The translations under genes and the position numbers were made by a program. Below, piece by piece: positions 1 through 64,000 of a DNA stretch of 64,000 nucleotides; position 1 is the stretch's first letter, and each line of letters begins with the position of its first letter. The stretch covers positions 1 through 64,000 of the forward strand of contig NZ_AOCN01000027.1 in assembly GCF_000350525.1 (NCBI RefSeq). Direction: 5' to 3'. This stretch comes from Leucobacter salsicius M1-8. GTDB taxonomy: Bacteria > Actinomycetota > Actinomycetes > Actinomycetales > Microbacteriaceae. The notes beneath the pieces were generated by a model that was not told where the DNA came from, did not search any database, and saw nothing but the letters and a program-made list of their open reading frames with translations.

Positions 1-2
1 CG

Positions 3-875
3 CTCGGCATTCACTCACTGTCGAAATCGCAGGTCTCTCGCATGGCCACTGATCTCGACGAACACGTCACCGAGTTCCGCACCCGACCGCTCAGCGATGC
101 CGGCCCGTTCACGTTCGTCGCGTGTGACGCCCTCACCATGAAAGTACGTGAGGGCGGGCGAGTGATCAACACGGTCGTGCTCGTCGCGACCGGCGTCAAC
201 GCCGATGGGCATCGTGAAGTGCTCGGCATGCAGGTCGCGACGAGCGAGACCGGGGCGGCGTGGAACATGTTCTTCGCGGACCTCGTCGCGAGAGGACTGA
301 CCGGAGTGCAGCTCATCACGTCAGACGCACACGCTGGCCTGGTCGAGGCCATGCGGGCCAACTTTCCCGGCACCAGTTGGCAGCGTTGCCGCACCCACTA
401 CGCCGCGAACCTCATGTCGGCCTGCCCGAAGCAGATGTGGCCTGCCGTGAAAGCAATGCTGCATTCCGTCTATGACCAGCCCGACGTTGCAGCTGTCGAG
501 GCACAGTTCGACCGGCTCCTGGACTACGTCGGCGAGAAACTGCCTGGCGTGCACGATCATCTCGATGCTGCCCGCGCCGATATCCTCGCATTCACGGCGT
601 TCCCGAAAGATGTGTGGCAGCAGATCTGGTCGAACAATCCCAACGAACGTCTCAACAAAGAAATCAGACGTCGCACTGACGTTGTCGGTATTTTCCCGAA
701 TCGAGACGCGATCACCCGGCTCGTTGGAGCGGTCCTGGCAGAGCAATCTGACGAGTGGGCGGAGGGCCGCCGATACCTCGGACTCGAGGTGTTGGCTCGT
801 TGCAGGGTTCGCCTCATCACGGACAACGTTGCTGAGGAGGTGGCTGTGGAACTACCCCTCACGTTGACTGCGTAG
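3..875 (+). CDS. IS256-family transposase, N-terminus cut by window edge
   Basis: This is the C-terminal 290 residues of a transposase whose reading frame stays open to the left edge of the window. IS256 transposases are about 400 residues, so roughly the first quarter lies outside. The first ATG visible (base 42) is internal: the codons before it read as normal family sequence (LGIHSLSKSQVSRM). The MULE/DDE core is visible, with Asp in VACDALTMKV, Asp in LITSDAHAGL, the RCRTHYAANL segment, and the conserved NPNERLNKEIRRR block that carries the catalytic Glu in this family. The frame is intact up to the stop, so the element may be active. Family assignment is confident; the exact IS is not named. 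Confidence 0.93.
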   Translation, partial: LGIHSLSKSQVSRMATDLDEHVTEFRTRPLSDAGPFTFVACDALTMKVREGGRVINTVVLVATGVNADGHREVLGMQVATSETGAAWNMFFADLVARGLTGVQLITSDAHAGLVEAMRANFPGTSWQRCRTHYAANLMSACPKQMWPAVKAMLHSVYDQPDVAAVEAQFDRLLDYVGEKLPGVHDHLDAARADILAFTAFPKDVWQQIWSNNPNERLNKEIRRRTDVVGIFPNRDAITRLVGAVLAEQSDEWAEGRRYLGLEVLARCRVRLITDNVAEEVAVELPLTLTA

Positions 876-901
876 CCAAGCTCATTCTCGAAGAATGTTC
901 G

Positions 902-926
902 TTACACCACTCCACGGGACTTGACC
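902..926. mobile_element. Putative right terminal inverted repeat of the IS256-type element
   Basis: About 27 bases after the transposase stop lies a stretch ending in GGGACTTGACC. Its position and composition fit the outer end of actinobacterial IS256-family elements. The matching left end and the 8-bp target duplication would be outside the window, so the boundary is an inference. Confidence 0.5.
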
Positions 927-1432
927 GGTGCGGCCGTTGTGGTCCCACAGCTCTGGCACCGTGGTCATAGCTCATTTCGGCGAAGTCGACCATGAGGCGC
1001 GAAAATCGCTTCGGGGCGGATACGCGGTACTGGAACCCAGGCAACGCTTTCGTCGGCGCAGTATGGGGAACAACATCGGTGAACGCGCCCACGACACCAC
1101 GACATCAACGGGGCCAGCAGTGTGGAGCGCAGTAGTGACCGTCCACGATCCGCCGCCGTTATCTATGAGGTCGGTCGCACTGGTCCCCCAAACGAAGCCC
1201 CAGTTACTGTCACATGCGTAGGAATCGGAATCGACACAGGCCTCGTAGCCTAAGTGCTACCGCCCAGCCGCCCGTAGCCGTTGTGTCCCCAGGAATACGC
1301 GGTATCGTCCACAGCCAACTCGACCGAGAACTACGCGCCTGCACTCACCTGCGCAAACGTCACCCCGGGAGGGGGCGATAATGACCTCGGTGCTTCCTAT
1401 TAGTGGCCCGCTCGCAGGAGTCAGCGCTGCGC
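927..1432. other. About 0.5 kb without a convincing gene beside the IS end
   Basis: No frame here has a start, ribosome binding site and recognisable family. A plus-strand stretch at about 1120-1254 stays open and ends in VTVTCVGIGIDTGLVA followed by a stop. A second in another frame (about 1290-1399) ends in DNDLGASY and a stop. Both have amino acid composition like a secreted protein tail, so the region may hold decayed remnants of a gene broken near the IS insertion. This is weak: no start or domain can be identified. Confidence 0.35.
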
Positions 1433-2743
1433 TCACTGCGGCCCCCACCCCTGCGCAGGCTTCGGCGTGAGCGCCTCAATCACTGATTCAAGACCCGCGA
1501 GCCCACTCGACACTTCGATCTCCGCGCCCACCTTCCGGCTGCGTTCGGCATAGCCCGGGTCAGCGAGCACCCGCCGCACCGCAGCCCCGACCCGCTCGGG
1601 CGTCGGCTTGCTCGTGCGGAGGCTCACCCCAACCCCCGTCCACTGCGCACGCGCGGCAACCTCAGCTTTGTCTTCTGTCATACCCGCGACCACAAGCGGT
1701 ACGCCGTGCTCGAGCGCATAATGCACTCCGCCGTACCCGCCGTTACTCACATACACATCGGTGAGAGGCAGCAGTCGGTCGTGCGGCAAATACTCGGCAA
1801 CACGCACATTCGCGGGAAGCGGCGACGGCAGCGTCGACAGCGGCCGCCCACCCGTGCTCACCACAACAAGCACGTCATCATCCGCGAGCGCGGCCATAGT
1901 CGGGGCGATGAGCTCGTCAAAATCAGTGTTTGCGACCGTACCCTGACTCACATGGACCACCGGCCGCGGCCCATCAAGCTCAGCCCACCACTCGGGTAGC
2001 GGGCCGTCACTCATCGTCGCGCGCGACATTGGGCCCACGAAGTGCACCGTGTCTGGCAGGTCGCTTCGCTCGTACTCAAAGCCCGGAACAGTGAACTGCA
2101 CAATCGCGTCAGCCTGCGATGCGCCCGACATGAAGAACCCATTGAGCTTCTTCCCGGTCGTCTCAAGCATCATCTGCTCGGCCTGCTTCTGCACCCCACC
2201 AAAGATGACCTTTTTGGTGAGCACGTCAAGCATTGAGTTGCGAATCCGACCGAGCGTTCCGGGCTTCGGGAGGACACCCAGGCCGAACGGTGCGGTGTCT
2301 TTGCTTTCTACCCCGAGCGGGATGATCCCGAGGTTCACAATCGCGGGGCGCTCTGCACGGGGTCTTGCCAGCAGCCCCACCGCTCCGATGAACATGCTCT
2401 CAACGAGGATCGCGTCGACAGGCTCCTGCGCGATCGCGTCATCGACCGCGCGAATCTGAGCCGGCGCCGGCTTCAGAAAAATATTGCTCACATCCCAGCG
2501 GATCCCCGCCACCCCGGTCTTGCCGACCCTGCCGGGGAACGCGACGTTCATGTCGGTGTCGTCGTAGTCCGCTTCTGCGGGTAGCGCCACGAATTCAGCC
2601 CCGGTGCCACGCACAGCGTCAGCGTAGCGCTGCCCGGTCATGAAGCGCACCCGGTGGCCCTGCCGCACGAGATGACGCGAAACCGTCAATAGGGGCGTGA
2701 CGTGACCGTGGACGGGAGTGCTGCAAACGAGGAACGATTTCAT
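1433..2743 (-). CDS. GT1-family (UGT/MGT-like) glycosyltransferase
   Basis: A 436-residue glycosyltransferase of the GT-B fold. The N-terminal acceptor half begins with the typical MKSFLVCSTPVHGHVTPLL (GHV..L loop). The C-terminal nucleotide-sugar half carries VSNGGYGGVHYALEHGVPLVV, the degenerate donor-binding region of UDP-glycosyltransferases and macrolide glycosyltransferases. It probably moves a sugar from a nucleotide donor onto a hydrophobic small molecule in the cytoplasm; the acceptor cannot be told. It is transcribed divergently from a TetR regulator across a 77-bp gap with palindromes. That arrangement, next to an IS element, suggests inducible xenobiotic or antibiotic glycosylation (inference). 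Confidence 0.85.
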   Translation of the reverse strand: MKSFLVCSTPVHGHVTPLLTVSRHLVRQGHRVRFMTGQRYADAVRGTGAEFVALPAEADYDDTDMNVAFPGRVGKTGVAGIRWDVSNIFLKPAPAQIRAVDDAIAQEPVDAILVESMFIGAVGLLARPRAERPAIVNLGIIPLGVESKDTAPFGLGVLPKPGTLGRIRNSMLDVLTKKVIFGGVQKQAEQMMLETTGKKLNGFFMSGASQADAIVQFTVPGFEYERSDLPDTVHFVGPMSRATMSDGPLPEWWAELDGPRPVVHVSQGTVANTDFDELIAPTMAALADDDVLVVVSTGGRPLSTLPSPLPANVRVAEYLPHDRLLPLTDVYVSNGGYGGVHYALEHGVPLVVAGMTEDKAEVAARAQWTGVGVSLRTSKPTPERVGAAVRRVLADPGYAERSRKVGAEIEVSSGLAGLESVIEALTPKPAQGWGPQ

Positions 2744-2767
2744 GCGCGACTTTCATTAGGTGACAAA

Positions 2768-2808
2768 CCAAGGTAGCCTGACCAGTGAAAAGTATTCACT
2801 AACCTTGG
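2768..2808. promoter_or_regulatory. Nested inverted repeats between glycosyltransferase and TetR gene
   Basis: The inner repeat is AGTGAA-N5-TTCACT at 2784-2800. An outer repeat, CCAAGGT (2768-2774) and ACCTTGG (2802-2808), flanks it asymmetrically. The 17-bp inner palindrome has the size of a TetR dimer operator and lies between the two divergent starts, 20 bases before the TetR start codon. Binding by the adjacent TetR is inferred. Confidence 0.65.
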
Positions 2809-2820
2809 GGGCAAGTCAAT

Positions 2821-3468
2821 ATGTCAGGCGAGAATACTCGACCTCGCGGCCGCAGATATCAGTCGGAGCTGCGCACGAGTCAAGCCGCCGCAACACGATT
2901 CCGAATCTTGGATGCAGCGGCTGAGCGATTCACCGTCGCGGGTTACACCGGCACTTCTCTCGCCGACGTTGCACAAGCAGCGGGCGTCTCGGTCGAAACA
3001 GTGAAGCTCGGCGGCCCTAAGCGCCGCCTGCTACTCAACGCTTTTACACACACCTTTGCCGGACGCGAGGGACTTGAATCGCTCGCGAGCCATGGTCCGG
3101 TCGCCGACATTACCGCTGAACTCGACAACACTCGCTACCTAGCAGGTATTGCACATTTTGTCGCCGAGTCAAACCGGCGCAGCAGTCTCCTCTGGACCAC
3201 GCTCCTGTCGGCTGCCGCTTCTGACGCTCTGCTAAGCAACGAACTCGACGAACTCCAGCGGCGTCGCCGGGCGGACATGCTGGTGCTGGTTGATGAGCTT
3301 CGCAGTCGCGGCCTCGCCGACAGAGCCCAGGCACGGGAAACGATCGCGGACACTGTCTCGTTTATCCTGTCGCCCGAGGGGTATAACCAACTTGTGTTAG
3401 GTGCCAAGTGGAGCCAACCCGACTATGAAGCGTGGCTCACACGCACAATACTTCTCACTTGCGGGTGA
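2821..3468 (+). CDS. TetR/AcrR-family transcriptional regulator
   Basis: A 215-residue protein with an N-terminal TetR helix-turn-helix at about residues 25-75 (ILDAAAERFTVAGYTGTSLADVAQAAGVSVETVK) and an all-helical ligand-binding remainder of normal length. The recognition helix region reads VSVETVKLGG, where the usual YxxF is replaced, so it belongs to a divergent branch. The ATG follows GGGGGC by about 8 bases. It is divergent from the glycosyltransferase and most likely represses that gene and itself through the palindromes in the shared spacer. The inducing ligand is unknown. Confidence 0.85.
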   Translation: MSGENTRPRGRRYQSELRTSQAAATRFRILDAAAERFTVAGYTGTSLADVAQAAGVSVETVKLGGPKRRLLLNAFTHTFAGREGLESLASHGPVADITAELDNTRYLAGIAHFVAESNRRSSLLWTTLLSAAASDALLSNELDELQRRRRADMLVLVDELRSRGLADRAQARETIADTVSFILSPEGYNQLVLGAKWSQPDYEAWLTRTILLTCG

Positions 3469-3524
3469 GGCGGACACCTGCGCGCCCTGCAGTACGCCGT
3501 CCTCCCGACACTTCCCGACCCGAC

Positions 3525-6500
3525 TCAACCCAGCAGTTCGCGCACATCCTCGGCGGTCAGCGCCCGCGCAAATAGCTCCTCGTCATCAACCACGGCATCG
3601 AAGAGGGCTCGCTTGCGCTGCTGCAGCTCGAGCACCTTTTCCTCGATGGTGCCGAGCGCGATCATGCGGAGCACGTGCACCGGGTTGCGCTGCCCAATAC
3701 GGTGGGTGCGGTCAATGGCCTGCGCCTCGCTCGCCGGGTTCCACCACGGGTCGAGCAGCAGCACGGTGTCCGCCTCGGTAAGGTTCAGGCCGAATCCCCC
3801 GGCCTTCAGACTGATGAGAAACACGTCGACCTCGCCGCGCCGAAATTGCTCGATGACCGCAGCGCGGTTGCGCGTGCTGCCGTCGAGGGTGACGGTTCGA
3901 AGACCGGCTGAATGCAGCCGCTCCCTCGCCCGATCGAGAAACGAGGTGAACTGGCTGAAGACGAGCGCCCGCCGACCCTCCCCCGCAAGCTCGGTGGCGT
4001 GCTCGGCGAGCGCCTCAAGCTTCGCCGAGGGCAACTCCGCATACTGTTCGTCGATGAGCGAGGCATCGAGTGCGAGCATGCGCAACAGCGTGAGCGAGCG
4101 AAACACCGTAAATCGATGGCGATCGAGATCTGCGATGAGCCCGTAGAGCTTCTGACGCTCCCGCTGTAGGAACGCGTCGTAGAGCTGCCTGTGCGCTGGG
4201 GCGAGCTCGATCTCGAGCACCTGCTCCTGTTTCTCGGGCAACTCGGTGGCGACCAGTGCCTTTGTGCGCCGCAGCATGAAGGGCCGCAGCTTGCGGCGCA
4301 GCTGCTGGAGCCGCTGGGCGCGAAGCCCAGCTTGCGTCTCAGGCCCGCTGCCGGCACCCTTGCCAGCTGAGATGCCCGGGGCCACCTGCTCGATGGTGCG
4401 CACGTACTCTTCCTCGAACCGGCGTGCGGAGGGAAAGAGCCCCGGCGCGACAACTCCCGCGATCGCGTGGAGCTCGCGTAGCGAATTCTCCATCGGCGTG
4501 CCAGTGACCGCGAGCTTCCAAGCCACCGGCAGCTCCGCCGACAGCTCGTTACTCATCGCGCGCGCGTTCTTGACGAACTGCGCCTCGTCGAGAATGAGGC
4601 CGGCAAGGCCACGATCCGGATCTTGCGCGATCGCGCGATACTGCTCGAAGTCGAGCCGAAAGAGCGCGTAGCTCGTCACAATAATGTCGGCTTCAGCAGC
4701 ATCGTTCGCCACCGGTCGCCCCGACGTCGCCGCGGTCGCGGTGCGCACGCGCACCCGCAGCCCCGGGGCGAATCGGGCAGCCTCCGACGCCCAGTTGCCC
4801 ATGACCGAGGTCGGGGCGACGACGAGAAACGGGCGGCGCTCGGCGGCACGCGGCGGCCCCTCAGCGGGCGCGGGGTCGCTCTGCTTGGCCCACGCAATCA
4901 AGGTGAGGCACTGCAGCGTCTTGCCCAGCCCCATGTCGTCGGCGAGGATTCCGCCGAGCCGGTGGCGCCACAGAAACGCGAGCCAGTGAAACCCCTCGCG
5001 CTGGTAGGGCCGAAGCTCTGCCTGGATGCCCTGCGGCACCTGCACCTGCACCGGGTGAGCCCGGCCGATATCGCGCACGAGCGCGCGCCAGTCGACCGCA
5101 GCCTCGGTTTCCTCGGCCAGGTCCTCAAAGTCGGCAAAGAAGGCTGCCTGGTGCCGGCTGATACGCAGCCCGGTCTCCCACTCGTCGAGTTCTTGCCCCT
5201 CAGCGATGAGCTCGGCCAGCGGGGCCAAGGCGGGGTGATTGAGGTACAGGTACGAGTTGTCGATCAGGAGCAGCTTCTTCGCTCCCTTTGCGAGGGCGCG
5301 AAACAGCGGCGCAAACGGCACGGTCTTGCCCTCGACGGTGACGAGCACGCCGAGGTCGAACCAGTCTGCGGTCTCGCTCGGTACGGTCGTGACTGAGAGC
5401 TGTGGCGTGCCCTGGGCGGCACGATACCTCGGGGCGGGTCCGGTCTGTCGCACCTCGATGCCCGGGGCGGAGTGGAGCAGGGGCGCAACGCTGTGCAAGA
5501 ACTCTGCCGCGTCGGCGCCGCGCAGCTCGGTCGCCGCGGGCAGCGCGGGTGACTCATCGGCCCAAGCCGCGGGAACGACTTCCTCATCGAGTACCCCCTG
5601 CGGGAGCAGCCGTGCGACCACGGGACCGGGCGACCCCAGCGCCCCGGGCACGCGTTCTGCCGCCCATGTGAGCGTGAGGCAGTGACCCTGCTGCCAGGCC
5701 GCGGTCAGCACTGCGAGCGGCTGTCGGGGTGCCGGCAGCACGACGGACCCATCGGTACTCTCCACGGTGAACCCCGCGCGCAGCTCCGGAATGCCGTCGG
5801 CGAGAAACGCCTCGCGCTCTGTCGCGGGCAGCGTCACCGGAGCCGCGTCTTCCCGGCCCCCGAGCAAGGCAACCGCCGCGGCGCTCAGTCTCCCCGCCAC
5901 CGGGGCAAGATGGACCTCGCGCCCCGCGTCGCGCTGCGCCAGGTACAGCCCGTGATCGCCAATGACGCCGCTGTCACGCAGCGGCACGTCGACCCCGTCC
6001 AACCGTAGCCGCGGGCGCAGCTCAACCCCACCCCCGGTTGTGGCTACTGCATCGAGGCTCAGCTGAGCCTCCGTGTGCAGCTGCACCGGCGCGTGCGTCC
6101 CCGAAACGATCAGTTTGATGCCCAGGCCCTCGGCCTGTCCCAGCATCGTCCAGAGCGCCGGGCTCACGAACTCATCGAGAAACACCCAGTTGGCGTCCTG
6201 GCCGACCGTGATGGTCGCGGCGGCCCGGTGCAGTGCGAACACCTGTCGAAACCACCGCTGCTGGGTGGCATCGAGGTGGAGCCGCCCGCCCTGGTGACCG
6301 ATGTTGGACCAGGTGAGGGTGCCGCGCGCCCAGCCCCGCTGGGTTTGCATTGCCGGCCGGGTCCCGAGCCGGTACAGACCGCTCCCCACTTCTTGGCCCG
6401 GCTTCAGCGCGCGCGAGATGGGGCCGTTCCACAGCTCAGACGTGCGCGGAATCAGCTCGCGCACCTCGAACTGCAACGCGAGGGGGGTAACGCCGCCCGC

Positions 6501-6650
6501 ATCGGGCGTCTCACTCGATGCCGAATCTGAAGCCACGGCCCCAGTGCGAGCATCTGGTGCAATCAGCTGACCGAGCCGCTCCCGCCAGCCAAGGGTGGGC
6601 GGCACGGGGGCTTCGCTGGCTGGCTGTGCTGAGTTCATCGTCCTGCCCAT
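3525..6650 (-). CDS. SNF2-family DEAD/DEAH box helicase
   Basis: A 1041-residue ATPase. The N-terminal ~430 residues have no recognised motif. The SNF2 core follows: Walker A in DDMGLGKTLQCLTLIAW, Walker B variant LDEAQFVKN (DEAQ), motif III TGTPMENSL, and the C-terminal helicase half with VFSQFTSFLDRARERL, LKAGGFGLNL and DPWWNPASEAQAIDRTHRIGQ. Such proteins translocate on double-stranded DNA; bacterial members are linked to transcription recycling and repair, but the role here is not evident. The open frame continues upstream to 6722, but that part runs through the tRNA-Leu terminator. I start at the ATG at 6650; the ATG at 6638, preceded by GGGCAGG, is an equally good alternative. Confidence 0.9.
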   Translation of the reverse strand: MGRTMNSAQPASEAPVPPTLGWRERLGQLIAPDARTGAVASDSASSETPDAGGVTPLALQFEVRELIPRTSELWNGPISRALKPGQEVGSGLYRLGTRPAMQTQRGWARGTLTWSNIGHQGGRLHLDATQQRWFRQVFALHRAAATITVGQDANWVFLDEFVSPALWTMLGQAEGLGIKLIVSGTHAPVQLHTEAQLSLDAVATTGGGVELRPRLRLDGVDVPLRDSGVIGDHGLYLAQRDAGREVHLAPVAGRLSAAAVALLGGREDAAPVTLPATEREAFLADGIPELRAGFTVESTDGSVVLPAPRQPLAVLTAAWQQGHCLTLTWAAERVPGALGSPGPVVARLLPQGVLDEEVVPAAWADESPALPAATELRGADAAEFLHSVAPLLHSAPGIEVRQTGPAPRYRAAQGTPQLSVTTVPSETADWFDLGVLVTVEGKTVPFAPLFRALAKGAKKLLLIDNSYLYLNHPALAPLAELIAEGQELDEWETGLRISRHQAAFFADFEDLAEETEAAVDWRALVRDIGRAHPVQVQVPQGIQAELRPYQREGFHWLAFLWRHRLGGILADDMGLGKTLQCLTLIAWAKQSDPAPAEGPPRAAERRPFLVVAPTSVMGNWASEAARFAPGLRVRVRTATAATSGRPVANDAAEADIIVTSYALFRLDFEQYRAIAQDPDRGLAGLILDEAQFVKNARAMSNELSAELPVAWKLAVTGTPMENSLRELHAIAGVVAPGLFPSARRFEEEYVRTIEQVAPGISAGKGAGSGPETQAGLRAQRLQQLRRKLRPFMLRRTKALVATELPEKQEQVLEIELAPAHRQLYDAFLQRERQKLYGLIADLDRHRFTVFRSLTLLRMLALDASLIDEQYAELPSAKLEALAEHATELAGEGRRALVFSQFTSFLDRARERLHSAGLRTVTLDGSTRNRAAVIEQFRRGEVDVFLISLKAGGFGLNLTEADTVLLLDPWWNPASEAQAIDRTHRIGQRNPVHVLRMIALGTIEEKVLELQQRKRALFDAVVDDEELFARALTAEDVRELLG

Positions 6651-6676
6651 CGTAGAAGATCTGGCCGAGAATGCAG

Positions 6677-6714
6677 AAAACCCCCGGGTGAGATTTCTCT
6701 CACCCGGGGGTTTT
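6677..6714 (-). terminator. Rho-independent terminator of tRNA-Leu
   Basis: A perfect 17-bp stem (6677-6693 paired with 6698-6714) closes a 4-base loop. It has runs of A on one side and T on the other, so it can act in both directions. It lies about 10 bases beyond the 3' end of the tRNA-Leu gene and just before the SNF2 start. Confidence 0.92.
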
Positions 6715-6723
6715 CGATCCACG

Positions 6724-6808
6724 TGCGCGGAGGGGGACTTGAACCCCCACGCCCTAATACGGGCACTAGCACCTCAAGCTAGCGCGTCTGCCATTCCGCC
6801 ACCCGCGC
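6724..6808 (-). tRNA. tRNA-Leu(GAG)
   Basis: Read on the minus strand, the 85-nt gene has a seven-pair acceptor stem (GCGCGGG with CCGCGC plus discriminator A), a D arm GGCGGAATGGCAGAC, and an anticodon stem CTAGC/GCTAG around the loop TTGAGGT, giving anticodon GAG. It has a long class II variable arm (TGCCCGTATTAGGGC) and a T arm GGGGGTTCAAGTCCCCC. The CCA end is not encoded. The long variable arm and anticodon identify leucine. Confidence 0.96.
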
Positions 6809-6944
6809 GAATCATTCTTGCCCGTCTCGCTCTCGCACTCACCGGCCGAACAAGTAATAATTTAGCACGGCTTTAAAGCTCCCTTCGAATCCCCCGGTGA
6901 TCTCGCGTGTGTCGCGCGGAATCACGCCAATTTTCGGAAAGGGC

Positions 6945-7448
6945 CTAGGCCCGACCGATCGGGGCCCACGTCGCATCGCATGCGCGCGCCAGGTCCTCGG
7001 GGGCGAGTTCAATGTCGAATCCGCGCTTGCCACCCGACACCAACACGGTCTCGTGAGCCCGTGCGGACTCGTCAATCACGGTCGGCAGCGGCGTGCGCTG
7101 CCCCAGCGGACTAATGCCGCCCACGACGTACCCGGTCTTGCGCTCTGCGAGCGCGGGGTCGGCCATCACGGCGCGCTTTCCGCCACGCGCTGCGGCGATC
7201 GCCTTCAGGTCGAGCATGCCGCTCACTGGCACGACGCCCACCGCGAGCGCGCCGTCGACATCCACGAGCAGTGTCTTGTACACGCGCTCCGGAGCGATGC
7301 CGAGCTCGCGGGCGGCTTCGCCCCCGAAGTCGGTCTCTGCGGGATCGTGCGCGTAACTGCGCGCTTCAAACGCGATCCCGGCGCTCGCGAGCGCGACCGT
7401 CGCGGGCGTGCCCGCTGATCCGGATCCTTTTCGAGCCTTCTTTGCCAT
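6945..7448 (-). CDS. ybaK: Cys-tRNA(Pro) deacylase, YbaK type
   Basis: A 167-residue single-domain YbaK/aaRS-associated protein. This family hydrolyses Cys-tRNA(Pro) made in error by prolyl-tRNA synthetase, acting in trans in the cytoplasm. Family features are ERVYKTLLVDVDG, VPVSGMLDLKAIAAARGGKRA and the C-terminal GGISPLGQRTPLPTVID, which forms the substrate pocket. Length matches the family. The start ATG at 7448 gives MAKKARKG. It lies alone between tRNA-Leu and the DEAD/DEAH helicase gene, both on the same strand. Confidence 0.93.
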   Translation of the reverse strand: MAKKARKGSGSAGTPATVALASAGIAFEARSYAHDPAETDFGGEAARELGIAPERVYKTLLVDVDGALAVGVVPVSGMLDLKAIAAARGGKRAVMADPALAERKTGYVVGGISPLGQRTPLPTVIDESARAHETVLVSGGKRGFDIELAPEDLARACDATWAPIGRA

Positions 7449-7486
7449 CCCTCCAGTGTATTGCGGCCCGCGCCTGCCCCGGCCGC

Positions 7487-9295
7487 CTACGGCCGCAGGC
7501 GCCTGCGCAGCAACTCGATACGCTTCTGAAGCTGCGTCACCGATGCTTGCGCCACCGCGGGGCCGCCGCAGACGCGGCGCAGTTCGGTGTGCACGTCCTT
7601 GTGGGGCTCCCCCGATACCCGCGAGTACATTCCGACGAGCTGGGACAGCAGCTTGCGCTGCTCGCCGAGGGTGCGGTGCAGCGCCTCGGGCGCCTCGGCC
7701 TTCTCGGGGGCGTGCTCGAGGATGCCCTGCTTCGACGCGCTGCGTTTGGCCTGGCGCGACTGCCTCGCCTGCAGCAGCGCCTTCACCTCCTGCGGCTCGA
7801 GCAGACCGGGGAACCCAAGAAAGTCGAGCTCCTCCTCGCTATCGACCTCGGCGTAGCCGCCAAACTCGACGCCATCAAACACCGCACGATCAAAGTGCGC
7901 GTCGGAGCCGAGCGCCTGATACTTGAACTCCTGTTCTAGCAGCTCAGACGAGGCCTGGTCACCGCGCTCAGCCTCGGCCATCATCGCGGCCTCGGCGTCC
8001 CACATCTCCTCGGCGCTCTTCGGGCCCTCGAGCACGTGGTTGCGCTCCTTCTCGAGCTCTGCCGCCAGTTGCATCAGGCCGGGCACGTTCGGAATGAATA
8101 CCGAGGCGACCTCGCCGCGGCGCCTCGACCGCACGAAGCGCCCAATGGCCTGCGCAAAGAACAGCGGCGTCGCCGAACTCGTTGCGTACACACCGACCGC
8201 GAGCCGGGGCACGTCGACGCCTTCAGACACCATGCGCACGGCGACCATCCAGCGTGAGGTGCCCTGCGAGAACTCGTCGATGCGCGCCGACGATCCGTCT
8301 TCATCGGACAGAATCAGGGCGACATTCTCGCCGGTAATTTCGCGCAGCTGAAACGCATACGCTTTCGCCGCGGCGTGATCCGTCGCGATCACGAGGCCGC
8401 CGGCGTCGGGAATCTGCAGCCGCACCTCGCTGAGGCGCTTATCTGCGGCGCGCAGCACCTTCGAGATCCAATCGCCCGCCGGATCCAGCGCGGTGCGCCA
8501 TGCCTGGCTCGTGACGTCCTTCGTGTTGCCCTCGCCCAGCGAGGCTTCCATCTCCTCGCCCGCGGAGGTCTGCCAGCGCATCTTGCCCGCGTAGACCATG
8601 AAGATCACGGGGCGCACGATGCCGTCCGCGAGGGCGCGGCCGTAGCCGTAGTCGTAGTCGGTGAGCGAGACGCGCGAGCCATCCCCCTGGGGTGCGTACT
8701 GCACAAAGGGAATGGGGGCCTCGTCTGAGCGAAACGGCGTGCCGGTGAGCGACAGCCTGCGACGCGCCGAGCCGTACGCCTCTCGAATCGCGTCTCCCCA
8801 GCTGAGCGCGTCGCCGCCGTGGTGCACCTCGTCCATGATCACGAGCGTGTCTGCGTTTTCGGTCAGCAGCCGGTGCTGAATCGGCTTCATCGCCACCTGG
8901 GCGTAGGTGACGACCACGCCGTGATAGTGAAGGCCGTACCCGAGTCCATCGGCGTTCGAGTAATCAGGATTGAGACGGATTCCGGCACGGGCTGCGGCGT
9001 CGGCCCACTGATTCTTCAGGTGCTCGGTGGGCGCCACCACGACGATCTGGCTCACCGTATGGTTGGAGCGCAGAATGGCCGCCAATCTGAGCGCAAAGGT
9101 CGTCTTACCGGCCCCGGGGGTAGCCGAGGCCAGAAAGTCGCGCGGCGAAGCCTCGAGGTACTGCCGAATCGCTTCCTCCTGCCACGCTCGCAGGGTGCCT
9201 GCGGTACCGTGCGCGGCGCGCTCGGGGTAAGCGGGAGGGAGCAGTTCGGCGGCACTCGTACCGGGAAGATGTAAGCCTGGATCCGAATCTGTCAC
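7487..9295 (-). CDS. DEAD/DEAH box helicase (superfamily 2)
   Basis: A 602-residue SF2 helicase. Walker A is SATPGAGKTTFALRLA (about residue 60), motif Ia is VVVAPTEHLKNQWADAA, and the Walker B box is MDEVHHGGDALSWGD (DEVH). Motif III is LTGTPFRSDE, and the C-terminal half has VRMVSEGVDVPRLAVGVYAT and QAIGRFVRSRRRGE with the arginine finger. The last ~130 residues are charged and predicted helical, a specificity region of unknown role. It starts with GTG at 9295; no strong ribosome binding site is visible. The nucleic acid substrate is not evident, and it is divergent from the SGNH hydrolase. Confidence 0.88.
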   Translation of the reverse strand: MTDSDPGLHLPGTSAAELLPPAYPERAAHGTAGTLRAWQEEAIRQYLEASPRDFLASATPGAGKTTFALRLAAILRSNHTVSQIVVVAPTEHLKNQWADAAARAGIRLNPDYSNADGLGYGLHYHGVVVTYAQVAMKPIQHRLLTENADTLVIMDEVHHGGDALSWGDAIREAYGSARRRLSLTGTPFRSDEAPIPFVQYAPQGDGSRVSLTDYDYGYGRALADGIVRPVIFMVYAGKMRWQTSAGEEMEASLGEGNTKDVTSQAWRTALDPAGDWISKVLRAADKRLSEVRLQIPDAGGLVIATDHAAAKAYAFQLREITGENVALILSDEDGSSARIDEFSQGTSRWMVAVRMVSEGVDVPRLAVGVYATSSATPLFFAQAIGRFVRSRRRGEVASVFIPNVPGLMQLAAELEKERNHVLEGPKSAEEMWDAEAAMMAEAERGDQASSELLEQEFKYQALGSDAHFDRAVFDGVEFGGYAEVDSEEELDFLGFPGLLEPQEVKALLQARQSRQAKRSASKQGILEHAPEKAEAPEALHRTLGEQRKLLSQLVGMYSRVSGEPHKDVHTELRRVCGGPAVAQASVTQLQKRIELLRRRLRP

Positions 9296-9372
9296 AACGC
9301 TCTAGACTAGCTCGGAGAACCGGAGCGCACGTTCAGGTACGGTGCGCCACGAGTGACACGGGAGCAGTTCAG

Positions 9373-10203
9373 ATGACATCGGTTGACGAAACAGCAGTCA
9401 GTGGGGGCGCCAGCATTGAGCTGCCCTGGTCGCGCTTTGTCGCCCTGGGCGACTCCTTCACGGAGGGAGTCGGTGACCCCGACGCCGACAGCCCGGGCGG
9501 GCTGCGCGGCTGGGCCGACCGCTTCGCCGAGGTGCTCGCGAGCTACGACGACGATTTTTCCTACGCTAACCTCGCGGTGCGCGGCCGCCTGATTCAACAG
9601 ATTTCTGACGAGCAAATCGGAGTTGCGCTCGACCTGCGCCCCGATCTCATCAGCATCTGCGCGGGCGGCAACGATGTGATTCGCCCCGGATCAGACCCCG
9701 ACGAGGTCGCCGCCCGGCTCGACGCCGCCGTCACCCGGCTCAAGGAATCCGGCGCCACCGTGATCCTGTTTACCGGCGTGGACACGGCCTTTCAGCCGGT
9801 CTTTCGCACGATCCGCGGCAAAGTCGCGATTTTCAACGAAAACGTCCGCAAGGTCGCGCTCAAGCACGACTGCATCGTGGTCGACCAGTGGGCGATCGAG
9901 GAGCTTCAGGACCCGCGCTACTGGGCCGACGACCGACTTCACCTGAACGCGCTGGGGCACCACACCATCGCGCGCACCGCGCTCGATGCGCTCGGAGTCC
10001 CGCACCACCTCACCCCGCTCAACCCGCCCCTACAGCCCCTCCACACCTGGCGTGCAGCCCGCAAGGAGGACGTCGTCTGGGCGCGCGAATACCTCGTGCC
10101 CTGGGTCATTCGGCGCATCAAACACGTTTCCTCGGGCGACGGGATCACCGCCAAGCGGCCCGTGCCCGAATACGTCAACGGGTCACGCCGCTCTTCGGAG
10201 TAA
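9373..10203 (+). CDS. SGNH/GDSL-family hydrolase
   Basis: A 276-residue esterase-like protein with all four SGNH blocks: FVALGDSFTEGVGDPD (nucleophile Ser), the oxyanion Gly block near NLAVRGR, the Asn in CAGGNDVIRPG, and the catalytic Asp/His in DDRLHLNALGHHTI. There is no signal peptide, so it should be cytoplasmic. Close relatives are common in Actinobacteria, but the ester substrate is not known. The start ATG at 9373 follows GGGAGCAG with normal spacing. A GerW-like gene follows after 43 bases. Confidence 0.9.
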   Translation: MTSVDETAVSGGASIELPWSRFVALGDSFTEGVGDPDADSPGGLRGWADRFAEVLASYDDDFSYANLAVRGRLIQQISDEQIGVALDLRPDLISICAGGNDVIRPGSDPDEVAARLDAAVTRLKESGATVILFTGVDTAFQPVFRTIRGKVAIFNENVRKVALKHDCIVVDQWAIEELQDPRYWADDRLHLNALGHHTIARTALDALGVPHHLTPLNPPLQPLHTWRAARKEDVVWAREYLVPWVIRRIKHVSSGDGITAKRPVPEYVNGSRRSSE

Positions 10204-10246
10204 GAACTCAGCTGACAGCTGTGGCCCCAACGGATAGGCTGAGGCT

Positions 10247-10579
10247 ATGGCACACCTCACGAAGGAAATTGCAGACACGCTCACCCAGGTGGGCGTCCAC
10301 TCCGCCTACGGCGATCCGGTTCAGCTCGGCGACGCCACGATCATGCCCGTGGCATGCACCTCGTACGGCTTCGGTGCCGGTGAGGCCGGCGCCGGTACCG
10401 AGGGCGAAGGTTCAGGCGGGGGCGGGGGCGGCATGGCTGTCCCCGTCGGCGCATACGTCTCACGCGATGGTGTGACGCGGTTCGAGCCGAACATCATTGC
10501 GCTGCTCGTTGTTGGCGTGCCGTTCGTGTGTGTCGCTGGGCGCGCGTTGGCTCGGGTGATTCGGGCGTTGAAGCGGTAG
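10247..10579 (+). CDS. GerW/YtfJ-like family protein
   Basis: A 110-residue protein with the GerW (YtfJ) layout: GDATIMPVACTSYGFGAGEAG, a glycine-rich loop (GEGSGGGGGG), then MAVPVGAYVSRDGVTRFEP and a C-terminal hydrophobic segment (IIALLVVGVPFVCVAG) followed by a basic tail. In Bacillus the family is known from spore germination, but many non-sporulating actinobacteria carry it, so a sporulation role should not be assumed. The hydrophobic end suggests membrane contact. It may be co-transcribed with the SGNH hydrolase gene. Confidence 0.8.
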   Translation: MAHLTKEIADTLTQVGVHSAYGDPVQLGDATIMPVACTSYGFGAGEAGAGTEGEGSGGGGGGMAVPVGAYVSRDGVTRFEPNIIALLVVGVPFVCVAGRALARVIRALKR

Positions 10580-10643
10580 GTTTCGCCGCAATCCGCTCTC
10601 AGTTGATGCGCTTAGACGCCCGGATGCCTTGGCGCGTTGACGC

Positions 10644-11609
10644 CTAGGGATGCCAGACCCAGGGGTCCCTGGGGAGTTGGGACGGGTCAAAGCGCGTGAT
10701 GAGTTGCGTTGGCGTGACTCGTTCTGTTTCAGTTGCGAGGTTGAGCGAGCGGGCGAGTTGCGTAAGCACCGTCTGGGCGCTGGTTCCTACGGCTTCGAGT
10801 TCGCGCAGTGTGACGGCGCCGTCGCGCTTGGCGAGGCGAGCTCCCGTGGGCCCCAGCACGAGGGGTACGTGAGCGTAGCTCACCCTGGGCGGCGACGAGA
10901 AGTCGAGCAGGCGCTGCAACAGGATCTGACGCGGTGTTGACGAGGCGAGGTCAGCGCCGCGCACGATCTGATCGACGCCCATCTCGGCGTCATCCACGAC
11001 GACCGCGAGGTTGTACGCGACGGTTCCATCGCCGCGGCGCAGCACGAGATCGTCGATGTCGCCGTGGACCTCGCCGAGCACCAGGTCGGTGAACGCCGGG
11101 GCCAAAGCATCGTCTGGCACCCGCAGTCGCAGCGCCGGGGTGCGCGGTGCGATCGCTGCCCGCACGGCCTCTCGCTCCGCCGAAGTACGGTCGCGGCAGG
11201 TGCCCGGGTAGGCCCCCGGCGGGGCATGTGGCGCCGAGACCGCCGCGAGAATATCCTTGCGCGTGCACGTGCACTCATAGACCAGGCCGGCGGCCGCAAG
11301 CCGCGCAATGGCGGCCTCGTGCGCCGCCCCTCGGTCGGTCTGCAACACGGGCTCGCCATCCCAGTCGAGGCCGAGCCGCGCTAGGTCTTCGAGCTGCGCA
11401 GCAGCTGATCCGGCATCGCGTGCGCGGTCGAGGTCCTCAATGCGCATCAGAAATGCGCGCCCCGTGGCCCGCGCAAACAGCCAGGCCAGCAGTGCCGTGC
11501 GCAGGTTGCCGAGGTGCAGATCGCCCGAGGGGCTGGGCGCATAGCGGCCCGCGCCCGTGGCGGGCTCGAGAGGTACGGGGAGTTCGCCACCGGGGCCGCG
11601 CGCAGACAT
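10644..11609 (-). CDS. gluQ: Glutamyl-Q-tRNA(Asp) synthetase
   Basis: A 321-residue shortened glutamyl-tRNA synthetase homologue that lacks the anticodon-binding domain. The family attaches glutamate to the queuosine at position 34 of tRNA(Asp). The HIGH-type motif is in RYAPSPSGDLHLGNLRTAL. Zinc-binding Cys residues appear as YECTCTRKD and PGTCRD. The KMSKS counterpart is ARLAKRDGAVTL. The open frame extends upstream to 11930, but that would overlap the divergent FAD oxidase gene; the ATG at 11609 (MSARGPGG) precedes the conserved N-terminus and fits family length. Function is from family knowledge. Confidence 0.92.
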   Translation of the reverse strand: MSARGPGGELPVPLEPATGAGRYAPSPSGDLHLGNLRTALLAWLFARATGRAFLMRIEDLDRARDAGSAAAQLEDLARLGLDWDGEPVLQTDRGAAHEAAIARLAAAGLVYECTCTRKDILAAVSAPHAPPGAYPGTCRDRTSAEREAVRAAIAPRTPALRLRVPDDALAPAFTDLVLGEVHGDIDDLVLRRGDGTVAYNLAVVVDDAEMGVDQIVRGADLASSTPRQILLQRLLDFSSPPRVSYAHVPLVLGPTGARLAKRDGAVTLRELEAVGTSAQTVLTQLARSLNLATETERVTPTQLITRFDPSQLPRDPWVWHP

Positions 11610-11667
11610 GGCTCCAATTCTGGCACGCACGCGTGGTCGCCACGATACGCTGAGGCAGGAGGCATCA

Positions 11668-13038
11668 ATGGACGATCGACACACACCCGAGGACGCACAA
11701 GCGAGCCTGCAGACTTTACGCGAACAGCTGGGCGATCGGTTACTCACCGATGCGCGCGATATCTCCGCATACGCGCACGATTCCTCGCGCGATGAGCCCC
11801 GCGGAGCTGCGCTGGCCGTTGTCGAGGCGAGGGACACCGCGGACGTTTCAGCGGCCCTTGCCTGGGCAAACGAGCGGGGCGTGCGAGTGAGCGTGCGCGG
11901 CGCTGGCACCGGCCTCGCCGGCGGCGCCAACGCCTATGACGGCGGGCTCATCTTGTCACTCGCACGCATGAACCGGATCATCGACATCAACGCCGACGAC
12001 CGGCTCGCGGTCGTGCAGCCTGGAGTCATCACCGCCGAACTCGATGCCGAGGCGCGGCTGCAGGGGCTCTTCTATCCGCCCGACCCCGCCAGCGCCCGCA
12101 GCTGCACTATCGGCGGCAACATCGCGACGAACGCGGGCGGGCTGCGCTGCGTGGCGCACGGTGTCACCCGCGACGCCGTGGCGGCGCTCGAGGTAGTGCT
12201 TGCAGACGGACGCGTCATGCGCACCGGCTCCCGCACCCGCAAGGACGTCGTCGGCTACGACCTCACGAGCCTCATCGTCGGGTCGGAAGGCACGCTCGGC
12301 GTGGTCACCGAGGCGACCCTGCGCCTCAAGCCTGTACCCGAGGGCACGGCCTGCAGCTTTCGCGCCTCATTCGATGACCTCGAGTCGGCGGGGCGCGCCG
12401 TCACGGCGATCGTGGGCGGGCTGCACTCCCCCGAGATCCTCGAGCTCATGGACGCCGCGAGCGTCGAGATCATTGAGGCATACCGCCCCAGCGGCATCAC
12501 CGTGCCGAAGGGAGCCATCCTCGTGGGGCAGACGGTGGGACCAGCGGCCGCCGCCGAGGCCGCCGCAATCGCCGAGGTGTGCACCGCGCACGGCGCAACC
12601 GAGACCGAGCTGTCAGACTCCGATGCACTGATCGAGGCGCGCCGGCTCTCAAACCCGGCGCTCACCGCGCGCGGACTCAAGATCTCGTGCGACGTGGGCG
12701 TGCCCGTGGCGCGCCTCGCCGAGATCTTTCACGGCATCACCGAGATATCGCGACGTCACGACCGGCTCGTGTCGACCGTCGCGCACGCGGGCGACGGCAA
12801 TCTGCACTGCACCGTCGACTGCGCCGACGATGACGAGATCGCGGCAGACGCCTTGCTCGACGACGTCACCAAGCTCGCGCTGTCCCTCGGTGGCACGATC
12901 ACGGGTGAACACGGCATCGGCTCGGTGAAGCGACACGAGCTGTCGTGGCAGCTCGACGAGGTGGCCCGCGCGACCCAGGTGGCGATCAAGCTCGCGCTCG
13001 ATCCGCGCGGCACGCTCACCCCCGGGCGCGCGATCTAG
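11668..13038 (+). CDS. FAD-linked oxidase, GlcD/D-2-hydroxyacid dehydrogenase type
   Basis: A 456-residue flavoprotein of the VAO/PCMH fold. The N-terminal FAD-binding half has VSVRGAGTGLAGGANAYDGG and IGGNIATNAGGLRC followed by VGSEGTLGVVTEATLRLKP. The C-terminal half ends with the metal/substrate histidines in VAHAGDGNLH and GGTITGEHGIGSVKR. Relatives oxidise glycolate or D-lactate; the substrate here cannot be fixed from sequence. An upstream in-frame ATG exists at 11557, but the ATG at 11668 has AGGAGG seven bases ahead and is clearly the start. Confidence 0.92.
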   Translation: MDDRHTPEDAQASLQTLREQLGDRLLTDARDISAYAHDSSRDEPRGAALAVVEARDTADVSAALAWANERGVRVSVRGAGTGLAGGANAYDGGLILSLARMNRIIDINADDRLAVVQPGVITAELDAEARLQGLFYPPDPASARSCTIGGNIATNAGGLRCVAHGVTRDAVAALEVVLADGRVMRTGSRTRKDVVGYDLTSLIVGSEGTLGVVTEATLRLKPVPEGTACSFRASFDDLESAGRAVTAIVGGLHSPEILELMDAASVEIIEAYRPSGITVPKGAILVGQTVGPAAAAEAAAIAEVCTAHGATETELSDSDALIEARRLSNPALTARGLKISCDVGVPVARLAEIFHGITEISRRHDRLVSTVAHAGDGNLHCTVDCADDDEIAADALLDDVTKLALSLGGTITGEHGIGSVKRHELSWQLDEVARATQVAIKLALDPRGTLTPGRAI

Positions 13039-13041
13039 GGG

Positions 13042-13077
13042 CAAGCATGCTTGGTTCAGTCGAACCAAGCATGCTTG
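13042..13077. repeat. 16-bp inverted repeat made of two copies of palindrome CAAGCATGCTTG
   Basis: The left arm (13042-13057) and right arm (13062-13077) are perfect reverse complements around AGTC. Each arm also contains the 12-bp self-palindrome CAAGCATGCTTG. It lies three bases after the oxidase stop and 33 bases before the pdxY start. There is no T-run after it, so it looks more like a tandem operator for a dimeric regulator than a terminator, although it could form a strong hairpin. Confidence 0.75.
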
Positions 13078-13110
13078 GACCGCACTGGGGGCCAATGGCA
13101 GGATCGAACC

Positions 13111-13962
13111 ATGCGAATCCTCTCGATCCAGTCATCGGTCGCGTACGGTCATGTCGGTAATTCTGCCGCGGTCTTCCCGCTGCAGCGCATCGGCGTCGAT
13201 GTAATGCCCGTGCACACCGTCTGCTTCTCGAACCACACTGGCTATGGAGCCTGGCGCGGCCCGCTCATCTCGGGCAGCGATATCACCGAGATCATCACGG
13301 GTATCGAGGAGCGCGGCGGACTCGCTGGGGTCGATGCCGTACTCTCGGGATACCAAGGCGGCGACAGCATTGGAGACGCGATCCTTGACGCCGTAGCGCG
13401 GGTCAAGCGGCACAGCTCCGAGGCGATCTACGCCTGCGATCCGGTGCTCGGCAACGCGAAGTCGGGCTGCCATGTCGCGCCGGAGGTACAGAACCTCATT
13501 CGTGACCGCGTGGTGCCCGCGGCAGATCTCATTACCCCGAACCAGTTTGAGCTCGGCTTCATTACGGGCACCTCGCCAGAGTCACTCGAGGAGATTCTCG
13601 AGTCGGTCGACCTTGCCCGCGAGCGCGGCCCGCGCACCGTGCTCGTCACGAGCGTCGATCGCCCCGAGGCGGCCCCCGATTCTCTCGAGATGCTCGCGGT
13701 GCAGGGCGACGACGCCTGGCTCATTTCGACGCCTCGGCTGCCGATCAAGGCCAACGGCTCGGGTGACGTCACCGCCGCGCTGTTCACCGCCCACCTACTG
13801 CGCACGAGCGACGCGGCCGCTGCCCTGTCGCGCACGACCGCGAGTGTGTTCTCACTGCTTGAAACCACGCTCGCCGCGGGTACGCGCGAACTGCAGCTCG
13901 TCGCAGCGCAGGAGGCCTATGCCCACCCCGACGAGCGGTTCTCGGTGCGACGCGTGCGGTAG
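13111..13962 (+). CDS. pdxY: Pyridoxal kinase
   Basis: A 283-residue kinase of the ribokinase-like superfamily that phosphorylates pyridoxal in vitamin B6 salvage. Diagnostic segments are MRILSIQSSVAYGHVGNSAA at the N-terminus, YACDPVLGNAKSGCHV in the middle, DLITPNQFELGFITG, and the catalytic/anion-hole region KANGSGDVTAALFTAHLLR, where GSGD replaces the GAGD of sugar kinases as usual in PdxY. The frame extends upstream to 13051 across the palindrome, but the ATG at 13111 begins the conserved sequence. The upstream palindrome pair may control it. Confidence 0.94.
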   Translation: MRILSIQSSVAYGHVGNSAAVFPLQRIGVDVMPVHTVCFSNHTGYGAWRGPLISGSDITEIITGIEERGGLAGVDAVLSGYQGGDSIGDAILDAVARVKRHSSEAIYACDPVLGNAKSGCHVAPEVQNLIRDRVVPAADLITPNQFELGFITGTSPESLEEILESVDLARERGPRTVLVTSVDRPEAAPDSLEMLAVQGDDAWLISTPRLPIKANGSGDVTAALFTAHLLRTSDAAAALSRTTASVFSLLETTLAAGTRELQLVAAQEAYAHPDERFSVRRVR

Positions 13963-13983
13963 CGCGCGATCGCTAGAGCCCCG

Positions 13984-14355
13984 CTAGGCCACCAGCGCTG
14001 CCCCCAGTGCGATGCCGCCCACGGCGCAGGCCACCCCGGCCACGAGCACCCCGGCGCCATTCGCGAGGGCCGCCCCGAAGCGGCGTTCACCGAGCAGCTT
14101 GACGGTGTCGAGGCTCGCGGAGCTAAAGGTCGTGTATCCGCCGAGCAGTCCCGTGGCGAGGATCGTGTGCACCGGGTCTCCCAGCGCGAGACCGATGAGC
14201 AGCCCGAGCACGAACGACCCGGTGAGGTTCACGACGAAGAGCCCCCACGGAAAGATCGGCTTGCCCTTGGGAACCGCCTGGTCGACGAGGTGCCGCAGCG
14301 CGGCCCCCGCTCCCCCCGCGAGAGCGACCGCCAGCGCGAGCCAGGCGCCGGTCAC
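13984..14355 (-). CDS. crcB: Fluoride channel subunit CrcB (second of pair)
   Basis: A 123-residue four-helix membrane protein. CrcB/Fluc dimers export fluoride through narrow pores. Key features are GGAGAALRHLVD, the NLTGSFVLGLL segment with the pore Asn, and TGLLGGYTTFSSASLDTVKLL with the phenylalanine/TTFS track and central sodium site. Its start overlaps the end of the other crcB by four bases, so the two are translationally coupled and probably form an antiparallel heterodimer, as in other Gram-positive bacteria with paired genes. Confidence 0.94.
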   Translation of the reverse strand: MTGAWLALAVALAGGAGAALRHLVDQAVPKGKPIFPWGLFVVNLTGSFVLGLLIGLALGDPVHTILATGLLGGYTTFSSASLDTVKLLGERRFGAALANGAGVLVAGVACAVGGIALGAALVA

Positions 14356-14843
14356 GGCGCGCCCTCGCCCGGCTCAGCAGCCTGGCCGGGAACAATCCGC
14401 CCGCCGAGCCACAGGCCCAAAGCACTCGCGGTAAGACCCGTGACGATCGTCATACCGGCATACACGAGCCCTAAGCCTGCCTGGTCGCCGAGCAGCAGCT
14501 GCCCCGTCTCGGTCGCCAAGCCGCTATAGGTCGTGAATCCACCGAGTATGCCTGTTCCCATGAACAAGCGGATGTCGCGCATCCTCGCACCGCCAAATCG
14601 TGCGGTGCCGGGCATTCGTCCGATCACTGCTACGACGACACCGAGCAGGAGCGCCCCAACGACATTGACCGTGAACGTTGCTACGGGGAACCACCCCTCG
14701 ACCTCATGGGTGCGCAAGGCCGCGCCGATGCCGTAGCGGGCGAGCGTTCCGAGGGTGCCGCCGAGCGCCACCAGGCCAAGATCGTTGAGTGGCGTCCGCA
14801 ATCGAACCGCTCGCCCCGGACTCAACTCGCCTGACACGCTCAT
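14352..14843 (-). CDS. crcB: Fluoride channel subunit CrcB (first of pair)
   Basis: A 163-residue CrcB/Fluc protein with LGTLARYGIGAAL, TFTVNVVGALLLGVV (pore Asn) and GTGILGGFTTYSGLATETGQLLL (TTYS in place of TTFS). Four membrane helices are visible. The open frame starts farther upstream at 14981, but only the ATG at 14843 gives a normal CrcB N-terminus, and it has AAGGCGGG just ahead. The first ~22 residues are a hydrophilic extension. It is co-transcribed with the second crcB, and the paired subunits differ, as expected for a heterodimer. I could not fit a fluoride riboswitch upstream. Confidence 0.93.
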   Translation of the reverse strand: MSVSGELSPGRAVRLRTPLNDLGLVALGGTLGTLARYGIGAALRTHEVEGWFPVATFTVNVVGALLLGVVVAVIGRMPGTARFGGARMRDIRLFMGTGILGGFTTYSGLATETGQLLLGDQAGLGLVYAGMTIVTGLTASALGLWLGGRIVPGQAAEPGEGAP

Positions 14844-15040
14844 ACACCCGCCTTTCGGCTCAATCCTAGACCCGGGAGAACGCGCGGGGCTCGCGACCAT
14901 CGACTCTGCGCAGTGTCCGCGTCCTCGGAGGCGCGGTGGGATGCCGCCGGGGTAGCGCGGGCCGTAGCGTTCGCAGAACACGCACTGCGGTAACGACCCC
15001 GGCGGGGCCAGACACGGGGAGCTTAGGCAAGATCATCATT

Positions 15041-15073
15041 AAAGTTCGTGATGCCGAACTTTTAGGTTAGGCT
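15041..15073. promoter_or_regulatory. DtxR/MntR-like metal-regulator operator
   Basis: A perfect inverted repeat AAAGTTCG-N6-CGAACTTT (15041-15062) is directly followed by TTAGGTTAGGCT (15062-15073). The latter equals the conserved left half of the DtxR/IdeR iron box; the right half is not conserved. It sits 68-100 bases before the metal ABC transporter start, where a repressor sensing Mn(II), Fe(II) or Zn(II) would act. Binding is inferred. The rest of the 14844-15140 spacer shows no gene. Confidence 0.6.
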
Positions 15074-15140
15074 GCACGATAGAGGCGGTGAGTCGCCCAC
15101 CATCAAACGTCGCCCACCATCAAAAGGGAGCCAGGCAATC

Positions 15141-16097
15141 TTGATTCGGATCACACGCCACCCACGACCATTGAAATTCGTCGGCCTCGTGGCCCTTTCA
15201 TGCACCGCAGCCATCGCCCTCGCGGGATGCACAACGACTACCACCGGGACCGCGAGCGACGAGGAGGCTGATCGGCCCATCGTGCTCACCACGTTCACGG
15301 TGCTTGCTGACATGGCGGAGAACGTCGCGGGGGACGACCTCGAGGTGCGCTCGATCACCAAGCCGGGCGCAGAGATTCACTGCTACGAGCCCACCCCGCT
15401 CGACATCGCCAAGGCCACGGAGGCCGACTTGATCCTCGACAACGGGTTTGGGCTCGAGGCCTGGTTCTCGCAGTTCGTCGACCAAATCGACGTGCCTCAC
15501 GTCGTCGTCACCGAGGGCATTGACCCCATCGATATCAGCTCAGACGCGTACGCAGGCAAGCCCAACCCGCACGCTTGGATGAGCCCCGACGCTGGCGCGA
15601 TCTACATCGAGAACATGGTGGCCGCGTTTAGTGAGCTCGACCCCGAGCACGCCGACGGCTTTGCGCAGCGCGGTGACGACTACACCGCTGAGATCAATCG
15701 AGTGGGCGACGCCCTGAAAGCCGAGCTCGCACGTATTCCCGAGACACAGCGGGCGCTCGTCACCTGCGAGGGTGCGTTTTCCTACCTCGCCCGCGACGTC
15801 GGGCTGACCGAGCGATTCATCTGGCCGGTGAACGCCGAGCAACAGGCGACGCCGCGACAGATCTCCAACGCCATAGAGTTCGTGCAGGGGCACAGCATCC
15901 CGGCTGTGTTCTGCGAGTCCACCGTCTCCGACAAGCCCATGCGACAGGTGGTGGTGGCCACCGGTGCACAGTATGGGGGAACGCTCTACGTCGATTCACT
16001 CTCGGAGCCCGATGGCCCCGTGCCCACCTACCTGAAGCTGCTGCAATACGACGCCGACACCATCGTCGCAGCCCTCGTACCCAAGAAGGATGCATGA
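15141..16097 (+). CDS. Metal ABC transporter substrate-binding lipoprotein (Mn/Zn type)
   Basis: A 318-residue cluster 9 (ZnuA/TroA/PsaA-type) binding protein, exported and lipid-anchored: signal LVALSCTAAIALAGC with lipobox LAGC. It begins the mature fold with IVLTTFTVLADMAENVAGD. Metal ligands fit AEIHCYEPTPLD (His), NPHAWMSP (His), a Glu near CEGAFSYLA, and the late Asp/Glu. There is no long His-rich loop, which favours Mn or Fe over Zn, although this is not decisive. The start is TTG at 15141 with AAGGGAG ten bases ahead. It is first of a three-gene operon and overlaps the ATPase gene by four bases. Confidence 0.9.
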   Translation: MIRITRHPRPLKFVGLVALSCTAAIALAGCTTTTTGTASDEEADRPIVLTTFTVLADMAENVAGDDLEVRSITKPGAEIHCYEPTPLDIAKATEADLILDNGFGLEAWFSQFVDQIDVPHVVVTEGIDPIDISSDAYAGKPNPHAWMSPDAGAIYIENMVAAFSELDPEHADGFAQRGDDYTAEINRVGDALKAELARIPETQRALVTCEGAFSYLARDVGLTERFIWPVNAEQQATPRQISNAIEFVQGHSIPAVFCESTVSDKPMRQVVVATGAQYGGTLYVDSLSEPDGPVPTYLKLLQYDADTIVAALVPKKDA

Positions 16098-16927
16098 TGC
16101 ACGGCGTCACCGGCACGGAGCACCGTATCGTCGTCGACGACATCACGGTGCGCTACGGCGAAGTCACAGCGCTCGAGGGGGCCATCCTGCGGGTCTCGGC
16201 AGGCCGCGTCACAGGGCTCATCGGCATGAACGGCTCTGGAAAGTCCACGCTCTTCAAATCCATCATGGGGGCGGTGAAGCCACAGGCTGGAACCGTACGC
16301 ATTGCGGGCGAGGACCCGTCGCGGGCCCGGCGACTCGGGCTCATCGGCTACGTGCCCCAGTCCGAAGCCGTCGACTGGGCATTTCCCGTGAGCGTGCGCG
16401 ACGTCGTCATGATGGGTCGATACGGCCACATGGGGGTCACCAGGCGGGCCCGCGCCACGGACCATCGTGCCGTCGAGGAGGCCCTCGAGCGCGTCGAACT
16501 TACTGAGCTTGCCGGCCGCCAGATCGGGCAACTTTCGGGTGGCCAAAAGAAGCGTGCCTTCGTCGCACGCGGAATTGCGCAAGAAGCCGATGTGCTGCTC
16601 CTCGACGAGCCGTTCGCGGGCGTCGATAAACGCTCCGAAGCGACCATCGTGCGGCTACTGCGCGAGCTCGCGGCAGGCGGTCGCACGATTCTGGTATCCA
16701 CGCATGATCTGCACGCGCTGCCGGGGCTCGCCGACGAAGCAGCGTTGCTGCTGCGCCGGATCCTGTTCCACGGCGACGTGCGCGAAGCACTCGCGCCCGA
16801 GCGGCTCGCGCTCGCGTTCGGACTCCCGCCGGGCAGCACCCTCGGCACGACGCACAGCACCAACCTCAGCTCCAACACCACCACCGACAAACCTGCGCAC
16901 CCCACGGATCCGGAGCCCCTCGCATGA
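16094..16927 (+). CDS. Metal ABC transporter ATP-binding protein
   Basis: A 277-residue ABC ATPase. Walker A is GMNGSGKSTLFKSI, the Q-loop is GYVPQSEAVDW, the signature is QLSGGQKKRAFVARGIAQ, Walker B is VLLLDEPFAGVD and the switch His is in ILVSTHDLHALPG. The form of the Q-loop (YVPQ..VDW) is typical of Mn/Zn importers. It lies between the binding protein and permease genes with overlaps on both sides (four bases each), so the three are translated together. The last ~25 residues are a low-complexity Thr/Asn-rich tail. Confidence 0.93.
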   Translation: MMHGVTGTEHRIVVDDITVRYGEVTALEGAILRVSAGRVTGLIGMNGSGKSTLFKSIMGAVKPQAGTVRIAGEDPSRARRLGLIGYVPQSEAVDWAFPVSVRDVVMMGRYGHMGVTRRARATDHRAVEEALERVELTELAGRQIGQLSGGQKKRAFVARGIAQEADVLLLDEPFAGVDKRSEATIVRLLRELAAGGRTILVSTHDLHALPGLADEAALLLRRILFHGDVREALAPERLALAFGLPPGSTLGTTHSTNLSSNTTTDKPAHPTDPEPLA

Positions 16928-17790
16928 ACCCCCTCGACCTATTCCTCGAGCCGCTGCAGTACGAGTTCATGACCCACGCGCTGATCACCACGTCGATCGC
17001 GGCGATCCTGTGTGCGCTGCTGTCGTGCTGGCTCGTGCTGATCGGCTGGTCACTGATGGGCGACGCAGTGTCACACGCCGTGCTGCCGGGCGTCGTACTC
17101 GCGTACGTATTTGGCGCGCCCTTCGCGCTCGGCGCACTCGTGTTCGGCTTTATCGCGGTCTCGCTGATCGGCGCAATTCGCTCGACCACCCGCGTGAAGG
17201 AAGACGCCGCGATTGGCATCGTATTCACGACCTTGTTTGCGCTGGGGCTCGTGCTGATCTCGGCCACGCCCAGCCAGACCGACCTGAACCACATCATCTT
17301 CGGCAACATTCTGGGAGTCTCCAACGCCGAGCTCGCACAGATCGCGCTGCTCGCCGCGATCGCGTTCGCGGTGCTCGTCATCAAGCGCCGAGACCTCACG
17401 CTCTACGCGTTCGACCCCACGCACGCGCACGCCATCGGCCTGAACCCCAAGTTCCTGGGCGCCCTGCTGCTCGGCCTGCTCGCGCTCACCTCGGTCGTCG
17501 CGCTGCAGGTCGTCGGTGTGATTCTGGTCGTTGCGATGCTCATCATTCCGGGGGCAACGGCGTACCTACTCACCGACCGGTTCAGTCGCATGCTCGTGAT
17601 CGCCCCGGCCCTCTCAGTCGCCAGCGCGATCACCGGCATCTACCTGAGCTACTGGCTCGATGCCGCGTCTGGGGGCCTCGTCGTTGTTGTGCAGGGCTGC
17701 GCTTTTGGACTTGCGTACGTGTTCGCACCTCGGCATGGACTGCTCAGCAAGTTGCACCAGCACCGGATCGCACAGCCCGCAACGCCGTAA
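16924..17790 (+). CDS. Metal ABC transporter permease (ZnuB/MntB family)
   Basis: A 288-residue integral membrane protein with about eight hydrophobic helices, ABC-3 family. Characteristic pieces are MGDAVSHAVLPGVVLAYVFGAPFALGA near the N-terminus, LNHIIFGNILGVS in the middle, and the coupling-helix region YAFDPTHAHAIGLNP. LQVVGVILVVAMLIIPGATAYLL forms a late helix. It completes the importer with the two preceding genes and would pass Mn(II), Fe(II) or Zn(II) into the cell as a homodimer. The next gene is unrelated and starts 70 bases later. Confidence 0.92.
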   Translation: MNPLDLFLEPLQYEFMTHALITTSIAAILCALLSCWLVLIGWSLMGDAVSHAVLPGVVLAYVFGAPFALGALVFGFIAVSLIGAIRSTTRVKEDAAIGIVFTTLFALGLVLISATPSQTDLNHIIFGNILGVSNAELAQIALLAAIAFAVLVIKRRDLTLYAFDPTHAHAIGLNPKFLGALLLGLLALTSVVALQVVGVILVVAMLIIPGATAYLLTDRFSRMLVIAPALSVASAITGIYLSYWLDAASGGLVVVVQGCAFGLAYVFAPRHGLLSKLHQHRIAQPATP

Positions 17791-17860
17791 CCGCAGACGA
17801 TTCCCCACCATGCCCTGGCGTGTTCGCCGGGGGGCTCGACCGCTAGAGGCGTACGCTCGA

Positions 17861-18817
17861 ATGACACCCCGTCAGCAGAAAGAAACTACCGTGCCGCACG
17901 CCTCTTCTCGCCCCGCTCACCGCCTCGCCCGCGCAGCCATTGCAGCGGTCTTCTTCGCGGTAACGCTCGCGGGATGCGCCGCGCCCGCCGATCCGGGAGT
18001 CGCACGCGACGCGCTGCAGGAGGCAGCCCAGGCACCCGCCCCTGAGCACGAGGCCAAGGCCGACGAGGCAGAGGCCGAGCCGCTCGAGCTCGAGCCGCTC
18101 GAGTGCCTGCCCTACCTTGTCATCACCGCGCGCGGCACGGGCGAGCCCCACCGCGGCCAGCTGCTCTCGCCGGTCTCGCGCGCGATTGCAGAAGCAAGGC
18201 CGGATCAGGCCGTGCGCACCGACCTTGATTATCCCGCCGACACCGATATCAACGGGGGCGCCAGCCTCGGGGTGCGCACGCTCGTGACCATGCTGAACCT
18301 GCAGGCTCAGACGTGCCCCGAGCAGAAGTTTGTGCTGTTGGGCTACTCACAGGGTGCGATGGTCGTGGGAGATGCGCTGTCGGAGCCGGCCGCCCGGTTC
18401 GTGGGCACCAAGGCCGATGAGTTGCGGCCCGAGGCCGCGGCGGCCGTGAGCGCGATCGTGTTTTACGGCGACCCTCGGTTTGTGGGGGCGGAGCCCTTCA
18501 ACGACGGCAGCTACGACGAAACTCGCGACGGGCTGCTGCCCCGCCCCGCCGGGTCACTCGAGGAGTTCGCAGACCGCCTGCGCGACTACTGTGTGAGCGA
18601 CGACTTCATCTGCCAGGCGACCACGGCCGGTCTCGACGAGGCCGGCCACGTCGAGTACTTCGACAACGGCATGCAGCAGGATGGTGCGGCGTTCGCGATC
18701 ACCCAACTCGCCCCGCTCACCAAGACCGCACAGGATGCGAAGAAGTCGGGTGAGACGCAGCCCGCAGATAAGGGTGCACCAGACGCACCAAAATCAGACG
18801 ATCCCGCCACGGAGTAG
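17861..18817 (+). CDS. Cutinase-family secreted lipoprotein
   Basis: A 318-residue exported serine hydrolase. The signal segment LARAAIAAVFFAVTLAGC ends in a lipobox, then an acidic linker of about 45 residues. The cutinase fold has VITARGTGEPHRG, the nucleophile elbow LLGYSQGAMVVG, Asp in YCVSDDFICQ and His in AGHVEYFDNG. Cutinase-like enzymes of actinobacteria cleave short esters or lipids at the cell surface. The C-terminal ~30 residues are Lys/Asp/Pro-rich. I use the ATG at 17861, with AGAGG 12 bases ahead; a GTG at 17891 would shorten the N-terminus by ten residues and is also plausible. Confidence 0.87.
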   Translation: MTPRQQKETTVPHASSRPAHRLARAAIAAVFFAVTLAGCAAPADPGVARDALQEAAQAPAPEHEAKADEAEAEPLELEPLECLPYLVITARGTGEPHRGQLLSPVSRAIAEARPDQAVRTDLDYPADTDINGGASLGVRTLVTMLNLQAQTCPEQKFVLLGYSQGAMVVGDALSEPAARFVGTKADELRPEAAAAVSAIVFYGDPRFVGAEPFNDGSYDETRDGLLPRPAGSLEEFADRLRDYCVSDDFICQATTAGLDEAGHVEYFDNGMQQDGAAFAITQLAPLTKTAQDAKKSGETQPADKGAPDAPKSDDPATE

Positions 18818-18852
18818 CCCGGCGCAGCGGGCCCCAGCTCAGCTGTTCCCCC

Positions 18853-20076
18853 TTATACGGCCACGTCAATAAGCGGCACGCTCGGATCGCTGAGCTTTGC
18901 TATGTCGACCTGTGTGCCGCTGCGCACGAGCTCCTGGATCTGCTCGTTCACGTCCCACACGTTGACGTTCATGCCGCCGCCCACCCGACCATCCTTCACC
19001 CAGAAGGCTAGGTATTCGCGCGTTGCGAGGTCGCCCCGCACCACGATCTCGGCGTCTCGCATGAGGTGCGGGTAGCCGGCGAGTTCCATCCCGAGGTCCC
19101 ACTGGTCGGTGAAAAAGAACGGAATCACGTCGTATCTCACCTCTTGGCCCAGCATCGCCTTCGCAGCAGCCTGGCCCGTCGCGAGCGCGACCGCCCAGTG
19201 TTCGCTCCGCACGCGGACGCCCGCGCCCGCATGGTCGATGTTCGCGATGTCACCGGCGGCAAACACGTCGGGCGCGCTCGTGCGCAGGGAGGCATCGACG
19301 AGGACGCCGTTGTCCACCCGCATCCCGGCAGCCTCCGCGAGCTCGACGTTGGGAATCGCGCCGACCCCCACCAGCACGAGATCAGCGGGCAGCGTCTCCC
19401 CGTCCACGGTTACCCCCGTGACCCGGTTGTCCGTGCCGACGATTCCTTCGACCCCCGCTTGCATCCGAAATACCGTCCCGTGGGCCTCGTGTAGTTGCTG
19501 AAAGTTGTGGCCGAGCGATTCTCCGAGAACCGCCTCCAGTGGCGCATTCCCGCGCTCGAGCACGGTGACGGTGTTGCCCTTCTCCCGTGCGGCAGCGGCG
19601 GCCTCCATGCCGATCCAGCCGGATCCAATCAACACGATGTTCTTGTCCCCCGCGGCGAACACCTCACGCAGCGCCTGGGAGTCCTCGAGGGTGCGGAGGG
19701 TGTGTACTCCTGCGAGTTTGGCCCCGGGAATCGGAAGCGTGCGCGCACGCGATCCCGTGGCGAGTAGGAGTTTGTCGTAGCCCAGTGATTCGCCGCTTGT
19801 CAGTGACACCGTGTGGGCCACCGCGTCGATGGCGTCCGCGGTGACACCCGTGCGGACGACAATGTCATGTTTCTCGTACCACTCAGACGGGTGGGAGAAA
19901 AGCGACGCCTCATCCTCGTTGCCCTGCAGAAATCCCTTGGAGAGCCCCGGGCGTTCGTAGGGCAGGTGCGGCTCCTTCGCGACGATGGTGATGCTGCCCG
20001 CAAAGCCTTCGTGTCGCAGCTGCTGCGCTGCACTTGCTCCAGCAAATCCGCCGCCGATGATCACCATTGCATTCAT
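18853..20076 (-). CDS. FAD-dependent NAD(P)H reductase (ferredoxin/rubredoxin reductase type)
   Basis: A 407-residue two-nucleotide-binding flavoprotein. FAD motif: MVIIGGGFAGASAAQQLR. NAD motif: NIVLIGSGWIGMEAAAAAREKG. Second FAD motif: TSAPDVFAAGDIANID. A C-terminal reductase-C-like domain follows (LATREYLAFWVKDGRVGGGMNVN). The family passes electrons from NAD(P)H to ferredoxin-, rubredoxin- or Rieske-type partners; no partner gene is beside it. The start at 20076 has AGAGGTGG ahead. It is divergent from a Cys-rich regulator that may sense iron-sulfur status. Confidence 0.88.
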   Translation of the reverse strand: MNAMVIIGGGFAGASAAQQLRHEGFAGSITIVAKEPHLPYERPGLSKGFLQGNEDEASLFSHPSEWYEKHDIVVRTGVTADAIDAVAHTVSLTSGESLGYDKLLLATGSRARTLPIPGAKLAGVHTLRTLEDSQALREVFAAGDKNIVLIGSGWIGMEAAAAAREKGNTVTVLERGNAPLEAVLGESLGHNFQQLHEAHGTVFRMQAGVEGIVGTDNRVTGVTVDGETLPADLVLVGVGAIPNVELAEAAGMRVDNGVLVDASLRTSAPDVFAAGDIANIDHAGAGVRVRSEHWAVALATGQAAAKAMLGQEVRYDVIPFFFTDQWDLGMELAGYPHLMRDAEIVVRGDLATREYLAFWVKDGRVGGGMNVNVWDVNEQIQELVRSGTQVDIAKLSDPSVPLIDVAV

Positions 20077-20183
20077 TTGCGCCACCTCTTTCTTTGCGTT
20101 ACCGCGCTGAGACTTCGCCGTCACTTCGCACTCTATGGAGCCGCCGCTCTAGTGTCAACAAGTTTCGCCGATAGACTATTGGC

Positions 20184-20906
20184 ATGGACGAATTCGACAG
20201 CATTCACGCAGTGGGGGCCCTCGCGGACCCGGTTCGCAGGAACCTGTATGAGTACGTTGTGGCGCAGCATGAAGCCGTCGGCCGCAAACAAGCCGCCGAG
20301 GCCGTCGGCACACCGCAGCACACCGCGAAGTTTCACCTCGACCGCCTAGTGGAGGAAGGGTTGCTCGCTGTGGAGTATCGCAGGCTCTCCGGCAAGACCG
20401 GCCCGGGGGCCGGCCGCCCCTCCAAGCTCTACCGACGTTCGGGTGCGCAGATCGAGGTGTCCCTGCCGGGCCGCCAGTACGACCTCATGGGCGGAATCCT
20501 TGCCGCCGCCGTCGAGCGCAACGACTCCCCGGCGATGCAGGACGCTCTCAAGTCGGTCGCGCACGCCGCGGGGCTGAGCGCGGGCGAGGAACATCGCGCA
20601 GCGTTTCCCGCCCCGGAATCCGCGCTCTTCGAAATCGCTGATGCGCTCGCGGACCACGAGTTTGAACCGGTGATCGCCGACGACGTGGTGCGACTGCGCA
20701 ATTGCCCGTTCGACCATCTCGCCAAGGACCACACGCAGCTCGTGTGCGGCGTCAATCAAAACTACATTCAGGGTGTGGTCGACGGCCTCGGGTGCCGGTG
20801 CGCGCACGCGAGTCTCGAACCCGAGGCCGGGTACTGCTGCGTCACGATCCGCGAGGGAGCGGTGGCCGAGCCAGCCACGGCCTGTGGCTGCCAGCGCCAC
20901 GACTAA
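20184..20906 (+). CDS. ArsR-like winged-helix regulator with C-terminal Cys cluster
   Basis: A 240-residue regulator. The N-terminal winged helix spans about residues 5-75 (ALADPVRRNLYEYVV ... RKQAAEAVGTPQHTAKFHLDRLVEEGLL), followed by a GRPSKLYRR wing. The C-terminal half has Cys residues spaced CPF-(~14)-CG-(~13)-CRC plus CC, the kind of set that holds a 2Fe-2S or 4Fe-4S cluster in SufR-like regulators. It is divergent from the flavin reductase across ~107 bases and probably controls it. Cluster binding and target are inferences. Confidence 0.82.
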   Translation: MDEFDSIHAVGALADPVRRNLYEYVVAQHEAVGRKQAAEAVGTPQHTAKFHLDRLVEEGLLAVEYRRLSGKTGPGAGRPSKLYRRSGAQIEVSLPGRQYDLMGGILAAAVERNDSPAMQDALKSVAHAAGLSAGEEHRAAFPAPESALFEIADALADHEFEPVIADDVVRLRNCPFDHLAKDHTQLVCGVNQNYIQGVVDGLGCRCAHASLEPEAGYCCVTIREGAVAEPATACGCQRHD

Positions 20907-20923
20907 CGTCAGCCGGACCGGTG

Positions 20924-22387
20924 CTAGCGGGTCTCGCCCTTGACGACCGGTAGGTTGCCGGTGACGCTGTGCTCGTTCTCCCAGCACTCGATGCCACTCA
21001 CCTCGGGGAGGAGCGCGCGCGTGAATACGGGATCGAGTCCGAGCTTGCGTTGGCGGGAGTAATCGCGCATCAGTTTGAATGCGATGCCCGAGAGCAGACC
21101 GATCGCGATCAGGTTGACGAGGGCCATGACGCCCATGATCGTGTCGGCCGAATTCCAGATCACGTCAGCCGAGGCGATCGAGCCCACAAAGATCGCGGCG
21201 ACCGCGAGCAGGCGATAGCCGAGGAGCACCGCGGGGCGCGTCGAGATGAACTCGATGTTCGATTCGCCGTAGTAGTAGTTGCCGAGGATCGAGCTGAACG
21301 CGAGCAAGAAGATGATCACCGAGAGCAGCACGTTTGACCAAGGTCCCAGCGCCCCCACGATCGCATCCTGAGTGAGGTCGATGCCCTTGGCAGCATTCGC
21401 CAAGTCGGGGGTCGACACGAGAATAATGAACGCCGTGATCGAGCACACCAGGAACGTGTCGAAGTAGACGCCCAGGGTCTGCACGAGACCCTGCTTGACC
21501 GGGTGGGTGACCGCGGCGCTCGCACCCGCGTTCGGGGCAGAGCCGAGGCCAGCCTCGTTCGAGAACATGCCGCGCTTGATGCCGGTCATGAGCACCGTTC
21601 CAAACGCGGCCCCAACGACCTGGTTGGCACCGAACGCGCTCGTGTAGATCGAGGCGAACACCTCGGGCAGGCGCTCGATGTTGAGACCCACGATCACGAG
21701 ACCGAGCAGCAGGTAGAGCAGCGCCATCGCCGGCACAACGGCCTGCGTGACGCTCGCGATGCGGCGCACGCCGCCAAACACGACAAGGGCCGTGAGGATC
21801 GCCAGCACGATGCCAATTACGACGGGCAGCCATTCAAGCTTGCCACCAAAGCTCGAGGACACCGTGGCCGTGATGGTGTTGGCTTGCAGCGAGCTAAACG
21901 CGAAGGGGAAGCAGATGATCAGGATGCCCGCAAACAGCGTGCCCATCCAACGGGCATTCAGCCCCTTCCACATGTAATACGCCGGGCCGCCGCGAAACCC
22001 GCTCTTATCCCTCACCTTGAAGAGCTGGCCCAGGGTCGACTCGACAAAGCTGGAGGCGCCACCGACAAGCGCCATCGTCCACATCCAGAAGACCGCGCCG
22101 GGGCCTCCGATCGCGATGGCCGTGCCCACGCCCGCAATGTTGCCCACTCCGACGCGCGAGGCGGCCGAGATCGTGAATGCCTGAAACGCCGAGACCGACT
22201 GTGGTTTACCGTGCTCGTCGGTGGGCGTCTTGTTCGTGAGTGTGCGGAGCATTTCAGGGAACCACCGTAGCTGCACGACTCCTGACCTGATCGTGAAGTA
22301 CAGCCCGAGCCCGAGGAGCACGGGCAGCACAATCCAGGTCCACAGCCGGTCACCAGCGAGCAGCATAAAATCGTTCAGCACGTCCAT
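20924..22387 (-). CDS. AGCS-family sodium:alanine/glycine symporter
   Basis: A 487-residue membrane protein with about eleven hydrophobic helices, importing alanine or glycine with Na+. Family segments are VGVGNIAGVGTAIAIGGPGAVFWMW, GPAYYMWKGLN, and RGMFSNEAGLGSAPNAGASA, a core transport motif. The ATG at 22387 begins MDVLNDFMLLAGDRLWTWIVLP, a normal N-terminus. Substrate choice between alanine and glycine cannot be settled. It is a single gene, convergent with the Cys-rich regulator, whose stop lies 17 bases away. Confidence 0.93.
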   Translation of the reverse strand: MDVLNDFMLLAGDRLWTWIVLPVLLGLGLYFTIRSGVVQLRWFPEMLRTLTNKTPTDEHGKPQSVSAFQAFTISAASRVGVGNIAGVGTAIAIGGPGAVFWMWTMALVGGASSFVESTLGQLFKVRDKSGFRGGPAYYMWKGLNARWMGTLFAGILIICFPFAFSSLQANTITATVSSSFGGKLEWLPVVIGIVLAILTALVVFGGVRRIASVTQAVVPAMALLYLLLGLVIVGLNIERLPEVFASIYTSAFGANQVVGAAFGTVLMTGIKRGMFSNEAGLGSAPNAGASAAVTHPVKQGLVQTLGVYFDTFLVCSITAFIILVSTPDLANAAKGIDLTQDAIVGALGPWSNVLLSVIIFLLAFSSILGNYYYGESNIEFISTRPAVLLGYRLLAVAAIFVGSIASADVIWNSADTIMGVMALVNLIAIGLLSGIAFKLMRDYSRQRKLGLDPVFTRALLPEVSGIECWENEHSVTGNLPVVKGETR

Positions 22388-22486
22388 GGGTCAAGCATTA
22401 CAGCGCGCGGCCCGTTCTCGCCCTCTTTTGAATTTCGGATTTCGACGAACCCCAAAGAAGACGACAACGGGCCGCATCTATATCGC

Positions 22487-24929
22487 CTAGATCCGGCGTC
22501 GTGTGCGCAGCGCGAGCAAGAGACCGCCCGCCGCGAGCATCGCACCCGCTGCCACGCCCACCGCGATCATCGGCGAACCGCCGGTATTCGACAGCGATGA
22601 CCCTGTTTTTGTTCCGGGCGCCTCCGGCGTCGTCCCGGTCGTCGGCGCACCCGCAGCAAATTGCACAGCGACACCTGCACCGGTGTTCCCTGCTACGTCG
22701 ACCGCCCGTAGCTGTACCGTTGTGGCTTCCTTGCCGAGCGAAACCTCGGCCGTGGAGGCGCCAGCACCCCGGTCACCAGCGCCTAGGTCTCCAGCACCTA
22801 GGTCTCCAGCGCCTACGAGTTGCTGCCACGTCTGGGCATCGCCGATCCGGAACTCGACGCGCGCAACACCCGAGGTCGCGTCCTGTGCCTCGAAGCTGAT
22901 GTGCCCGCGCTGGGCCGCGGCCTGAGCCGTGAGCGTAGGGGCAACGGTGTCGATGTCGACCCGGCGCTGTGCGACCTCGCCAACGTTGCCAAAGTCGTCC
23001 GTCGCACGCGCCCGGACGGTGTGGCTACCGTCGGTCGTGAGTTCGACCGGGGCCGCGTAGGCTGCCCACGTCGCGCCGTCGAGCGAGAACTCGACCGCCG
23101 GTGCGTCGTCGGCGTTATCGGTGGCCTGCGCGGTCACGGCCACCGGTACTGCGCGGTGCCAACCCGATTCTTCCGCAGCAGCTGAACCCAGGCTCACCAC
23201 AGGCGCCTCGGCATCGCGCTGGAGCTGGATCTTGACGGTGGGGTCGCCCGACATTTTGACGGCCTTGGCCGAACCGCGCGCACCGTCAGCTCCAACCGCG
23301 ACGACGTCGCAGGTGGAAGCTGGAGTGTTGGTCACGACAGCACCCGCGGTGTCGGTGTCACCGGCGTCGCGCCAGCCAGCGTCGCCCTCGCAACTGAGCG
23401 CAATGCTCGCAGCCTCCGACGGCTGACCGACCTCGTCGGTCACCTCCACTGTGACTTCTTCGAGGGCCGCACGGAACACCGAACCACCGAGGATTCGGGC
23501 GGCAATTGCCATGCGCTCCTCAGACACAAACTCGAGGGTGTCCGTCGTCTGATGGTAGGCCGGCTCCAGCACGATATTTGAGCCGCCGGCCCAGAACATC
23601 CAACTGAATACGACCGCCGGAATGCCGACTTCATGGAATGACTGGTGATCGCTGCGGCCGACCTGGCCGATATGGAGATCGCCTTCGCCAGCGAGCTTCG
23701 AGACGATGTTGGCGAGCCAGAGCACCGGGTTGTCTTCCTTCTTCGCACCGTCAACGGTGAGCGCCCAGAAGCCAAACGGCTGGGCGGCCGTCCCCTCATA
23801 GCTGGTACCAGCCATGTCCATGTTCCAGGCGCCGACCGTGCGATCGCGCTCCGCCTGCGTCATCACGTTGGTTGCGTGGTGCTTCGAGCCCCGAATTCCT
23901 TGCTCTTCAGCGCCCCAAGCCCCCACACGCACCTCAGTGTCGAGCGAGTAGGAGGTCAAGATGCGTGCGAGTTCGAGCATGATGCTCGCGCCCGAACCGT
24001 TGTCACTCGCGCCGTGGCTGCCCACCACCGAGTCGATATGCGCGCCGATGTACACGATGGGCGCGTTGGGGTTGCCGTTCGCGGCCTTCCGCACCCCAAT
24101 CACGTTTGTGCTCTCGTTCGCACCGGTCTGGGTCGTGATTGTGAGCGACAGCGGCCCATCCTTGAGCAGCGCACGCATGCGAGCGCCCTGGTTGACCGCC
24201 GATCCGACGACGACCATTCCCTGGGCTGCTGCTGGTACCGTGCCCGGGTTGGGCAGGGCCTCCGGGCTACTCATTCCTGCCACCTTCGTGAACACTACGG
24301 CGCTCACGCCAACTGCCGCCAGATCCTGCAGCAGTGCTGTCCGGGTGGCCACGGAGACATTCCAGTCGGCGAGCACAAACTTACCCGCGAGATCCGTGCG
24401 GGAATCGAGCCCGGTCAGGGTGCTGCCGATGTCGATCAGGTCTCCAGACACCGGGGGCGTCAGCACCGGTGAACACCGCATTGGATGCCGGCTTGAACTG
24501 CCAGCTCGCATAGCCCGGCTGGGTGCGACTCGGCGTCACGTCAGCGAACGTCTGCGGGGTGGCCGCAAATTTCTCACGTGAGGTGTCAAAACCGTACGAT
24601 GTGAGCGTCGACTCGACATAGTCCGCAGCTGCGAGCTCCCCCGAGGTACCCGCCACTCGCGGGCCGATGGTGTCGGCAAAATGGACGTCGTGGTTCCAAA
24701 TGTTCTGGGAGTTCACCGCGCCCAAAAATTCCTGTTGAAAACCGGGCAGGGTCGTGCCGTTCGAAATCGCCTCGACCGCGTCGATCGGTGCGAAGCTCTC
24801 GGCATGCGCGACCGTGCCCTGCAGCGCCAGTGGTAGCGCGAGCGCCGCCGCCGCGACTGCGATTAGTGGCCTGCACCGGCGACCTGCGGGTCGCGCGAGA
24901 GCACGTGAGTGCGCGTGCTGAATAGTCAT
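22487..24929 (-). pseudogene. M28-family secreted aminopeptidase, split by a single-base frameshift
   Basis: Two overlapping frames give one protein. Frame 1 (24929 to about 24457) has a signal peptide (LIAVAAAALALPLALQGTVAHA) and the domain start (HFADTIGPRVAGTSGE). Frame 2 (about 24453 to 22487) continues with a PA-like insert and the metallopeptidase core: ligands in YIGAHIDSV, GASDNGSGAS, AWGAEEQG, NMDMAG and SDHQSFHEVGIP. Next come an OmpL47-like Ig-type domain (VEFSLDGATWAAY...) and a cell-wall anchor with LSNTGG, a membrane helix and RTRRRI. Removing one base from the G5 run at 24453-24457 restores ADAPVSGDLIDIG. It is either a real mutation or a sequencing error. If intact it would be a surface aminopeptidase of about 810 residues. 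Confidence 0.88.
22766..22816. repeat. Short tandem repeat inside the aminopeptidase gene
   Basis: About four imperfect 15-bp units (core CAGCGCCTAGGTCTC) encode GAGDLGAGDLGAGDRGAG in the linker before the anchor region. It is in frame and probably varies in copy number among strains. Confidence 0.6.
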
Positions 24930-25077
24930 GTAACCGGGGTGTCCTCGCTGACATCGTGCATGTGCCAGACCGTCATGGCACACCCGGTTGAGACTATCGA
25001 GTTTCGAGCCTTACGCGACAGGTGAGTGACGCTTTATTGCGAGGTCGTCGCCGTAGACGCCCCTCGCGCTAAGTGCG

Positions 25078-26535
25078 CTACTCCGACTGATCGCGCAGGC
25101 GCACGAGGCGCTCGTGGCCCGTCTCCTCTAGCTCGGCGATGTCGGATCGAGACTTCAAGAAGTCAGAAAACGACCGAAACCCGAGCGCCTTCTCGTTGAA
25201 TGAAGGATCCATGCGGCGCATCTGCTGCTTCACCGCAGAGCTGTGGAGCCATTCGGAGTCGTCCTTTTCTTGGCCGAGCCACAGCGCACGAATCAGAAGA
25301 CCCGTGATCTCGATGTCATTGTCATCAGAGTTCTCGTCGTCGCCGTCGAGGTCGTGATCAAACTCGATGTCGTCGTAGTCATCACCAAAGATGCTGTCGA
25401 GAAGGCTGTGGCGTGCCGGCTCGTTGGCCTCCGCGGCGGCTTCTGCAAGCTCTGCGGCGGTCGTGGCGTCAACAGCTGTCGCTGCGGCATTCGCAGTGGC
25501 GTCGCGCGATGCTCGCGCGGGCCTCCGGGACCGGGACTTTGCCGGGGCCACGCTCTCGGCCCCATCGGCGGACGTTGCAGCCGCCTCCTTCCCCGCTGAC
25601 TCGTCGGGTCCGACCGCAGACGTCGAGGCGGCGGGCCCCGTCGAGACCGTTGAATCGCCTGACACCCCTGCTTCGGTGCGTGCGTTCTTGGCCGCTGAGG
25701 CTCGCCCACCCGCCCCGCGGGATCCGCGGCCACCCGCCGACTTCACGGGTGCTATCCCAGTGTCGGCAGCCACATCCTGCTTCGAGTACGCTGATGCTTC
25801 GGTCGAGGCGGCTCCGGCAGCATCGGCAGATCCAGCCGAACCTGCCTTCGCAGAAGCCTCAGCACTCACAGGCACCCCAGTACCCTCAGCAGCTGCAGTC
25901 GGCTCAGTCGCGGCCCTGCGGCCGCGCCCACCCCGACCCCCGCGCGCAGGGGCCTCCTCGCGCCGCGGCCGTTCCACTCCGGGCAGCGTGTCGTACGACG
26001 CGAACTCATCGCAGGCCGCCGTCAGCGACTTCGCGGTCGAGCCCGCGACTCCGATGCCGACGACGTATCGCCCGAGCCGCTTGCAGCGCTGTGCGAGCGG
26101 CACGTAGTCGGAGTCGCCACCCACAATTACCACGTGGGTCAGGTCGTCCAGCCGGAACATGTCTTCGACCGTGTCGACCGCGAGCCGAATATCGGCACCG
26201 TTCTTGGCGTAGGCGGCAGCGGGAAACAACTGCACCAGGTCAATGGCGCGGGCCACCAGCTGCGTGCGGTACTGCGCGTTGATTTGGGATGACCAGTCGG
26301 CGTACCCGCGGGTCAACACCAGGGTGCCAAACGACGAGGCATAGTCGATAATGGCCCCCACATCGATGGCCGCGGCCTCGAGCCGTGCCACGATTTCTGG
26401 GTCGTCCGGAGTCTCCGCGATCCGGTGCCGGTCGCGCCCGAACGAGTTTCGCCCGTGCACGCGGTCGTACCACGAGAGCACAATGTTGTCGAAGTCTAGA
26501 TAGACCGCGACTCGGCCGTTCTGGTTGTCTGCCAC
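25078..26535 (-). CDS. NYN-domain nuclease-like protein with C-terminal OST-HTH/LOTUS-like domain
   Basis: A 485-residue protein. The N-terminal NYN (PIN-like) domain, about residues 8-175, has VAVYLDFDNIVLSWYD, NGADIRLAVDTVEDMF and VVIVGGDSDYVPLAQRCKRLG, i.e. the four acidic residues expected of this nuclease fold. A long Ala/Ser/Glu-rich linker (about 190-385) follows. The final ~85 residues (GLLIRALWLGQEKDD ... NEKALGFRSFSDFLKSR) match an OST-HTH/LOTUS RNA-binding fold. It is probably an RNA-processing protein; the target is unknown. The GTG at 26535 is preferred because the NYN domain follows directly; the frame extends upstream to 26619. Confidence 0.85.
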   Translation of the reverse strand: MADNQNGRVAVYLDFDNIVLSWYDRVHGRNSFGRDRHRIAETPDDPEIVARLEAAAIDVGAIIDYASSFGTLVLTRGYADWSSQINAQYRTQLVARAIDLVQLFPAAAYAKNGADIRLAVDTVEDMFRLDDLTHVVIVGGDSDYVPLAQRCKRLGRYVVGIGVAGSTAKSLTAACDEFASYDTLPGVERPRREEAPARGGRGGRGRRAATEPTAAAEGTGVPVSAEASAKAGSAGSADAAGAASTEASAYSKQDVAADTGIAPVKSAGGRGSRGAGGRASAAKNARTEAGVSGDSTVSTGPAASTSAVGPDESAGKEAAATSADGAESVAPAKSRSRRPARASRDATANAAATAVDATTAAELAEAAAEANEPARHSLLDSIFGDDYDDIEFDHDLDGDDENSDDNDIEITGLLIRALWLGQEKDDSEWLHSSAVKQQMRRMDPSFNEKALGFRSFSDFLKSRSDIAELEETGHERLVRLRDQSE

Positions 26536-26581
26536 ACCCCTAGTGTGACAGGCCCCGCGCCCGACGCGCACACAATCGCGG

Positions 26582-27346
26582 TTATTGAGGCCGCAGAGCC
26601 TCAATCGCGAGATCGGCACGATCGGTCACGATGCCGTCAACGCCCATCGCGACGAGCTCGCGCATGCGATCCGGATCATTCACGGTCCACACGTGCACCT
26701 CGACGCCATGGCGATGCGCCGCCGCGATGAGGCGCGGCGTGAGCACCCGCAGCGGGCCCTGTCGCTCGGGAATCTGCAGCGCATCGAACCCACGCAGGGC
26801 CTTCGCGACCCCGAGGCCCAAGAGCAGCGAGGCTACGATCCGGATCACTCCCCGCTGCCCAGGGGAGGCCGCGGGCCGCCCCGGGGCAGCAGCCGCGAGG
26901 GCGCGTTCGCGGTATGTGTCGGAGAAACTCGTGACGAGCACGCGGTGCGCATGCTCGGCGAGGATGCGTCCCGCGGGATCGGCCGCCGCTAACGCCTTGA
27001 TGTCGACGTTGAAGCGGGTCTCGGGGTACGCCGTGAGCGCCTCGTCGAGCGTGATGACTCCGCCGCGCGCGCGCATGATGCCGACCAGTTCGTCGAGTGT
27101 GACGTCGGCGACCTTGCGCGGGTCGCCAGTGACGCGCATGAGATCGGCGTCGTGAAACAGCACGACCCTGCCGTCGCGGGTGAGATGGCAGTCGGTCTCG
27201 ACCATGTCGCAGCCCGCGCTGATGGCGGCCTCAATCGCGGCCCGGGAGTTTTCGACCTGACCGGCGTCGTGCATCGCTGGGGTCGTGAGTCCCCGGTGCG
27301 CGAGGATGCGGGGTCGGCGGGCCCCTGCGAGGTACGGGTGTGGCAT
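26582..27346 (-). CDS. Glycerophosphodiester phosphodiesterase
   Basis: A 254-residue GDPD TIM-barrel enzyme that splits glycerophosphodiesters into glycerol-3-phosphate and an alcohol. The active site shows HRG in RILAHRGLTTPA, the metal Glu/Asp pair in MVETDCHLTRDGRVVLFHDADLMR (His in FHD), then FNVDIKAL and the C-terminal VHVWTVNDPDRMRELVAMGVDGIVTDRAD. There is no signal peptide, so it is cytoplasmic. The ATG at 27346 (MPHPYLAGARRPR) fits the family; the longer frame to 27454 would overlap the divergent YbjN-like gene. Confidence 0.93.
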   Translation of the reverse strand: MPHPYLAGARRPRILAHRGLTTPAMHDAGQVENSRAAIEAAISAGCDMVETDCHLTRDGRVVLFHDADLMRVTGDPRKVADVTLDELVGIMRARGGVITLDEALTAYPETRFNVDIKALAAADPAGRILAEHAHRVLVTSFSDTYRERALAAAAPGRPAASPGQRGVIRIVASLLLGLGVAKALRGFDALQIPERQGPLRVLTPRLIAAAHRHGVEVHVWTVNDPDRMRELVAMGVDGIVTDRADLAIEALRPQ

Positions 27347-27412
27347 GCCTTCAATACTGTCACCTCGATAGGCTGGTGGCTGGCCACTGGACCTTACAGA
27401 ATCGAGCAAGAC

Positions 27413-27853
27413 ATGAACGACATCACCGCCCAGAAGGAACTCGTCAAGGCCCACATGGGTTCGCTGTTTGAAGGCGTGGAGATCGACACCGACGGTGATT
27501 TTTCAATTCGCTACGGCTCGAGCCGCGTATTCGTGCGTGTGCACGAGTTCGCAGAGAACTCGGCCCTCGCAATGGTCTTCTCCCCTGTGCTCACCAACGC
27601 CGAGAACACGGCCGAGCTGCGCGACTTCGTCGCGTTTGCCGGAGCCGACTATGTCTTTGGCAACTTCCTGCTCGTCGAGCGCGAGGGTACCAAGGTTGAC
27701 CTGCTCATGAAGCACAACCTTCTGGCCGATCACCTTGAGGCCGACGAGCTCGGGTTCGTCGTCGCTGGCATCGCTTCGACCTGCGATGAGCTCGATTCCG
27801 AGCTCGCGGCCCGCTTTGGTGGCGAGGTATTCCACGCGGACGACGCGGAGTAA
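27413..27853 (+). CDS. YbjN-domain protein
   Basis: A 146-residue protein of the YbjN/type III secretion chaperone-like fold. An alpha/beta pattern is visible, with DFSIRYGSSRVFVRVHEF, LAMVFSPVLTNAENTAELRDFVAFAGADYVFGNFLLVER and DLLMKHNLLADHLEADELGFVVAGIASTCDEL, a motif set common in actinobacterial YbjN proteins. These are probably cytoplasmic adaptors with no known enzymatic role. The frame runs upstream to 27152 through the divergent GDPD gene; the ATG at 27413 begins the conserved part. It converges with the following winged-helix gene, with 15 bases between the stops. Confidence 0.83.
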   Translation: MNDITAQKELVKAHMGSLFEGVEIDTDGDFSIRYGSSRVFVRVHEFAENSALAMVFSPVLTNAENTAELRDFVAFAGADYVFGNFLLVEREGTKVDLLMKHNLLADHLEADELGFVVAGIASTCDELDSELAARFGGEVFHADDAE

Positions 27854-27868
27854 TTTCCCCTGGGGTTA

Positions 27869-28453
27869 CTAGGCATGAGCCTCCGCAGGGCCCCCGTGAG
27901 CTTTGGTTCTGATCGACCCGGTGCCGTTTTCGTCAATGCGCACCGGGTCGTTCGCGAGCATCGCCAGCCCCTTCGTCGTGATCATGAAGGATTCGAGCGA
28001 CTCATTCCGCTTCGAGGCGTTCGGGGCATGCTGGGTCACTGCTGATTCAGATCCGGATCCGGACTGCTCAATGAATCCCATCTGCCGCAGCGTGGCGAGC
28101 GCCCAATGCACTCTCACCTCGAGCCGGTTCTCCCCCGAGCGCGTGTGCTGCTCAACCACGGCGGCACCGAGCTCAAACTCGTGCACGATCGCCTGAAGCG
28201 CATCGTGGGCCGAGCCCTCGCCCTTCGCAAGCAGACGCAGCACTGCCACGCGACAAATACTGATTGTGGGCATCCCGCCCCTGGTCGCGTCGCGGTGCGG
28301 CCCACCCCACCGTCGTTCGTCGTAGGTGATCGGCTCGCCGTAGTCGGGCGGATGCTCCCCCGCCTCATCTAGGTAGAGTCCCCCCACCACGGGTTCTTCG
28401 TGGTCGGATTCCTTCCCGGCGTGGCCACGCGATTCAGAATCTCGTCGGTTCAT
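27869..28453 (-). CDS. Winged-helix protein, Mrr N-terminal-like
   Basis: A 194-residue protein. The first ~65 residues are hydrophilic and disordered-looking (ESRGHAGKESDHEEPVVG). The rest resembles the winged helix found at the N-terminus of Mrr restriction proteins: ICRVAVLRLLAKGEG, then VRVHWALATLRQMGFIEQ and FMITTKGLAMLA. No nuclease domain follows, so a stand-alone DNA-binding role is likely. The ATG at 28453 has GGAAGGG ahead. It is divergent from the HNH gene. The match rests on pattern only. Confidence 0.6.
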   Translation of the reverse strand: MNRRDSESRGHAGKESDHEEPVVGGLYLDEAGEHPPDYGEPITYDERRWGGPHRDATRGGMPTISICRVAVLRLLAKGEGSAHDALQAIVHEFELGAAVVEQHTRSGENRLEVRVHWALATLRQMGFIEQSGSGSESAVTQHAPNASKRNESLESFMITTKGLAMLANDPVRIDENGTGSIRTKAHGGPAEAHA

Positions 28454-28597
28454 CACGGCCCTTCCTCTCACACGCCACTTCGGTGAGGCGCGAGCTTTCG
28501 TGGTGCCTCACTTCGACCATACGCCTGACTCGCGGTTGGCGACAGGGTGGGGACAGGATGGGCACTCAGGCTCCGCACCTCATTTGGGTGGCTCGGC

Positions 28598-28657
28598 TGA
28601 ATTCGGTCTTGAATTCGGTCTTGAATTCGGTCCTGAATTCGGTCCTGAATTCGGTCT
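28598..28657. repeat. Five 12-bp tandem repeats TGAATTCGGTCY
   Basis: Five perfect contiguous units (last base T or C) occupy the spacer just before the HNH-protein promoter. Each contains GAATTC. There are no spacers between units, so it is not CRISPR. A regulator array or simple slippage-prone repeat are both possible. Confidence 0.9.
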
Positions 28658-28666
28658 CATAAACCA

Positions 28667-28696
28667 TTAGAACAAATGTTCGAATCGTGATAAAAT
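28667..28696 (+). promoter_or_regulatory. SOS (LexA) box overlapping the HNH gene promoter
   Basis: GAAC-AAAT-GTTC followed by G (28670-28682) matches the Gram-positive/actinobacterial LexA core GAAC-N4-GTTC. A -35-like TTAGAA (28667-28672) and -10 TAAAAT (28691-28696), 18 bases apart, surround it, so bound LexA would block the promoter. The start codon follows six bases after the -10, leaving little or no leader. Confidence 0.75.
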
Positions 28697-28702
28697 GAGA
28701 CC

Positions 28703-30484
28703 ATGTCCAGCAACAACGCGGGCGCCCCTTTTGCCCCACTCCACCCCAGCCTTCAGGCCGCTTGGCCTGCCGGGTTTGGCTCGAGTGCCGCGGGATTGAG
28801 TGCCGCTGGTTCGAGTGCCGCGGGCCTGGTCACGCAAATGCAGGCGAGTCTCGCGGAGTGCGTCAGCCAGCTAGATGCTCAAGAGATCTCGTTCATGTCA
28901 GACGACGATCTCCTGTCACTCACCCACCAGTTCGAGAAGGCTGCTCATCTGCTCGATGCGCTGCTTGTTCGACTCTCGGGTGCGCTCGACGTTCGATCGG
29001 CACCACAACTCGAAGATTCCCTCGCGAAGAAGGCCGGGTGCCGCAACGTCACTGAGCTTCTGCAGCAACTTTCGCAGCGCCCCGCCTCCGCTATCGGCCG
29101 CCGACTCAAGATTGCTCGCGCCACGCGAGCAGAGGTGGGCATCTCAGGCTCGCCGCTTTCGCCGCGGTTCCCGGCGGTGGCGGCAGCGCTCGACGCAGGG
29201 CATCTGCCCGAGGACTCCGCATTTCAGATTATTCAAGCGCTCACGCGACTCCCCCACCACGTCGACCCGGAGCGCGTCTGGGTGGCGGAGCGCAGCATCG
29301 TCGCGCAGGCCGCCGGGTACCCATTTGACGATGCCGACGATGACACAGATCTTGATGCCGCCGACGATCAGTCCGCCGATGCCCCGCTTCCCCAAGACAG
29401 TGACACGGTTCGGCTCATTTGCGAGCGCTGGTGCGCATACCTTGACCAGGACGGCTCGGAGCCTGCCGAGGAAGAAGCGCTGGCGAATCGATACTTCAAG
29501 CTCGGCCGCGAGAAGAACGGGCTTGTGCCCGCGCACGGACTCCTCACCCCGGACACCGCGGCGCTCATGGGCAGCCTGTTCTCCTCGATCAATTCGCCGT
29601 TGACCAGCACCAATCTAGACGCGGGCGCGGGCGCGGGCGCGGGCGCGGATCAGTCTCGTGTTCGGTTCGTTGAATCCGGCCCCACGGCACTCCTCCCTGA
29701 GTCGGCCCAGGGAGATCCCAGCAGCGCGCTCAGCGACAGCAGCAGGTTTGCCCCCGAAATCCCGTCCGATGGCCGCTCCTACGGACAAAAGGTGCACGAC
29801 GCCCTGCGCATCGTCGCCGAGATCGCGGCTCGAGCCGCGGAGACACCGCAGCTCGGCGGCGCCCCGGTCACGGTGCTCATTCAGACCACCCAGGAGGAGC
29901 TTACAGACAGCCTCCAGCGGGACCTCGAGCTGGCGGCGGAGTTCCCACTCGCCGCTAGCGTAAACACAGCCGCCAACACAGCGAGCAGTGGCGCTGCCGG
30001 CACCGCCTGGTTGCACGGCCACGATGGGCTCCCGACCCCCGTCAGCATGGCGGTAGCTCGCCACGGCATCTGCACCGGTGCCACCCAGCGCGTGATCACG
30101 GGGCCTCACGGCGAGATCCTCGGGATCGAGAGCCCCACGCGAACGTTTACGCCGCATCAGCGCCGGGCAATCACAGCGCGAGACGGCGGGTGCATCATTC
30201 CAGGCTGCACGGTTCCCGCGCTCTGGTGTGAGGTGCACCACGTCGTCGAATGGGCACAGGGCGGGCCAACGTCTACCGACAACGGGGTATTGCTCTGTTG
30301 GTACCACCATCGAAATATTGACAGCAACGACTGGCACATTCGCATGATGGAAGGGCTCCCCGAGGTGCTCGCCCCGCCATGGATCGATCCGCACCAGCTC
30401 TGGCGAAAGACGCGCCCACCGCTACGCACGAACCCGACGCGAGCGGGTGGCTCAAGCCGTCGGGTCCGTGCGAGATTCGGCTAG
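28703..30484 (+). CDS. DUF222 / 13E12-repeat family HNH endonuclease-like protein
   Basis: A 593-residue protein of the 13E12 repeat family. The helical DUF222 region covers about residues 55-400. The C-terminal HNH domain is ITARDGGCIIPGCTVPALWCEVHHVVEWAQGG...LLCWYHHRNID, with the Cys pairs, the HH core and Asn of a Zn-bound HNH nuclease. Residues ~308-316 are an Ala/Gly run encoded by GCGGGC repeats. Many copies occur per genome in Actinobacteria; some mycobacterial ones are LexA-regulated, and an SOS box lies here too. Its biological role is unsettled. It ends convergently with rbsK, and the stops share four bases. Confidence 0.92.
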   Translation: MSSNNAGAPFAPLHPSLQAAWPAGFGSSAAGLSAAGSSAAGLVTQMQASLAECVSQLDAQEISFMSDDDLLSLTHQFEKAAHLLDALLVRLSGALDVRSAPQLEDSLAKKAGCRNVTELLQQLSQRPASAIGRRLKIARATRAEVGISGSPLSPRFPAVAAALDAGHLPEDSAFQIIQALTRLPHHVDPERVWVAERSIVAQAAGYPFDDADDDTDLDAADDQSADAPLPQDSDTVRLICERWCAYLDQDGSEPAEEEALANRYFKLGREKNGLVPAHGLLTPDTAALMGSLFSSINSPLTSTNLDAGAGAGAGADQSRVRFVESGPTALLPESAQGDPSSALSDSSRFAPEIPSDGRSYGQKVHDALRIVAEIAARAAETPQLGGAPVTVLIQTTQEELTDSLQRDLELAAEFPLAASVNTAANTASSGAAGTAWLHGHDGLPTPVSMAVARHGICTGATQRVITGPHGEILGIESPTRTFTPHQRRAITARDGGCIIPGCTVPALWCEVHHVVEWAQGGPTSTDNGVLLCWYHHRNIDSNDWHIRMMEGLPEVLAPPWIDPHQLWRKTRPPLRTNPTRAGGSSRRVRARFG

Positions 30485-31542
30485 TTTGCGGCGGCCCCGC
30501 CCGCGATCTCAGACTCGCGTAATACAGTGCTTTCGTTCGCAATAAACGTCTCGATCTCCTCACGGTTCGCATACGACGACTGCGCGCCGACCCGCTGCAC
30601 CGAAACCGCCGAAACCGCCGTAGCAAAACGAACGGCATCGGTCAGCGTCTCGCCAGCGGCAAGCTCACCCGCCACCGCTCCCACAAAAGCATCGCCTGCA
30701 CCAGTGGTGTCGACCGCGCGCACCCGGTACGCCGGCACGGCTACCGAACCCGCGCGCTCCGCGACGATCGCACCGTCAGCACCGAGCGTCACCACGACCG
30801 ACTGCGCACCGGCTTCCAGCAGGCGTTCGGCAAGTCGCCCGTAGATCTCGGCCTCGGGGTCGTCTGACGCCGCGCCCAGCACCTCCAGTGCCTCGTGCTC
30901 ATTCACAATCAGCGGATCGCACAGCTCAAGCACCGAGCCCGGGAGCTGCACCGAGGGGGCCGCATTAAGCACGACGCGAGCGCCCGCCGAGCGCGCCTCA
31001 GCCGCAACATGCAACGCAGTCTCGAGGGGAATCTCGAGGCTCAGCACCACCACACGCGCGTCGCGCCACACACCGCCCGGACGCGCGTCATGACTTGCGG
31101 CACTGGCCGTAGCAGCGTCAGCATCGGCGTCAGCATCGGCGGCAGCACCAGCCCTTGCTTCCACGGTCGCCACGTCGAGCGCATGATTCGCACCGGGCGA
31201 CACCACGATTGAGTTCTCACCATCGGGAGTCAGGAAAATGATGGCGGTGCCCGTGGGGCGATCCACCTGCGCCACGTGATCGACGTTCACCCCGGCAGCC
31301 GCGAGCTCCGACAGCAAGAACCCACCGTTCGCATCGGCACCCACGCACGCCACAAACGACACGTCGGCTCCACACCTGGCCGCCGCAGCTGCCTGATTCG
31401 CACCCTTGCCACCGGGCAACAGCGCGAGGTCACCGCCGAGCAGGGTCTCCCCGCCGCCGGGACGGCGCGGCACCTCCACGACTAGGTCGGCATTAGCGCT
31501 GCCGACGACCGCGACGCGGGCATTCCCCGCCACGTCAGGCAC
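30481..31542 (-). CDS. rbsK: Ribokinase
   Basis: A 353-residue PfkB-family kinase that makes ribose-5-phosphate from ribose. The N-terminus VAVVGSANADLVVEVPRRP, LPGGKGANQAAAAARCGA (first signature) and VDTTGAGDAFVGAVAGELA (catalytic Asp, anion hole) are as expected. It is longer than the usual ~310 because of an Ala/Asp-rich insertion around residues 132-157. It is the last gene of the nucleoside operon, two bases after a nucleoside hydrolase, and would use the ribose released by the three hydrolases. Confidence 0.93.
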   Translation of the reverse strand: MPDVAGNARVAVVGSANADLVVEVPRRPGGGETLLGGDLALLPGGKGANQAAAAARCGADVSFVACVGADANGGFLLSELAAAGVNVDHVAQVDRPTGTAIIFLTPDGENSIVVSPGANHALDVATVEARAGAAADADADADAATASAASHDARPGGVWRDARVVVLSLEIPLETALHVAAEARSAGARVVLNAAPSVQLPGSVLELCDPLIVNEHEALEVLGAASDDPEAEIYGRLAERLLEAGAQSVVVTLGADGAIVAERAGSVAVPAYRVRAVDTTGAGDAFVGAVAGELAAGETLTDAVRFATAVSAVSVQRVGAQSSYANREEIETFIANESTVLRESEIAGGAAAN

Positions 31543-31544
31543 GA

Positions 31545-32504
31545 CTACGCGCCCTGAAAGTCGGTGATCAGGCTCACCACGGTGTCGGCGATGGAGTCAG
31601 AGATCTCCATCAGCACGGTCGTGTGCGCGCCCTCCTGTTCGGGGTACCCGCGGTACTTGCCGCGCAGGTCGACGAGCGTCTGGCCATGTCCGGGACCGCC
31701 CGTCGTATCAACCTCCACGTTCACCACGGGGGCAAGCTGCACGTCGAGGTGCCCGGCCGCCGCCGCGACGGCGATCGAGTCGTGCATCGCACAGCTCCAG
31801 TCACCAAACACCATGTCGCGGTAAAACTCTCCGTAGAACTCGATGATGCGGCCCATGTACTGGCCAGCCGGGCCACCCGCCAACATCTGGTCGCGATGCT
31901 CGGCGGTGATCAGCACCTTCATGGTGACGTCGAGACCGGCCATCACGACGGGCCACTTCGCCGCGAACACGGCCTGTGCGGCCTCGGCGTCGTGCCAGAT
32001 GTTGGCCTCGGCCACAAAGGACACGTTGCCCGGAGCCGACGCCGATCCACCCATCAATGACACGCCCGCCACGAGCTTTGGCAGCTCCGGATCGAGCGCG
32101 AGCGCCGTCGCGATGTTCGTGAGCGGGCCTACCGGTACGAGCCAGACCTCACCCGGGTGCTGTCGCACGATGTCGATGATCTGCTGCGCGGCTGTGGTCG
32201 GCTCGGCCGCGCGCACGGGCTCGGCGTCGCCTGCATTGCCCTGGCCGTCGTCACCGTGCACGTGGTACGCGTACTCCGTCGGCCCACCCAGCAGCGGCCC
32301 GGCTGCACCCTGCGCGACCGGCACCTCGCCACGGCCCACGATGTCGAGCACACGCAGCGTGTTGCGCGTACCGCGCTCCACCTCAACGTTGCCCCACACG
32401 GTTCCGACCGCGAGCAGGTCGATGTCGGGGTGCAGCGCCGCGTACATGATCGCCATCGTGTCATCGACACCGGTGTCACAGTCGAGGATCATTTTGGTCG
32501 CCAT
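31545..32504 (-). CDS. Nucleoside hydrolase (paralogue 1)
   Basis: A 319-residue inosine/uridine-type nucleoside hydrolase, which splits ribonucleosides into base and ribose. The calcium-binding Asp cluster is in MILDCDTGVDDTMAIMYAA, LVPVGPLTNIATAL is the central motif, and the catalytic His/Asp region is CAMHDSIAVAAAAG. Compared with the neighbours, the first motif reads DCDTGVDD instead of DxDPGxDD. It lies two bases from rbsK and two bases from paralogue 2. Substrate preference (purine, pyrimidine or modified nucleoside) cannot be assigned from sequence reading alone. Confidence 0.92.
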   Translation of the reverse strand: MATKMILDCDTGVDDTMAIMYAALHPDIDLLAVGTVWGNVEVERGTRNTLRVLDIVGRGEVPVAQGAAGPLLGGPTEYAYHVHGDDGQGNAGDAEPVRAAEPTTAAQQIIDIVRQHPGEVWLVPVGPLTNIATALALDPELPKLVAGVSLMGGSASAPGNVSFVAEANIWHDAEAAQAVFAAKWPVVMAGLDVTMKVLITAEHRDQMLAGGPAGQYMGRIIEFYGEFYRDMVFGDWSCAMHDSIAVAAAAGHLDVQLAPVVNVEVDTTGGPGHGQTLVDLRGKYRGYPEQEGAHTTVLMEISDSIADTVVSLITDFQGA

Positions 32505-32506
32505 GT

Positions 32507-33472
32507 TTAGGCCTCCTTGAGCCGCTCATCGAGCGCGGCAATTCGTGTGTTCAATAGTGTTCTGAGGCGCGCCACGTCGACGCTTAGCGCGACGTCGCAG
32601 TTCGGCGCGTTGCCGCTGAGCCCCAGGTGGTCAACGACCGTCATGCCGCTCGTGAGCCGCCCGATGTTCTCGACATCGACGAAGAGCGAACGTGTCTCCA
32701 GGATATCGGGGTCGATGACTGCGGCGAGCGCGACGGCGTCGTGTTGCGCGGTGCCATCGCCTGACCGGTCCGTCGCGTAGTTCGCCATGATGTGTCCGAC
32801 CATTTGCGCGCAGGGCCCGTCCGAGGCGAAGAGTGCGGGGAGGTGCGCCGGTCCGACGAGCGCGTGGTCGGTGACGTTGAGTCCCACCATGGTGATGGGG
32901 ACCCCCGTCTCGCTCCCGAAGGCGAAGAGCCGGGCGGCCGCGTCGGGGTCGTAGTAAATGTTGAACTCCGCAGCGGGCGTCGTGTTGCCCGGCCTGTCGA
33001 GCGTGGCCCCTCCCATAATGACAAAGCGAGCAACTCTGGCAGCGGCGCGCGGAAAGTGCGTAATGAGTCCCGCAATATTGGTGAGCGGTCCGATCGCGGC
33101 CACGGTCACGGGCCGCTCACTCCCTTCGATGAGCCGAGCGAGCAGCGGGAGCGCGGGTTCGAGGATCCGTTCTGTCGCGGGCAACTCGTACCCACCCAGT
33201 CCGTTCTCACCGTGCACGTCCCAGGCGGGCAGCGTGTCTTGCCGCCACAGCGGCCCGGCTGCTCCAATCCCTATGGGCCCAGCAAACCCTACGAGGTCAG
33301 CGAGCGCCGCGAGGTTGGGGGCGGTCTTGTCGAGTCCCACGTTGCCGGCGACCGCGGTCATGCCCAGCACCTCCACCTCGGGGCTCGCCACGGCGAGCAT
33401 GATGGCGAGCGCGTCATCGATCCCCGGGTCGGTATCAATAATGAGCGGGGTGCGTGCTTCGAGGCCGGTCAT
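32507..33472 (-). CDS. Nucleoside hydrolase (paralogue 2)
   Basis: A 321-residue nucleoside hydrolase with the classical motif PLIIDTDPGIDDALAIMLA at the N-terminus, AAIGPLTNIAGLI in the middle and AQHDAVALAAVIDP with the active-site His. The start overlaps the end of paralogue 3 by four bases, so translation is coupled. Sequence similarity to the two other hydrolases is limited outside the motifs, pointing to old duplicates with different substrate ranges rather than a recent duplication. Confidence 0.92.
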   Translation of the reverse strand: MTGLEARTPLIIDTDPGIDDALAIMLAVASPEVEVLGMTAVAGNVGLDKTAPNLAALADLVGFAGPIGIGAAGPLWRQDTLPAWDVHGENGLGGYELPATERILEPALPLLARLIEGSERPVTVAAIGPLTNIAGLITHFPRAAARVARFVIMGGATLDRPGNTTPAAEFNIYYDPDAAARLFAFGSETGVPITMVGLNVTDHALVGPAHLPALFASDGPCAQMVGHIMANYATDRSGDGTAQHDAVALAAVIDPDILETRSLFVDVENIGRLTSGMTVVDHLGLSGNAPNCDVALSVDVARLRTLLNTRIAALDERLKEA

Positions 33473-34512
33473 GATCGCGGCTCCGGATCATGCCCGGCGC
33501 CGGTGTTCCCGTCGCCCAGCTGGCGCACCGATTCCACAACGAGTGCCGCGAATCGTTCCCAGTTGAGCTCGGTGGCGACGAGTGTGCGCAGGTCGCTCAT
33601 GCGCTCCGCGACCCCGGTTGAGTGCCTCATGCCCGGCTTGGTCTCGAAGTTCACGACGGTTTGGCCTTTGGTCCATTCCCCGTGGAGTTCGACACTGACG
33701 TGCGCTCGTTCCGTGCGCACGAGATCCGGATCAATGAGCATCGCGACGCAGCAGGCGTCGTGCACCGGGGGTGCCTCGAAGTCGAAGACCTCGCGGTAGG
33801 TCTTGCCAAAGAACTCCCAGATGTCGAGCATGAACTGGGCGACCTCCCGGCCGCGTTCGCCCGCTTCTTCCCCTGCCTGGCGCACCCGCTGCTGCAGCGC
33901 ATCGGTGGCGAGTGCCTGGTGGGTGAGATCGAGGCCCACCATGACGACCTCCCATGCCCCGCGAAACACGACCTCGGCGGCCTCGGGATCGACGTAGATG
34001 TTGTACTCGGCGGCGGGGGTCACGTTGCCGCGTGTATAGGAGCCGCCCATCAGCACCACCTGCCGCACGCGGTCCACGATTTCTGGGGCCTTGCGCATGG
34101 CGAGCGCGATGTTCGTGAGCGGCCCCGTGGGTACGAGGGTGACCGTCCCGGGTTCGTGCGCCATGACCGTGTCGATGATCAGGTCGACCGCGTGGCGTGC
34201 GTCGAGCTGTCCGGTCACCTCGGGCAGCACCGGGCCATCCATGCCGCTGTTGCCGTGGATGTCTTCGGACACGATCTGCGGGGTCACGAGGGGCCGGTCG
34301 GCTCCCTGGGCGATCGGTACGTCGATGCCCGCGATCTGACACACAGCCTGTGCGTTGCGGGTGACGTTGTCGAGCGAGTGGTTCCCCGCCACCGTGGTGA
34401 TCGCGAGCAGGTCGATGGCGGGGCTTCCCGCGGCGAGCAGGATCGCGATTGCGTCGTCGTGCCCCGGATCACAATCGAGGATGATTTTGCGGGCTGGGCT
34501 GGCGTTGGTCAT
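33469..34512 (-). CDS. Nucleoside hydrolase (paralogue 3)
   Basis: A 347-residue nucleoside hydrolase: KIILDCDPGHDDAIAILLA, LVPTGPLTNIALAM and PVHDACCVAMLIDPDLV carry the metal and catalytic residues. The motif DPGHDD is like that of the pyrimidine-preferring branch, which is a weak hint for uridine. The frame runs upstream to 35538 through the permease gene; the ATG at 34512 overlaps the permease stop by four bases and is the real start. A short hydrophilic C-terminal tail extends beyond the usual length. Confidence 0.92.
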   Translation of the reverse strand: MTNASPARKIILDCDPGHDDAIAILLAAGSPAIDLLAITTVAGNHSLDNVTRNAQAVCQIAGIDVPIAQGADRPLVTPQIVSEDIHGNSGMDGPVLPEVTGQLDARHAVDLIIDTVMAHEPGTVTLVPTGPLTNIALAMRKAPEIVDRVRQVVLMGGSYTRGNVTPAAEYNIYVDPEAAEVVFRGAWEVVMVGLDLTHQALATDALQQRVRQAGEEAGERGREVAQFMLDIWEFFGKTYREVFDFEAPPVHDACCVAMLIDPDLVRTERAHVSVELHGEWTKGQTVVNFETKPGMRHSTGVAERMSDLRTLVATELNWERFAALVVESVRQLGDGNTGAGHDPEPRS

Positions 34513-35486
34513 GCTGTCACCGTCCCCACACCCGCATCCGAGGTTTCTCGGTCCTTTGCGGCGAGCGCCTTCTTCGTGCGGGCCTTGAGTGCCGAGCGCA
34601 CTCGTACGGAGGCGAAGACCAGCGCGACGATCGTGATGATGTAGGGCACCGTCAGCGAGAGTGAGGAGTTCGCGCCGAGCAGACCGAGCCGATCGGCGAG
34701 CGCGTCGGCTGCACCGAAGATGAGGCAGGCGATCATCGTGCGGTACGGGCGCGCCAGCCCGAAGGTGAGCGCCGCGACGGCGATAAACCCGCGCGATGCC
34801 GTCATGCCCGAGGTGAAGGACCCGACAGTCGCCATCGCGAGCTGTGCGCCCGCGATACCCGAGAGCGCTCCCGAGATGAGGATCGAGATGAACTTCACGC
34901 GAAACACGTTGATGCCAGCAGCGACGGCGGCGGGCTCGTCCTCGCCCACCGCGCGCAGGTGCACTCCGTATCTCGTGCGGTACAGCACGTAGGAGTACAC
35001 GGGCACCGCGATGATGGCGAACCACACGAGCAGGGTCTGGTTGTTCAGCGCGCTGCCGAGCACGGGGATGTCGCCGATCGGGCCGAGGTCGATCCGTGGC
35101 AGAATGGCCTTCACCTCGCCCGGGGTCGCTCCCGCATTGCCGTAGAGCACAGTGAGCATGAGCACCGTCAGGCCCACTGCGAGCAGGTTGATGCCGATAC
35201 CGACGACGATGAAGTCGGCCTTGAACACGAGGGCCGCGACCGCGAAGATCACGGCCATGAAGAGGCCCGCACCCATTGCCGCGAGGATTCCGACGTAGGG
35301 GTTCGTGACGGATCCCACCGCGATGGCGGTAAATGCCCCGGTGAGCATCATGCCTTCGAGGCCGATGTTGAGGATGTTGCCGGTCTGTGTGAATGCGCCG
35401 CCGATGGCGGCCAGCAGAATCGGGGTGACCTTGAGCAGGATCACGCCGAGCATGCCGAGCGTGAAAATATTGCCGATGAGTTCCAT
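34509..35486 (-). CDS. Nucleoside ABC transporter permease 2 (BPD_transp_2 family)
   Basis: A 325-residue permease with about eight to nine hydrophobic helices, of the type partnered with BmpA/PnrA nucleoside-binding proteins. Family segments are FTQTGNILNIGLEGMMLTGAFTA, VGIGINLLAVGLTVLML and ASRGFIAVAALTFGLARPYR (EAA-like coupling region). It starts with ATG sharing one base with the stop of the fused ATPase-permease gene (TGATG). It supplies the second membrane half of the importer, pairing with the permease domain of the fused protein. Confidence 0.9.
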   Translation of the reverse strand: MELIGNIFTLGMLGVILLKVTPILLAAIGGAFTQTGNILNIGLEGMMLTGAFTAIAVGSVTNPYVGILAAMGAGLFMAVIFAVAALVFKADFIVVGIGINLLAVGLTVLMLTVLYGNAGATPGEVKAILPRIDLGPIGDIPVLGSALNNQTLLVWFAIIAVPVYSYVLYRTRYGVHLRAVGEDEPAAVAAGINVFRVKFISILISGALSGIAGAQLAMATVGSFTSGMTASRGFIAVAALTFGLARPYRTMIACLIFGAADALADRLGLLGANSSLSLTVPYIITIVALVFASVRVRSALKARTKKALAAKDRETSDAGVGTVTA

Positions 35487-38299
35487 CAGGCAGCGCTCCC
35501 CTCGAGTTTTTCAAACTTGGTGGTGTCTGCGAGCCCATTGCTTGCCGAGCCTCGCTTGAGTTTCTTCCAGTTCCACGCGATCGTGGCGGTGATCGCGATG
35601 ATGATGAGGCCCTGGAGCACGTTGACGATCGGGAACGGAACCCCGATGGCTTGGATGCCGGTGGATCCGGCCATCATGGTCGCGTAGAACAGTGCTGCGA
35701 CCATCGAAGCCCATGGGTTGAGCCGAGCGAGCAGCGCGACCGTGATGGCGAGGAATCCGAAGCCGGGCGAGAACTGCTGCAGGAACCTGCCGCCGTTCGG
35801 GCCGATCACATACAGCGCGCCGGCGAATCCTGCGACGGCGCCTGAGAGCACCATCACCTGGATCGACATGCGCTTCACCGAGACGCCCGTGTACTCGGCG
35901 AACCGGTTCATCTCGCCGAGCTGCTTGACCTTGAGCCCCCACGCCGAGCGGTTCAGCACGAGCGCGATGATCACGGCGACGACGATCGCGATGATCAGGT
36001 CGGGGCCGATGCCATAGGCCGCATCGAACATCGTGAGCCGCGCCTCGGGGGCGATCTTGGCCGAGCCTGCAATGCCGGCCGACTTGTCCTGGAACGGGCC
36101 CGTCACGAAGAAGTTCGTGATGAGCATCGCGACCTCGCTCAGGAGCAGCGTGGTGACGATGATGTCAACCCGCCAGAAGCCGTACAGCCAGCCGGGCAGG
36201 AGTCCCCACAGTGCACCCGCGAGCGTGCCGAAGCCGAGCACGAGGATGGTGAGGGTGAGGGGCGGGAGGTCGGTAAACGTAAACCCGGCGTAGGCGCCGA
36301 AGAAGGCGCCGAAGTACATTTGCCCCTCGGCACCAATGTTGAAGAAGCCGGCCCTGAACGAGACGATCGTCGCGGCCGACACAATGGCCAGCGGCACGAA
36401 CATGGCGATGGTGTTCGCGACGCCGAAGGGGGTGCGCCACCCCGAGGTGAAGAGTTCGATGTACGCCTCGATCGGATTCTTACCGATTGCGAGAATCACG
36501 AAGGCGCCGATCACGAGTGCGACGAGCACGGCGAGCACGGGCTGCGCCGCCCCCGTAAACGCTCGAGTCGCGAGGTTCGCGAAGAACCTGGGCTGGCGAT
36601 CGACGGGAATGGTGACGGCGGTCGTATCGAATTCGGGGCCCGCTACCGTGACGCTGTCGGTCACCAGCTGGGTCATCGCCTGCCCGGCACCCGAGGCCTC
36701 GAGCTCCTGCTGCACGCGCGCGTGCTCTGCTTCAGCCTCGGCCAGCGCCTCGGGCGTCGGGGTAGTGCCGGCCATCGCCAGGCCCACCGCGACCTCGCTC
36801 ATGTTTTCCTGCGTGAACTCGGCCACCAGCTCCCCGCGGAACATCACGAACAGCCGGTCCGACAGGCTCATGACCTCGTTGAGGTCGGCCGAGACGAGCA
36901 GCACGCCCGCCCCGCGGTCGCGTGCCGCCACGATCGAGTTGTGCACGAACTCCATGGCTCCCACGTCGACGCCGCGGGTCGGTTGCGAGATCACGAGCAG
37001 ATCGGGGTCCGCGCTGAACTCGCGCGCGATGATGACCTTCTGCATGTTGCCGCCCGACAGCTCACCGATCGCGGTGGCCGGTTCGGCTCCGCGCACGTCA
37101 AACTTGGCGATCAGCTTCTTTGCGTAATCGCGGGCACGTGCGAGCGACAGCCATCCGGCCCGGGTGAGCGGGGGCGATACGTCCTGGGGCGACAGATTGG
37201 TCGCGGCAATGTTCTCGGTAATGGAGAGCGCGGGCCCTGCCCCCTCGTCGTGCCGGTCCTCCGGTACGTAGGCAAGGCCAGCCTCGCGGCGGGCATGCAC
37301 GCTCGCGCGCGTCATATCCTTGCCCGCGATCCGGATCGAGCCGCGCGGTACCTCGTGCATACCGGCGACCATGCCGGCCAGCTCGGATTGCCCGTTCCCC
37401 TCGACTCCGGCGATGCCTACGATTTCACCGCGGCGTACCGTGAGCGAGACGTTGTTGACGGCGATGATGCCGCGGGAGTCGACGGCTGACACCCCGTCGA
37501 GGTTGAGCACCTCGTCGACCGGGTGTGCCTCGGTGTGTTTGATGCGCAGCAGTACTTCGCGCCCGACCATCATAGTGGCGATGTCGGACTGGCTGAGGCC
37601 TGCCGCCAGCTGGGTCGCGATGTGTTTGCCATCGCGAATCACCGTGATGTCGTCGGCGACGGCGAGCACCTCCCCCAGCTTGTGTGAGATAAACACGACG
37701 GCACAGCCCTTGGCGGCGAGATCGTGCACGACGACAAAGAGCTCGTCGGCCTCTGCCGGGGTGAGCACGGCCGTGGGCTCGTCGAGAATGAGGAGCCGGG
37801 TGTCGTGCGACAGCGCCTTCAGGATTTCTACGCGCTGGCGTTCGCCCACCGAGAGGTCTTGCACGATCTCGGTCGGGTCGATTGCGAGCCCAAATCGTTC
37901 GGAGAGCTCGGTGACACGAGCGGCCATCGCCTGCTGGTCGAGTCTGCCGAGCGGGGTGGTGAGTTCCTTGCCGAGGAAGACGTTTGAGGCGACCGACAGG
38001 GAGGGCACAAGCTTAAAGTGTTGATGCACCATGCCGATACCGAGGGCGTCCGCCTGATTGGGGTCGTCTACGGTCACCGGAGTGCCGTCAAACAGGATCT
38101 GACCTGCGTTGGGCTGCAGGTTGCCCGAGATCATGTTCATCAGCGTCGTCTTGCCTGCGCCGTTCTCGCCCACGATCGCGTGTACGCGCCCCGGCCAGAA
38201 CGAGACCGAGACATTTTCGTTGGCGATCTTCTCACCAAAGGTTTTCGTAATGCCCTTCAGCTCGAGGATCGGAGCGTTCGCTTTCACCGCGGTGTTCAT
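35486..38299 (-). CDS. Nucleoside ABC transporter ATPase fused to permease 1
   Basis: A 937-residue fusion. Residues ~1-520 hold two ABC ATPase domains in tandem. The first has GENGAGKTTLMNMI, signature DLSVGERQRVEILKAL and Walker B LLILDEPTAVLTP. The second has a degenerate Walker A (GVEGNGQSELAGMV), signature ELSGGNMQKVIIAREF and LVISQPTRGVDVGA. A linker (~520-590) leads into a permease domain of about nine helices (ILAIGKNPIEAYIELFTSGW ... FRAGFFNIGAEGQMYFGAFFG ... GLKVKQLGEMNRFAEYTGV). These are normally two genes in BmpA-type transporters. The ATG at 38299 begins MNTAVKANAPILELKG; the frame extends upstream to 38362 without conservation. Confidence 0.9.
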   Translation of the reverse strand: MNTAVKANAPILELKGITKTFGEKIANENVSVSFWPGRVHAIVGENGAGKTTLMNMISGNLQPNAGQILFDGTPVTVDDPNQADALGIGMVHQHFKLVPSLSVASNVFLGKELTTPLGRLDQQAMAARVTELSERFGLAIDPTEIVQDLSVGERQRVEILKALSHDTRLLILDEPTAVLTPAEADELFVVVHDLAAKGCAVVFISHKLGEVLAVADDITVIRDGKHIATQLAAGLSQSDIATMMVGREVLLRIKHTEAHPVDEVLNLDGVSAVDSRGIIAVNNVSLTVRRGEIVGIAGVEGNGQSELAGMVAGMHEVPRGSIRIAGKDMTRASVHARREAGLAYVPEDRHDEGAGPALSITENIAATNLSPQDVSPPLTRAGWLSLARARDYAKKLIAKFDVRGAEPATAIGELSGGNMQKVIIAREFSADPDLLVISQPTRGVDVGAMEFVHNSIVAARDRGAGVLLVSADLNEVMSLSDRLFVMFRGELVAEFTQENMSEVAVGLAMAGTTPTPEALAEAEAEHARVQQELEASGAGQAMTQLVTDSVTVAGPEFDTTAVTIPVDRQPRFFANLATRAFTGAAQPVLAVLVALVIGAFVILAIGKNPIEAYIELFTSGWRTPFGVANTIAMFVPLAIVSAATIVSFRAGFFNIGAEGQMYFGAFFGAYAGFTFTDLPPLTLTILVLGFGTLAGALWGLLPGWLYGFWRVDIIVTTLLLSEVAMLITNFFVTGPFQDKSAGIAGSAKIAPEARLTMFDAAYGIGPDLIIAIVVAVIIALVLNRSAWGLKVKQLGEMNRFAEYTGVSVKRMSIQVMVLSGAVAGFAGALYVIGPNGGRFLQQFSPGFGFLAITVALLARLNPWASMVAALFYATMMAGSTGIQAIGVPFPIVNVLQGLIIIAITATIAWNWKKLKRGSASNGLADTTKFEKLEGSAA

Positions 38300-38382
38300 G
38301 TGAGATCCATTCCCGTGAGTCCCTTCGGGGTGATTCGGGTGGTGGCCCCGTGAGGCCACCACCCGGTGAGGTACTGAGGCGG

Positions 38383-39441
38383 CTACTCGCTCGCCGTGGG
38401 CACCTCGATCTCGCCCGAGATCACCTTCTGCTTGTACTCCTCAATCTGGGCGATCATGTCGTCGGGCACGAGCCCACCGTTGTCGTCGAATGTGAGGCCG
38501 ACGCCGTCGTTTGCCAGACCGTAGGCCGTGGTCTCGCCGAACTTGAGCTTGCCGTCCTTGGCATCATTGACCGCGAGCACGATCGAGTTGCCAATGTTCT
38601 TGAGCATCGATGCGAGGATGTGGCCCTCTTGCAGCGTGTTTTGGTTGCTGTCGACGCCAATGCCATACTTGTTGGCGTCCTTTGCGGCTTGCAACGCGCC
38701 CACGCCCGCGCCACCCGCGACCTGGAAGACGACGCCCGCGCCGTCGTCGAACATGCCCTTGCCGAGGTCGTAGCCCTTGGCCGAGTCGGCAAAGTCACCG
38801 ACGTAGCTCACGAGCACCTCAATCTTGGGGTCGACCGATTCGACGCCCTTCTCGAATCCGACCACGAAGTCGTTAATGACCGGAATGTCCATGCCGCCGA
38901 CGACACCGACCTTCGTGGATCCCTCGGCGAGCGGGAACGTGTCGGGGTTCGTCACCGCGAGGGCGGCAAGCACGCCCGCGAGGTACGAGCCCTCGTTCTG
39001 CTTGTAAACGATCGACGCCACATTGGGAGCCTCAACCACGGCGTCGTAGTAGACGTACTGCTGGTCAGGGAACTTCGGTGCGGCCTCGGCGAGGATGTCG
39101 GTCATCTGGGTGGTGCCCGTCACGACAATGTCCCAGTCGCCCGTCGACACCGACTCGAGGTTCGCCTTCCACTGGGCCGGGTTGTTGACGTCGGCCTGCA
39201 GCGTCTTCGTCTCGTTGCCTTCGCCCTTCAGCTCCTCGATGCCGCGCTCGGCGTCATCGAAGAAACCCTGGTCGCCCAGGTTGCCGTTGACCACGTTCGC
39301 GATCTTGAACGGGGCATCGCCGCCGGCGTCACCCGATCCGGCATCGCCTCCACCGCCAGAGCCACCGCCGCTGCAGCCCGAGAGGGCGAGCGCCGCGGTC
39401 GCGGCGAGAGCCAGGCCGCTGAGTAAGTGCTTCTTCTTCAT
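38383..39441 (-). CDS. BmpA/PnrA-type nucleoside-binding lipoprotein
   Basis: A 352-residue exported binding protein: signal LSGLALAATAALALSGC with lipobox, a Gly/Ser/Asp-rich linker, then the Bmp fold with IANVVNGNLGDQGFFDDAERGIEELKGE, NEGSYLAGVLAALAV, VGVVGGMDIPVINDFVVGFEKG and GAGVVFQVAGGAGVGALQAAK. In characterised systems (Treponema PnrA and similar) such proteins bind purine or pyrimidine nucleosides and deliver them to the ABC transporter. It is the first gene of the operon after the lacI-type regulator and has AAAGGAG ahead of the ATG. Confidence 0.92.
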   Translation of the reverse strand: MKKKHLLSGLALAATAALALSGCSGGGSGGGGDAGSGDAGGDAPFKIANVVNGNLGDQGFFDDAERGIEELKGEGNETKTLQADVNNPAQWKANLESVSTGDWDIVVTGTTQMTDILAEAAPKFPDQQYVYYDAVVEAPNVASIVYKQNEGSYLAGVLAALAVTNPDTFPLAEGSTKVGVVGGMDIPVINDFVVGFEKGVESVDPKIEVLVSYVGDFADSAKGYDLGKGMFDDGAGVVFQVAGGAGVGALQAAKDANKYGIGVDSNQNTLQEGHILASMLKNIGNSIVLAVNDAKDGKLKFGETTAYGLANDGVGLTFDDNGGLVPDDMIAQIEEYKQKVISGEIEVPTASE

Positions 39442-39452
39442 GAGAACTCCTT

Positions 39453-39475
39453 TGTTCGTGTACTGATGTTCGTGT
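39453..39475. promoter_or_regulatory. Direct repeats TGTTCGTGT upstream of the binding-protein gene
   Basis: TGTTCGTGT occurs twice, 14 bases apart (39453-39461 and 39467-39475), in the 79-bp spacer between the LacI-type gene and the binding-protein start. On the coding strand these sit just before the ribosome binding site. They may be a regulator site or a translated-leader feature; function is unknown. Confidence 0.4.
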
Positions 39476-39520
39476 GCTGCTGAGGGTTGTGTGAGCCGGT
39501 GACCGCCGGTGAGAATGCTC

Positions 39521-40573
39521 CTAGGGCGGCCCGCACCCGCAGGTGTCGCGGCGCGTCAGTTCCGTCGGAAGCACGAGGTGCATCGCGGCCCGATCGCTCG
39601 CCGGATCGGCAATGATCCGGCCGAGCATGCCCACCGCTTCGGTGGCGAGCTGCGCGTAGGGCTGCGTTATCGTGGTGAGGCGGGGAGTCGTGTATTCGCT
39701 GAGTTTCGTGCCGTCGAACCCGACGATCGCGAGGTCTGCGCCCGGGGTTCGGCCGACATCCGCCACCGCGCGCAGCACGCCCATCGCCTGCATGTCGGAG
39801 GCGACGAAGATGGCGTCGACCGAGGGATCCCTGCGCAGCAGCTCCGTGGCCGCCGTGTACCCCGAGTCCACCGTGAACGCCCCGTAGCTGAGCAGCGGTG
39901 ATACCGGCTGTGCCTCCCCGACCCGGGTTCCGGCGGCAACTCCTCCGCCCACGAGCCCCGCGTCAGCGAGCGCCTCGCTCCAGCCCCGGGCCCTGTCCCT
40001 CGCCGACGAGAGCTCAGCCCCGCCGGTGATGCAGGCGATCCGGCGCCGACCGTGCTCGACGAGGTGTTCCGTGGCGACGCGGGCGCCGCCGATGTTGTCG
40101 ACGACCACGGAGGGAACATCGAGGCCCGGCGGCAGACGGTCAAGTGACACTGCGGGCATTCGCCGTTTGCTGATCTCACGCCAACCCTCTTCGAAGCCGG
40201 CCCCGAACACGGCGATCACGCCGTCGACCTGGCGATCCCGAAACGCGCGCAGGTACCCGAGCTCTCGGCCGGCATCGTCGGCCCCGTTGCCCAGCAGCAC
40301 CACCAGGTTCGACGCGAGGGCGGCGTCCTCGACCGCAGAGGCGAGCTCGGCGAAGTAGGGGTTCGACGAGTCGGGGATGAGGAGCCCCAGCGTGTGCGAG
40401 CGGGAGGTCGCCAGGCTGCGAGCGAGCGCATTGGGACGGTAGTCGAGCTCGAGAATGGCCGCTTCAACACGCAACCGCGTCTCGTCTGACACCGGATGGG
40501 AACCGTTGAGCACATACGACACCACGGCGGGGCTGACTCCAGCCCTGCGCGCAACGTCTACTCGTCCCACCAT
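39521..40573 (-). CDS. LacI-family transcriptional regulator
   Basis: A 350-residue repressor. The N-terminal HTH is VGRVDVARRAGVSPAVVSYVLNGSHPVSDETRLRVEAAILELDYRPNALARSL with the hinge helix. The periplasmic-binding-like effector domain contains LGLLIPDSSNPYFAELASAVE, VASDMQAMGVLRA and VGFDGTKLSEYTTPRLTTI. Its place between the nucleoside operon and divergent psuG-psuK makes it the likely regulator of both, with a nucleoside, ribose or a phosphate as effector (inference). The ATG at 40573 has AAGGA ten bases ahead; the frame extends to 40726 without family sequence. Confidence 0.92.
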   Translation of the reverse strand: MVGRVDVARRAGVSPAVVSYVLNGSHPVSDETRLRVEAAILELDYRPNALARSLATSRSHTLGLLIPDSSNPYFAELASAVEDAALASNLVVLLGNGADDAGRELGYLRAFRDRQVDGVIAVFGAGFEEGWREISKRRMPAVSLDRLPPGLDVPSVVVDNIGGARVATEHLVEHGRRRIACITGGAELSSARDRARGWSEALADAGLVGGGVAAGTRVGEAQPVSPLLSYGAFTVDSGYTAATELLRRDPSVDAIFVASDMQAMGVLRAVADVGRTPGADLAIVGFDGTKLSEYTTPRLTTITQPYAQLATEAVGMLGRIIADPASDRAAMHLVLPTELTRRDTCGCGPP

Positions 40574-40780
40574 CTGATTCACGTCCTTGTGTTCTGATGC
40601 TCGGCGGTCAGCGGTGACCACCGTCCCGAAACCCGGGTTTCGTGTGTCGTCAAGTATCGCCACGACACACCCTGACGTAAACCCCACCAACAAGCTTCGT
40701 GACCGAGTTGTGATGAACGGCGCCACGCAAACACCACTTGCCCGGCGCGGGTTTTGCGGCGTATGGTGGCCGCACGCGTC

Positions 40781-40796
40781 ATCGCAACGGTGCGAT
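40781..40796. promoter_or_regulatory. Palindrome ATCGCA-ACGG-TGCGAT upstream of psuG
   Basis: A perfect 6+4+6 inverted repeat lies 22 bases before the psuG start, in the 245-bp spacer between lacI-type gene and psuG. Size and symmetry fit a LacI-family operator; the adjacent regulator is the natural candidate. No other gene is seen in this spacer. Confidence 0.5.
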
Positions 40797-40818
40797 CGCT
40801 TGGAAAGGCAACCCCAAC

Positions 40819-41748
40819 ATGTCTCAAGGTCTGCTACACGTGTCAGATGAAGTGCGTGACGCCGTCGCCGCGGGCAAGCCCGTGCTCGCCCTCGAGTCCA
40901 CGATTTTCACGCACGGCCTGCCACGCCCGCACAACGAAGAGCTGGCCCTCGCAACCGAGCAACAGGTGCGCGAGGCGGGAGTCGTGCCGGCCACCATCGG
41001 GGTCGTCGAGGGGCGCCCGACCGTGGGGCTGTCGAGCGATGAGATCGTGCAGCTCTCACGTGATGACTCGGCGGTGAAGGCGAGCCTGCGCGACCTGCCC
41101 ATTGTCGCGGGCAAACGACTGAGCGCAGGCACCACCGTCGCCGCCACTGGTTACTTGGCGCACCTCGCGGGGGTGCGAGTGTTCTCGACCGGCGGGCTGG
41201 GCGGGGTACATCGCGGCGCCGAGACCAGCTTCGACGAGTCAGCCGACCTCGGTACGCTTGCAACGCTGCCCATCGTGGTCGTCAGCGCGGGCGTTAAATC
41301 GATTCTCGATATCGGGCTCACGCTCGAGCGATTGGAAACCCTCAACCTCGCGGTGGTCGGATATCGCACCACCCACTACCCCGGGTTTTACGTCGCTGAT
41401 TCGGGATATAACCTCGAGTATTCGGCGGACTCACCGAGCGAGGTCGCGCGCATGGCCGAGGCCCGCGATGCGCTCCACATCAATTCGACCCTGCTCGTGG
41501 CGAACCCGGTCCCCGAGTCCGAGCAGCTCGACCCCGAGATGCACGACGCGATCCTCGCGCAGGCCTGGGCCGAGGCCGAGAACCGGGGCATCGCGGGCAA
41601 CGACACGACCCCGTTCCTGCTCGACTACATCGCGACACACACGCAGGGCGAGAGCATGCGCGCGAACCTCGCCGCGTATCGCGGCAATGTTGCGCTTGGC
41701 GCCCTGATCGCGGCCGAGCTCACGGGCGGCGCGGGCGGGCGGCCGTGA
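40819..41748 (+). CDS. psuG: Pseudouridine-5'-phosphate glycosidase
   Basis: A 309-residue enzyme that breaks the C-C bond of pseudouridine 5'-phosphate to uracil and ribose-5-phosphate. Family-specific blocks are PVLALESTIFTHGLPRPHN, PATIGVVEGRPTVGL, the active-site Lys region RDLPIVAGKRLSAGTTVAAT, and VFSTGGLGGVHRGAE with VVVSAGVKSILDIGLTLE. NGTPFLLD-like LLDYIATHTQGESMRANLA closes the protein. The ATG at 40819 follows GGAAAGG. The stop overlaps the psuK start by four bases, so both steps of pseudouridine breakdown are coupled. Confidence 0.95.
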   Translation: MSQGLLHVSDEVRDAVAAGKPVLALESTIFTHGLPRPHNEELALATEQQVREAGVVPATIGVVEGRPTVGLSSDEIVQLSRDDSAVKASLRDLPIVAGKRLSAGTTVAATGYLAHLAGVRVFSTGGLGGVHRGAETSFDESADLGTLATLPIVVVSAGVKSILDIGLTLERLETLNLAVVGYRTTHYPGFYVADSGYNLEYSADSPSEVARMAEARDALHINSTLLVANPVPESEQLDPEMHDAILAQAWAEAENRGIAGNDTTPFLLDYIATHTQGESMRANLAAYRGNVALGALIAAELTGGAGGRP

Positions 41749-42662
41749 CCCAGCATCCCGGCGCGCCAACCTCCACAGCATCAGTTCCCACCGTGGGAGT
41801 CGCGGGTGACCTCGTTGAGGACGTCATCGTGTGGCTCGGCGGCGAGGTCGCCTACGGCACCGACACCCCCTCGCAGATCTTTCGCGTGCGCGGCGGCAGT
41901 GCAGCCAACGTGGCCCACGCACTCGCCGTGCACGACTGCGGTTCACGCCTCATCACTCGCGTCGGGAGCGATGCGGTGGGCGACGGACTCGTGCGCGATC
42001 TCGCCGACTCGGGGGTCGACGTGCGGGCTCAACGCGGCGAGCGCAGCGACACGATCGTGATTCTGATTGACGCCTCTGGCGAGCGCACCATGATGCCGGA
42101 TCGCTCAACCGCCCGCGCGGTAACCCCGTTCGATCCTTTGTGGCTCGACGGGCTCGACTGGCTCCACGTGCCGCTCTACGGCTTCGACTCGACGCGCGAA
42201 TCGGCGGTGTTTGAACGGCTCTGCGCGCAGGCCACGGCGCGAGGCATTCCGCTGAGCGTTGACGTGTCGTCGGTCGGCCTCATTCGGGGGATGGGGCGCG
42301 GGCGGGTGCTCGATTTGCTGCGCCGCATTGCCCCGACCGTGCTGTTCGCCAACGCCGAGGAGGCCGAGGTGCTCGGTCTCGAGGGTGGATCCGCGCCGCC
42401 GCGCGCATGCACCTGGGTGGTGAAGCGGGGCGGGGACCCGATACTGCTGCGCACGGCTTCGGCAACCCGGGAGGTGCCGGTGCCGCGCGTGCCCGAGATC
42501 ATTGACACGACGGGCGCGGGCGACCACTTCGCGGCGGGCTTCTTGGCGGCGTACGCCCGGGATCCGGATCCGGTCGCTGCTGCGCTCGCGGGTTCACACG
42601 CCGCAGCCCATATTCTCGCGATCCCGGGGGCGCACGCCCCCGGGCCGGTCAGCGCCGGTTAG
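41745..42662 (+). CDS. psuK: PfkB-family kinase, probable pseudouridine kinase
   Basis: A 305-residue PfkB kinase with VGVAGDLVEDVIVWLGG at the N-terminus, VRGGSAANVAHALAVHDCG (substrate-binding GG-N) and IIDTTGAGDHFAAGFLAAY (catalytic GAGD). It starts with a GTG overlapping psuG. Assignment as pseudouridine kinase comes from this coupling: PsuK makes the 5'-phosphate that PsuG cleaves. Sequence alone would only say sugar/nucleoside kinase. It ends convergently with the small HTH gene, the stops sharing bases 42659-42662. Confidence 0.82.
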   Translation: MTQHPGAPTSTASVPTVGVAGDLVEDVIVWLGGEVAYGTDTPSQIFRVRGGSAANVAHALAVHDCGSRLITRVGSDAVGDGLVRDLADSGVDVRAQRGERSDTIVILIDASGERTMMPDRSTARAVTPFDPLWLDGLDWLHVPLYGFDSTRESAVFERLCAQATARGIPLSVDVSSVGLIRGMGRGRVLDLLRRIAPTVLFANAEEAEVLGLEGGSAPPRACTWVVKRGGDPILLRTASATREVPVPRVPEIIDTTGAGDHFAAGFLAAYARDPDPVAAALAGSHAAAHILAIPGAHAPGPVSAG

Positions 42663-42961
42663 TTTCGGTACGTGATGCCGCGCACGATCTGGCTCACGGC
42701 CTGCTGGCTCGTGCCGAACTCGGCGGCGAGCGCGGTCTGCGACTCACCAGCGGCGTGACGCTGCCGGATCGACTCAGCCTGCTCGGTGGTGAGCGCGCGC
42801 GTCGCCACGGGCGTCGCGCCCGTCGTGCGTCCCCGCCGCACCGAATCGATCGTGTAGACCGAGACGCCGAAGGCCGCGGCGAGCGCGGCGCGGCCTTCTC
42901 CGGCTTGTGACCGGGCGAGAATGTCGGCGACCTGGTCCTGTGTGAGCGCGGGCGCTGCCAT
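42659..42961 (-). CDS. Small protein with two helix-turn-helix repeats
   Basis: A 100-residue protein made of two similar HTH units. The first is LTQDQVADILARSQAGEGRAALAAAFGVSVYTIDSVRRG and the second is LTTEQAESIRQRHAAGESQTALAAEFGTSQQAVSQIVRG. Each resembles the HTH of resolvases and Trp-repressor-like phage proteins. With no other domain it is probably a DNA-binding protein; the target is unknown. It converges on psuK. The 114 bases upstream show no other feature. Confidence 0.7.
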   Translation of the reverse strand: MAAPALTQDQVADILARSQAGEGRAALAAAFGVSVYTIDSVRRGRTTGATPVATRALTTEQAESIRQRHAAGESQTALAAEFGTSQQAVSQIVRGITYRN

Positions 42962-43075
42962 GTTCGTTACTCCTTGAGTGTGGGTTAGCGCCAGCAGTCG
43001 TTCGCTGCGGCGGCCGTCTGAAACTTGATCGCGGCGACCTGAGGCTCCGGCGCCTCTTTTTACCCTACTCGGGCG

Positions 43076-43684
43076 TTAGTCAGTCTGTGCGAGCAGCCGA
43101 GTCAGCCCCGGCTCGTCATGCAGCCGAGGTTCGGTTCGGAGCTCGGGTCGCACGCCCGCCTTGTCGCGATAGAACTCGCGGATCAGGTTCATGTCGGCCT
43201 CGACGTCGCCCGTGAGGTGGAGCGTGGGGCCGAGCCCTGCGGTGCGGGTGGTGCGGTCGACGAAGCCGAGGCTGACCGGGAGCTCGGCCGCATATGCAAT
43301 GCGATAGAAGCCGCTGCGCCATCCCGACCCCCGTCGGGTGCCCTCCGGCGTCACGACCAACATAAACTGCGGATCGGCTCGCACCCGCGCCACGACCTGA
43401 TCTACAACGCGCTCGGGGTGCGCGCGGTTGACCGCGATGCCTCCCAGCGCTCGCATCACGGGGCCAGCAATCCACCGAAACAGTTCCTGCTTACCGAGCC
43501 AGTGAATGCGGAGCCGGGCATCCCAGGCGATCGCGAGCATGAACACGAAGTCAAGGTTCGACGTGTGCGGCGCTCCGAGGAGGATGCGCGGCCCGGTGAC
43601 CGCGGGAGCCTCGCGCTGGAGGCGCCACTTCGAGAGCCGCCAAAATAGGCGGGCGATGCTGTGCCGGATCCCTGTCATGAGCAT
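43076..43684 (-). CDS. PlsC-type acyltransferase (1-acyl-glycerol-3-phosphate acyltransferase-like)
   Basis: A 202-residue lysophospholipid acyltransferase-like protein. The H-X4-D motif is in APHTSNLDFVFML, the second block is LGKQELFRW, and the third is VVTPEGTRRGSGWRSGFYRIA (PEGTR). It is probably membrane-associated and transfers acyl groups in glycerolipid synthesis; the exact acceptor is unclear. I start at the ATG at 43684 (MLMTGIRH); the one at 43678 is equally possible, and the frame extends to 43726. It is divergent from the SPFH operon. Confidence 0.85.
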   Translation of the reverse strand: MLMTGIRHSIARLFWRLSKWRLQREAPAVTGPRILLGAPHTSNLDFVFMLAIAWDARLRIHWLGKQELFRWIAGPVMRALGGIAVNRAHPERVVDQVVARVRADPQFMLVVTPEGTRRGSGWRSGFYRIAYAAELPVSLGFVDRTTRTAGLGPTLHLTGDVEADMNLIREFYRDKAGVRPELRTEPRLHDEPGLTRLLAQTD

Positions 43685-43720
43685 GACAGCCACTCTATGC
43701 CGCTCAGCAGTTGCACCCTG

Positions 43721-43748
43721 TTGCAATACCCCCGGGTGACGCTAGGCT
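43721..43748 (+). promoter_or_regulatory. Predicted promoter of the SPFH operon
   Basis: TTGCAA (43721-43726) and TAGGCT (43743-43748) are separated by 16 bases and lie 54 bases before the SPFH gene start. Positions fit a housekeeping sigma promoter. The call is by pattern only. Confidence 0.4.
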
Positions 43749-43802
43749 GGTGTACAGGAATCCTTTGGCCGAGAATCGGCCGAAGCACTGCAAGGGGGCA
43801 TC

Positions 43803-44993
43803 ATGGGATTCATCCAGGCATTTACCGGCGCCGTGGGCGGCATGCTCGCAGACCAGTGGCTTGATTTTCTACTGCCGCCAGAGAACTTGGCCCCGACTGC
43901 GGCTCTCTTTCCCGCCGTCGCGAAGGGTCAGAACGCGGGGCGCGGGTCCAATACCCGCGGATCAGAGAACATCATCACGAACGGTTCGAAGATCATCGTG
44001 CCCGAGGGCTACGCCCTCATGACGTTTCAGGACGGCCAGCTCACCGGTTTCATTGCTGACCCGGGCGGGTACGAGTATCGCCCCGATGACCCCCAGTCAC
44101 AGTCGATGTTCGCGGGCGACGGTTTCGTTGCCCCCGTGGTTAAGCAGTCTTGGGAGCGCTTCAAGTTTGGTGGCCAGCCGGCAGCGCAGCAGCTCGGCTT
44201 CTACGTCAGCCTCAAGGAACTTCCTAACAACCGCTTTGGCACCCAGTCCGAAATTTACTGGGATGACGCGTTTCTCGGCACGCAGGTGGGCGCACTCACG
44301 CGCGGCAGCTATACGGCCCGCATCGTCGACCCGATCCTGTTCGTCAAGCAGTTCGTGCCCTACACCTACTACAGCGCCGATGCGCGGATCTTTGATTTCA
44401 CGGATCTCGATAACGACGCTGCCGCCCAGCTGTTCAACGAGGTCGTGTCGTCGCTCGCGCCCGCCTTCTCCGCCTATACGAATGATCCCACCAAGGGCAA
44501 CCGTATGGCCCGCATCCAGAGCGACTCGCTCGGATTCGCACAGTCGCTTTCGGCGGCGGTTGAGGCTGGGTATCAGTGGCGCTCAACGCGAGGGCTCGAG
44601 ATCGTCAGTGTCGCCATTCAGGCGGTCGAGTATGACGAAGATACCCGCAAGCTGCTGAGCGATGTGAAGAAGGCCGATGCGCTTTCGGGCAATCGCGGCG
44701 GGTCGTTCCTGCAGCAGTCGGTGGCGCGCGGCTTTGAGGCCGCGGGCGAGGGGGGCGGCGGCAACATGGCCATGATGGGCATGGGGCTCGGCATGACGGG
44801 CCAGGCGCTGAACTTCCAGCAGCAGCAACCCCCGGCCGCGGCTCCCGCCGCAACCCAGACTGAGGCGGCAGCAGCACCGGCAGCGGCCGAGGATCCGGTC
44901 GCGAAGCTCGCCCAGTACAAGCAGATGCTCGATCAGGGGCTCATCACCGCCGAAGATTTCGAGGCGGCCAAAAAGAAGACGCTCGGGCTGTAA
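43803..44993 (+). CDS. SPFH/virion-core-type protein with C-terminal SHOCT domain
   Basis: A 396-residue cytoplasmic-face membrane scaffold protein. The SPFH domain lies at about residues 40-270 (NIITNGSKIIVPEGYALMTFQDGQLTGFIADPGGYEY and TQVGALTRGSYTARIVDPILFVKQFVP), similar to the Bacillus YdjI and the so-called virion core protein group. A Met/Gly and Gln/Ala-rich linker follows, then a SHOCT motif at the end (VAKLAQYKQMLDQGLITAEDFEAAKKKTLGL). It is the first of three genes, with a zinc-ribbon protein and a small membrane protein. By analogy it takes part in membrane-stress or lipid-domain functions (inference). Confidence 0.87.
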   Translation: MGFIQAFTGAVGGMLADQWLDFLLPPENLAPTAALFPAVAKGQNAGRGSNTRGSENIITNGSKIIVPEGYALMTFQDGQLTGFIADPGGYEYRPDDPQSQSMFAGDGFVAPVVKQSWERFKFGGQPAAQQLGFYVSLKELPNNRFGTQSEIYWDDAFLGTQVGALTRGSYTARIVDPILFVKQFVPYTYYSADARIFDFTDLDNDAAAQLFNEVVSSLAPAFSAYTNDPTKGNRMARIQSDSLGFAQSLSAAVEAGYQWRSTRGLEIVSVAIQAVEYDEDTRKLLSDVKKADALSGNRGGSFLQQSVARGFEAAGEGGGGNMAMMGMGLGMTGQALNFQQQQPPAAAPAATQTEAAAAPAAAEDPVAKLAQYKQMLDQGLITAEDFEAAKKKTLGL

Positions 44994-45059
44994 GCCGCAC
45001 GCGGTCACGCCCGCGGGTAATTGCCCGCGGGCGACACGTCAAGGTTTCAGGGGTGAAGC

Positions 45060-46445
45060 ATGAACGATAACGCCACCTGGGGCGATCCTGGGGCACAGGC
45101 ACCTCCGCCCCAGCCGCAGCAGCCACAGCCACAGCCACAGCCACAGCCAGGCTTTGATCCGGCGCAGCCGCCCATCGATCCGACGCAACAGCAGGCCCCA
45201 GGCCAGTCACCGATCCCGCACCAGCCAACGACCCCGGATCAGTTCCCACCGCCGCAGTTTGAGGAGCCGGACGGGCCCGCCTACATCGATACCTCGAGCG
45301 GCAAGAGCGATGGCCTCGATAAATGCCCCCGCTGCGGATCCACGGAGATTTCCCTGCGCACCCAAACTGGCATGCTGACCTGCCACTTCTGTCGCTATGA
45401 GTGGCACGAGGCCCGCATTGATGAGGCGTTCGCGCTCAACTCCCCCATCGGCGACCTGCGCGGGCGCGTCATCGGCACGGGCGCCGGCACCATTTCCGAG
45501 GACGTATCCGAGGTGCTCACGCTACGGTGCGGGGCCTGCGGGGCCGAGGTTGTCGTGAACACGGGCGAGGCGATGCAGGCGCGCTGCCACTGGTGCCGCA
45601 ACACGCTCTCCGCCTCGGAGCAACTCCCCAACGGCGCGGTGCCCGACGGCGTGCTGCCCTTTAGTGTGACGCGCGAAACGGCCATTGAAAACATCTCCGC
45701 GTTCGTCAAGAGCCGCAAGTTCTTCGCGCATCCCGCCTTCGTGCGCGGGTTCGAACCGACCGAGGTGGTGGGCGTCTACCTGCCCTACCTGGTGGTCGAC
45801 GCGAACGCGCATGCCGAGTTGCACGGTGAAGCCGAGATCGAGACCGGCCGCCGCAGGGTGTCGCGGGGCGACAACGACTCGGTGACCCTGTACGACGCCG
45901 ACGTGTACGACATGAGCCGCAGTTTCGATCTACTCGTTGACGATCTGGTGCTCGAGTCTTCGTCCGAGCGCGCAGACATGTCCATGTTTCGCAACACCAA
46001 CAATGTGATCAACGCGATTCAGCCCTTCGACATCGACGCCACCGTCGCATACAACGCGAACTATCTGCGAGGGTTCACCTCGGAGAAGCGCAACCTCGAC
46101 GTCGACGGCATCATGCCCCGGGCCGCCGACGCGACCCTCTCAATCGCCCGCGTGCGGGCGGGCGAGGCTGCGCAGGCCTATGACCGTGGCATTCGCTGGT
46201 ACCGCGAGGAGCTCACTGTGCACGGCACCCGCTGGGTCTCCGTGTACCTACCGGTATGGCTGTACAGCTACTACCAGCCCCGCGGAGGCGCCGGCCAGGG
46301 CCTCGTCCACTACGTCGCGGTGAACGGTCGCACCGGCGAGACGATGGGCAGCGTCCCCATTCGCCAGGGGCGACTGATCGGCATTTCGGTGGCGATTGGC
46401 ATCGTGGGCACCGTGCTCGGCGGCCTCGCCAGCATCTTCATGTAA
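45060..46445 (+). CDS. Membrane protein with TFIIB-type zinc ribbons (YdjG-like)
   Basis: A 461-residue protein. The N-terminus (about 1-80) is Pro/Gln-rich, with repeats coded by CAGCCA hexamers. The first zinc ribbon is KCPRCGSTEISLRTQTGMLTCHFCRYEW, the second LRCGACGAEVVVNTGEAMQARCHWCRNTL. The long middle (YLPYLVVDANAHAELHGEAEIE ...) is a beta-rich region, and the chain ends in one membrane helix (ISVAIGIVGTVLGGLASIF). This matches the Bacillus YdjG type, which pairs with YdjH and YdjI in PspA-linked envelope stress. It is separated by 66 bases from the SPFH gene. Confidence 0.8.
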   Translation: MNDNATWGDPGAQAPPPQPQQPQPQPQPQPGFDPAQPPIDPTQQQAPGQSPIPHQPTTPDQFPPPQFEEPDGPAYIDTSSGKSDGLDKCPRCGSTEISLRTQTGMLTCHFCRYEWHEARIDEAFALNSPIGDLRGRVIGTGAGTISEDVSEVLTLRCGACGAEVVVNTGEAMQARCHWCRNTLSASEQLPNGAVPDGVLPFSVTRETAIENISAFVKSRKFFAHPAFVRGFEPTEVVGVYLPYLVVDANAHAELHGEAEIETGRRRVSRGDNDSVTLYDADVYDMSRSFDLLVDDLVLESSSERADMSMFRNTNNVINAIQPFDIDATVAYNANYLRGFTSEKRNLDVDGIMPRAADATLSIARVRAGEAAQAYDRGIRWYREELTVHGTRWVSVYLPVWLYSYYQPRGGAGQGLVHYVAVNGRTGETMGSVPIRQGRLIGISVAIGIVGTVLGGLASIFM

Positions 46446-46475
46446 CCAACTACCTGTGTAGCGGAAAGGAGCAAC

Positions 46476-46817
46476 GTGTTTCCGAGTTTTGTCGCCAGCA
46501 CCACCGTCGTCGATTGGCTGGCCACCGCCACGATCAATGTGTCGCTGCCCTGGAGCAGCGACAGCGACGGCTCAGCACTGTGGCTCATCGGGCCCGGCGC
46601 GGGCATCGGTTTCTACGTGTTCCACTTTCTGCGCTATCGCAACACCCACCAGCGTCACGCCTTCGAACGAGAGACGCGCACCGAGATCTTGGGAATGACG
46701 GGGCACGACACGCTCGTGCGCCGGGTGAGCGGCGTCGAGAACAGCAAAATACCCGGTGAGAACTCCTCGTCCCCGAGGCAGCGACTCGGGCAGGGCACCC
46801 GCTTCACCGAGGAGTAG
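46476..46817 (+). CDS. Small membrane protein of the SPFH/zinc-ribbon operon
   Basis: A 113-residue protein. Only one clear membrane helix (ALWLIGPGAGIGFYVFHFLRY) is seen, at about residues 34-54, with a hydrophilic C-terminal half of charged residues (THQRHAFERETRTEILGM). No recognised domain. The GTG start at 46476 has AAAGGAG four bases ahead, a strong site. It is 30 bases behind the zinc-ribbon gene, so it probably belongs to the same transcript and complex, in the place where Bacillus has ydjH. It does not look like YdjH closely. Confidence 0.75.
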   Translation: MFPSFVASTTVVDWLATATINVSLPWSSDSDGSALWLIGPGAGIGFYVFHFLRYRNTHQRHAFERETRTEILGMTGHDTLVRRVSGVENSKIPGENSSSPRQRLGQGTRFTEE

Positions 46818-46854
46818 GCGGCACGCCCGGGGTCACTCAATCACCGCCTCCGAT

Positions 46855-46885
46855 TTGCGTCAGCCACCCCGCCCTGGTGTACAGT
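46855..46885 (+). promoter_or_regulatory. Predicted promoter of tRNA-Ala
   Basis: TTGCGT (46855-46860) and TACAGT (46880-46885) with 19 bases between lie 38 bases before the mature tRNA. The spacing is at the long end. No other promoter is evident between this and jetA, so read-through from here may also feed the jet operon. Confidence 0.4.
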
Positions 46886-46922
46886 AAAGGAGTTGTCGCG
46901 GGAGCATTCCTTCGACTTCAAC

Positions 46923-46998
46923 GGGTCTGTGGCGCAGTTGGTAGCGCACCTGCATGGCATGCAGGGGGTCAGGGGTTCGAATCCCCTCAGATCCACCA
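46923..46998 (+). tRNA. tRNA-Ala(GGC)
   Basis: A 76-nt gene including an encoded CCA. Acceptor GGGTCTG pairs with CAGATCC (one G-T pair). The D arm is GGCGCAGTTGGTAGCGC, the anticodon stem CCTGC/GCAGG encloses ATGGCAT with anticodon GGC, the variable loop is GGTC, and the T arm is AGGGGTTCGAATCCCCT. All standard positions are present. Confidence 0.97.
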
Positions 46999-47000
46999 TC

Positions 47001-47044
47001 AACTCCCGGTTGCAGAGCTTTTGCCCTCAACCGGGAGTTTTTTG
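47001..47044 (+). terminator. Rho-independent terminator after tRNA-Ala
   Basis: AACTCCCGGTTG (47001-47012) pairs with CAACCGGGAGTT (47028-47039) around a 15-base loop, followed by a T run. It ends only about 20 bases before the jetA start, so little room remains for an independent jetA promoter. Confidence 0.9.
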
Positions 47045-47064
47045 TTTCCCCCTGAATCATCGAG

Positions 47065-48582
47065 GTGATGTCGAACGTGCGTGCCCACGCCGCCTATCAG
47101 CGGGCCACCGCCGCGTTCAAGAACCCTACGCTCGATCTGCTGCACGGCCGCTACGCCCCGTTCGTCGTGGCCGCGCTCTCGCTGGTGTTCACCGCCGATC
47201 GCACCGCCGTGGCGGTCGCCGACGCCCACGTCGAGGTCGGCGAGATGATCGACGAACTGCGGGTGGGCGGCTATGCCGACCTCGAGCCAGGGCTACCCGC
47301 AGGCAGCGGGCGGGAGATCTGCCGCTACTGGGTGCGGGTGGGCTGGCTCGTGCCCCAGATCGAAGACGGGGCCGAGGTCTACCGGCTTTCAGCTCAGGCT
47401 GTTGGTGCCCTCGAGATCGCCGGCCGCGCCGGCGGCGGGCGCGTATCGCGCTCGCGCGTGCGCACTCTGCTCGAATCGGTGGATCAGTTGGCCCAGCACG
47501 CAGAGACCGATCCGGATCTGCGCCTCGCTCACCTCGCCGCTCAGCGGGCCGAGCTTGATGCCGAGATGGATCGCCTGCAGGCTGGCGAAGTGGAGGAGGC
47601 CGACGACGAGCTGCTGCTCGAGGAGGCCGAGAACGTGCTGCACCTTGCGCGCGAGCTCCCCGCAGACTTCTCCCGTGTGGCCGAGTCCATCAACGCGATG
47701 CAGCGCGACGTCGTCGCAGACCTGCGCCGCGACGTGCGCCCGGCTGGTGAGGTGCTGCGCGAGTACCTGCACCGCGGCCAACACGTCATGCAGGCCACGC
47801 CCGAGGGGCGCGCGTTCGCCGGCGCACTCAGGCTTATCGGCGACCCCGAGCACATCGACGAGCTCACCGATCAGGTACACGAGCTGCTCGCCAAGCCGTT
47901 CTCACGGCTCCTCGATGCGGCGCAGCGCGAGGAACTCAGCGCGATCGCCAAACGCGTGGAGCAGGGCGTCCAGGAGGTACTCACGGCCCAGCGCCGCGCC
48001 TCCCACGTCATCACCGCCCAGGTGCGCACCCACGACCCCGCCCGAGATCGCGAGGTCGACGATCTGCTCCGCGGCGTCATGTCAGGGCTCCAGTCCTGGA
48101 TGCGAGTGTCCAAGCCCGCCGACCGGGTGACCCCGCTCGAACACTTCCCCACCGCCCACATCGGCCATCTACGGCAGACGCTGAGCGATCCGCGGCCGCC
48201 TCGCGGCCCGGCCCCCCTGGTACACGCCGCCGATGTCCTCGACGCCGCGAGCGTGAGCGAGGGAGACGCGCGTGCCTGGGGCGGACCCGATTACCCGGAG
48301 CTCGAAGCTCACGTGGCGGGCCTCGGCGACTCGTTCGACCTCGGTGACGCGTTCGGTTCCTCGGGCACCCGTCGCCCCGTGGACCTACTCGGGCTCCTCG
48401 AGATCGTGCATCGCGGCGGGATGACCGAGCGCGAGGACATCTCGGTGGTCACCGCCCAGCGCCCCGACGGCACCACCCGCAAGTTCGCCTTCGTTGCGGT
48501 GCAGGCCGACAACACACCGGCAGACACCGCAGACTCTGACTCCGCAACACCGAACTCCCCGAAGGGCCCCTCGCATGTTTGA
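47065..48582 (+). CDS. jetA: JetA / MksF-like condensin subunit (DUF3375)
   Basis: A 505-residue DUF3375 protein, the kleisin-like subunit of Wadjet (JetA) and MksBEF-type condensins. Family parts are the N-terminal winged-helix block [38 protein letters not shown], the helical middle ([26 protein letters not shown]), and [25 protein letters not shown]. With JetB and JetC it forms the DNA-loading motor. It begins with GTG 47065 or the adjacent ATG 47068 after CGAGG; either fits. Its 3' end overlaps jetB by eight bases. It directly follows the tRNA-Ala terminator. Confidence 0.9.
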
Positions 48583-49378
48583 ACCCACCCCCGCGACGCC
48601 CCCAGTCGAGGCGCTCGACAGCGAGGCTTCCAACACCACGACGCCCGGCATTGATCTCACGGACAGCACCGATCCGTTCGTCACCCCGGTGTCGATGGAA
48701 CAGGATCCGGATCAGGCCTTTGCCGGCGACCGCGGCTCGCTCGCTCCCGAGGTGCGTCGCGTACTCGTGCGTCTGCTGCAGCGCCGGTTCTTGCTCGCGG
48801 ATCGCAATAGCGAGGACTGGGCCGTGCTGCTCGAACATCAGCAGATCATCGAGTCGCGCCTGCACGACCTGTTCGTGCGCCTGGTCGTAGACCCTGCACG
48901 CGGCGTCGCGTACAAGCAGCAGGTGCGCTCCGAGGAGCTCGACGTGCCGATCTTGCTGCGGGACGAGGCGTACACCCGGGCCGAGACGCTCGTACTCGTC
49001 TACCTGCGGACGGTGTTTCAGCGCGAGTCGACCGCGGGCGAGCCATCGGTGCGCATCGACGTCGAGGAGATCGAGCAGACCGTGCTCACTTACTTCACCG
49101 CGGCAGACGGCGACATTGCGCGGCGCCAGAAGGCGGTGCGCGCCGCGCTCGCCCGGCTGCGGCAGGAGGGCATCGTCACCGAGGAATCCGAGGGCCGCTA
49201 TCTGGTCAGCTCGCTCGTGGAGATCGTGCTGAGCGCCGATCGCCTGCGCGAGCTCTCAGACTGGCTGCGGCAGCAGACCGCGGCCGCCCAGCGCCCCACC
49301 ACGGCCTCCGCAGATTCGAACTCCGCGGACACCCCCTCCGCGCCCCTGCTTGATCCCCGAGGAGACCACACACTGTGA
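48575..49378 (+). CDS. jetB: JetB / MksE-like condensin subunit (DUF4194)
   Basis: A 267-residue DUF4194 protein, the kite-type winged-helix dimer of the Wadjet/Mks complex. Conserved pieces are [70 protein letters not shown] and [34 protein letters not shown]. The first ~60 residues are low-complexity. The ATG at 48575 ([10 protein letters not shown]) has GAAGGG ahead; the frame extends upstream to 48494 inside jetA. The stop overlaps the jetC GTG by four bases, giving coupled translation of all three subunits. Confidence 0.9.
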
Positions 49379-52300
49379 CCATGCTCGACACCCTCTTCGG
49401 CCTGATTCCCGCGGCTTCACGGGGCCAGCAGTGGCTCGCGCACGAGCTGCAGCTCGTCAACTGGGGCGGCTACGACGGCGCGCACCGGGTGCGCTTCTCC
49501 CCCGGCGCGACGCTGCTGTGCGGCGGCTCCGGATCGGGCAAGTCGACGCTCATGGACGCGTACATCGCCCTCATGATGCCGCACACCACCCCTTTCAACG
49601 GCGCATCAAACGGTGGCGTCACGGGCCGCCCGCGCGGCGAAGACCAGCGCAACATCCTCTCCTACGGGCGCGGCAAGATCGATGAGACCCGCACCGAGCA
49701 GGGCACGCGGGTACGCGTCATGCGCGGTGATGACACCGACACGTGGACCGCGATTGCGATGACCTGGGTCGACCACGACGGCTCGAAGTTCACCGCAGTG
49801 CGCGCCTGGTACATTCCCGCTGGCGCACGCGTCGTCGAGGACACCGTGCGGGTGCGCGCGAGCGTCGACGGCGCGTTCGACCTCGCAGATCTCGCCCCCG
49901 CGGCCGCGCAGCGCCTCAGCGACGCCCAGGTGCGCGCCTGCGGACTCGAGACCGTGGCGACCGACCGCGAGTTCACCGCCAAGCTTCACTCAGTGCTCGG
50001 CATCGGGGCAGCTGGTGCGGGTGCGAAGGCGATGAGCTTGCTCGCCCGTATCCAGGCCGGCCAGCAGATCACCACGGTCGACGAACTCTACAAGCGCATG
50101 GTGCTCGAGGAGCCCGAGACCATGGCTGCGGCGGACGCGGTCGTCGCGCACTTCGACGAGCTCGAGGGCACCCGCACGCGCATGGTCACCGCGCAGCGGC
50201 AGGTGCACGCGCTGCGCCCGATCCGCACCATTCGCACCCGCATCGACGAGGCCTTCGACCGGCTGCGCATTCTCGACGAGGTCGGTCAGCTCACCGACCC
50301 CGCGTCGCTCGCCTCCCTCTGGCGCGCCGAGCACCGCCTCCGGCTGCTGCGCGAGACCGAGGCGGCGCTGCAGCGCGCGAAAAGCACCGCCGACGCAGCC
50401 GTCCGCGAGCAGCAGGCACTCGCGGACGCCGCAGAGGCCGAGCGCGACGGACTCGTGGAGGTGCTGCGCGGGGCGGGCGGCGAACGCCTCGAATCCGCCG
50501 AGCGCGAGCTACGCGACGTGGAACGCCGCCTCGCGTCCGTACAGCAGGCACGCGTGCGCGTGCGGGCGCTGTGCGAGGCCCTGGGTGAAGACGTGGCCAC
50601 TCGCGCCAGCTTCGAGAAGCTCGTGAAGCGCGCCCGCACCGCCCTCACGAGCGACGATGCGAAGTCGGCCGCCCGCGACACCTACGCCGAGGCACGCGCG
50701 GCCTCCCGCGCCGCTGAGACGCTCGTGGCGGCTCTCGAGGCCGACCTGACCCAACTGGCCGGCCAGAACGACAATATTCCGCCCGCACTGCACGAGGCGC
50801 GCGCCGTGCTCGCGCAGGCCGCCGGGATCGACCCTGGCGATCTCCCCTTCGTGGGCGAGCTCGTCGAGGTGCGTGCCGAGTACGAGCCGTGGCGTGATGC
50901 CTTCGGGCTCGCCCTGGGCGGCTTCGCCACGACCATTCTCGTCGACCAGGATCGGGTACCCGCGTTCCGCGGCGCGATCAACGACGTCCAAACTCGCGTC
51001 CGTGTGCGCTACGAGGGGGTCCCCACCGAGCAGCCCCGTCGCACGGGCCTCGACCCCGTCTCTTTGCCGGGGCGCCTCGACTACCGCGATTCCACCTTCA
51101 CCGGCTGGCTGCAGGAGCGACTCGAACAGCAGTTCGGGTTCGTGTGCGTCACCGAACCCGGTGAACTGGGCAAGCACGCGCAAGCCATCACCATCACGGG
51201 CCAGCTCACCCGCGGCCGCCGCGGCTCGCACGGCGGGCACGGGCGCGCGAGCGTGCTGGGGTTCTCGAATCAGCGCCGGATCGAAGAGCTCACCGACGAG
51301 ATCCTGTCGGCTCGGGCCGACCAGGCCGAGGCTGTCGAACGCGAGCGCGCGGCGGCGGCCGCCCTCGACCGCCTCGACGAGCGTCAGGCAGCGTTCGCGA
51401 AGCTCGCAGAGACGTCGTGGGACGACATCGACGAAGCCAGCGTTGAAGCCGAGCGCGAGCGCTGGACCGGCATCATCGCCGAGGCCGCTGCCGGAAGCTC
51501 CGAGATCTCGGGCCTCCAGCAGCAGATCGCGGCCGCAAAGCGCAAGGTAGCCAAGCTCCAGCAGGCGATCGGCCGCGCGCACAGCGACCAGGAGCGGGCT
51601 GCATCCCAGTGGGCCGACATTACCGACGAGGTCGACCTCGCCCAGGGCCTCGTCGATGCAGCCGAGGATGACGGGCGCAAGCTCTCCCCCGCCCAGGCGG
51701 CCTATCTCGGTGACCGCTTCACCCCCGAGACCGATGCAGCGGCCGACGGTGTGCCGAGCACCCGTACCCTCGCACGCTTCGACGCCGCGCTGGAGGCCGC
51801 CTCACGGCAGCTGTCTGACGACCGCCGCACGGCCAAGGAGTCCCTCGTCGATCAGCGCGAGGCCCTCAGCCGCACGCTCGAGCGCTTCCTCGAGAACTGG
51901 CCCAACCCGAACCTGCGGGCAGACCCCGATTCGTCGCTGCCCGACTTCGAGCGGATCCTGGCCGAACTCGAGGCGAGCGGATTGCACGAGCTTGAGGCGG
52001 AGTGGAAAGATAGTCTCCTCAATCTCTCGGGCAATGACCTGACAAGCCTCGATTCTTCCCTGGGGCGGGCGCTGCGCGAGATCCGCGAGCGTATCGAGCC
52101 CATCAACCAGATCATGCGCGATCTCCCGTTCTACGACGACGATCACCGCCTGCAGATCACGCCGCGGGAGCACCAGAGTGACGCACGTCGCCGCTTCCGC
52201 CGTGAACTGCGCGACGTGCGCGGGCTCATCGTTTCGGCTGCCACCGAAGAGGAGCGCGAGCGCGCCTACGGCCGCATGGAGCGCTTGATCGGGCGGATCC

Positions 52301-52731
52301 GGCGCAGCTCACCCGATTTCTCCGAACTTATTGACGTGCGCAATCACGTGCGCGTGAGTGCCGAGAAGGTGCATGCCGTAACTGGAGCCCATGCGGCGCT
52401 CTACGATCACATCGGTGAGAAGTCGGGCGGCGAGTCCCAAGAGCTGATCGCGTTCATTGTGGGCGCCGCGCTGCGATACCAGCTGGGTGACGCTGGCTCG
52501 GAACGCCCACGGTACGCACCGGTGTTCCTCGACGAGGCACTCATCAAGGCTGACGCGCACTTCACGAAGCGCGCCATTGGGGCTTGGCGCGGGCTGGGCT
52601 TCCAACTCGTGATCGGTGCACCCAACGACAAGTACAGCGCCATCGAGCCACACGTGGACGTCGAATATGCCATTCTCAAGGACACCCAGGGTCGATCCTG
52701 GGCGAAGCCGAAGGTCGGATTGGCCAACTAA
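49375..52731 (+). CDS. jetC: JetC / MksB-like SMC ATPase
   Basis: A 1118-residue SMC/MukB-like motor. The head begins with [40 protein letters not shown] (Walker A). Two long coiled coils, about residues 290-470 and 640-800, flank a hinge-like globular part ([32 protein letters not shown] ... FALVDQD-type core). The C-terminal head has [23 protein letters not shown] (signature) and [39 protein letters not shown] (Walker B, D-loop). ATP-dependent loop extrusion is the family role. No jetD follows: the next gene is rsfS on the other strand. Confidence 0.92.
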
Positions 52732-52737
52732 ACGACA

Positions 52738-52769
52738 ACGCGCGGCCTCCCCGAAGGGAGGCCGCGCGT
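52738..52769. terminator. GC-rich hairpin between convergent jetC and rsfS
   Basis: A 14-bp perfect stem (52738-52751 with 52756-52769) closes a CGAA loop. There is no long T run, but its place between convergent stops fits a bidirectional terminator. Confidence 0.78.
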
Positions 52770-52786
52770 GTATTGTGCGTGGGGAC

Positions 52787-53200
52787 TTACTGAGCAGTCA
52801 TCAGGCTTTCGATTTCCATGACCGGGCAGTCCTGCCACAGACGCTCGAGCTGGTAGAAGTCGCGTTCTTCGTTGTGGAAGATGTGCACCATAATGTCGCC
52901 GAAGTCGAGCAGCACCCAGCGGCCGGTTGCCCGACCCTCGCGCCGGATGGTGCGAATGCCAGCGGCATTCATCTCGTCTTCGATCTCGTCTGAGATGGCC
53001 TGCACGTTGCGCTCAACGCTACCCGTGAGGACGAGAAACACGTCGGCGAGGCCGAAGTGCTCTGCCACGTCGAGCGCGACCGGCTCGGTGGCGCCCTTAG
53101 AGTCGGCGGCGCGCAGGGCAACGCCCAGCGCCTCTCGGACCTGCTGGCTGTGGCTTGCTTCGTTATTCAGGGGGTGCTCCCGTAGTAGTGATGATGACAT
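52787..53200 (-). CDS. rsfS: Ribosome silencing factor RsfS
   Basis: A 137-residue RsfS (DUF143/Iojap) protein, which binds large ribosomal subunit protein L14 and blocks joining of the subunits when nutrients are low. Conserved blocks are EPVALDVAEHFGLADVFLVLTGSVERNVQAISDEIEDEM, GRATGRWVLLDFGDIMVHIFHNEERDFYQLERLWQDCP. The ATG at 53200 begins MSSSLLREHPLNNEASHS; the longer frame to 53290 reaches into the neighbouring gene. It is the last gene of the nadD-linked block and converges on jetC. Confidence 0.94.
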   Translation of the reverse strand: MSSSLLREHPLNNEASHSQQVREALGVALRAADSKGATEPVALDVAEHFGLADVFLVLTGSVERNVQAISDEIEDEMNAAGIRTIRREGRATGRWVLLDFGDIMVHIFHNEERDFYQLERLWQDCPVMEIESLMTAQ

Positions 53201-53225
53201 TGCTGCCGGATGATGTGGCGGCGAA

Positions 53226-54875
53226 TTAACCGAACATGCCGTTCGAGGCGCCCCAGATGCCGAGTCCGACGACCACGACGAGGAGTCCACCGCCGGTCAG
53301 TCCCAGAACGAGCGGCAACTTAGTGCGCTCCTTCGTCGGCTTGGCCACTGCAGGAACGCCCGACACCACGCGCGCGCTCACCGCGTGACGCGCTGACACG
53401 GGAGCGGGGCCCGCTACCGTGCCGTGCTCGTCGACGGTCTCGGCGCCCGTGATCGGATCAATCTCGGCCGAGTCGTGGAGCGATACGTGACCGCCCGTTT
53501 CACCGAGCGACTTCGGCAGTCGCAGTGATCCGGTGACGTAGAGCTCTCCGGTAGCACCGAGCGGGCCCGTGAGCCCACCGGTGTCTTCGGGCATCGTGGG
53601 CAGGATCAGCGCAGAAGTGCCGTTGGTCGAGCCCTCCTGTGCCACCGCACGCGAGATCAGGTCGTCGAAGTCGCCCTGGGGCTCCTCGGCGGGTGAGGGC
53701 ACGTTGCGGGTCGCCGGATCGTCAAACACCGAGCGCCACTCTTCGGGGGGCGCGATGTCAGGAAACGAGTACGTCTCTTTCGGCTGCTGCTCTGGTTCCT
53801 CGACTACGACAACGGCCTCTTCGACCGTGGGCGCGTCGACCACAGGAGCGTCAAAGGCGACCGTCTCGGCAACCGGCTCTTCAGGAGCAGACTCTGTATC
53901 AGCGGTGTCCGCGTCAGCGAGTTCCGCGTCGGCGAGTTCCGCGTCAGCGGCCCCTACCGCTACCGGGAGCTCCTCGGGAGCTGTTTCGGCGGCGTCTTCG
54001 TTGACGTCGTCTACCGCGGGAGCCTCGGGCTCACCTTCGACTGCCTCGGCGCTTGCCTCAGCAGACTCGGCCTCAGTGATCTCGGGCTCGACAGCCGCGA
54101 GTTCAACAACCTCAGGCTCGACAGCCTGAGCTTCGACTGCTTCAACCTCAGCAGGCTCCGGAACCACGGCTTCGGCAGCCTTGTCACGCTTCCAAAATTT
54201 GAGGCGCGACTTGCCGCCTGACGCCGGAGTGGCCGTATCGGCAACGACCGGTGCGTCTTCCGACTCATCCTGCGAGGCATCCGCCTCGGGCTCCTGGGTC
54301 TCGGCCAGGGCTTCCGCTGCGCGCAGCTCTTCGACAGTGAAGGGCTCGGTTGGCGGAGAAATCAGGGAATCAAAATCTTCGACGGGCTCATCGTCTTCGG
54401 GTGCGACAGTGACGTCTGCCTCTGCGTCGACGACTTCTAGGTCAACGACCTCTACGTCAGCGTCAGCGTCAGCAACATCGATGTCGGCTACAGCGACGTC
54501 AGCAACCTCGGCCGCGGACTCGGTGTCTGCCTCTTCGCCTGCCCCGGCCGCAGCCGGCTCGGCGGGAGACTCTGACTCTGCTTCTGTCTCAGGCGCAGCG
54601 GTGACCGCCGCCTCCTGGGCCGCAGTTCGGGCCGCAAGAGCCTGCTCACGCAGGGTGCGAATCTCGCGACGGCTGCGAGGCGTGCCGTCAGCGTTGAGCG
54701 GCGAAATCTCGATGTCGTCGGCAACAATGCTGGGCTCGGGGTCGACAACGGGCGCGGCATCCGCTTCAGCGGCGGCTGCGGCCAGCTCGGAAAGGTCCAG
54801 CGCGCCGGTTTCGCCCTGCTCACGCAGACGGCGTTCCCGCCGTGTCAGCGGTACCTGCTCTTCGTTCTCACTCAT
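53226..54875 (-). CDS. Acidic repetitive protein with C-terminal membrane helix
   Basis: A 549-residue protein of unknown function. It starts with a charged block ([15 protein letters not shown]) and a second [13 protein letters not shown] block, then a very Glu/Asp/Ala/Val-rich stretch (about residues 75-390) with many EPEV/EAVE-type units. A region of low complexity with conserved-looking patches follows ([26 protein letters not shown]), and one membrane helix near the end ([26 protein letters not shown]). It lies between nadD and rsfS, a place where related actinobacteria often have such a protein. The start overlaps nadD by eight bases. Confidence 0.7.
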
Positions 54876-55470
54876 TTTCCGTCGCTTCCTCGGTGTACAA
54901 CCCGTACTTGGCGATGTACTGCACCACACCATCTGGGACCAAATACCAGACCGGATCGCCCCGGCCTACTCGTGCCCTACAGTCGGTTGATGATATCGCC
55001 AACGCGGGAACTTCCAACAAGCTTATGTGTTTGCCCGAGAGCCCCGACAGTGACAGTTCGTGCCCGGGGCGCGAAACGGCAATAAAATGTGCAAGATTCC
55101 ACAGCTGCTCGACATCTTTCCAGCTCACGATCTGCTCGACCGCGTCAGCACCGGAGATGAAGAACAACTCGGCGTCTGGCCACTGCTTGCGCAGATCCCG
55201 CAGGGTGTCCACGGTGTACGTGGCACCGCTCCGGTCGATATCGACGCGACTCACGGTGAACCTGGGGTTTGATGCCGTCGCAATCACCGTCATGAGATAG
55301 CGGTGCTCGCTGGGCGACACGCCGCTCTTCTGCCACGGTCGCCCAGTCGGCACAAACACGACCTCATCGAGGTCAAAGCTCTGCGCAACCTCGCTCGCGG
55401 CGACGAGGTGACCATTGTGGATCGGGTCGAACGTTCCGCCCATTACCCCAATACGTCGCCGCGTAGCCAC
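54868..55470 (-). CDS. nadD: Nicotinate-nucleotide adenylyltransferase
   Basis: A 200-residue NMN/NaMN adenylyltransferase in NAD synthesis. Motifs: [22 protein letters not shown] (HxGH), [10 protein letters not shown], and [21 protein letters not shown] (ISSTxxR). The ATG at 55470 gives [12 protein letters not shown]. Length is as usual for actinobacteria. Its 3' end overlaps the acidic membrane protein gene by eight bases, and the small membrane protein gene lies 15 bases upstream, so these form one operon. Confidence 0.95.
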
Positions 55471-55485
55471 CGGTTGCCGAACCTA

Positions 55486-55701
55486 CTAGTGCGTGGGCTG
55501 CTGGGTGCCGTGCTCGCGAGCGTACGCCTCAGCCTTGGCCGAGTGACGGTTCGCCACATCACGGAAGGAAAAAGTCACGGCAGCGAGCACCACGAAAATC
55601 GAAAATACGATCACGCCGTACATAACTGGGGGCATCGGCAGTTCCTTAAGAACGTGCCCTCCCTCTTCTGCTGCAACAGCAAGCGTGGCGAGAACAGACA
55701 T
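55486..55701 (-). CDS. Small membrane protein between proA and nadD
   Basis: A 71-residue protein with one membrane helix (VMYGVIVFSIFVVLAAVTFSF) and a basic, hydrophilic tail (RDVANRHSAKAEAYAREHGTQQ). I use the ATG at 55701, with AGAGG six bases ahead; ATGs at 55719 and 55791 are in frame too, and the last would overlap proA. No function is known. Similar short proteins occur at this site in related actinobacteria. Confidence 0.75.
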   Translation of the reverse strand: MSVLATLAVAAEEGGHVLKELPMPPVMYGVIVFSIFVVLAAVTFSFRDVANRHSAKAEAYAREHGTQQPTH

Positions 55702-55757
55702 TGAGACCTCTGCATTCATGGCGAATTGGATAATCGGATTAAGTCTACCGGGTTTGG

Positions 55758-57050
55758 CTAGCGAATCTGGCCCGCGCCGCGCACAAGCCACTTGGTGCTT
55801 GTCAGCTCAGCAAGACCCATGGGCCCTCGCGCGTGCAGTTTCTGGGTCGAAATACCCACCTCTGCACCGAAGCCAAACTCGCCGCCGTCCGTGAACCGGG
55901 TTGATGCGTTCACCATCACCACGGCGGAGTCGACCCGAGCAAGGAACTGCTCAGCGTTACGGTAGTTAGCGGTGACGATCGCATCTGTGTGTCGCGTGGA
56001 GTAGCGCTCGATGTGCGCAAGTGCATCCTCGAGCGAGTCCACAATCTTGACGCCCATCTCGAGCGCGTGATGCTCCGTTTCCCAGGTGGCATCTGTCGCA
56101 GCTTGGATCGATCCGGATCCCGGCTCCGCCGTGTCGCTACCGGGCGCGCCGCCCACGAGCGTGAGGGTACGCGCGTCGGCTTCGATGCGCACGTCCTTCT
56201 CGCGCAGCGCGGCGATGATGGGCGGCAACAGCCGCTGTGCCGCAGCGCGGTGCACGAGCAGCGTCTCTGCGGCGTTGCAGACGCTGGGACGGTGTGTCTT
56301 GGCGTTGCGCACGATGGACACGGCCATGTCTTTGTCGGCGGTTTCATCGACGAACACGTGTACCACGCCGGATCCGGTCTCGATGACCGGCACCGTGGAC
56401 TCTTGGACAACGGTTGAGATGAGTCCCGCGCTCCCGCGGGGAATCAAGACGTCGACGTAGCCGCGGGCACGCATCAGCCGGCTGGCGCCCTCGCGACCGA
56501 ATTCGTCGATCGTCTGGATCGCGTCGCCCGCGAGACCAGCGCTCGTCACGGCGTCCTGGATGACGCGCACGAGCACCCGGTTTGTCTGCTCTGCGGCGCT
56601 GCCGCCGCGCAGCACGGCGCCGTTGCCACTCTTAAGCGCGAGCGCCGCAATATCAACGGTCACGTTGGGGCGCGCCTCGTAGATCGCGCCCACAACGCCA
56701 AACGGGACGCGTACCTGACTGATGGCGACCCCGTTTTCGAGGGTGCCCCCACGCACCACCTGGCCCACAGGGTCGGGCAGGCCAATGATGTCGCGCACGG
56801 CGTCGCTCAGCGCGGCAACGCGCGCGGCATCGAGCGTGAGTCGGTCGAGCAGACCGGCCCCGATCTGCTGCTCCTCGCCGCGGGCGAGGTCGAGCGCATT
56901 GGCCGCGACAATATCGTCGACATTGGCCACCAACGCATCAGCGATCGAGGCGAGCGCGGCGTTCTTTGCCGCGGTCGACACCGTAGCAAGCGACTTCGCC
57001 GCGACGCGTGCACGGTCAAGGGTAGTCAAAAACCGATCTTCGTGTGACAT
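55758..57050 (-). CDS. proA: Gamma-glutamyl phosphate reductase
   Basis: A 430-residue aldehyde-dehydrogenase-like enzyme that reduces gamma-glutamyl phosphate to glutamate semialdehyde, step two of proline synthesis. Blocks: VPFGVVGAIYEARPNVTVDIAALALKSGNGAVLRGGSAA, IPRGSAGLISTV, and the catalytic Cys in TVNAKTHRPSVCNAAETLLV-like AKTHRPSVCNAAETLL. GEFGFGAEVGISTQKLHARGPMGL ends the protein. It follows proB by 86 bases on the same strand. Confidence 0.96.
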   Translation of the reverse strand: MSHEDRFLTTLDRARVAAKSLATVSTAAKNAALASIADALVANVDDIVAANALDLARGEEQQIGAGLLDRLTLDAARVAALSDAVRDIIGLPDPVGQVVRGGTLENGVAISQVRVPFGVVGAIYEARPNVTVDIAALALKSGNGAVLRGGSAAEQTNRVLVRVIQDAVTSAGLAGDAIQTIDEFGREGASRLMRARGYVDVLIPRGSAGLISTVVQESTVPVIETGSGVVHVFVDETADKDMAVSIVRNAKTHRPSVCNAAETLLVHRAAAQRLLPPIIAALREKDVRIEADARTLTLVGGAPGSDTAEPGSGSIQAATDATWETEHHALEMGVKIVDSLEDALAHIERYSTRHTDAIVTANYRNAEQFLARVDSAVVMVNASTRFTDGGEFGFGAEVGISTQKLHARGPMGLAELTSTKWLVRGAGQIR

Positions 57051-57136
57051 GGGGTCAGCCTATCTCGCGCCCGGCGACACTGGCTCGGGCGTGGGGATTC
57101 TAAGGAAACGTAAGGAGTAGTACGAGGCGTGTTCGG

Positions 57137-57964
57137 CTATGCCGATGGAGCCGCTGAAGCAGCTGGCACCGGTGGCGCCGCCGGGTAGGCTCCCGGCGCC
57201 GCATCAAACACGGTGCCGTGGTCCTCGCCGTCGAGCACTGCAGCCAACAGGCCAGTCTCGGTGAGTAGCACGGCGGCTCCCGCCTCGGCTGCCAATCGGG
57301 CAGCCTGAACCTTCGTGGATGCACCCCCGGTGCCCCAGCCAGACTGGCTTTCGCCGATCGTGATGCCGTCGAGCGGGTCGCCGTATGGCACATGTGCAAC
57401 CCGCTCGGCTCCAACGATGTTGGGCGGAGCGGTGTAGAGCGCATCGACATCTGAGAGCAGCACGAGCTGATCGGCACAGATCAGGCGTGCAACCAGCGCG
57501 GCCAGTCGGTCATTATCGCCGAACCGGATCTCGTGAGTTGCGACCGTATCGTTCTCATTGATGATCGGCAGAATGCCGAGCTGCAACAGGCGTTCGAGCG
57601 ATCGCCGCGCGTTACCTCGGTGCGTGGGGTTCTCAAAGTCTTGTGCGGTCAGGAGCACCTGACCGGCCACGATTTCGTGAGTCGTGAGAGCCCGCTGGTA
57701 GCGGTTGACCAGAATATTCTGGCCAACCGCTGCAGCTGCCTGCTGTGTCGCGAGGTCATCAGGACGCGCGTCAAGCTTCAGAAAGGGTACGCCGGTTGCA
57801 ATCGCCCCACTCGAGACGAGAATCACCTCGGCGCCGGCGGCGTGCAGCCGCGCGAGCGAGGCTACGAGCCGGGGAATCTGACCGGCGTTATCGCCACTGA
57901 CCGACGAAGAGCCGACCTTGACGACGACCCTGCGGGCCTGCAGCAGGGATGCGTCCCCGCTCAT
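57137..57964 (-). CDS. proB: Glutamate 5-kinase, without PUA domain
   Basis: A 275-residue glutamate kinase, first step of proline synthesis. The amino acid kinase domain is complete: VVVKVGSSSVSG, VILVSSGAIATG, LPIINENDTVATHEIRFGDNDRLAALVA and GTGGASTKVQAARLAAEAG. The C-terminal PUA domain (about 100 residues in E. coli ProB) is absent; the chain ends in a short Ala/Pro-rich tail (APGAYPAAPPVPAASAAPSA). Short ProB forms exist in other bacteria and may differ in proline feedback. The start overlaps the obg stop by four bases. Confidence 0.94.
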   Translation of the reverse strand: MSGDASLLQARRVVVKVGSSSVSGDNAGQIPRLVASLARLHAAGAEVILVSSGAIATGVPFLKLDARPDDLATQQAAAAVGQNILVNRYQRALTTHEIVAGQVLLTAQDFENPTHRGNARRSLERLLQLGILPIINENDTVATHEIRFGDNDRLAALVARLICADQLVLLSDVDALYTAPPNIVGAERVAHVPYGDPLDGITIGESQSGWGTGGASTKVQAARLAAEAGAAVLLTETGLLAAVLDGEDHGTVFDAAPGAYPAAPPVPAASAAPSA

Positions 57965-59466
57965 TCATCCGCTCCCCACATGCCCGACTCGCGCTCCCGC
58001 TCCAGCTGGGCACGAGCCTCCGCCTTGGCATCCATCATCTCGTAGTAGTCAGCGCGGCGCTCCTTGTTGGTGCGTCGCACGACCGGGTCGAGTCGGTCAT
58101 CGCTACCGCGCACGCCCGTCTGCACCTCGGCCGCACTGGTAACGGTAGGCTCCCAGTCGAAGATGACGCCAGCGCCGGGACCAATCACGACGGTCGAGCC
58201 GGCAACGGCTCCCGCCTTGACGAGGCCGTCTTCGATGCCGATCTTCTGCAGACGGTCGGCGAGGTATCCGATCGCCTCGTCGTTCTTGAAGTCGGTCTGT
58301 TCGACCCAGCGCTCGGGCTTCTCACCCAAGATGCGGTAGATCGTGCCGTACGTTCCACCCTCAGTCTTGATGCGGAAGTTGACGCGATCGACCGGCTTGG
58401 GCGTCAGCACGATCCGGGGCTGGGCAACGGCCTCAGCTTCACGGGCGACCCGCTCGCTTTCGACGAGGGCTCCGAGCGCGAAGCCGAGCTCGCGCAGTCC
58501 CTCGTGCGACGCGGTGGAAATCTCGAACACGCGGTAGCCGCGTGCCTCGAGGTCGGGGCGCACCATTTCGGCGAGCTCGCGTGCCTCGGGCACATCGATC
58601 TTGTTCAACGCGATGAACTGCGGGCGCTCGAGCAACGGGATCTGCCCCTCGGGCACCGGGTATGCGCCGAGCTCTCCCAAAATCACGTCGAGATCAGAGA
58701 TGGGATCGCGCCCGGGTTCGAGCGTGGCACAGTCGAGAACGTGCAGCAGTGCGCTGCAGCGCTCGACGTGGCGGAGAAAGTCGAGCCCCAGCCCGCGCCC
58801 CTCGCTCGCGCCCTCGATCAGCCCGGGAACGTCGGCAACTGTGTAGCGGTACTCACCCGACTGCACGACACCCAGGTTGGGGTGCAGCGTGGTGAATGGG
58901 TAGTCGGCGATCTTCGGCTTTGCAGCACTCATCGCAGCAATCAAGCTCGACTTTCCCGCTGAAGGATAGCCAACAAACGCAACATCGGCGATCGTCTTGA
59001 GCTCGAGGGTGACCTCACCAGTCCAACCCGCGGTGCCGAGCAGCGCAAAGCCGGGGGCTTTGCGCTTCGTGCTGGCGAGATCCATATTTCCGAGGCCACC
59101 GACACCACCCTTGGCAGCGACGTAGCGCATGCCGGGTTCGGTGAAGTCAATCAGGGTCTCCCCCGCTGCGTCCTTCACCACGGTGCCGACGGGCACCGGT
59201 AGCACAAGTTCGCCGCCGTTTTCACCGGAGCGCCAGTCACCGGCGCCGTAGCCACCGTTCTTCGCTGCGATGTGCGGCCGGCGGTGGTACTCCAGCAGCG
59301 TCGTGACCTGCGGGTCTGCGAGCAGCACGATGTCGCCACCGTGCCCGCCCGCGCCACCGTCCGGCCCAGCCATTGGCTTAAACTTTTCGCGGTGAATCGA
59401 GACGCAGCCATTACCACCGCGCCCCGCCTGCAAAAAGAGCTGGACGCGGTCCACGAACGTTACCAT
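57961..59466 (-). CDS. obg: GTPase Obg/CgtA
   Basis: A 501-residue Obg protein, a GTPase for large-subunit ribosome assembly and stress control. The Gly-rich Obg fold (VDRVQLFLQAGRGGNGCVSIHREKFKPMAGPDGGAGGHGG) leads. G motifs follow: GYPSAGKSSLIAAMS, DVPGLIEGASEGRGLG, ALNKIDVPEA. The C-terminal OCT domain is present (FRIKTEGGTYGTIYRILGEKPERWVEQTDF), with a further acidic/Arg tail of about 65 residues. Its start is ATG at 59466; a hairpin with T run lies between it and rpmA. Confidence 0.95.
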   Translation of the reverse strand: MVTFVDRVQLFLQAGRGGNGCVSIHREKFKPMAGPDGGAGGHGGDIVLLADPQVTTLLEYHRRPHIAAKNGGYGAGDWRSGENGGELVLPVPVGTVVKDAAGETLIDFTEPGMRYVAAKGGVGGLGNMDLASTKRKAPGFALLGTAGWTGEVTLELKTIADVAFVGYPSAGKSSLIAAMSAAKPKIADYPFTTLHPNLGVVQSGEYRYTVADVPGLIEGASEGRGLGLDFLRHVERCSALLHVLDCATLEPGRDPISDLDVILGELGAYPVPEGQIPLLERPQFIALNKIDVPEARELAEMVRPDLEARGYRVFEISTASHEGLRELGFALGALVESERVAREAEAVAQPRIVLTPKPVDRVNFRIKTEGGTYGTIYRILGEKPERWVEQTDFKNDEAIGYLADRLQKIGIEDGLVKAGAVAGSTVVIGPGAGVIFDWEPTVTSAAEVQTGVRGSDDRLDPVVRRTNKERRADYYEMMDAKAEARAQLERERESGMWGADE

Positions 59467-59495
59467 GCTGAAAAAATTCCCTCGCTATATACGGC

Positions 59496-59522
59496 AAAAG
59501 GCGAGCCGAAGCCCGCCTCGCC
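59496..59522 (-). terminator. Hairpin terminator or attenuator between rpmA and obg
   Basis: On the minus strand GGCGAG and CTCGCC pair around a TTCG-containing loop and are followed by TTTT (59499-59496). It may partly end transcripts of rplU-rpmA, making more ribosomal protein than Obg. Confidence 0.6.
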
Positions 59523-59540
59523 GTGAGTTGCCTAATGTGG

Positions 59541-59795
59541 TTAGGCGGCCGTCACGATGTTGACGACCTTGCGGCCGCCCTTCGCGCCAAACTCAACCGC
59601 GCCCGCAGCGAGTGCGAACAGCGTGTCGTCCTTACCGCGGCCGACGTTTGCGCCGGGGTGGAAACGAGTGCCACGCTGGCGGACGATGATCTCGCCTGCG
59701 TTGACTTCCTGTCCACCGAAGCGCTTTACGCCGAGGCGCTGTGCATTTGAGTCGCGGCCGTTCTTGCTTGAGCCGACGCCCTTCTTGGATGCCAT
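59541..59795 (-). CDS. rpmA: 50S ribosomal protein L27
   Basis: An 84-residue L27, a large-subunit protein near the peptidyl-transferase centre. The start [29 protein letters not shown], then [27 protein letters not shown] and [12 protein letters not shown] are diagnostic. The N-terminus begins directly with the AxKKGxGS motif, without the Firmicutes-type cleaved extension. It lies 34 bases after rplU. Confidence 0.98.
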
Positions 59796-59829
59796 GAGTC
59801 TCTACTCCTTAGGTAGTAGCGTAAAACGC

Positions 59830-60138
59830 TTACTTAATGCCGGTGACTTTGAGGCGCGTCAGATCCTGACGGTGCCCCTGGCGGCGCTTGTAGCCGGTCT
59901 TGTTCTTGTAGCGCTGAATGATGATCTTCGGGCCACGAAGGTCATTGAGCACCTCAGCGGTGACGGTAACCTTGGCGAGCTCAGCCGCATCGGTCGTTAC
60001 CTTGTCGCCGTCGACGAGCAGGACAGCGGGAAGCTCAAGCTTGCCATTGTCGTCGCCCTCAACACGATTCACCGTGATGATCGAGCCAATCTCGACCTTC
60101 TCCTGCCGGCCGCTTGCGCGAACTACTGCGTAAACCAC
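59830..60138 (-). CDS. rplU: 50S ribosomal protein L21
   Basis: A 102-residue L21 of the large ribosomal subunit: [69 protein letters not shown]. It starts with GTG at 60138, with GAGGG seven bases ahead. The conserved K-x-K-x-x-Y/GHRQ-T-x-V/L motif is complete. Confidence 0.97.
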
Positions 60139-60177
60139 TTCACACCCTCTTCTTAAGGTTTGTCATCCATACCGAAT

Positions 60178-60192
60178 CGCGACCAAGTCGCG
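60178..60192 (-). other. Short hairpin in the rplU leader
   Basis: CGCGAC-CAA-GTCGCG forms a perfect 6-bp stem. It lies in the ~95-nt leader between the predicted promoter and rplU. It may serve autoregulation, but no known L21 leader consensus was matched. Confidence 0.35.
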
Positions 60193-60237
60193 CTCGAAGT
60201 CTGTCTACCGCCCAGAAAAGGGTGGCACCAACGGTCA

Positions 60238-60267
60238 ATATTATCCCACAGTCGCGGCTCGGGTCAA
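60238..60267 (-). promoter_or_regulatory. Predicted promoter of rplU-rpmA
   Basis: On the minus strand TTGACC (60267-60262) and TAATAT (60243-60238) with 18 bases between form a near-consensus promoter, giving a leader of about 95 nt before rplU. Confidence 0.72.
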
Positions 60268-60281
60268 ATGCGGCACGCTGA

Positions 60282-63056
60282 TTATTCACGCGCCGCGTCG
60301 CGCCGCTTTGCGGTCGCGTCCAGAGCCTGCGCGAGCGCGAGCTGCGCAGCCTGCGCCGGATCAGGTTCTGCGGCAGGCGTTGACTGGGCAGATGCCCCCT
60401 GTTGGGGCGCAGCAACCGTGCCACCCTGCGTCTGCGCCGTCGAAACGCGTCGCCGGGCACGACCGTGTCCGGCGGCCGGCGCGTCGGGCAGCGCAGACAG
60501 CACAGAATCCAGCAGATTCGCAGCTGGCGCCGCGTTCGCTGACACGGGCGTCGAAGCTGACACTGGAGTCGAGCCTGACGGCTCGGGAGAAGCTGCCGGG
60601 GCGCTCACGCGCTCCTGCGCTGCGCCGCGTTCGGCCTGAGCGGATGCGCCCGAGCGCACGCGCCCCGTGGTCACCTGCGCCTTGGGCTGGGTCTGAGCGG
60701 GGGCCTGGGCAGGAGCCTGGGCAGGAGCCTGCGCGGGTGCCTGAGCCTGACGCGACTCGGATGCGCCGCCACCGTTCCCACGCCGGGCCTTGCGGGCTGC
60801 AGCGGCATCGACTGCCGCGGCGAGCTGCTCTGCCACCGCGTCTGTGCTTTCCTCGTGCTTCACGGGGAGCGTTGAAGCAGCGACCTGCGCCAGCATGTTC
60901 TTCGCGCCATCGGTGATCGCGTGAGTCTGGTTCTTCGCGTCGTGCTGCAGTGCGGGCTGCGGGTGCTGCTGTTGCGTCTGCTGCTGCGACTGGTTGCCGT
61001 TGCGGCCACGCTTTTGGTTGCGCGGGTTACCCTCGCTGCGATGGCGCGAAATCGGATCGTGCTGCACGATTACACCGCGGCCTGCACAGGCCTCGCAGGC
61101 TTCACTGAAGGACTCCAGCAGGCCCAGGCCAAGCTTCTTACGCGTCATCTGCACGAGTCCAAGCGAGGTCACCTCGGCAACCTGGTGCTTCGTACGATCC
61201 CGGCTGAGGCATTCGACGAGCCGACGCAGCACGAGGTCGCGGTTGGACTCGAGCACCATGTCGATGAAGTCGATCACGATGATGCCGCCAATATCGCGCA
61301 GGCGCAGCTGGCGCACGATCTCCTCGGCCGACTCCAGGTTGTTCTTCGTGACGGTCTCCTCGAGGTTGCCGCCCGAACCGACGAACTTACCCGTGTTGAC
61401 ATCGATCACGGTCATTGCTTCGGTGCGATCGATCACGAGCGATCCGCCCGAGGGCAGCCAGACCTTGCGATCGAGCGCCTTTGAGATCTGCTCGGTCACG
61501 CGGTACTCGTCAAAAATATCGCGTTCGCTCTCGAAGCGATCCACGCGCTGGAGCAGATCGGGCGCTACCTGACCCAGGTAGTTCTCGATCACCATGTAGG
61601 TCTCGTCACCCGAGATGCGCATGCGGTGGAAGTCCTCATTGAAGACGTCACGCACGATCTTGATGAGGACATCGGGCTCGGCGTGCAGCAGGACGGGCCC
61701 GCCGCCCTTGGCCACGCGCTGCTGAATCGACTCCCACTGACGGGTGAGACGCTCGACGTCGTGCGTCAGCTGATCCTCGGTCGCACCCTCGGCAGCGGTG
61801 CGCACGATGACACCGGCGCCGCCGGGCAGCACCTCCTTGAGGATCTTCTTCAGGCGCGCACGCTCGGTGTCGGGGAGCTTCCGCGAGATGCCGTTCATGG
61901 CCCCGCCAGGTACGTAGACCAGGAAGCGGCCGGGCAGCGAGATCTGGCTCGTGAGCCGGGCACCCTTGTGGCCCACCGGATCCTTCGTAACCTGCACGAG
62001 GACCTGGTCACCGGGCTTGAGTGCGTTCTCGATCTTGCGAGCGGTGTTGCCACCCTCGAACTCAGACCAGTCAACCTCGCCCGAGTAGAGCACGGCATTG
62101 CGGCCGCGGCCGATGTCAACGAAGGCGGCTTCCATGCTGGGCAGCACGTTCTGCACACGACCGAGGTAGACGTTGCCGATGAGCGAGCTCTCGCTCGAGC
62201 GCGCGACGTAGTGCTCCACGAGCACCTTGTCTTCGAGCACACCAATCTGCACGCGGTCGGCCGTGGTGCGCACGATCATCTCGCGGTCCACTGCCTCGCG
62301 GCGTGCGAGGAACTCTGACTCCGTGATCACGCTGCGGCGGCGGCCGGCGTCACGGCCGTCGCGGCGACGCTGCTTCTTCGCCTCCAGGCGGGTCGAACCC
62401 CGCACCTTCTGCGGCTCGGTGATGACTGGGGCCTGACGACGCTCACGGCGCGGCGCATCTTCATCGATGTCACGGCGGCGCGTGCGACGCGATCCGGATC
62501 GGTCGCTATCGGCATCGTGCGCCTCGTGATCCTGCGGCGCATGATCGTCGAGCAGCTCGTCGAGCTGACGGAAGTCGCTCACGTGGGCGTCGCGGCGCGG
62601 CTCGCTGCGGCGAGCATCCCCGCGGAACGAATCGCCTCGGTAGGAGTCGGCACGGAACGAGTCGCCACGGAAGGAGTCCCCGCGGTTACTGTCGTTGCGG
62701 TAGCCCTCACTGCGACGGCCCTCGCTGCGACGCGGTTCGTGCTCCTCTGCACGCTGTGCGTCACTGCGGAAGATCTCGCTGCGACGCGGGCGCGGCGGGA
62801 TCGGCGGCACGTCGGGAGCCAGGAAGATGAGCTTCGTGGTCGCGCGGAAGCGCTCCTCGGGCGTCATCTCGGCCAGCGACTTCACCACGGGGGCGGCAGG
62901 CGCGGGCTCGTTGCTCTCGGCAACGCCCTCGACTGGCTGGGCCTCGCCAGAGGCCTCAGCCTGTTCGGTGGCAGCAGCGCTCTCGAGCGAGCCGGACGTT
63001 TCCTCCGGCTCGTGATGCTCTGAAACTACGGGTTCTTCTGTTGTGTTCTTCACCAT
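60282..63056 (-). CDS. rne: Ribonuclease E/G family protein
   Basis: A 924-residue endoribonuclease for mRNA decay and rRNA processing. Residues 1-~265 are an Arg/Asp/Ser-rich low-complexity extension with RGDSFRGDSFRAD repeats. The S1 domain follows (IGNVYLGRVQNVLPSMEAAFVDIGRGRNAVLY). The catalytic Asp residues are in DRTEAMTVIDVNTGKF and DIGGIIVIDFIDM, and the Zn-link in CEACAGRGVIVQHDP. The C-terminal ~260 residues contain APAQAPAQ repeats and act probably as a scaffold. ATG at 63056 has AGGAG ahead. Having extensions at both ends of the core is usual for actinobacterial RNase E. Confidence 0.94.
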   Translation of the reverse strand: MVKNTTEEPVVSEHHEPEETSGSLESAAATEQAEASGEAQPVEGVAESNEPAPAAPVVKSLAEMTPEERFRATTKLIFLAPDVPPIPPRPRRSEIFRSDAQRAEEHEPRRSEGRRSEGYRNDSNRGDSFRGDSFRADSYRGDSFRGDARRSEPRRDAHVSDFRQLDELLDDHAPQDHEAHDADSDRSGSRRTRRRDIDEDAPRRERRQAPVITEPQKVRGSTRLEAKKQRRRDGRDAGRRRSVITESEFLARREAVDREMIVRTTADRVQIGVLEDKVLVEHYVARSSESSLIGNVYLGRVQNVLPSMEAAFVDIGRGRNAVLYSGEVDWSEFEGGNTARKIENALKPGDQVLVQVTKDPVGHKGARLTSQISLPGRFLVYVPGGAMNGISRKLPDTERARLKKILKEVLPGGAGVIVRTAAEGATEDQLTHDVERLTRQWESIQQRVAKGGGPVLLHAEPDVLIKIVRDVFNEDFHRMRISGDETYMVIENYLGQVAPDLLQRVDRFESERDIFDEYRVTEQISKALDRKVWLPSGGSLVIDRTEAMTVIDVNTGKFVGSGGNLEETVTKNNLESAEEIVRQLRLRDIGGIIVIDFIDMVLESNRDLVLRRLVECLSRDRTKHQVAEVTSLGLVQMTRKKLGLGLLESFSEACEACAGRGVIVQHDPISRHRSEGNPRNQKRGRNGNQSQQQTQQQHPQPALQHDAKNQTHAITDGAKNMLAQVAASTLPVKHEESTDAVAEQLAAAVDAAAARKARRGNGGGASESRQAQAPAQAPAQAPAQAPAQTQPKAQVTTGRVRSGASAQAERGAAQERVSAPAASPEPSGSTPVSASTPVSANAAPAANLLDSVLSALPDAPAAGHGRARRRVSTAQTQGGTVAAPQQGASAQSTPAAEPDPAQAAQLALAQALDATAKRRDAARE
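62620..62730. repeat. Imperfect repeats coding for RGDSF-type units in rne
   Basis: Related units of about 15 bases encode the series RGDSFRGDSFRADSYRGDSF in the N-terminal extension of RNase E. They are in frame and degenerate, probably a disordered RNA-binding segment. Confidence 0.55.
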
Positions 63057-63176
63057 TACTGGTGTCTCCTCTATTCCGGAAGCTGATACGCCCCGGCAAC
63101 CTTTTCGTGCGGTGGGTGCCGCTCATGTTGTTCCCCGCGAGGCCGCGGCACTCGCGCTCGGTCGCTCTGGGACCGG

Positions 63177-63196
63177 TGGCGGTCAGGAGACCGCCA
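63177..63196 (-). other. Hairpin in the rne 5' leader
   Basis: TGGCGGTC (63177-63184) and GACCGCCA (63189-63196) pair around a 4-base loop. The 307-base region 63057-63363 between rne and the VKOR gene holds no gene. On the minus strand a CATAAT (63249-63244) preceded by TGA is a possible extended -10, which would give an rne leader of about 180 nt, in line with the long autoregulated leaders known for RNase E. Confidence 0.45.
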
Positions 63197-63363
63197 AAAG
63201 ACTGTGCGTGTTCGGCGCTATCTGCACGCTTCACACCGCATCCATTATGTCACGGGACAGCTGCGCGGCGCATGATTGCCACGTGAGTTCTCTACGGGGA
63301 GACTTCGCGGCGCCGCGGGGTGCCTTCAAAGGTTTGCGCAGCCCAGCGCAGTAAGCTCGCCTC

Positions 63364-63975
63364 ATGCACGTCGAATCACGTCGAAACTCGCGCCCGGTTG
63401 CATTTGCCATTTTCTCCCTGGTCGCTGGTGCGGTGGGGTGGTTCGCCTCGTTTGAGCTCCTCACCGAGTACATCAAAACGCTGCAGCTGACCGACTACGT
63501 TCCGAACTGCAACGTCAGTATTCTGGTGACGTGCGGCCCCAACATGGATTCGTGGCAGGGGTCGATCCTCGGGTTCAGCAACACAATCATCGGTGTAGCC
63601 GCTTTCATGGCGCCAATGTTTGTGGGCGCCGCGTTGCTTGCGGGAGCTCGGTTCTCACGCTGGTTCTGGGTGACCTACCAAGTCGGCTTGCTACTCGGCA
63701 TCGTCTTCGTGTTCTGGCTGTTTAGCCAAAGTGTGTTCGTGCTGGGCACCCTCTGCCCGTGGTGCATGGTTGTCTGGAGCGTGACGATTCCGTTGTTCTG
63801 GTTCACGCTGCCGCACCCGTACGCGTCAGGCGAGGTAGCCGTGAGCCCGCGCACTCGGGCACTGTTCACGCAGCTGCGGTCGTGGGCCTGGGTACTCGTG
63901 CTGATCTGCGTCATCGCAATCGCCTTCCTGGCCCAGGTACAGCTCGACTGGATCGCGGAGTTCTCCCGCGCCTAG
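63364..63975 (+). CDS. Vitamin K epoxide reductase (VKOR) family membrane protein
   Basis: A 203-residue membrane protein with about five helices. The bacterial VKOR role is to reoxidise a DsbA-like partner by passing electrons to quinone, promoting disulfide formation outside the membrane. The active-site pair CPWC is in VLGTLCPWCMVVW, and the loop pair in VPNCNVSILVTCGPNM. A Ser/Asn near GFSNTIIGVAA matches the family. No thioredoxin-like fusion or DsbA neighbour is seen within the window. The ATG at 63364 gives MHVESRRNSRP; the frame is complete, ending 25 bases before the window edge. Confidence 0.9.
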   Translation: MHVESRRNSRPVAFAIFSLVAGAVGWFASFELLTEYIKTLQLTDYVPNCNVSILVTCGPNMDSWQGSILGFSNTIIGVAAFMAPMFVGAALLAGARFSRWFWVTYQVGLLLGIVFVFWLFSQSVFVLGTLCPWCMVVWSVTIPLFWFTLPHPYASGEVAVSPRTRALFTQLRSWAWVLVLICVIAIAFLAQVQLDWIAEFSRA

Positions 63976-64000
63976 GCGCTCCCTGCGGTTCCTACTCAGG

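Follow-up and report, generated by a model that had tools for sequence, protein, structure and literature searches.

Does a Wadjet motor that has no nuclease at its side still have a task of its own, or is it the remainder of a defence system? This question is raised by a locus of Leucobacter salsicius M1-8, where jetA, jetB and jetC are found without jetD. The window, meaning the whole stretch of DNA that was analysed, comprises 64,000 nucleotides, and the following features were located in it:

46,923 to 46,998, plus strand: tRNA-Ala gene (anticodon ggc), called by ARAGORN
47,001 to 47,045, plus strand: terminator-like hairpin 3' of the tRNA-Ala gene, fold of -25.5 kcal/mol
47,065 to 48,582, plus strand: jetA, kleisin (DUF3375), start GTG at 47,065 or ATG at 47,068
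48,575 to 49,378, plus strand: jetB, KITE protein (DUF4194), likely start ATG at 48,575 from the reading of the frame
49,375 to 52,731, plus strand: jetC, MukB-like SMC ATPase of 1,118 amino acids, start GTG; Walker A at residues 50 to 58, SGGE at 1017 to 1020, Walker B at 1050 to 1054
52,738 to 52,769, strand not applicable: hairpin with a perfect 14-bp stem between jetC and rsfS, no jetD following
52,787 to 53,176, minus strand: rsfS (PF02410), a housekeeping neighbour in the flank outside the system

All three jet genes are read from the plus strand and overlap, jetA and jetB by about 8 nt, jetB and jetC by about 4 nt. The original prediction of intact, overlapping genes with motor motifs, directly behind a tRNA-Ala gene and followed by a hairpin and rsfS on the other strand with no JetD at the locus, agreed in each of these points with the open reading frames, the Pfam and PADLOC scores, the three JetC motifs and the tRNA call. 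The hairpin behind the tRNA gene lies approximately 20 nt upstream of the jetA start and was absent from the pattern-scan list.

Using Pfam models, JetA scored 363 bits against DUF3375, JetB 138.4 bits against DUF4194 and JetC 75.6 bits against SbcC_Walker_B. The corresponding PADLOC scores were 684 (JetA1), 360 (JetB1) and 1,621 bits (JetC1), and the closest solved structures were 9qxt, 8q72, 8dk1 and 8as8 for JetA, 8as8 for JetB and 8dk2 for JetC. JetB passed the MksE model with 28.4 bits (cut-off 27), far below its DUF4194 score, and JetC stayed below the cut-off of 23 of the MukB N-terminal model with 21.6 bits, compared to its high JetC1 score. Judged by these profiles, JetABC are type I Wadjet subunits encoded in one operon. 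Walker A, the SGGE signature and Walker B of JetC were invariant across 18 aligned sequences, and at the level of motifs the set of an active SMC ATPase is intact. The inactivating jetC mutations that had been considered in the original prediction were not seen in these three motifs.

The own genome (3.19 Mb in 28 contigs, 100% complete) was searched for JetD using PF09983 (JetD_C) and PF11795 (DUF3322), and neither gave a match at E values up to 0.001, while both were positive in the control C. glutamicum. A clade-specific JetD profile, built from 12 jetD-bearing members of the window's JetC clade, with its first approximately 75 positions ignored as jetC overlap, found no match at E up to 1. 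The search of the remaining genome for DUF3322/DUF2220 proteins, which had been proposed as a check, thus yielded no JetD. With 28 contigs, one might suspect a complete Wadjet whose jetD fell into an assembly gap or had diverged too far to be recognized. However, the jetABC locus is internal to a single contig of 91 kb with rsfS, a gene present in 52 of 54 genomes of the genus, directly behind it, and 19 of the 20 genus genomes with a copy of this clade were without JetD, four of them assembled on a single contig (G001, G003, G004, G021). We regard a missed jetD as extremely improbable. Whole-genome searches of 57 genomes with a jetD-less copy, one batch of which covered 49 genomes of the set of 80 loci described below, showed JetD to be absent from 49, part of a separate JetABCD in seven and present as fragments in one (G056). 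No JetD-like protein was found in the genus at E < 0.1 beyond four genomes with a JetABCD of another kind. The suggestion of a nuclease coded elsewhere was accordingly not upheld for JetD.

The missing jetD is not a local accident. A comparison with related genomes had been asked for by the original prediction. Among 93 placed loci of the window's JetC clade, jetD was absent behind jetC in 71, present in 21, Schumannella soli being one of the jetD-bearing members, and broken in one. We are aware that this count is biased towards near relatives, since the 80 loci of JetC relatives were the best 80 of 179 confirmed ones; 13 duplicates and eight early-ending loci (L036, L050, L054, L083, L091, L094, L102, L206) were left out. 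A JetC tree of 89 rows required at least 10 changes between loci with and without jetD, of which starred branches force nine (shuffled mean 20.6); a tree of 130 rows gave 14 changes, all 14 forced (shuffled mean 30.2). Such counts cannot by themselves separate losses from gains. Most of these changes were probably losses. Direct signs of loss come only from one pair of Actinomadura loci and from M. helvum (L067), whose broken jetD is split over two frames. In Actinomadura livida (L133), compared to A. sp. GC306 (L121), the flanks are similar and jetD is missing from its place between them: of this gene, about 1.1 kb has gone, roughly 29 and 51 nt are left according to the BLAST placement used here (a global alignment places the gap differently), and the flank beyond is 87-91% identical. 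For the 70 family genomes with DUF3375, 40 loci were taken mostly at lower JetA scores, and the family tree is therefore no fair sample of jetD frequency; high-scoring family copies mostly had JetD on the same contig, with exceptions such as G302.

Are these loci Wadjet systems in decay, caught after the loss of jetD? Apart from the split M. helvum gene, a jetA with an in-frame TAA (G374), a remnant (G310) and the fragments in G056 speak in this direction, and the jetD-less tip rows of Actinomadura, Cellulomonas and Actinoplanes could be early decay. Against it, Walker A, SGGE and Walker B were kept by all 71 JetC proteins of the jetD-less clade loci, the jetA and jetB frames were open in 70 of the 71, the exception (L048) still holding an open jetB frame of 252 amino acids, and a starred group of 28 tree rows was entirely without jetD. 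JetC dN/dS values ranged from 0.034 to 0.127 in 12 jetD-less pairs of the deep clade and from 0.17 to 0.32 in six JetD-bearing pairs, as obtained by the Nei-Gojobori method with no correction for codon bias and from GC-rich genomes of different make-up. With values this far below 1, the jetD-less genes are, by this measure, under purifying selection. The decaying defence system that had been offered as one reading is not supported by the motifs and these values, and we consider it very unlikely. As many relatives keep the cutter-free motor intact, it probably has a job of its own. We favor, as the probable explanation, a JetABC of type I Wadjet ancestry which lost jetD while its motor was retained to work by itself, as an SMC machine without a nuclease.

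A motor without JetD might still cut if an unrelated nuclease were supplied in trans. In B. subtilis, plasmid restriction required all four Wadjet subunits, and the IFDR motif of JetB has been reported as a contact to JetD (both in the review PMC10586767). This motif was not found verbatim in the inspected JetB stretches, either jetD-bearing or jetD-less. An N-terminal JetB motif is common to the relatives, and by eye its conservation without JetD is similar to that with JetD, so that JetB may still dock a partner; patchiness and lateral spread like that of defence genes would also fit a cutting system. On the other side, apart from jetD no neighbour recurred at a fixed place across the jetD-less loci and across genera. 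In a survey of 85 loci, made with a crude gene caller that listed some antisense artefacts as frames, the widest neighbour family occurred in 15, kilobases away at scattered distances, and jetD was the sole family recurring right behind jetC. Varied genes were found 3' of jetC, none of them recurrent at a fixed place, and a substitute nuclease beside jetC was rejected. Together with the lack of JetD-like proteins in the genus outside the four JetABCD genomes, this makes a nuclease in trans unlikely.

What might the motor do instead? The jetD-less copy was patchy, with 20 of the 54 genomes of the genus carrying it, at different loci. The JetC tree mixes genera, with monophyly rejected for Microbacterium (p-AU 1e-8) and for Leucobacter (p 0.024). 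ScpA was found in all 45 good genus genomes, and it is present in the own one. JetC of the window's clade was not found in 72,556 plasmid records (best identity 39.5%) or in 50,697 phage records (a single match of 28.1%), and a scan of viral contigs gave no confirmed case. Taken together, the sequence data are best read as those of an SMC motor that works without a nuclease, is under selection and has spread laterally.

JetABC could serve as an accessory condensin which organizes the chromosome or helps to segregate it beside Smc-ScpAB, as is held for MksBEF of P. aeruginosa in a review. Purifying selection on the jetD-less genes would agree with such a role. A second JetC clade, approximately 35% identical, was jetD-less in 21 of 24 rows; within several genera its flanks are alike, and this is more in line with a function resident on the chromosome. 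In contrast, the window's clade is patchy and mixed among genera at different loci, ScpA is already in place, and a JetD-bearing relative in C. glutamicum is described as without effect on chromosome organization (PMC7083940). We regard the accessory condensin as quite possible, yet short of probable. Of the nuclease-free loop extruder with a chromosome role that had been put forward, the extruder part fits best, while the chromosome role is one option only.

Patchy occurrence, spread between genera and addition to cells with ScpA make, in our view, a restraint of incoming circular DNA more likely than chromosome organization. According to the stand-alone motor reading, dimers of JetC, with JetA as the kleisin and JetB as the KITE protein closing them, would load on DNA and reel in loops using ATP. 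Once a small circle had been reeled in completely, no cutting would follow; instead JetABC would hold, compact or silence the incoming circular DNA. A bolder extension, which we put forward tentatively and hold to be rather doubtful, is a widespread and horizontally moving nuclease-free SMC immunity of the Actinomycetota. There, JetABC would have shed JetD several times independently and would restrain small circles by loop extrusion alone, blocking their replication, transcription or partition, as a counterpart of Smc5/6 on episomes.

Compared to type I Wadjet (JetABCD, MksBEFG or EptABCD), the order JetA-JetB-JetC, the gene overlaps and the sequences are alike, and 21 jetD-bearing loci fall within the window's JetC clade; the difference is that no JetD was found at the window's locus or in its genome. 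With P. aeruginosa MksBEF, the window's locus shares an operon of kleisin, KITE and SMC genes that has no toprim nuclease (MksG/JetD), in cells with Smc-ScpAB. Its differences would lie in profile scores that favor the type I Jet models (DUF4194 138 versus MksE 28 bits) and in the patchy, lateral spread of jetABC. Loss of JetD is also the route proposed for MksBEF and MukBEF in the review (PMC10586767), which further proposes that Smc5/6 compacts circular DNA with no nuclease involved. Eukaryotic Smc5/6 on extrachromosomal DNA, likewise a KITE-type SMC complex, would be comparable by analogy of action only, with no membership implied. Smc-ScpAB has the same architecture of SMC, kleisin and KITE subunits; it is, however, a separate gene set, whose ScpA is also encoded in the own genome. 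Wadjet motor and nuclease are usually taken as a single unit, while here several branches have kept the motor alone, and under selection. In the literature as far as accessible to us, no comparable recent case of a motor kept after JetD loss was found described. Sister strains with and without jetD offer a natural experiment on JetABC acting alone, and the same comparison informs on how SMC complexes shift between defence and chromosome work.

Finally, the position right behind tRNA-Ala had been taken for a typical island entry point. No repeat of the tRNA 3' end of at least 14 nt was detected in the window's stretch or at 12 other tRNA-near loci, and no integrase family was found among the 14 window proteins run against Pfam. 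A genomic island at the tRNA gene was rejected on these grounds; the tRNA adjacency itself was confirmed and is shared, since in nine of 61 scanned jetD-less loci a tRNA gene on the same strand precedes jetA by at most 600 bp. In 16 of 20 rsfS regions of the genus, tRNA-Ala is found on the same strand as rsfS at a distance of 77-153 bp; the remaining four (L159, L166, L167, L174) have it in the flipped orientation, 1.3-6.9 kb away. In the window, tRNA-Ala is also flipped relative to rsfS, with jetABC in between, and a simple insertion can therefore not be read off from this arrangement.

The jetA, jetB and jetC genes of the window lie on the plus strand downstream of a tRNA-Ala gene and overlap one another.

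Features around the jetABC locus of the window
43803-46442: two proteins just upstream, one SPFH/SHOCT and one weakly matching a zinc ribbon
46923-46998: tRNA-Ala(ggc), upstream of jetA
46998-47068: terminator-like hairpin 3' of tRNA-Ala, ending ~20 nt short of the jetA start

Pfam matches were found for DUF3375, DUF4194 and the SbcC Walker B model, PADLOC scored JetA1 with 684, JetB1 with 360 and JetC1 with 1621 bits, and the nearest solved structures of all three products were the Wadjet subunits JetA, JetB and JetC. Walker A, SGGE and Walker B are all retained in JetC. A perfect 14-bp hairpin follows jetC, and then rsfS on the opposite strand; gene calls, Pfam and PADLOC agreed with the original prediction, which had described overlapping jetABC, hairpin and rsfS in this way. 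It had also asked whether a JetD nuclease is encoded elsewhere in the genome: neither JetD_C (PF09983) nor DUF3322 (PF11795) matched anywhere in the 3.19 Mb. Corynebacterium glutamicum, the positive control for both searches, was matched.

Among the 54 Leucobacter genomes, DUF3375 was found in 24 and JetD_C in four. JetABC of the window type was patchily distributed, occurring at differing sites in 20 genomes (partial copies in G016 and G038), the JetC of the other 19 being 66-79% identical. Five further loci are other kinds of JetABC (~25% JetC identity), one of them in G015 alongside a window-type copy. All four JetD genes of the genus lie ~6 kb downstream of a jetA of these other kinds. The remaining one of the five loci, in G034, stops at a contig edge, and its genome gave no JetD match. 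A profile built from 12 JetD proteins of the window's own clade matched the same four genomes only (E < 0.1).

The JetC alignment search yielded 179 confirmed relatives in named genomes. The best 80 of these came from Leucobacter, Microbacterium, Corynebacterium, Tessaracoccus, Gulosibacter, Rathayibacter, Nocardioides, Cellulomonas, Actinomadura, Nocardia, Actinoplanes and others, and 19 of them carried jetD directly 3' of jetC. After removal of duplicates and of loci ending too soon, and addition of nine genus loci and the family-search loci (six without and two with jetD), the clade comprised 71 loci without jetD, 21 with jetD and one with a broken jetD. Walker A, SGGE and Walker B were retained in all 71 jetD-less JetC proteins, and the JetA and JetB frames were open in 70 of these loci. 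The one exception was flagged at the G015 locus L048; the flag is probably due to alignment, because an open 252-aa jetB frame is present there. Values of dN/dS were read for sign only, as a simple method was used and the groups differ in composition. For JetC they were 0.034-0.127 in 12 close deep-clade pairs (one including L067, with broken jetD); two Nocardioides pairs gave 0.125-0.131, three mixed pairs 0.126-0.180 and the six pairs with jetD 0.17-0.32. With JetA (0.05-0.31) and JetB (0.04-0.27) also far under 1, selection on jetABC is purifying.

A whole-genome search of 49 of the 80 best-relative genomes identified JetD_C in 26; in 19 it adjoins the jetC of the clade. Of the remaining seven genomes, six have a JetD that adjoins a different JetABC of its own and one holds fragments only. 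One of the 20 Leucobacter genomes with a window-type copy has JetD, in a second system, and none of the seven family-sample genomes with a jetD-less copy has it. Altogether 57 whole-searched genomes carry a jetD-less copy: 49 gave no JetD match, seven have it in a separate JetABCD and one has fragments.

On an 89-row JetC tree the jetD state changes at least 10 times, nine of these forced by well-supported branches (shuffled mean 20.6), and on a 130-row tree 14 times (shuffled mean 30.2), both trees being quick ones, the larger with flagged long branches, and the counts being blind to loss versus gain. In the 89-row tree the well-supported 28-row group containing the window has jetD in none. 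A direct sign of loss comes from the sequence comparison of two Actinomadura strains. The locus is common to GC306 (L121), which has jetD, and A. livida (L133), which does not, with 87-91% identity beyond it. By BLAST, L133 misses ~1.1 kb and retains ~29 nt 3' of jetC and the final 51 nt of jetD. The Cellulomonas pair L120/L125 also has its far flank in common, the locus being more rearranged. Schumannella L185 (with jetD) and a close relative, L186 (without), are 91.7% identical over 6.0 kb of jetABC as far as the jetC end and diverge past it. Microbacterium helvum (L067:11835-13312) gives another direct sign of loss: its jetABC is open, and the jetD remnant that follows is split between two frames. 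In L182 (G056), G374 and G310, remnants of jetA/jetD are fragmentary or contain stops, evidence that decay does occur in other copies of Wadjet.

A second JetC clade in the Microbacteriaceae (~35-39% identical to the window JetC) was jetD-less in 21 of 24 rows, two of the three jetD-bearing rows sitting on long branches. The flanks of the jetD-less loci are typical of each genus.

JetD-less loci of the second JetC clade
L194, L197-L201, L203-L205, L207, L209-L218, L222

In a third JetABC group, also from the Microbacteriaceae (L219-L221; JetC ~29-30% identical to the window's), all three rows are jetD-less.

For groups chosen after viewing the JetC tree, monophyly was rejected for Microbacterium (p-AU 1e-8) and weakly for Leucobacter (p 0.024). 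The jetA start lies at most 600 bp behind a same-strand tRNA gene in nine, partly non-independent, of 61 jetD-less loci scanned; with ~50 tRNA genes per 3.3 Mb, chance would roughly give well under one. No att-like repeats were found in 13 tRNA-near loci examined, nor was the clade found among the plasmids, phages and viral contigs searched. An inverted tRNA-Ala relative to rsfS was observed in the window (46923-53176) and in L159, L166, L167 and L174, with gaps of 1.3-6.9 kb. These are four of 20 other rsfS regions of the genus; in the other 16 both genes are close and on one strand. This interval may be prone to insertions.

ScpA was found in 51 of 54 genus genomes, including all 45 good ones and the window genome, so JetABC is extra to the normal condensin. 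According to two papers, JetABC detects circular DNA via loop extrusion and JetD cleaves it (PMC10586767; PMC12287153). MksBEFG of C. glutamicum is reported to act on plasmids without effect on chromosome organisation (PMC7083940). From these reports we infer that the window JetABC would be a motor without a cutter. Its patchy, mobile distribution leans towards foreign DNA as a possible target. The fixed look of the second JetC clade leans towards the chromosome. At the level of titles and abstract openings, with few subscription papers covered, no account of jetD-less JetABC in Actinomycetota was found, which is weak evidence of novelty.

As jetA starts ~20 nt past the upstream hairpin, there is scant space for a promoter of its own, and its expression may depend on read-through. 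A terminator-like hairpin precedes jetA in seven of eight other tRNA-near loci folded, L100 having none by the rule used. Among 24 genus loci compared, the SPFH/SHOCT and zinc-ribbon pair recurred at the locus only in G015 (L048).
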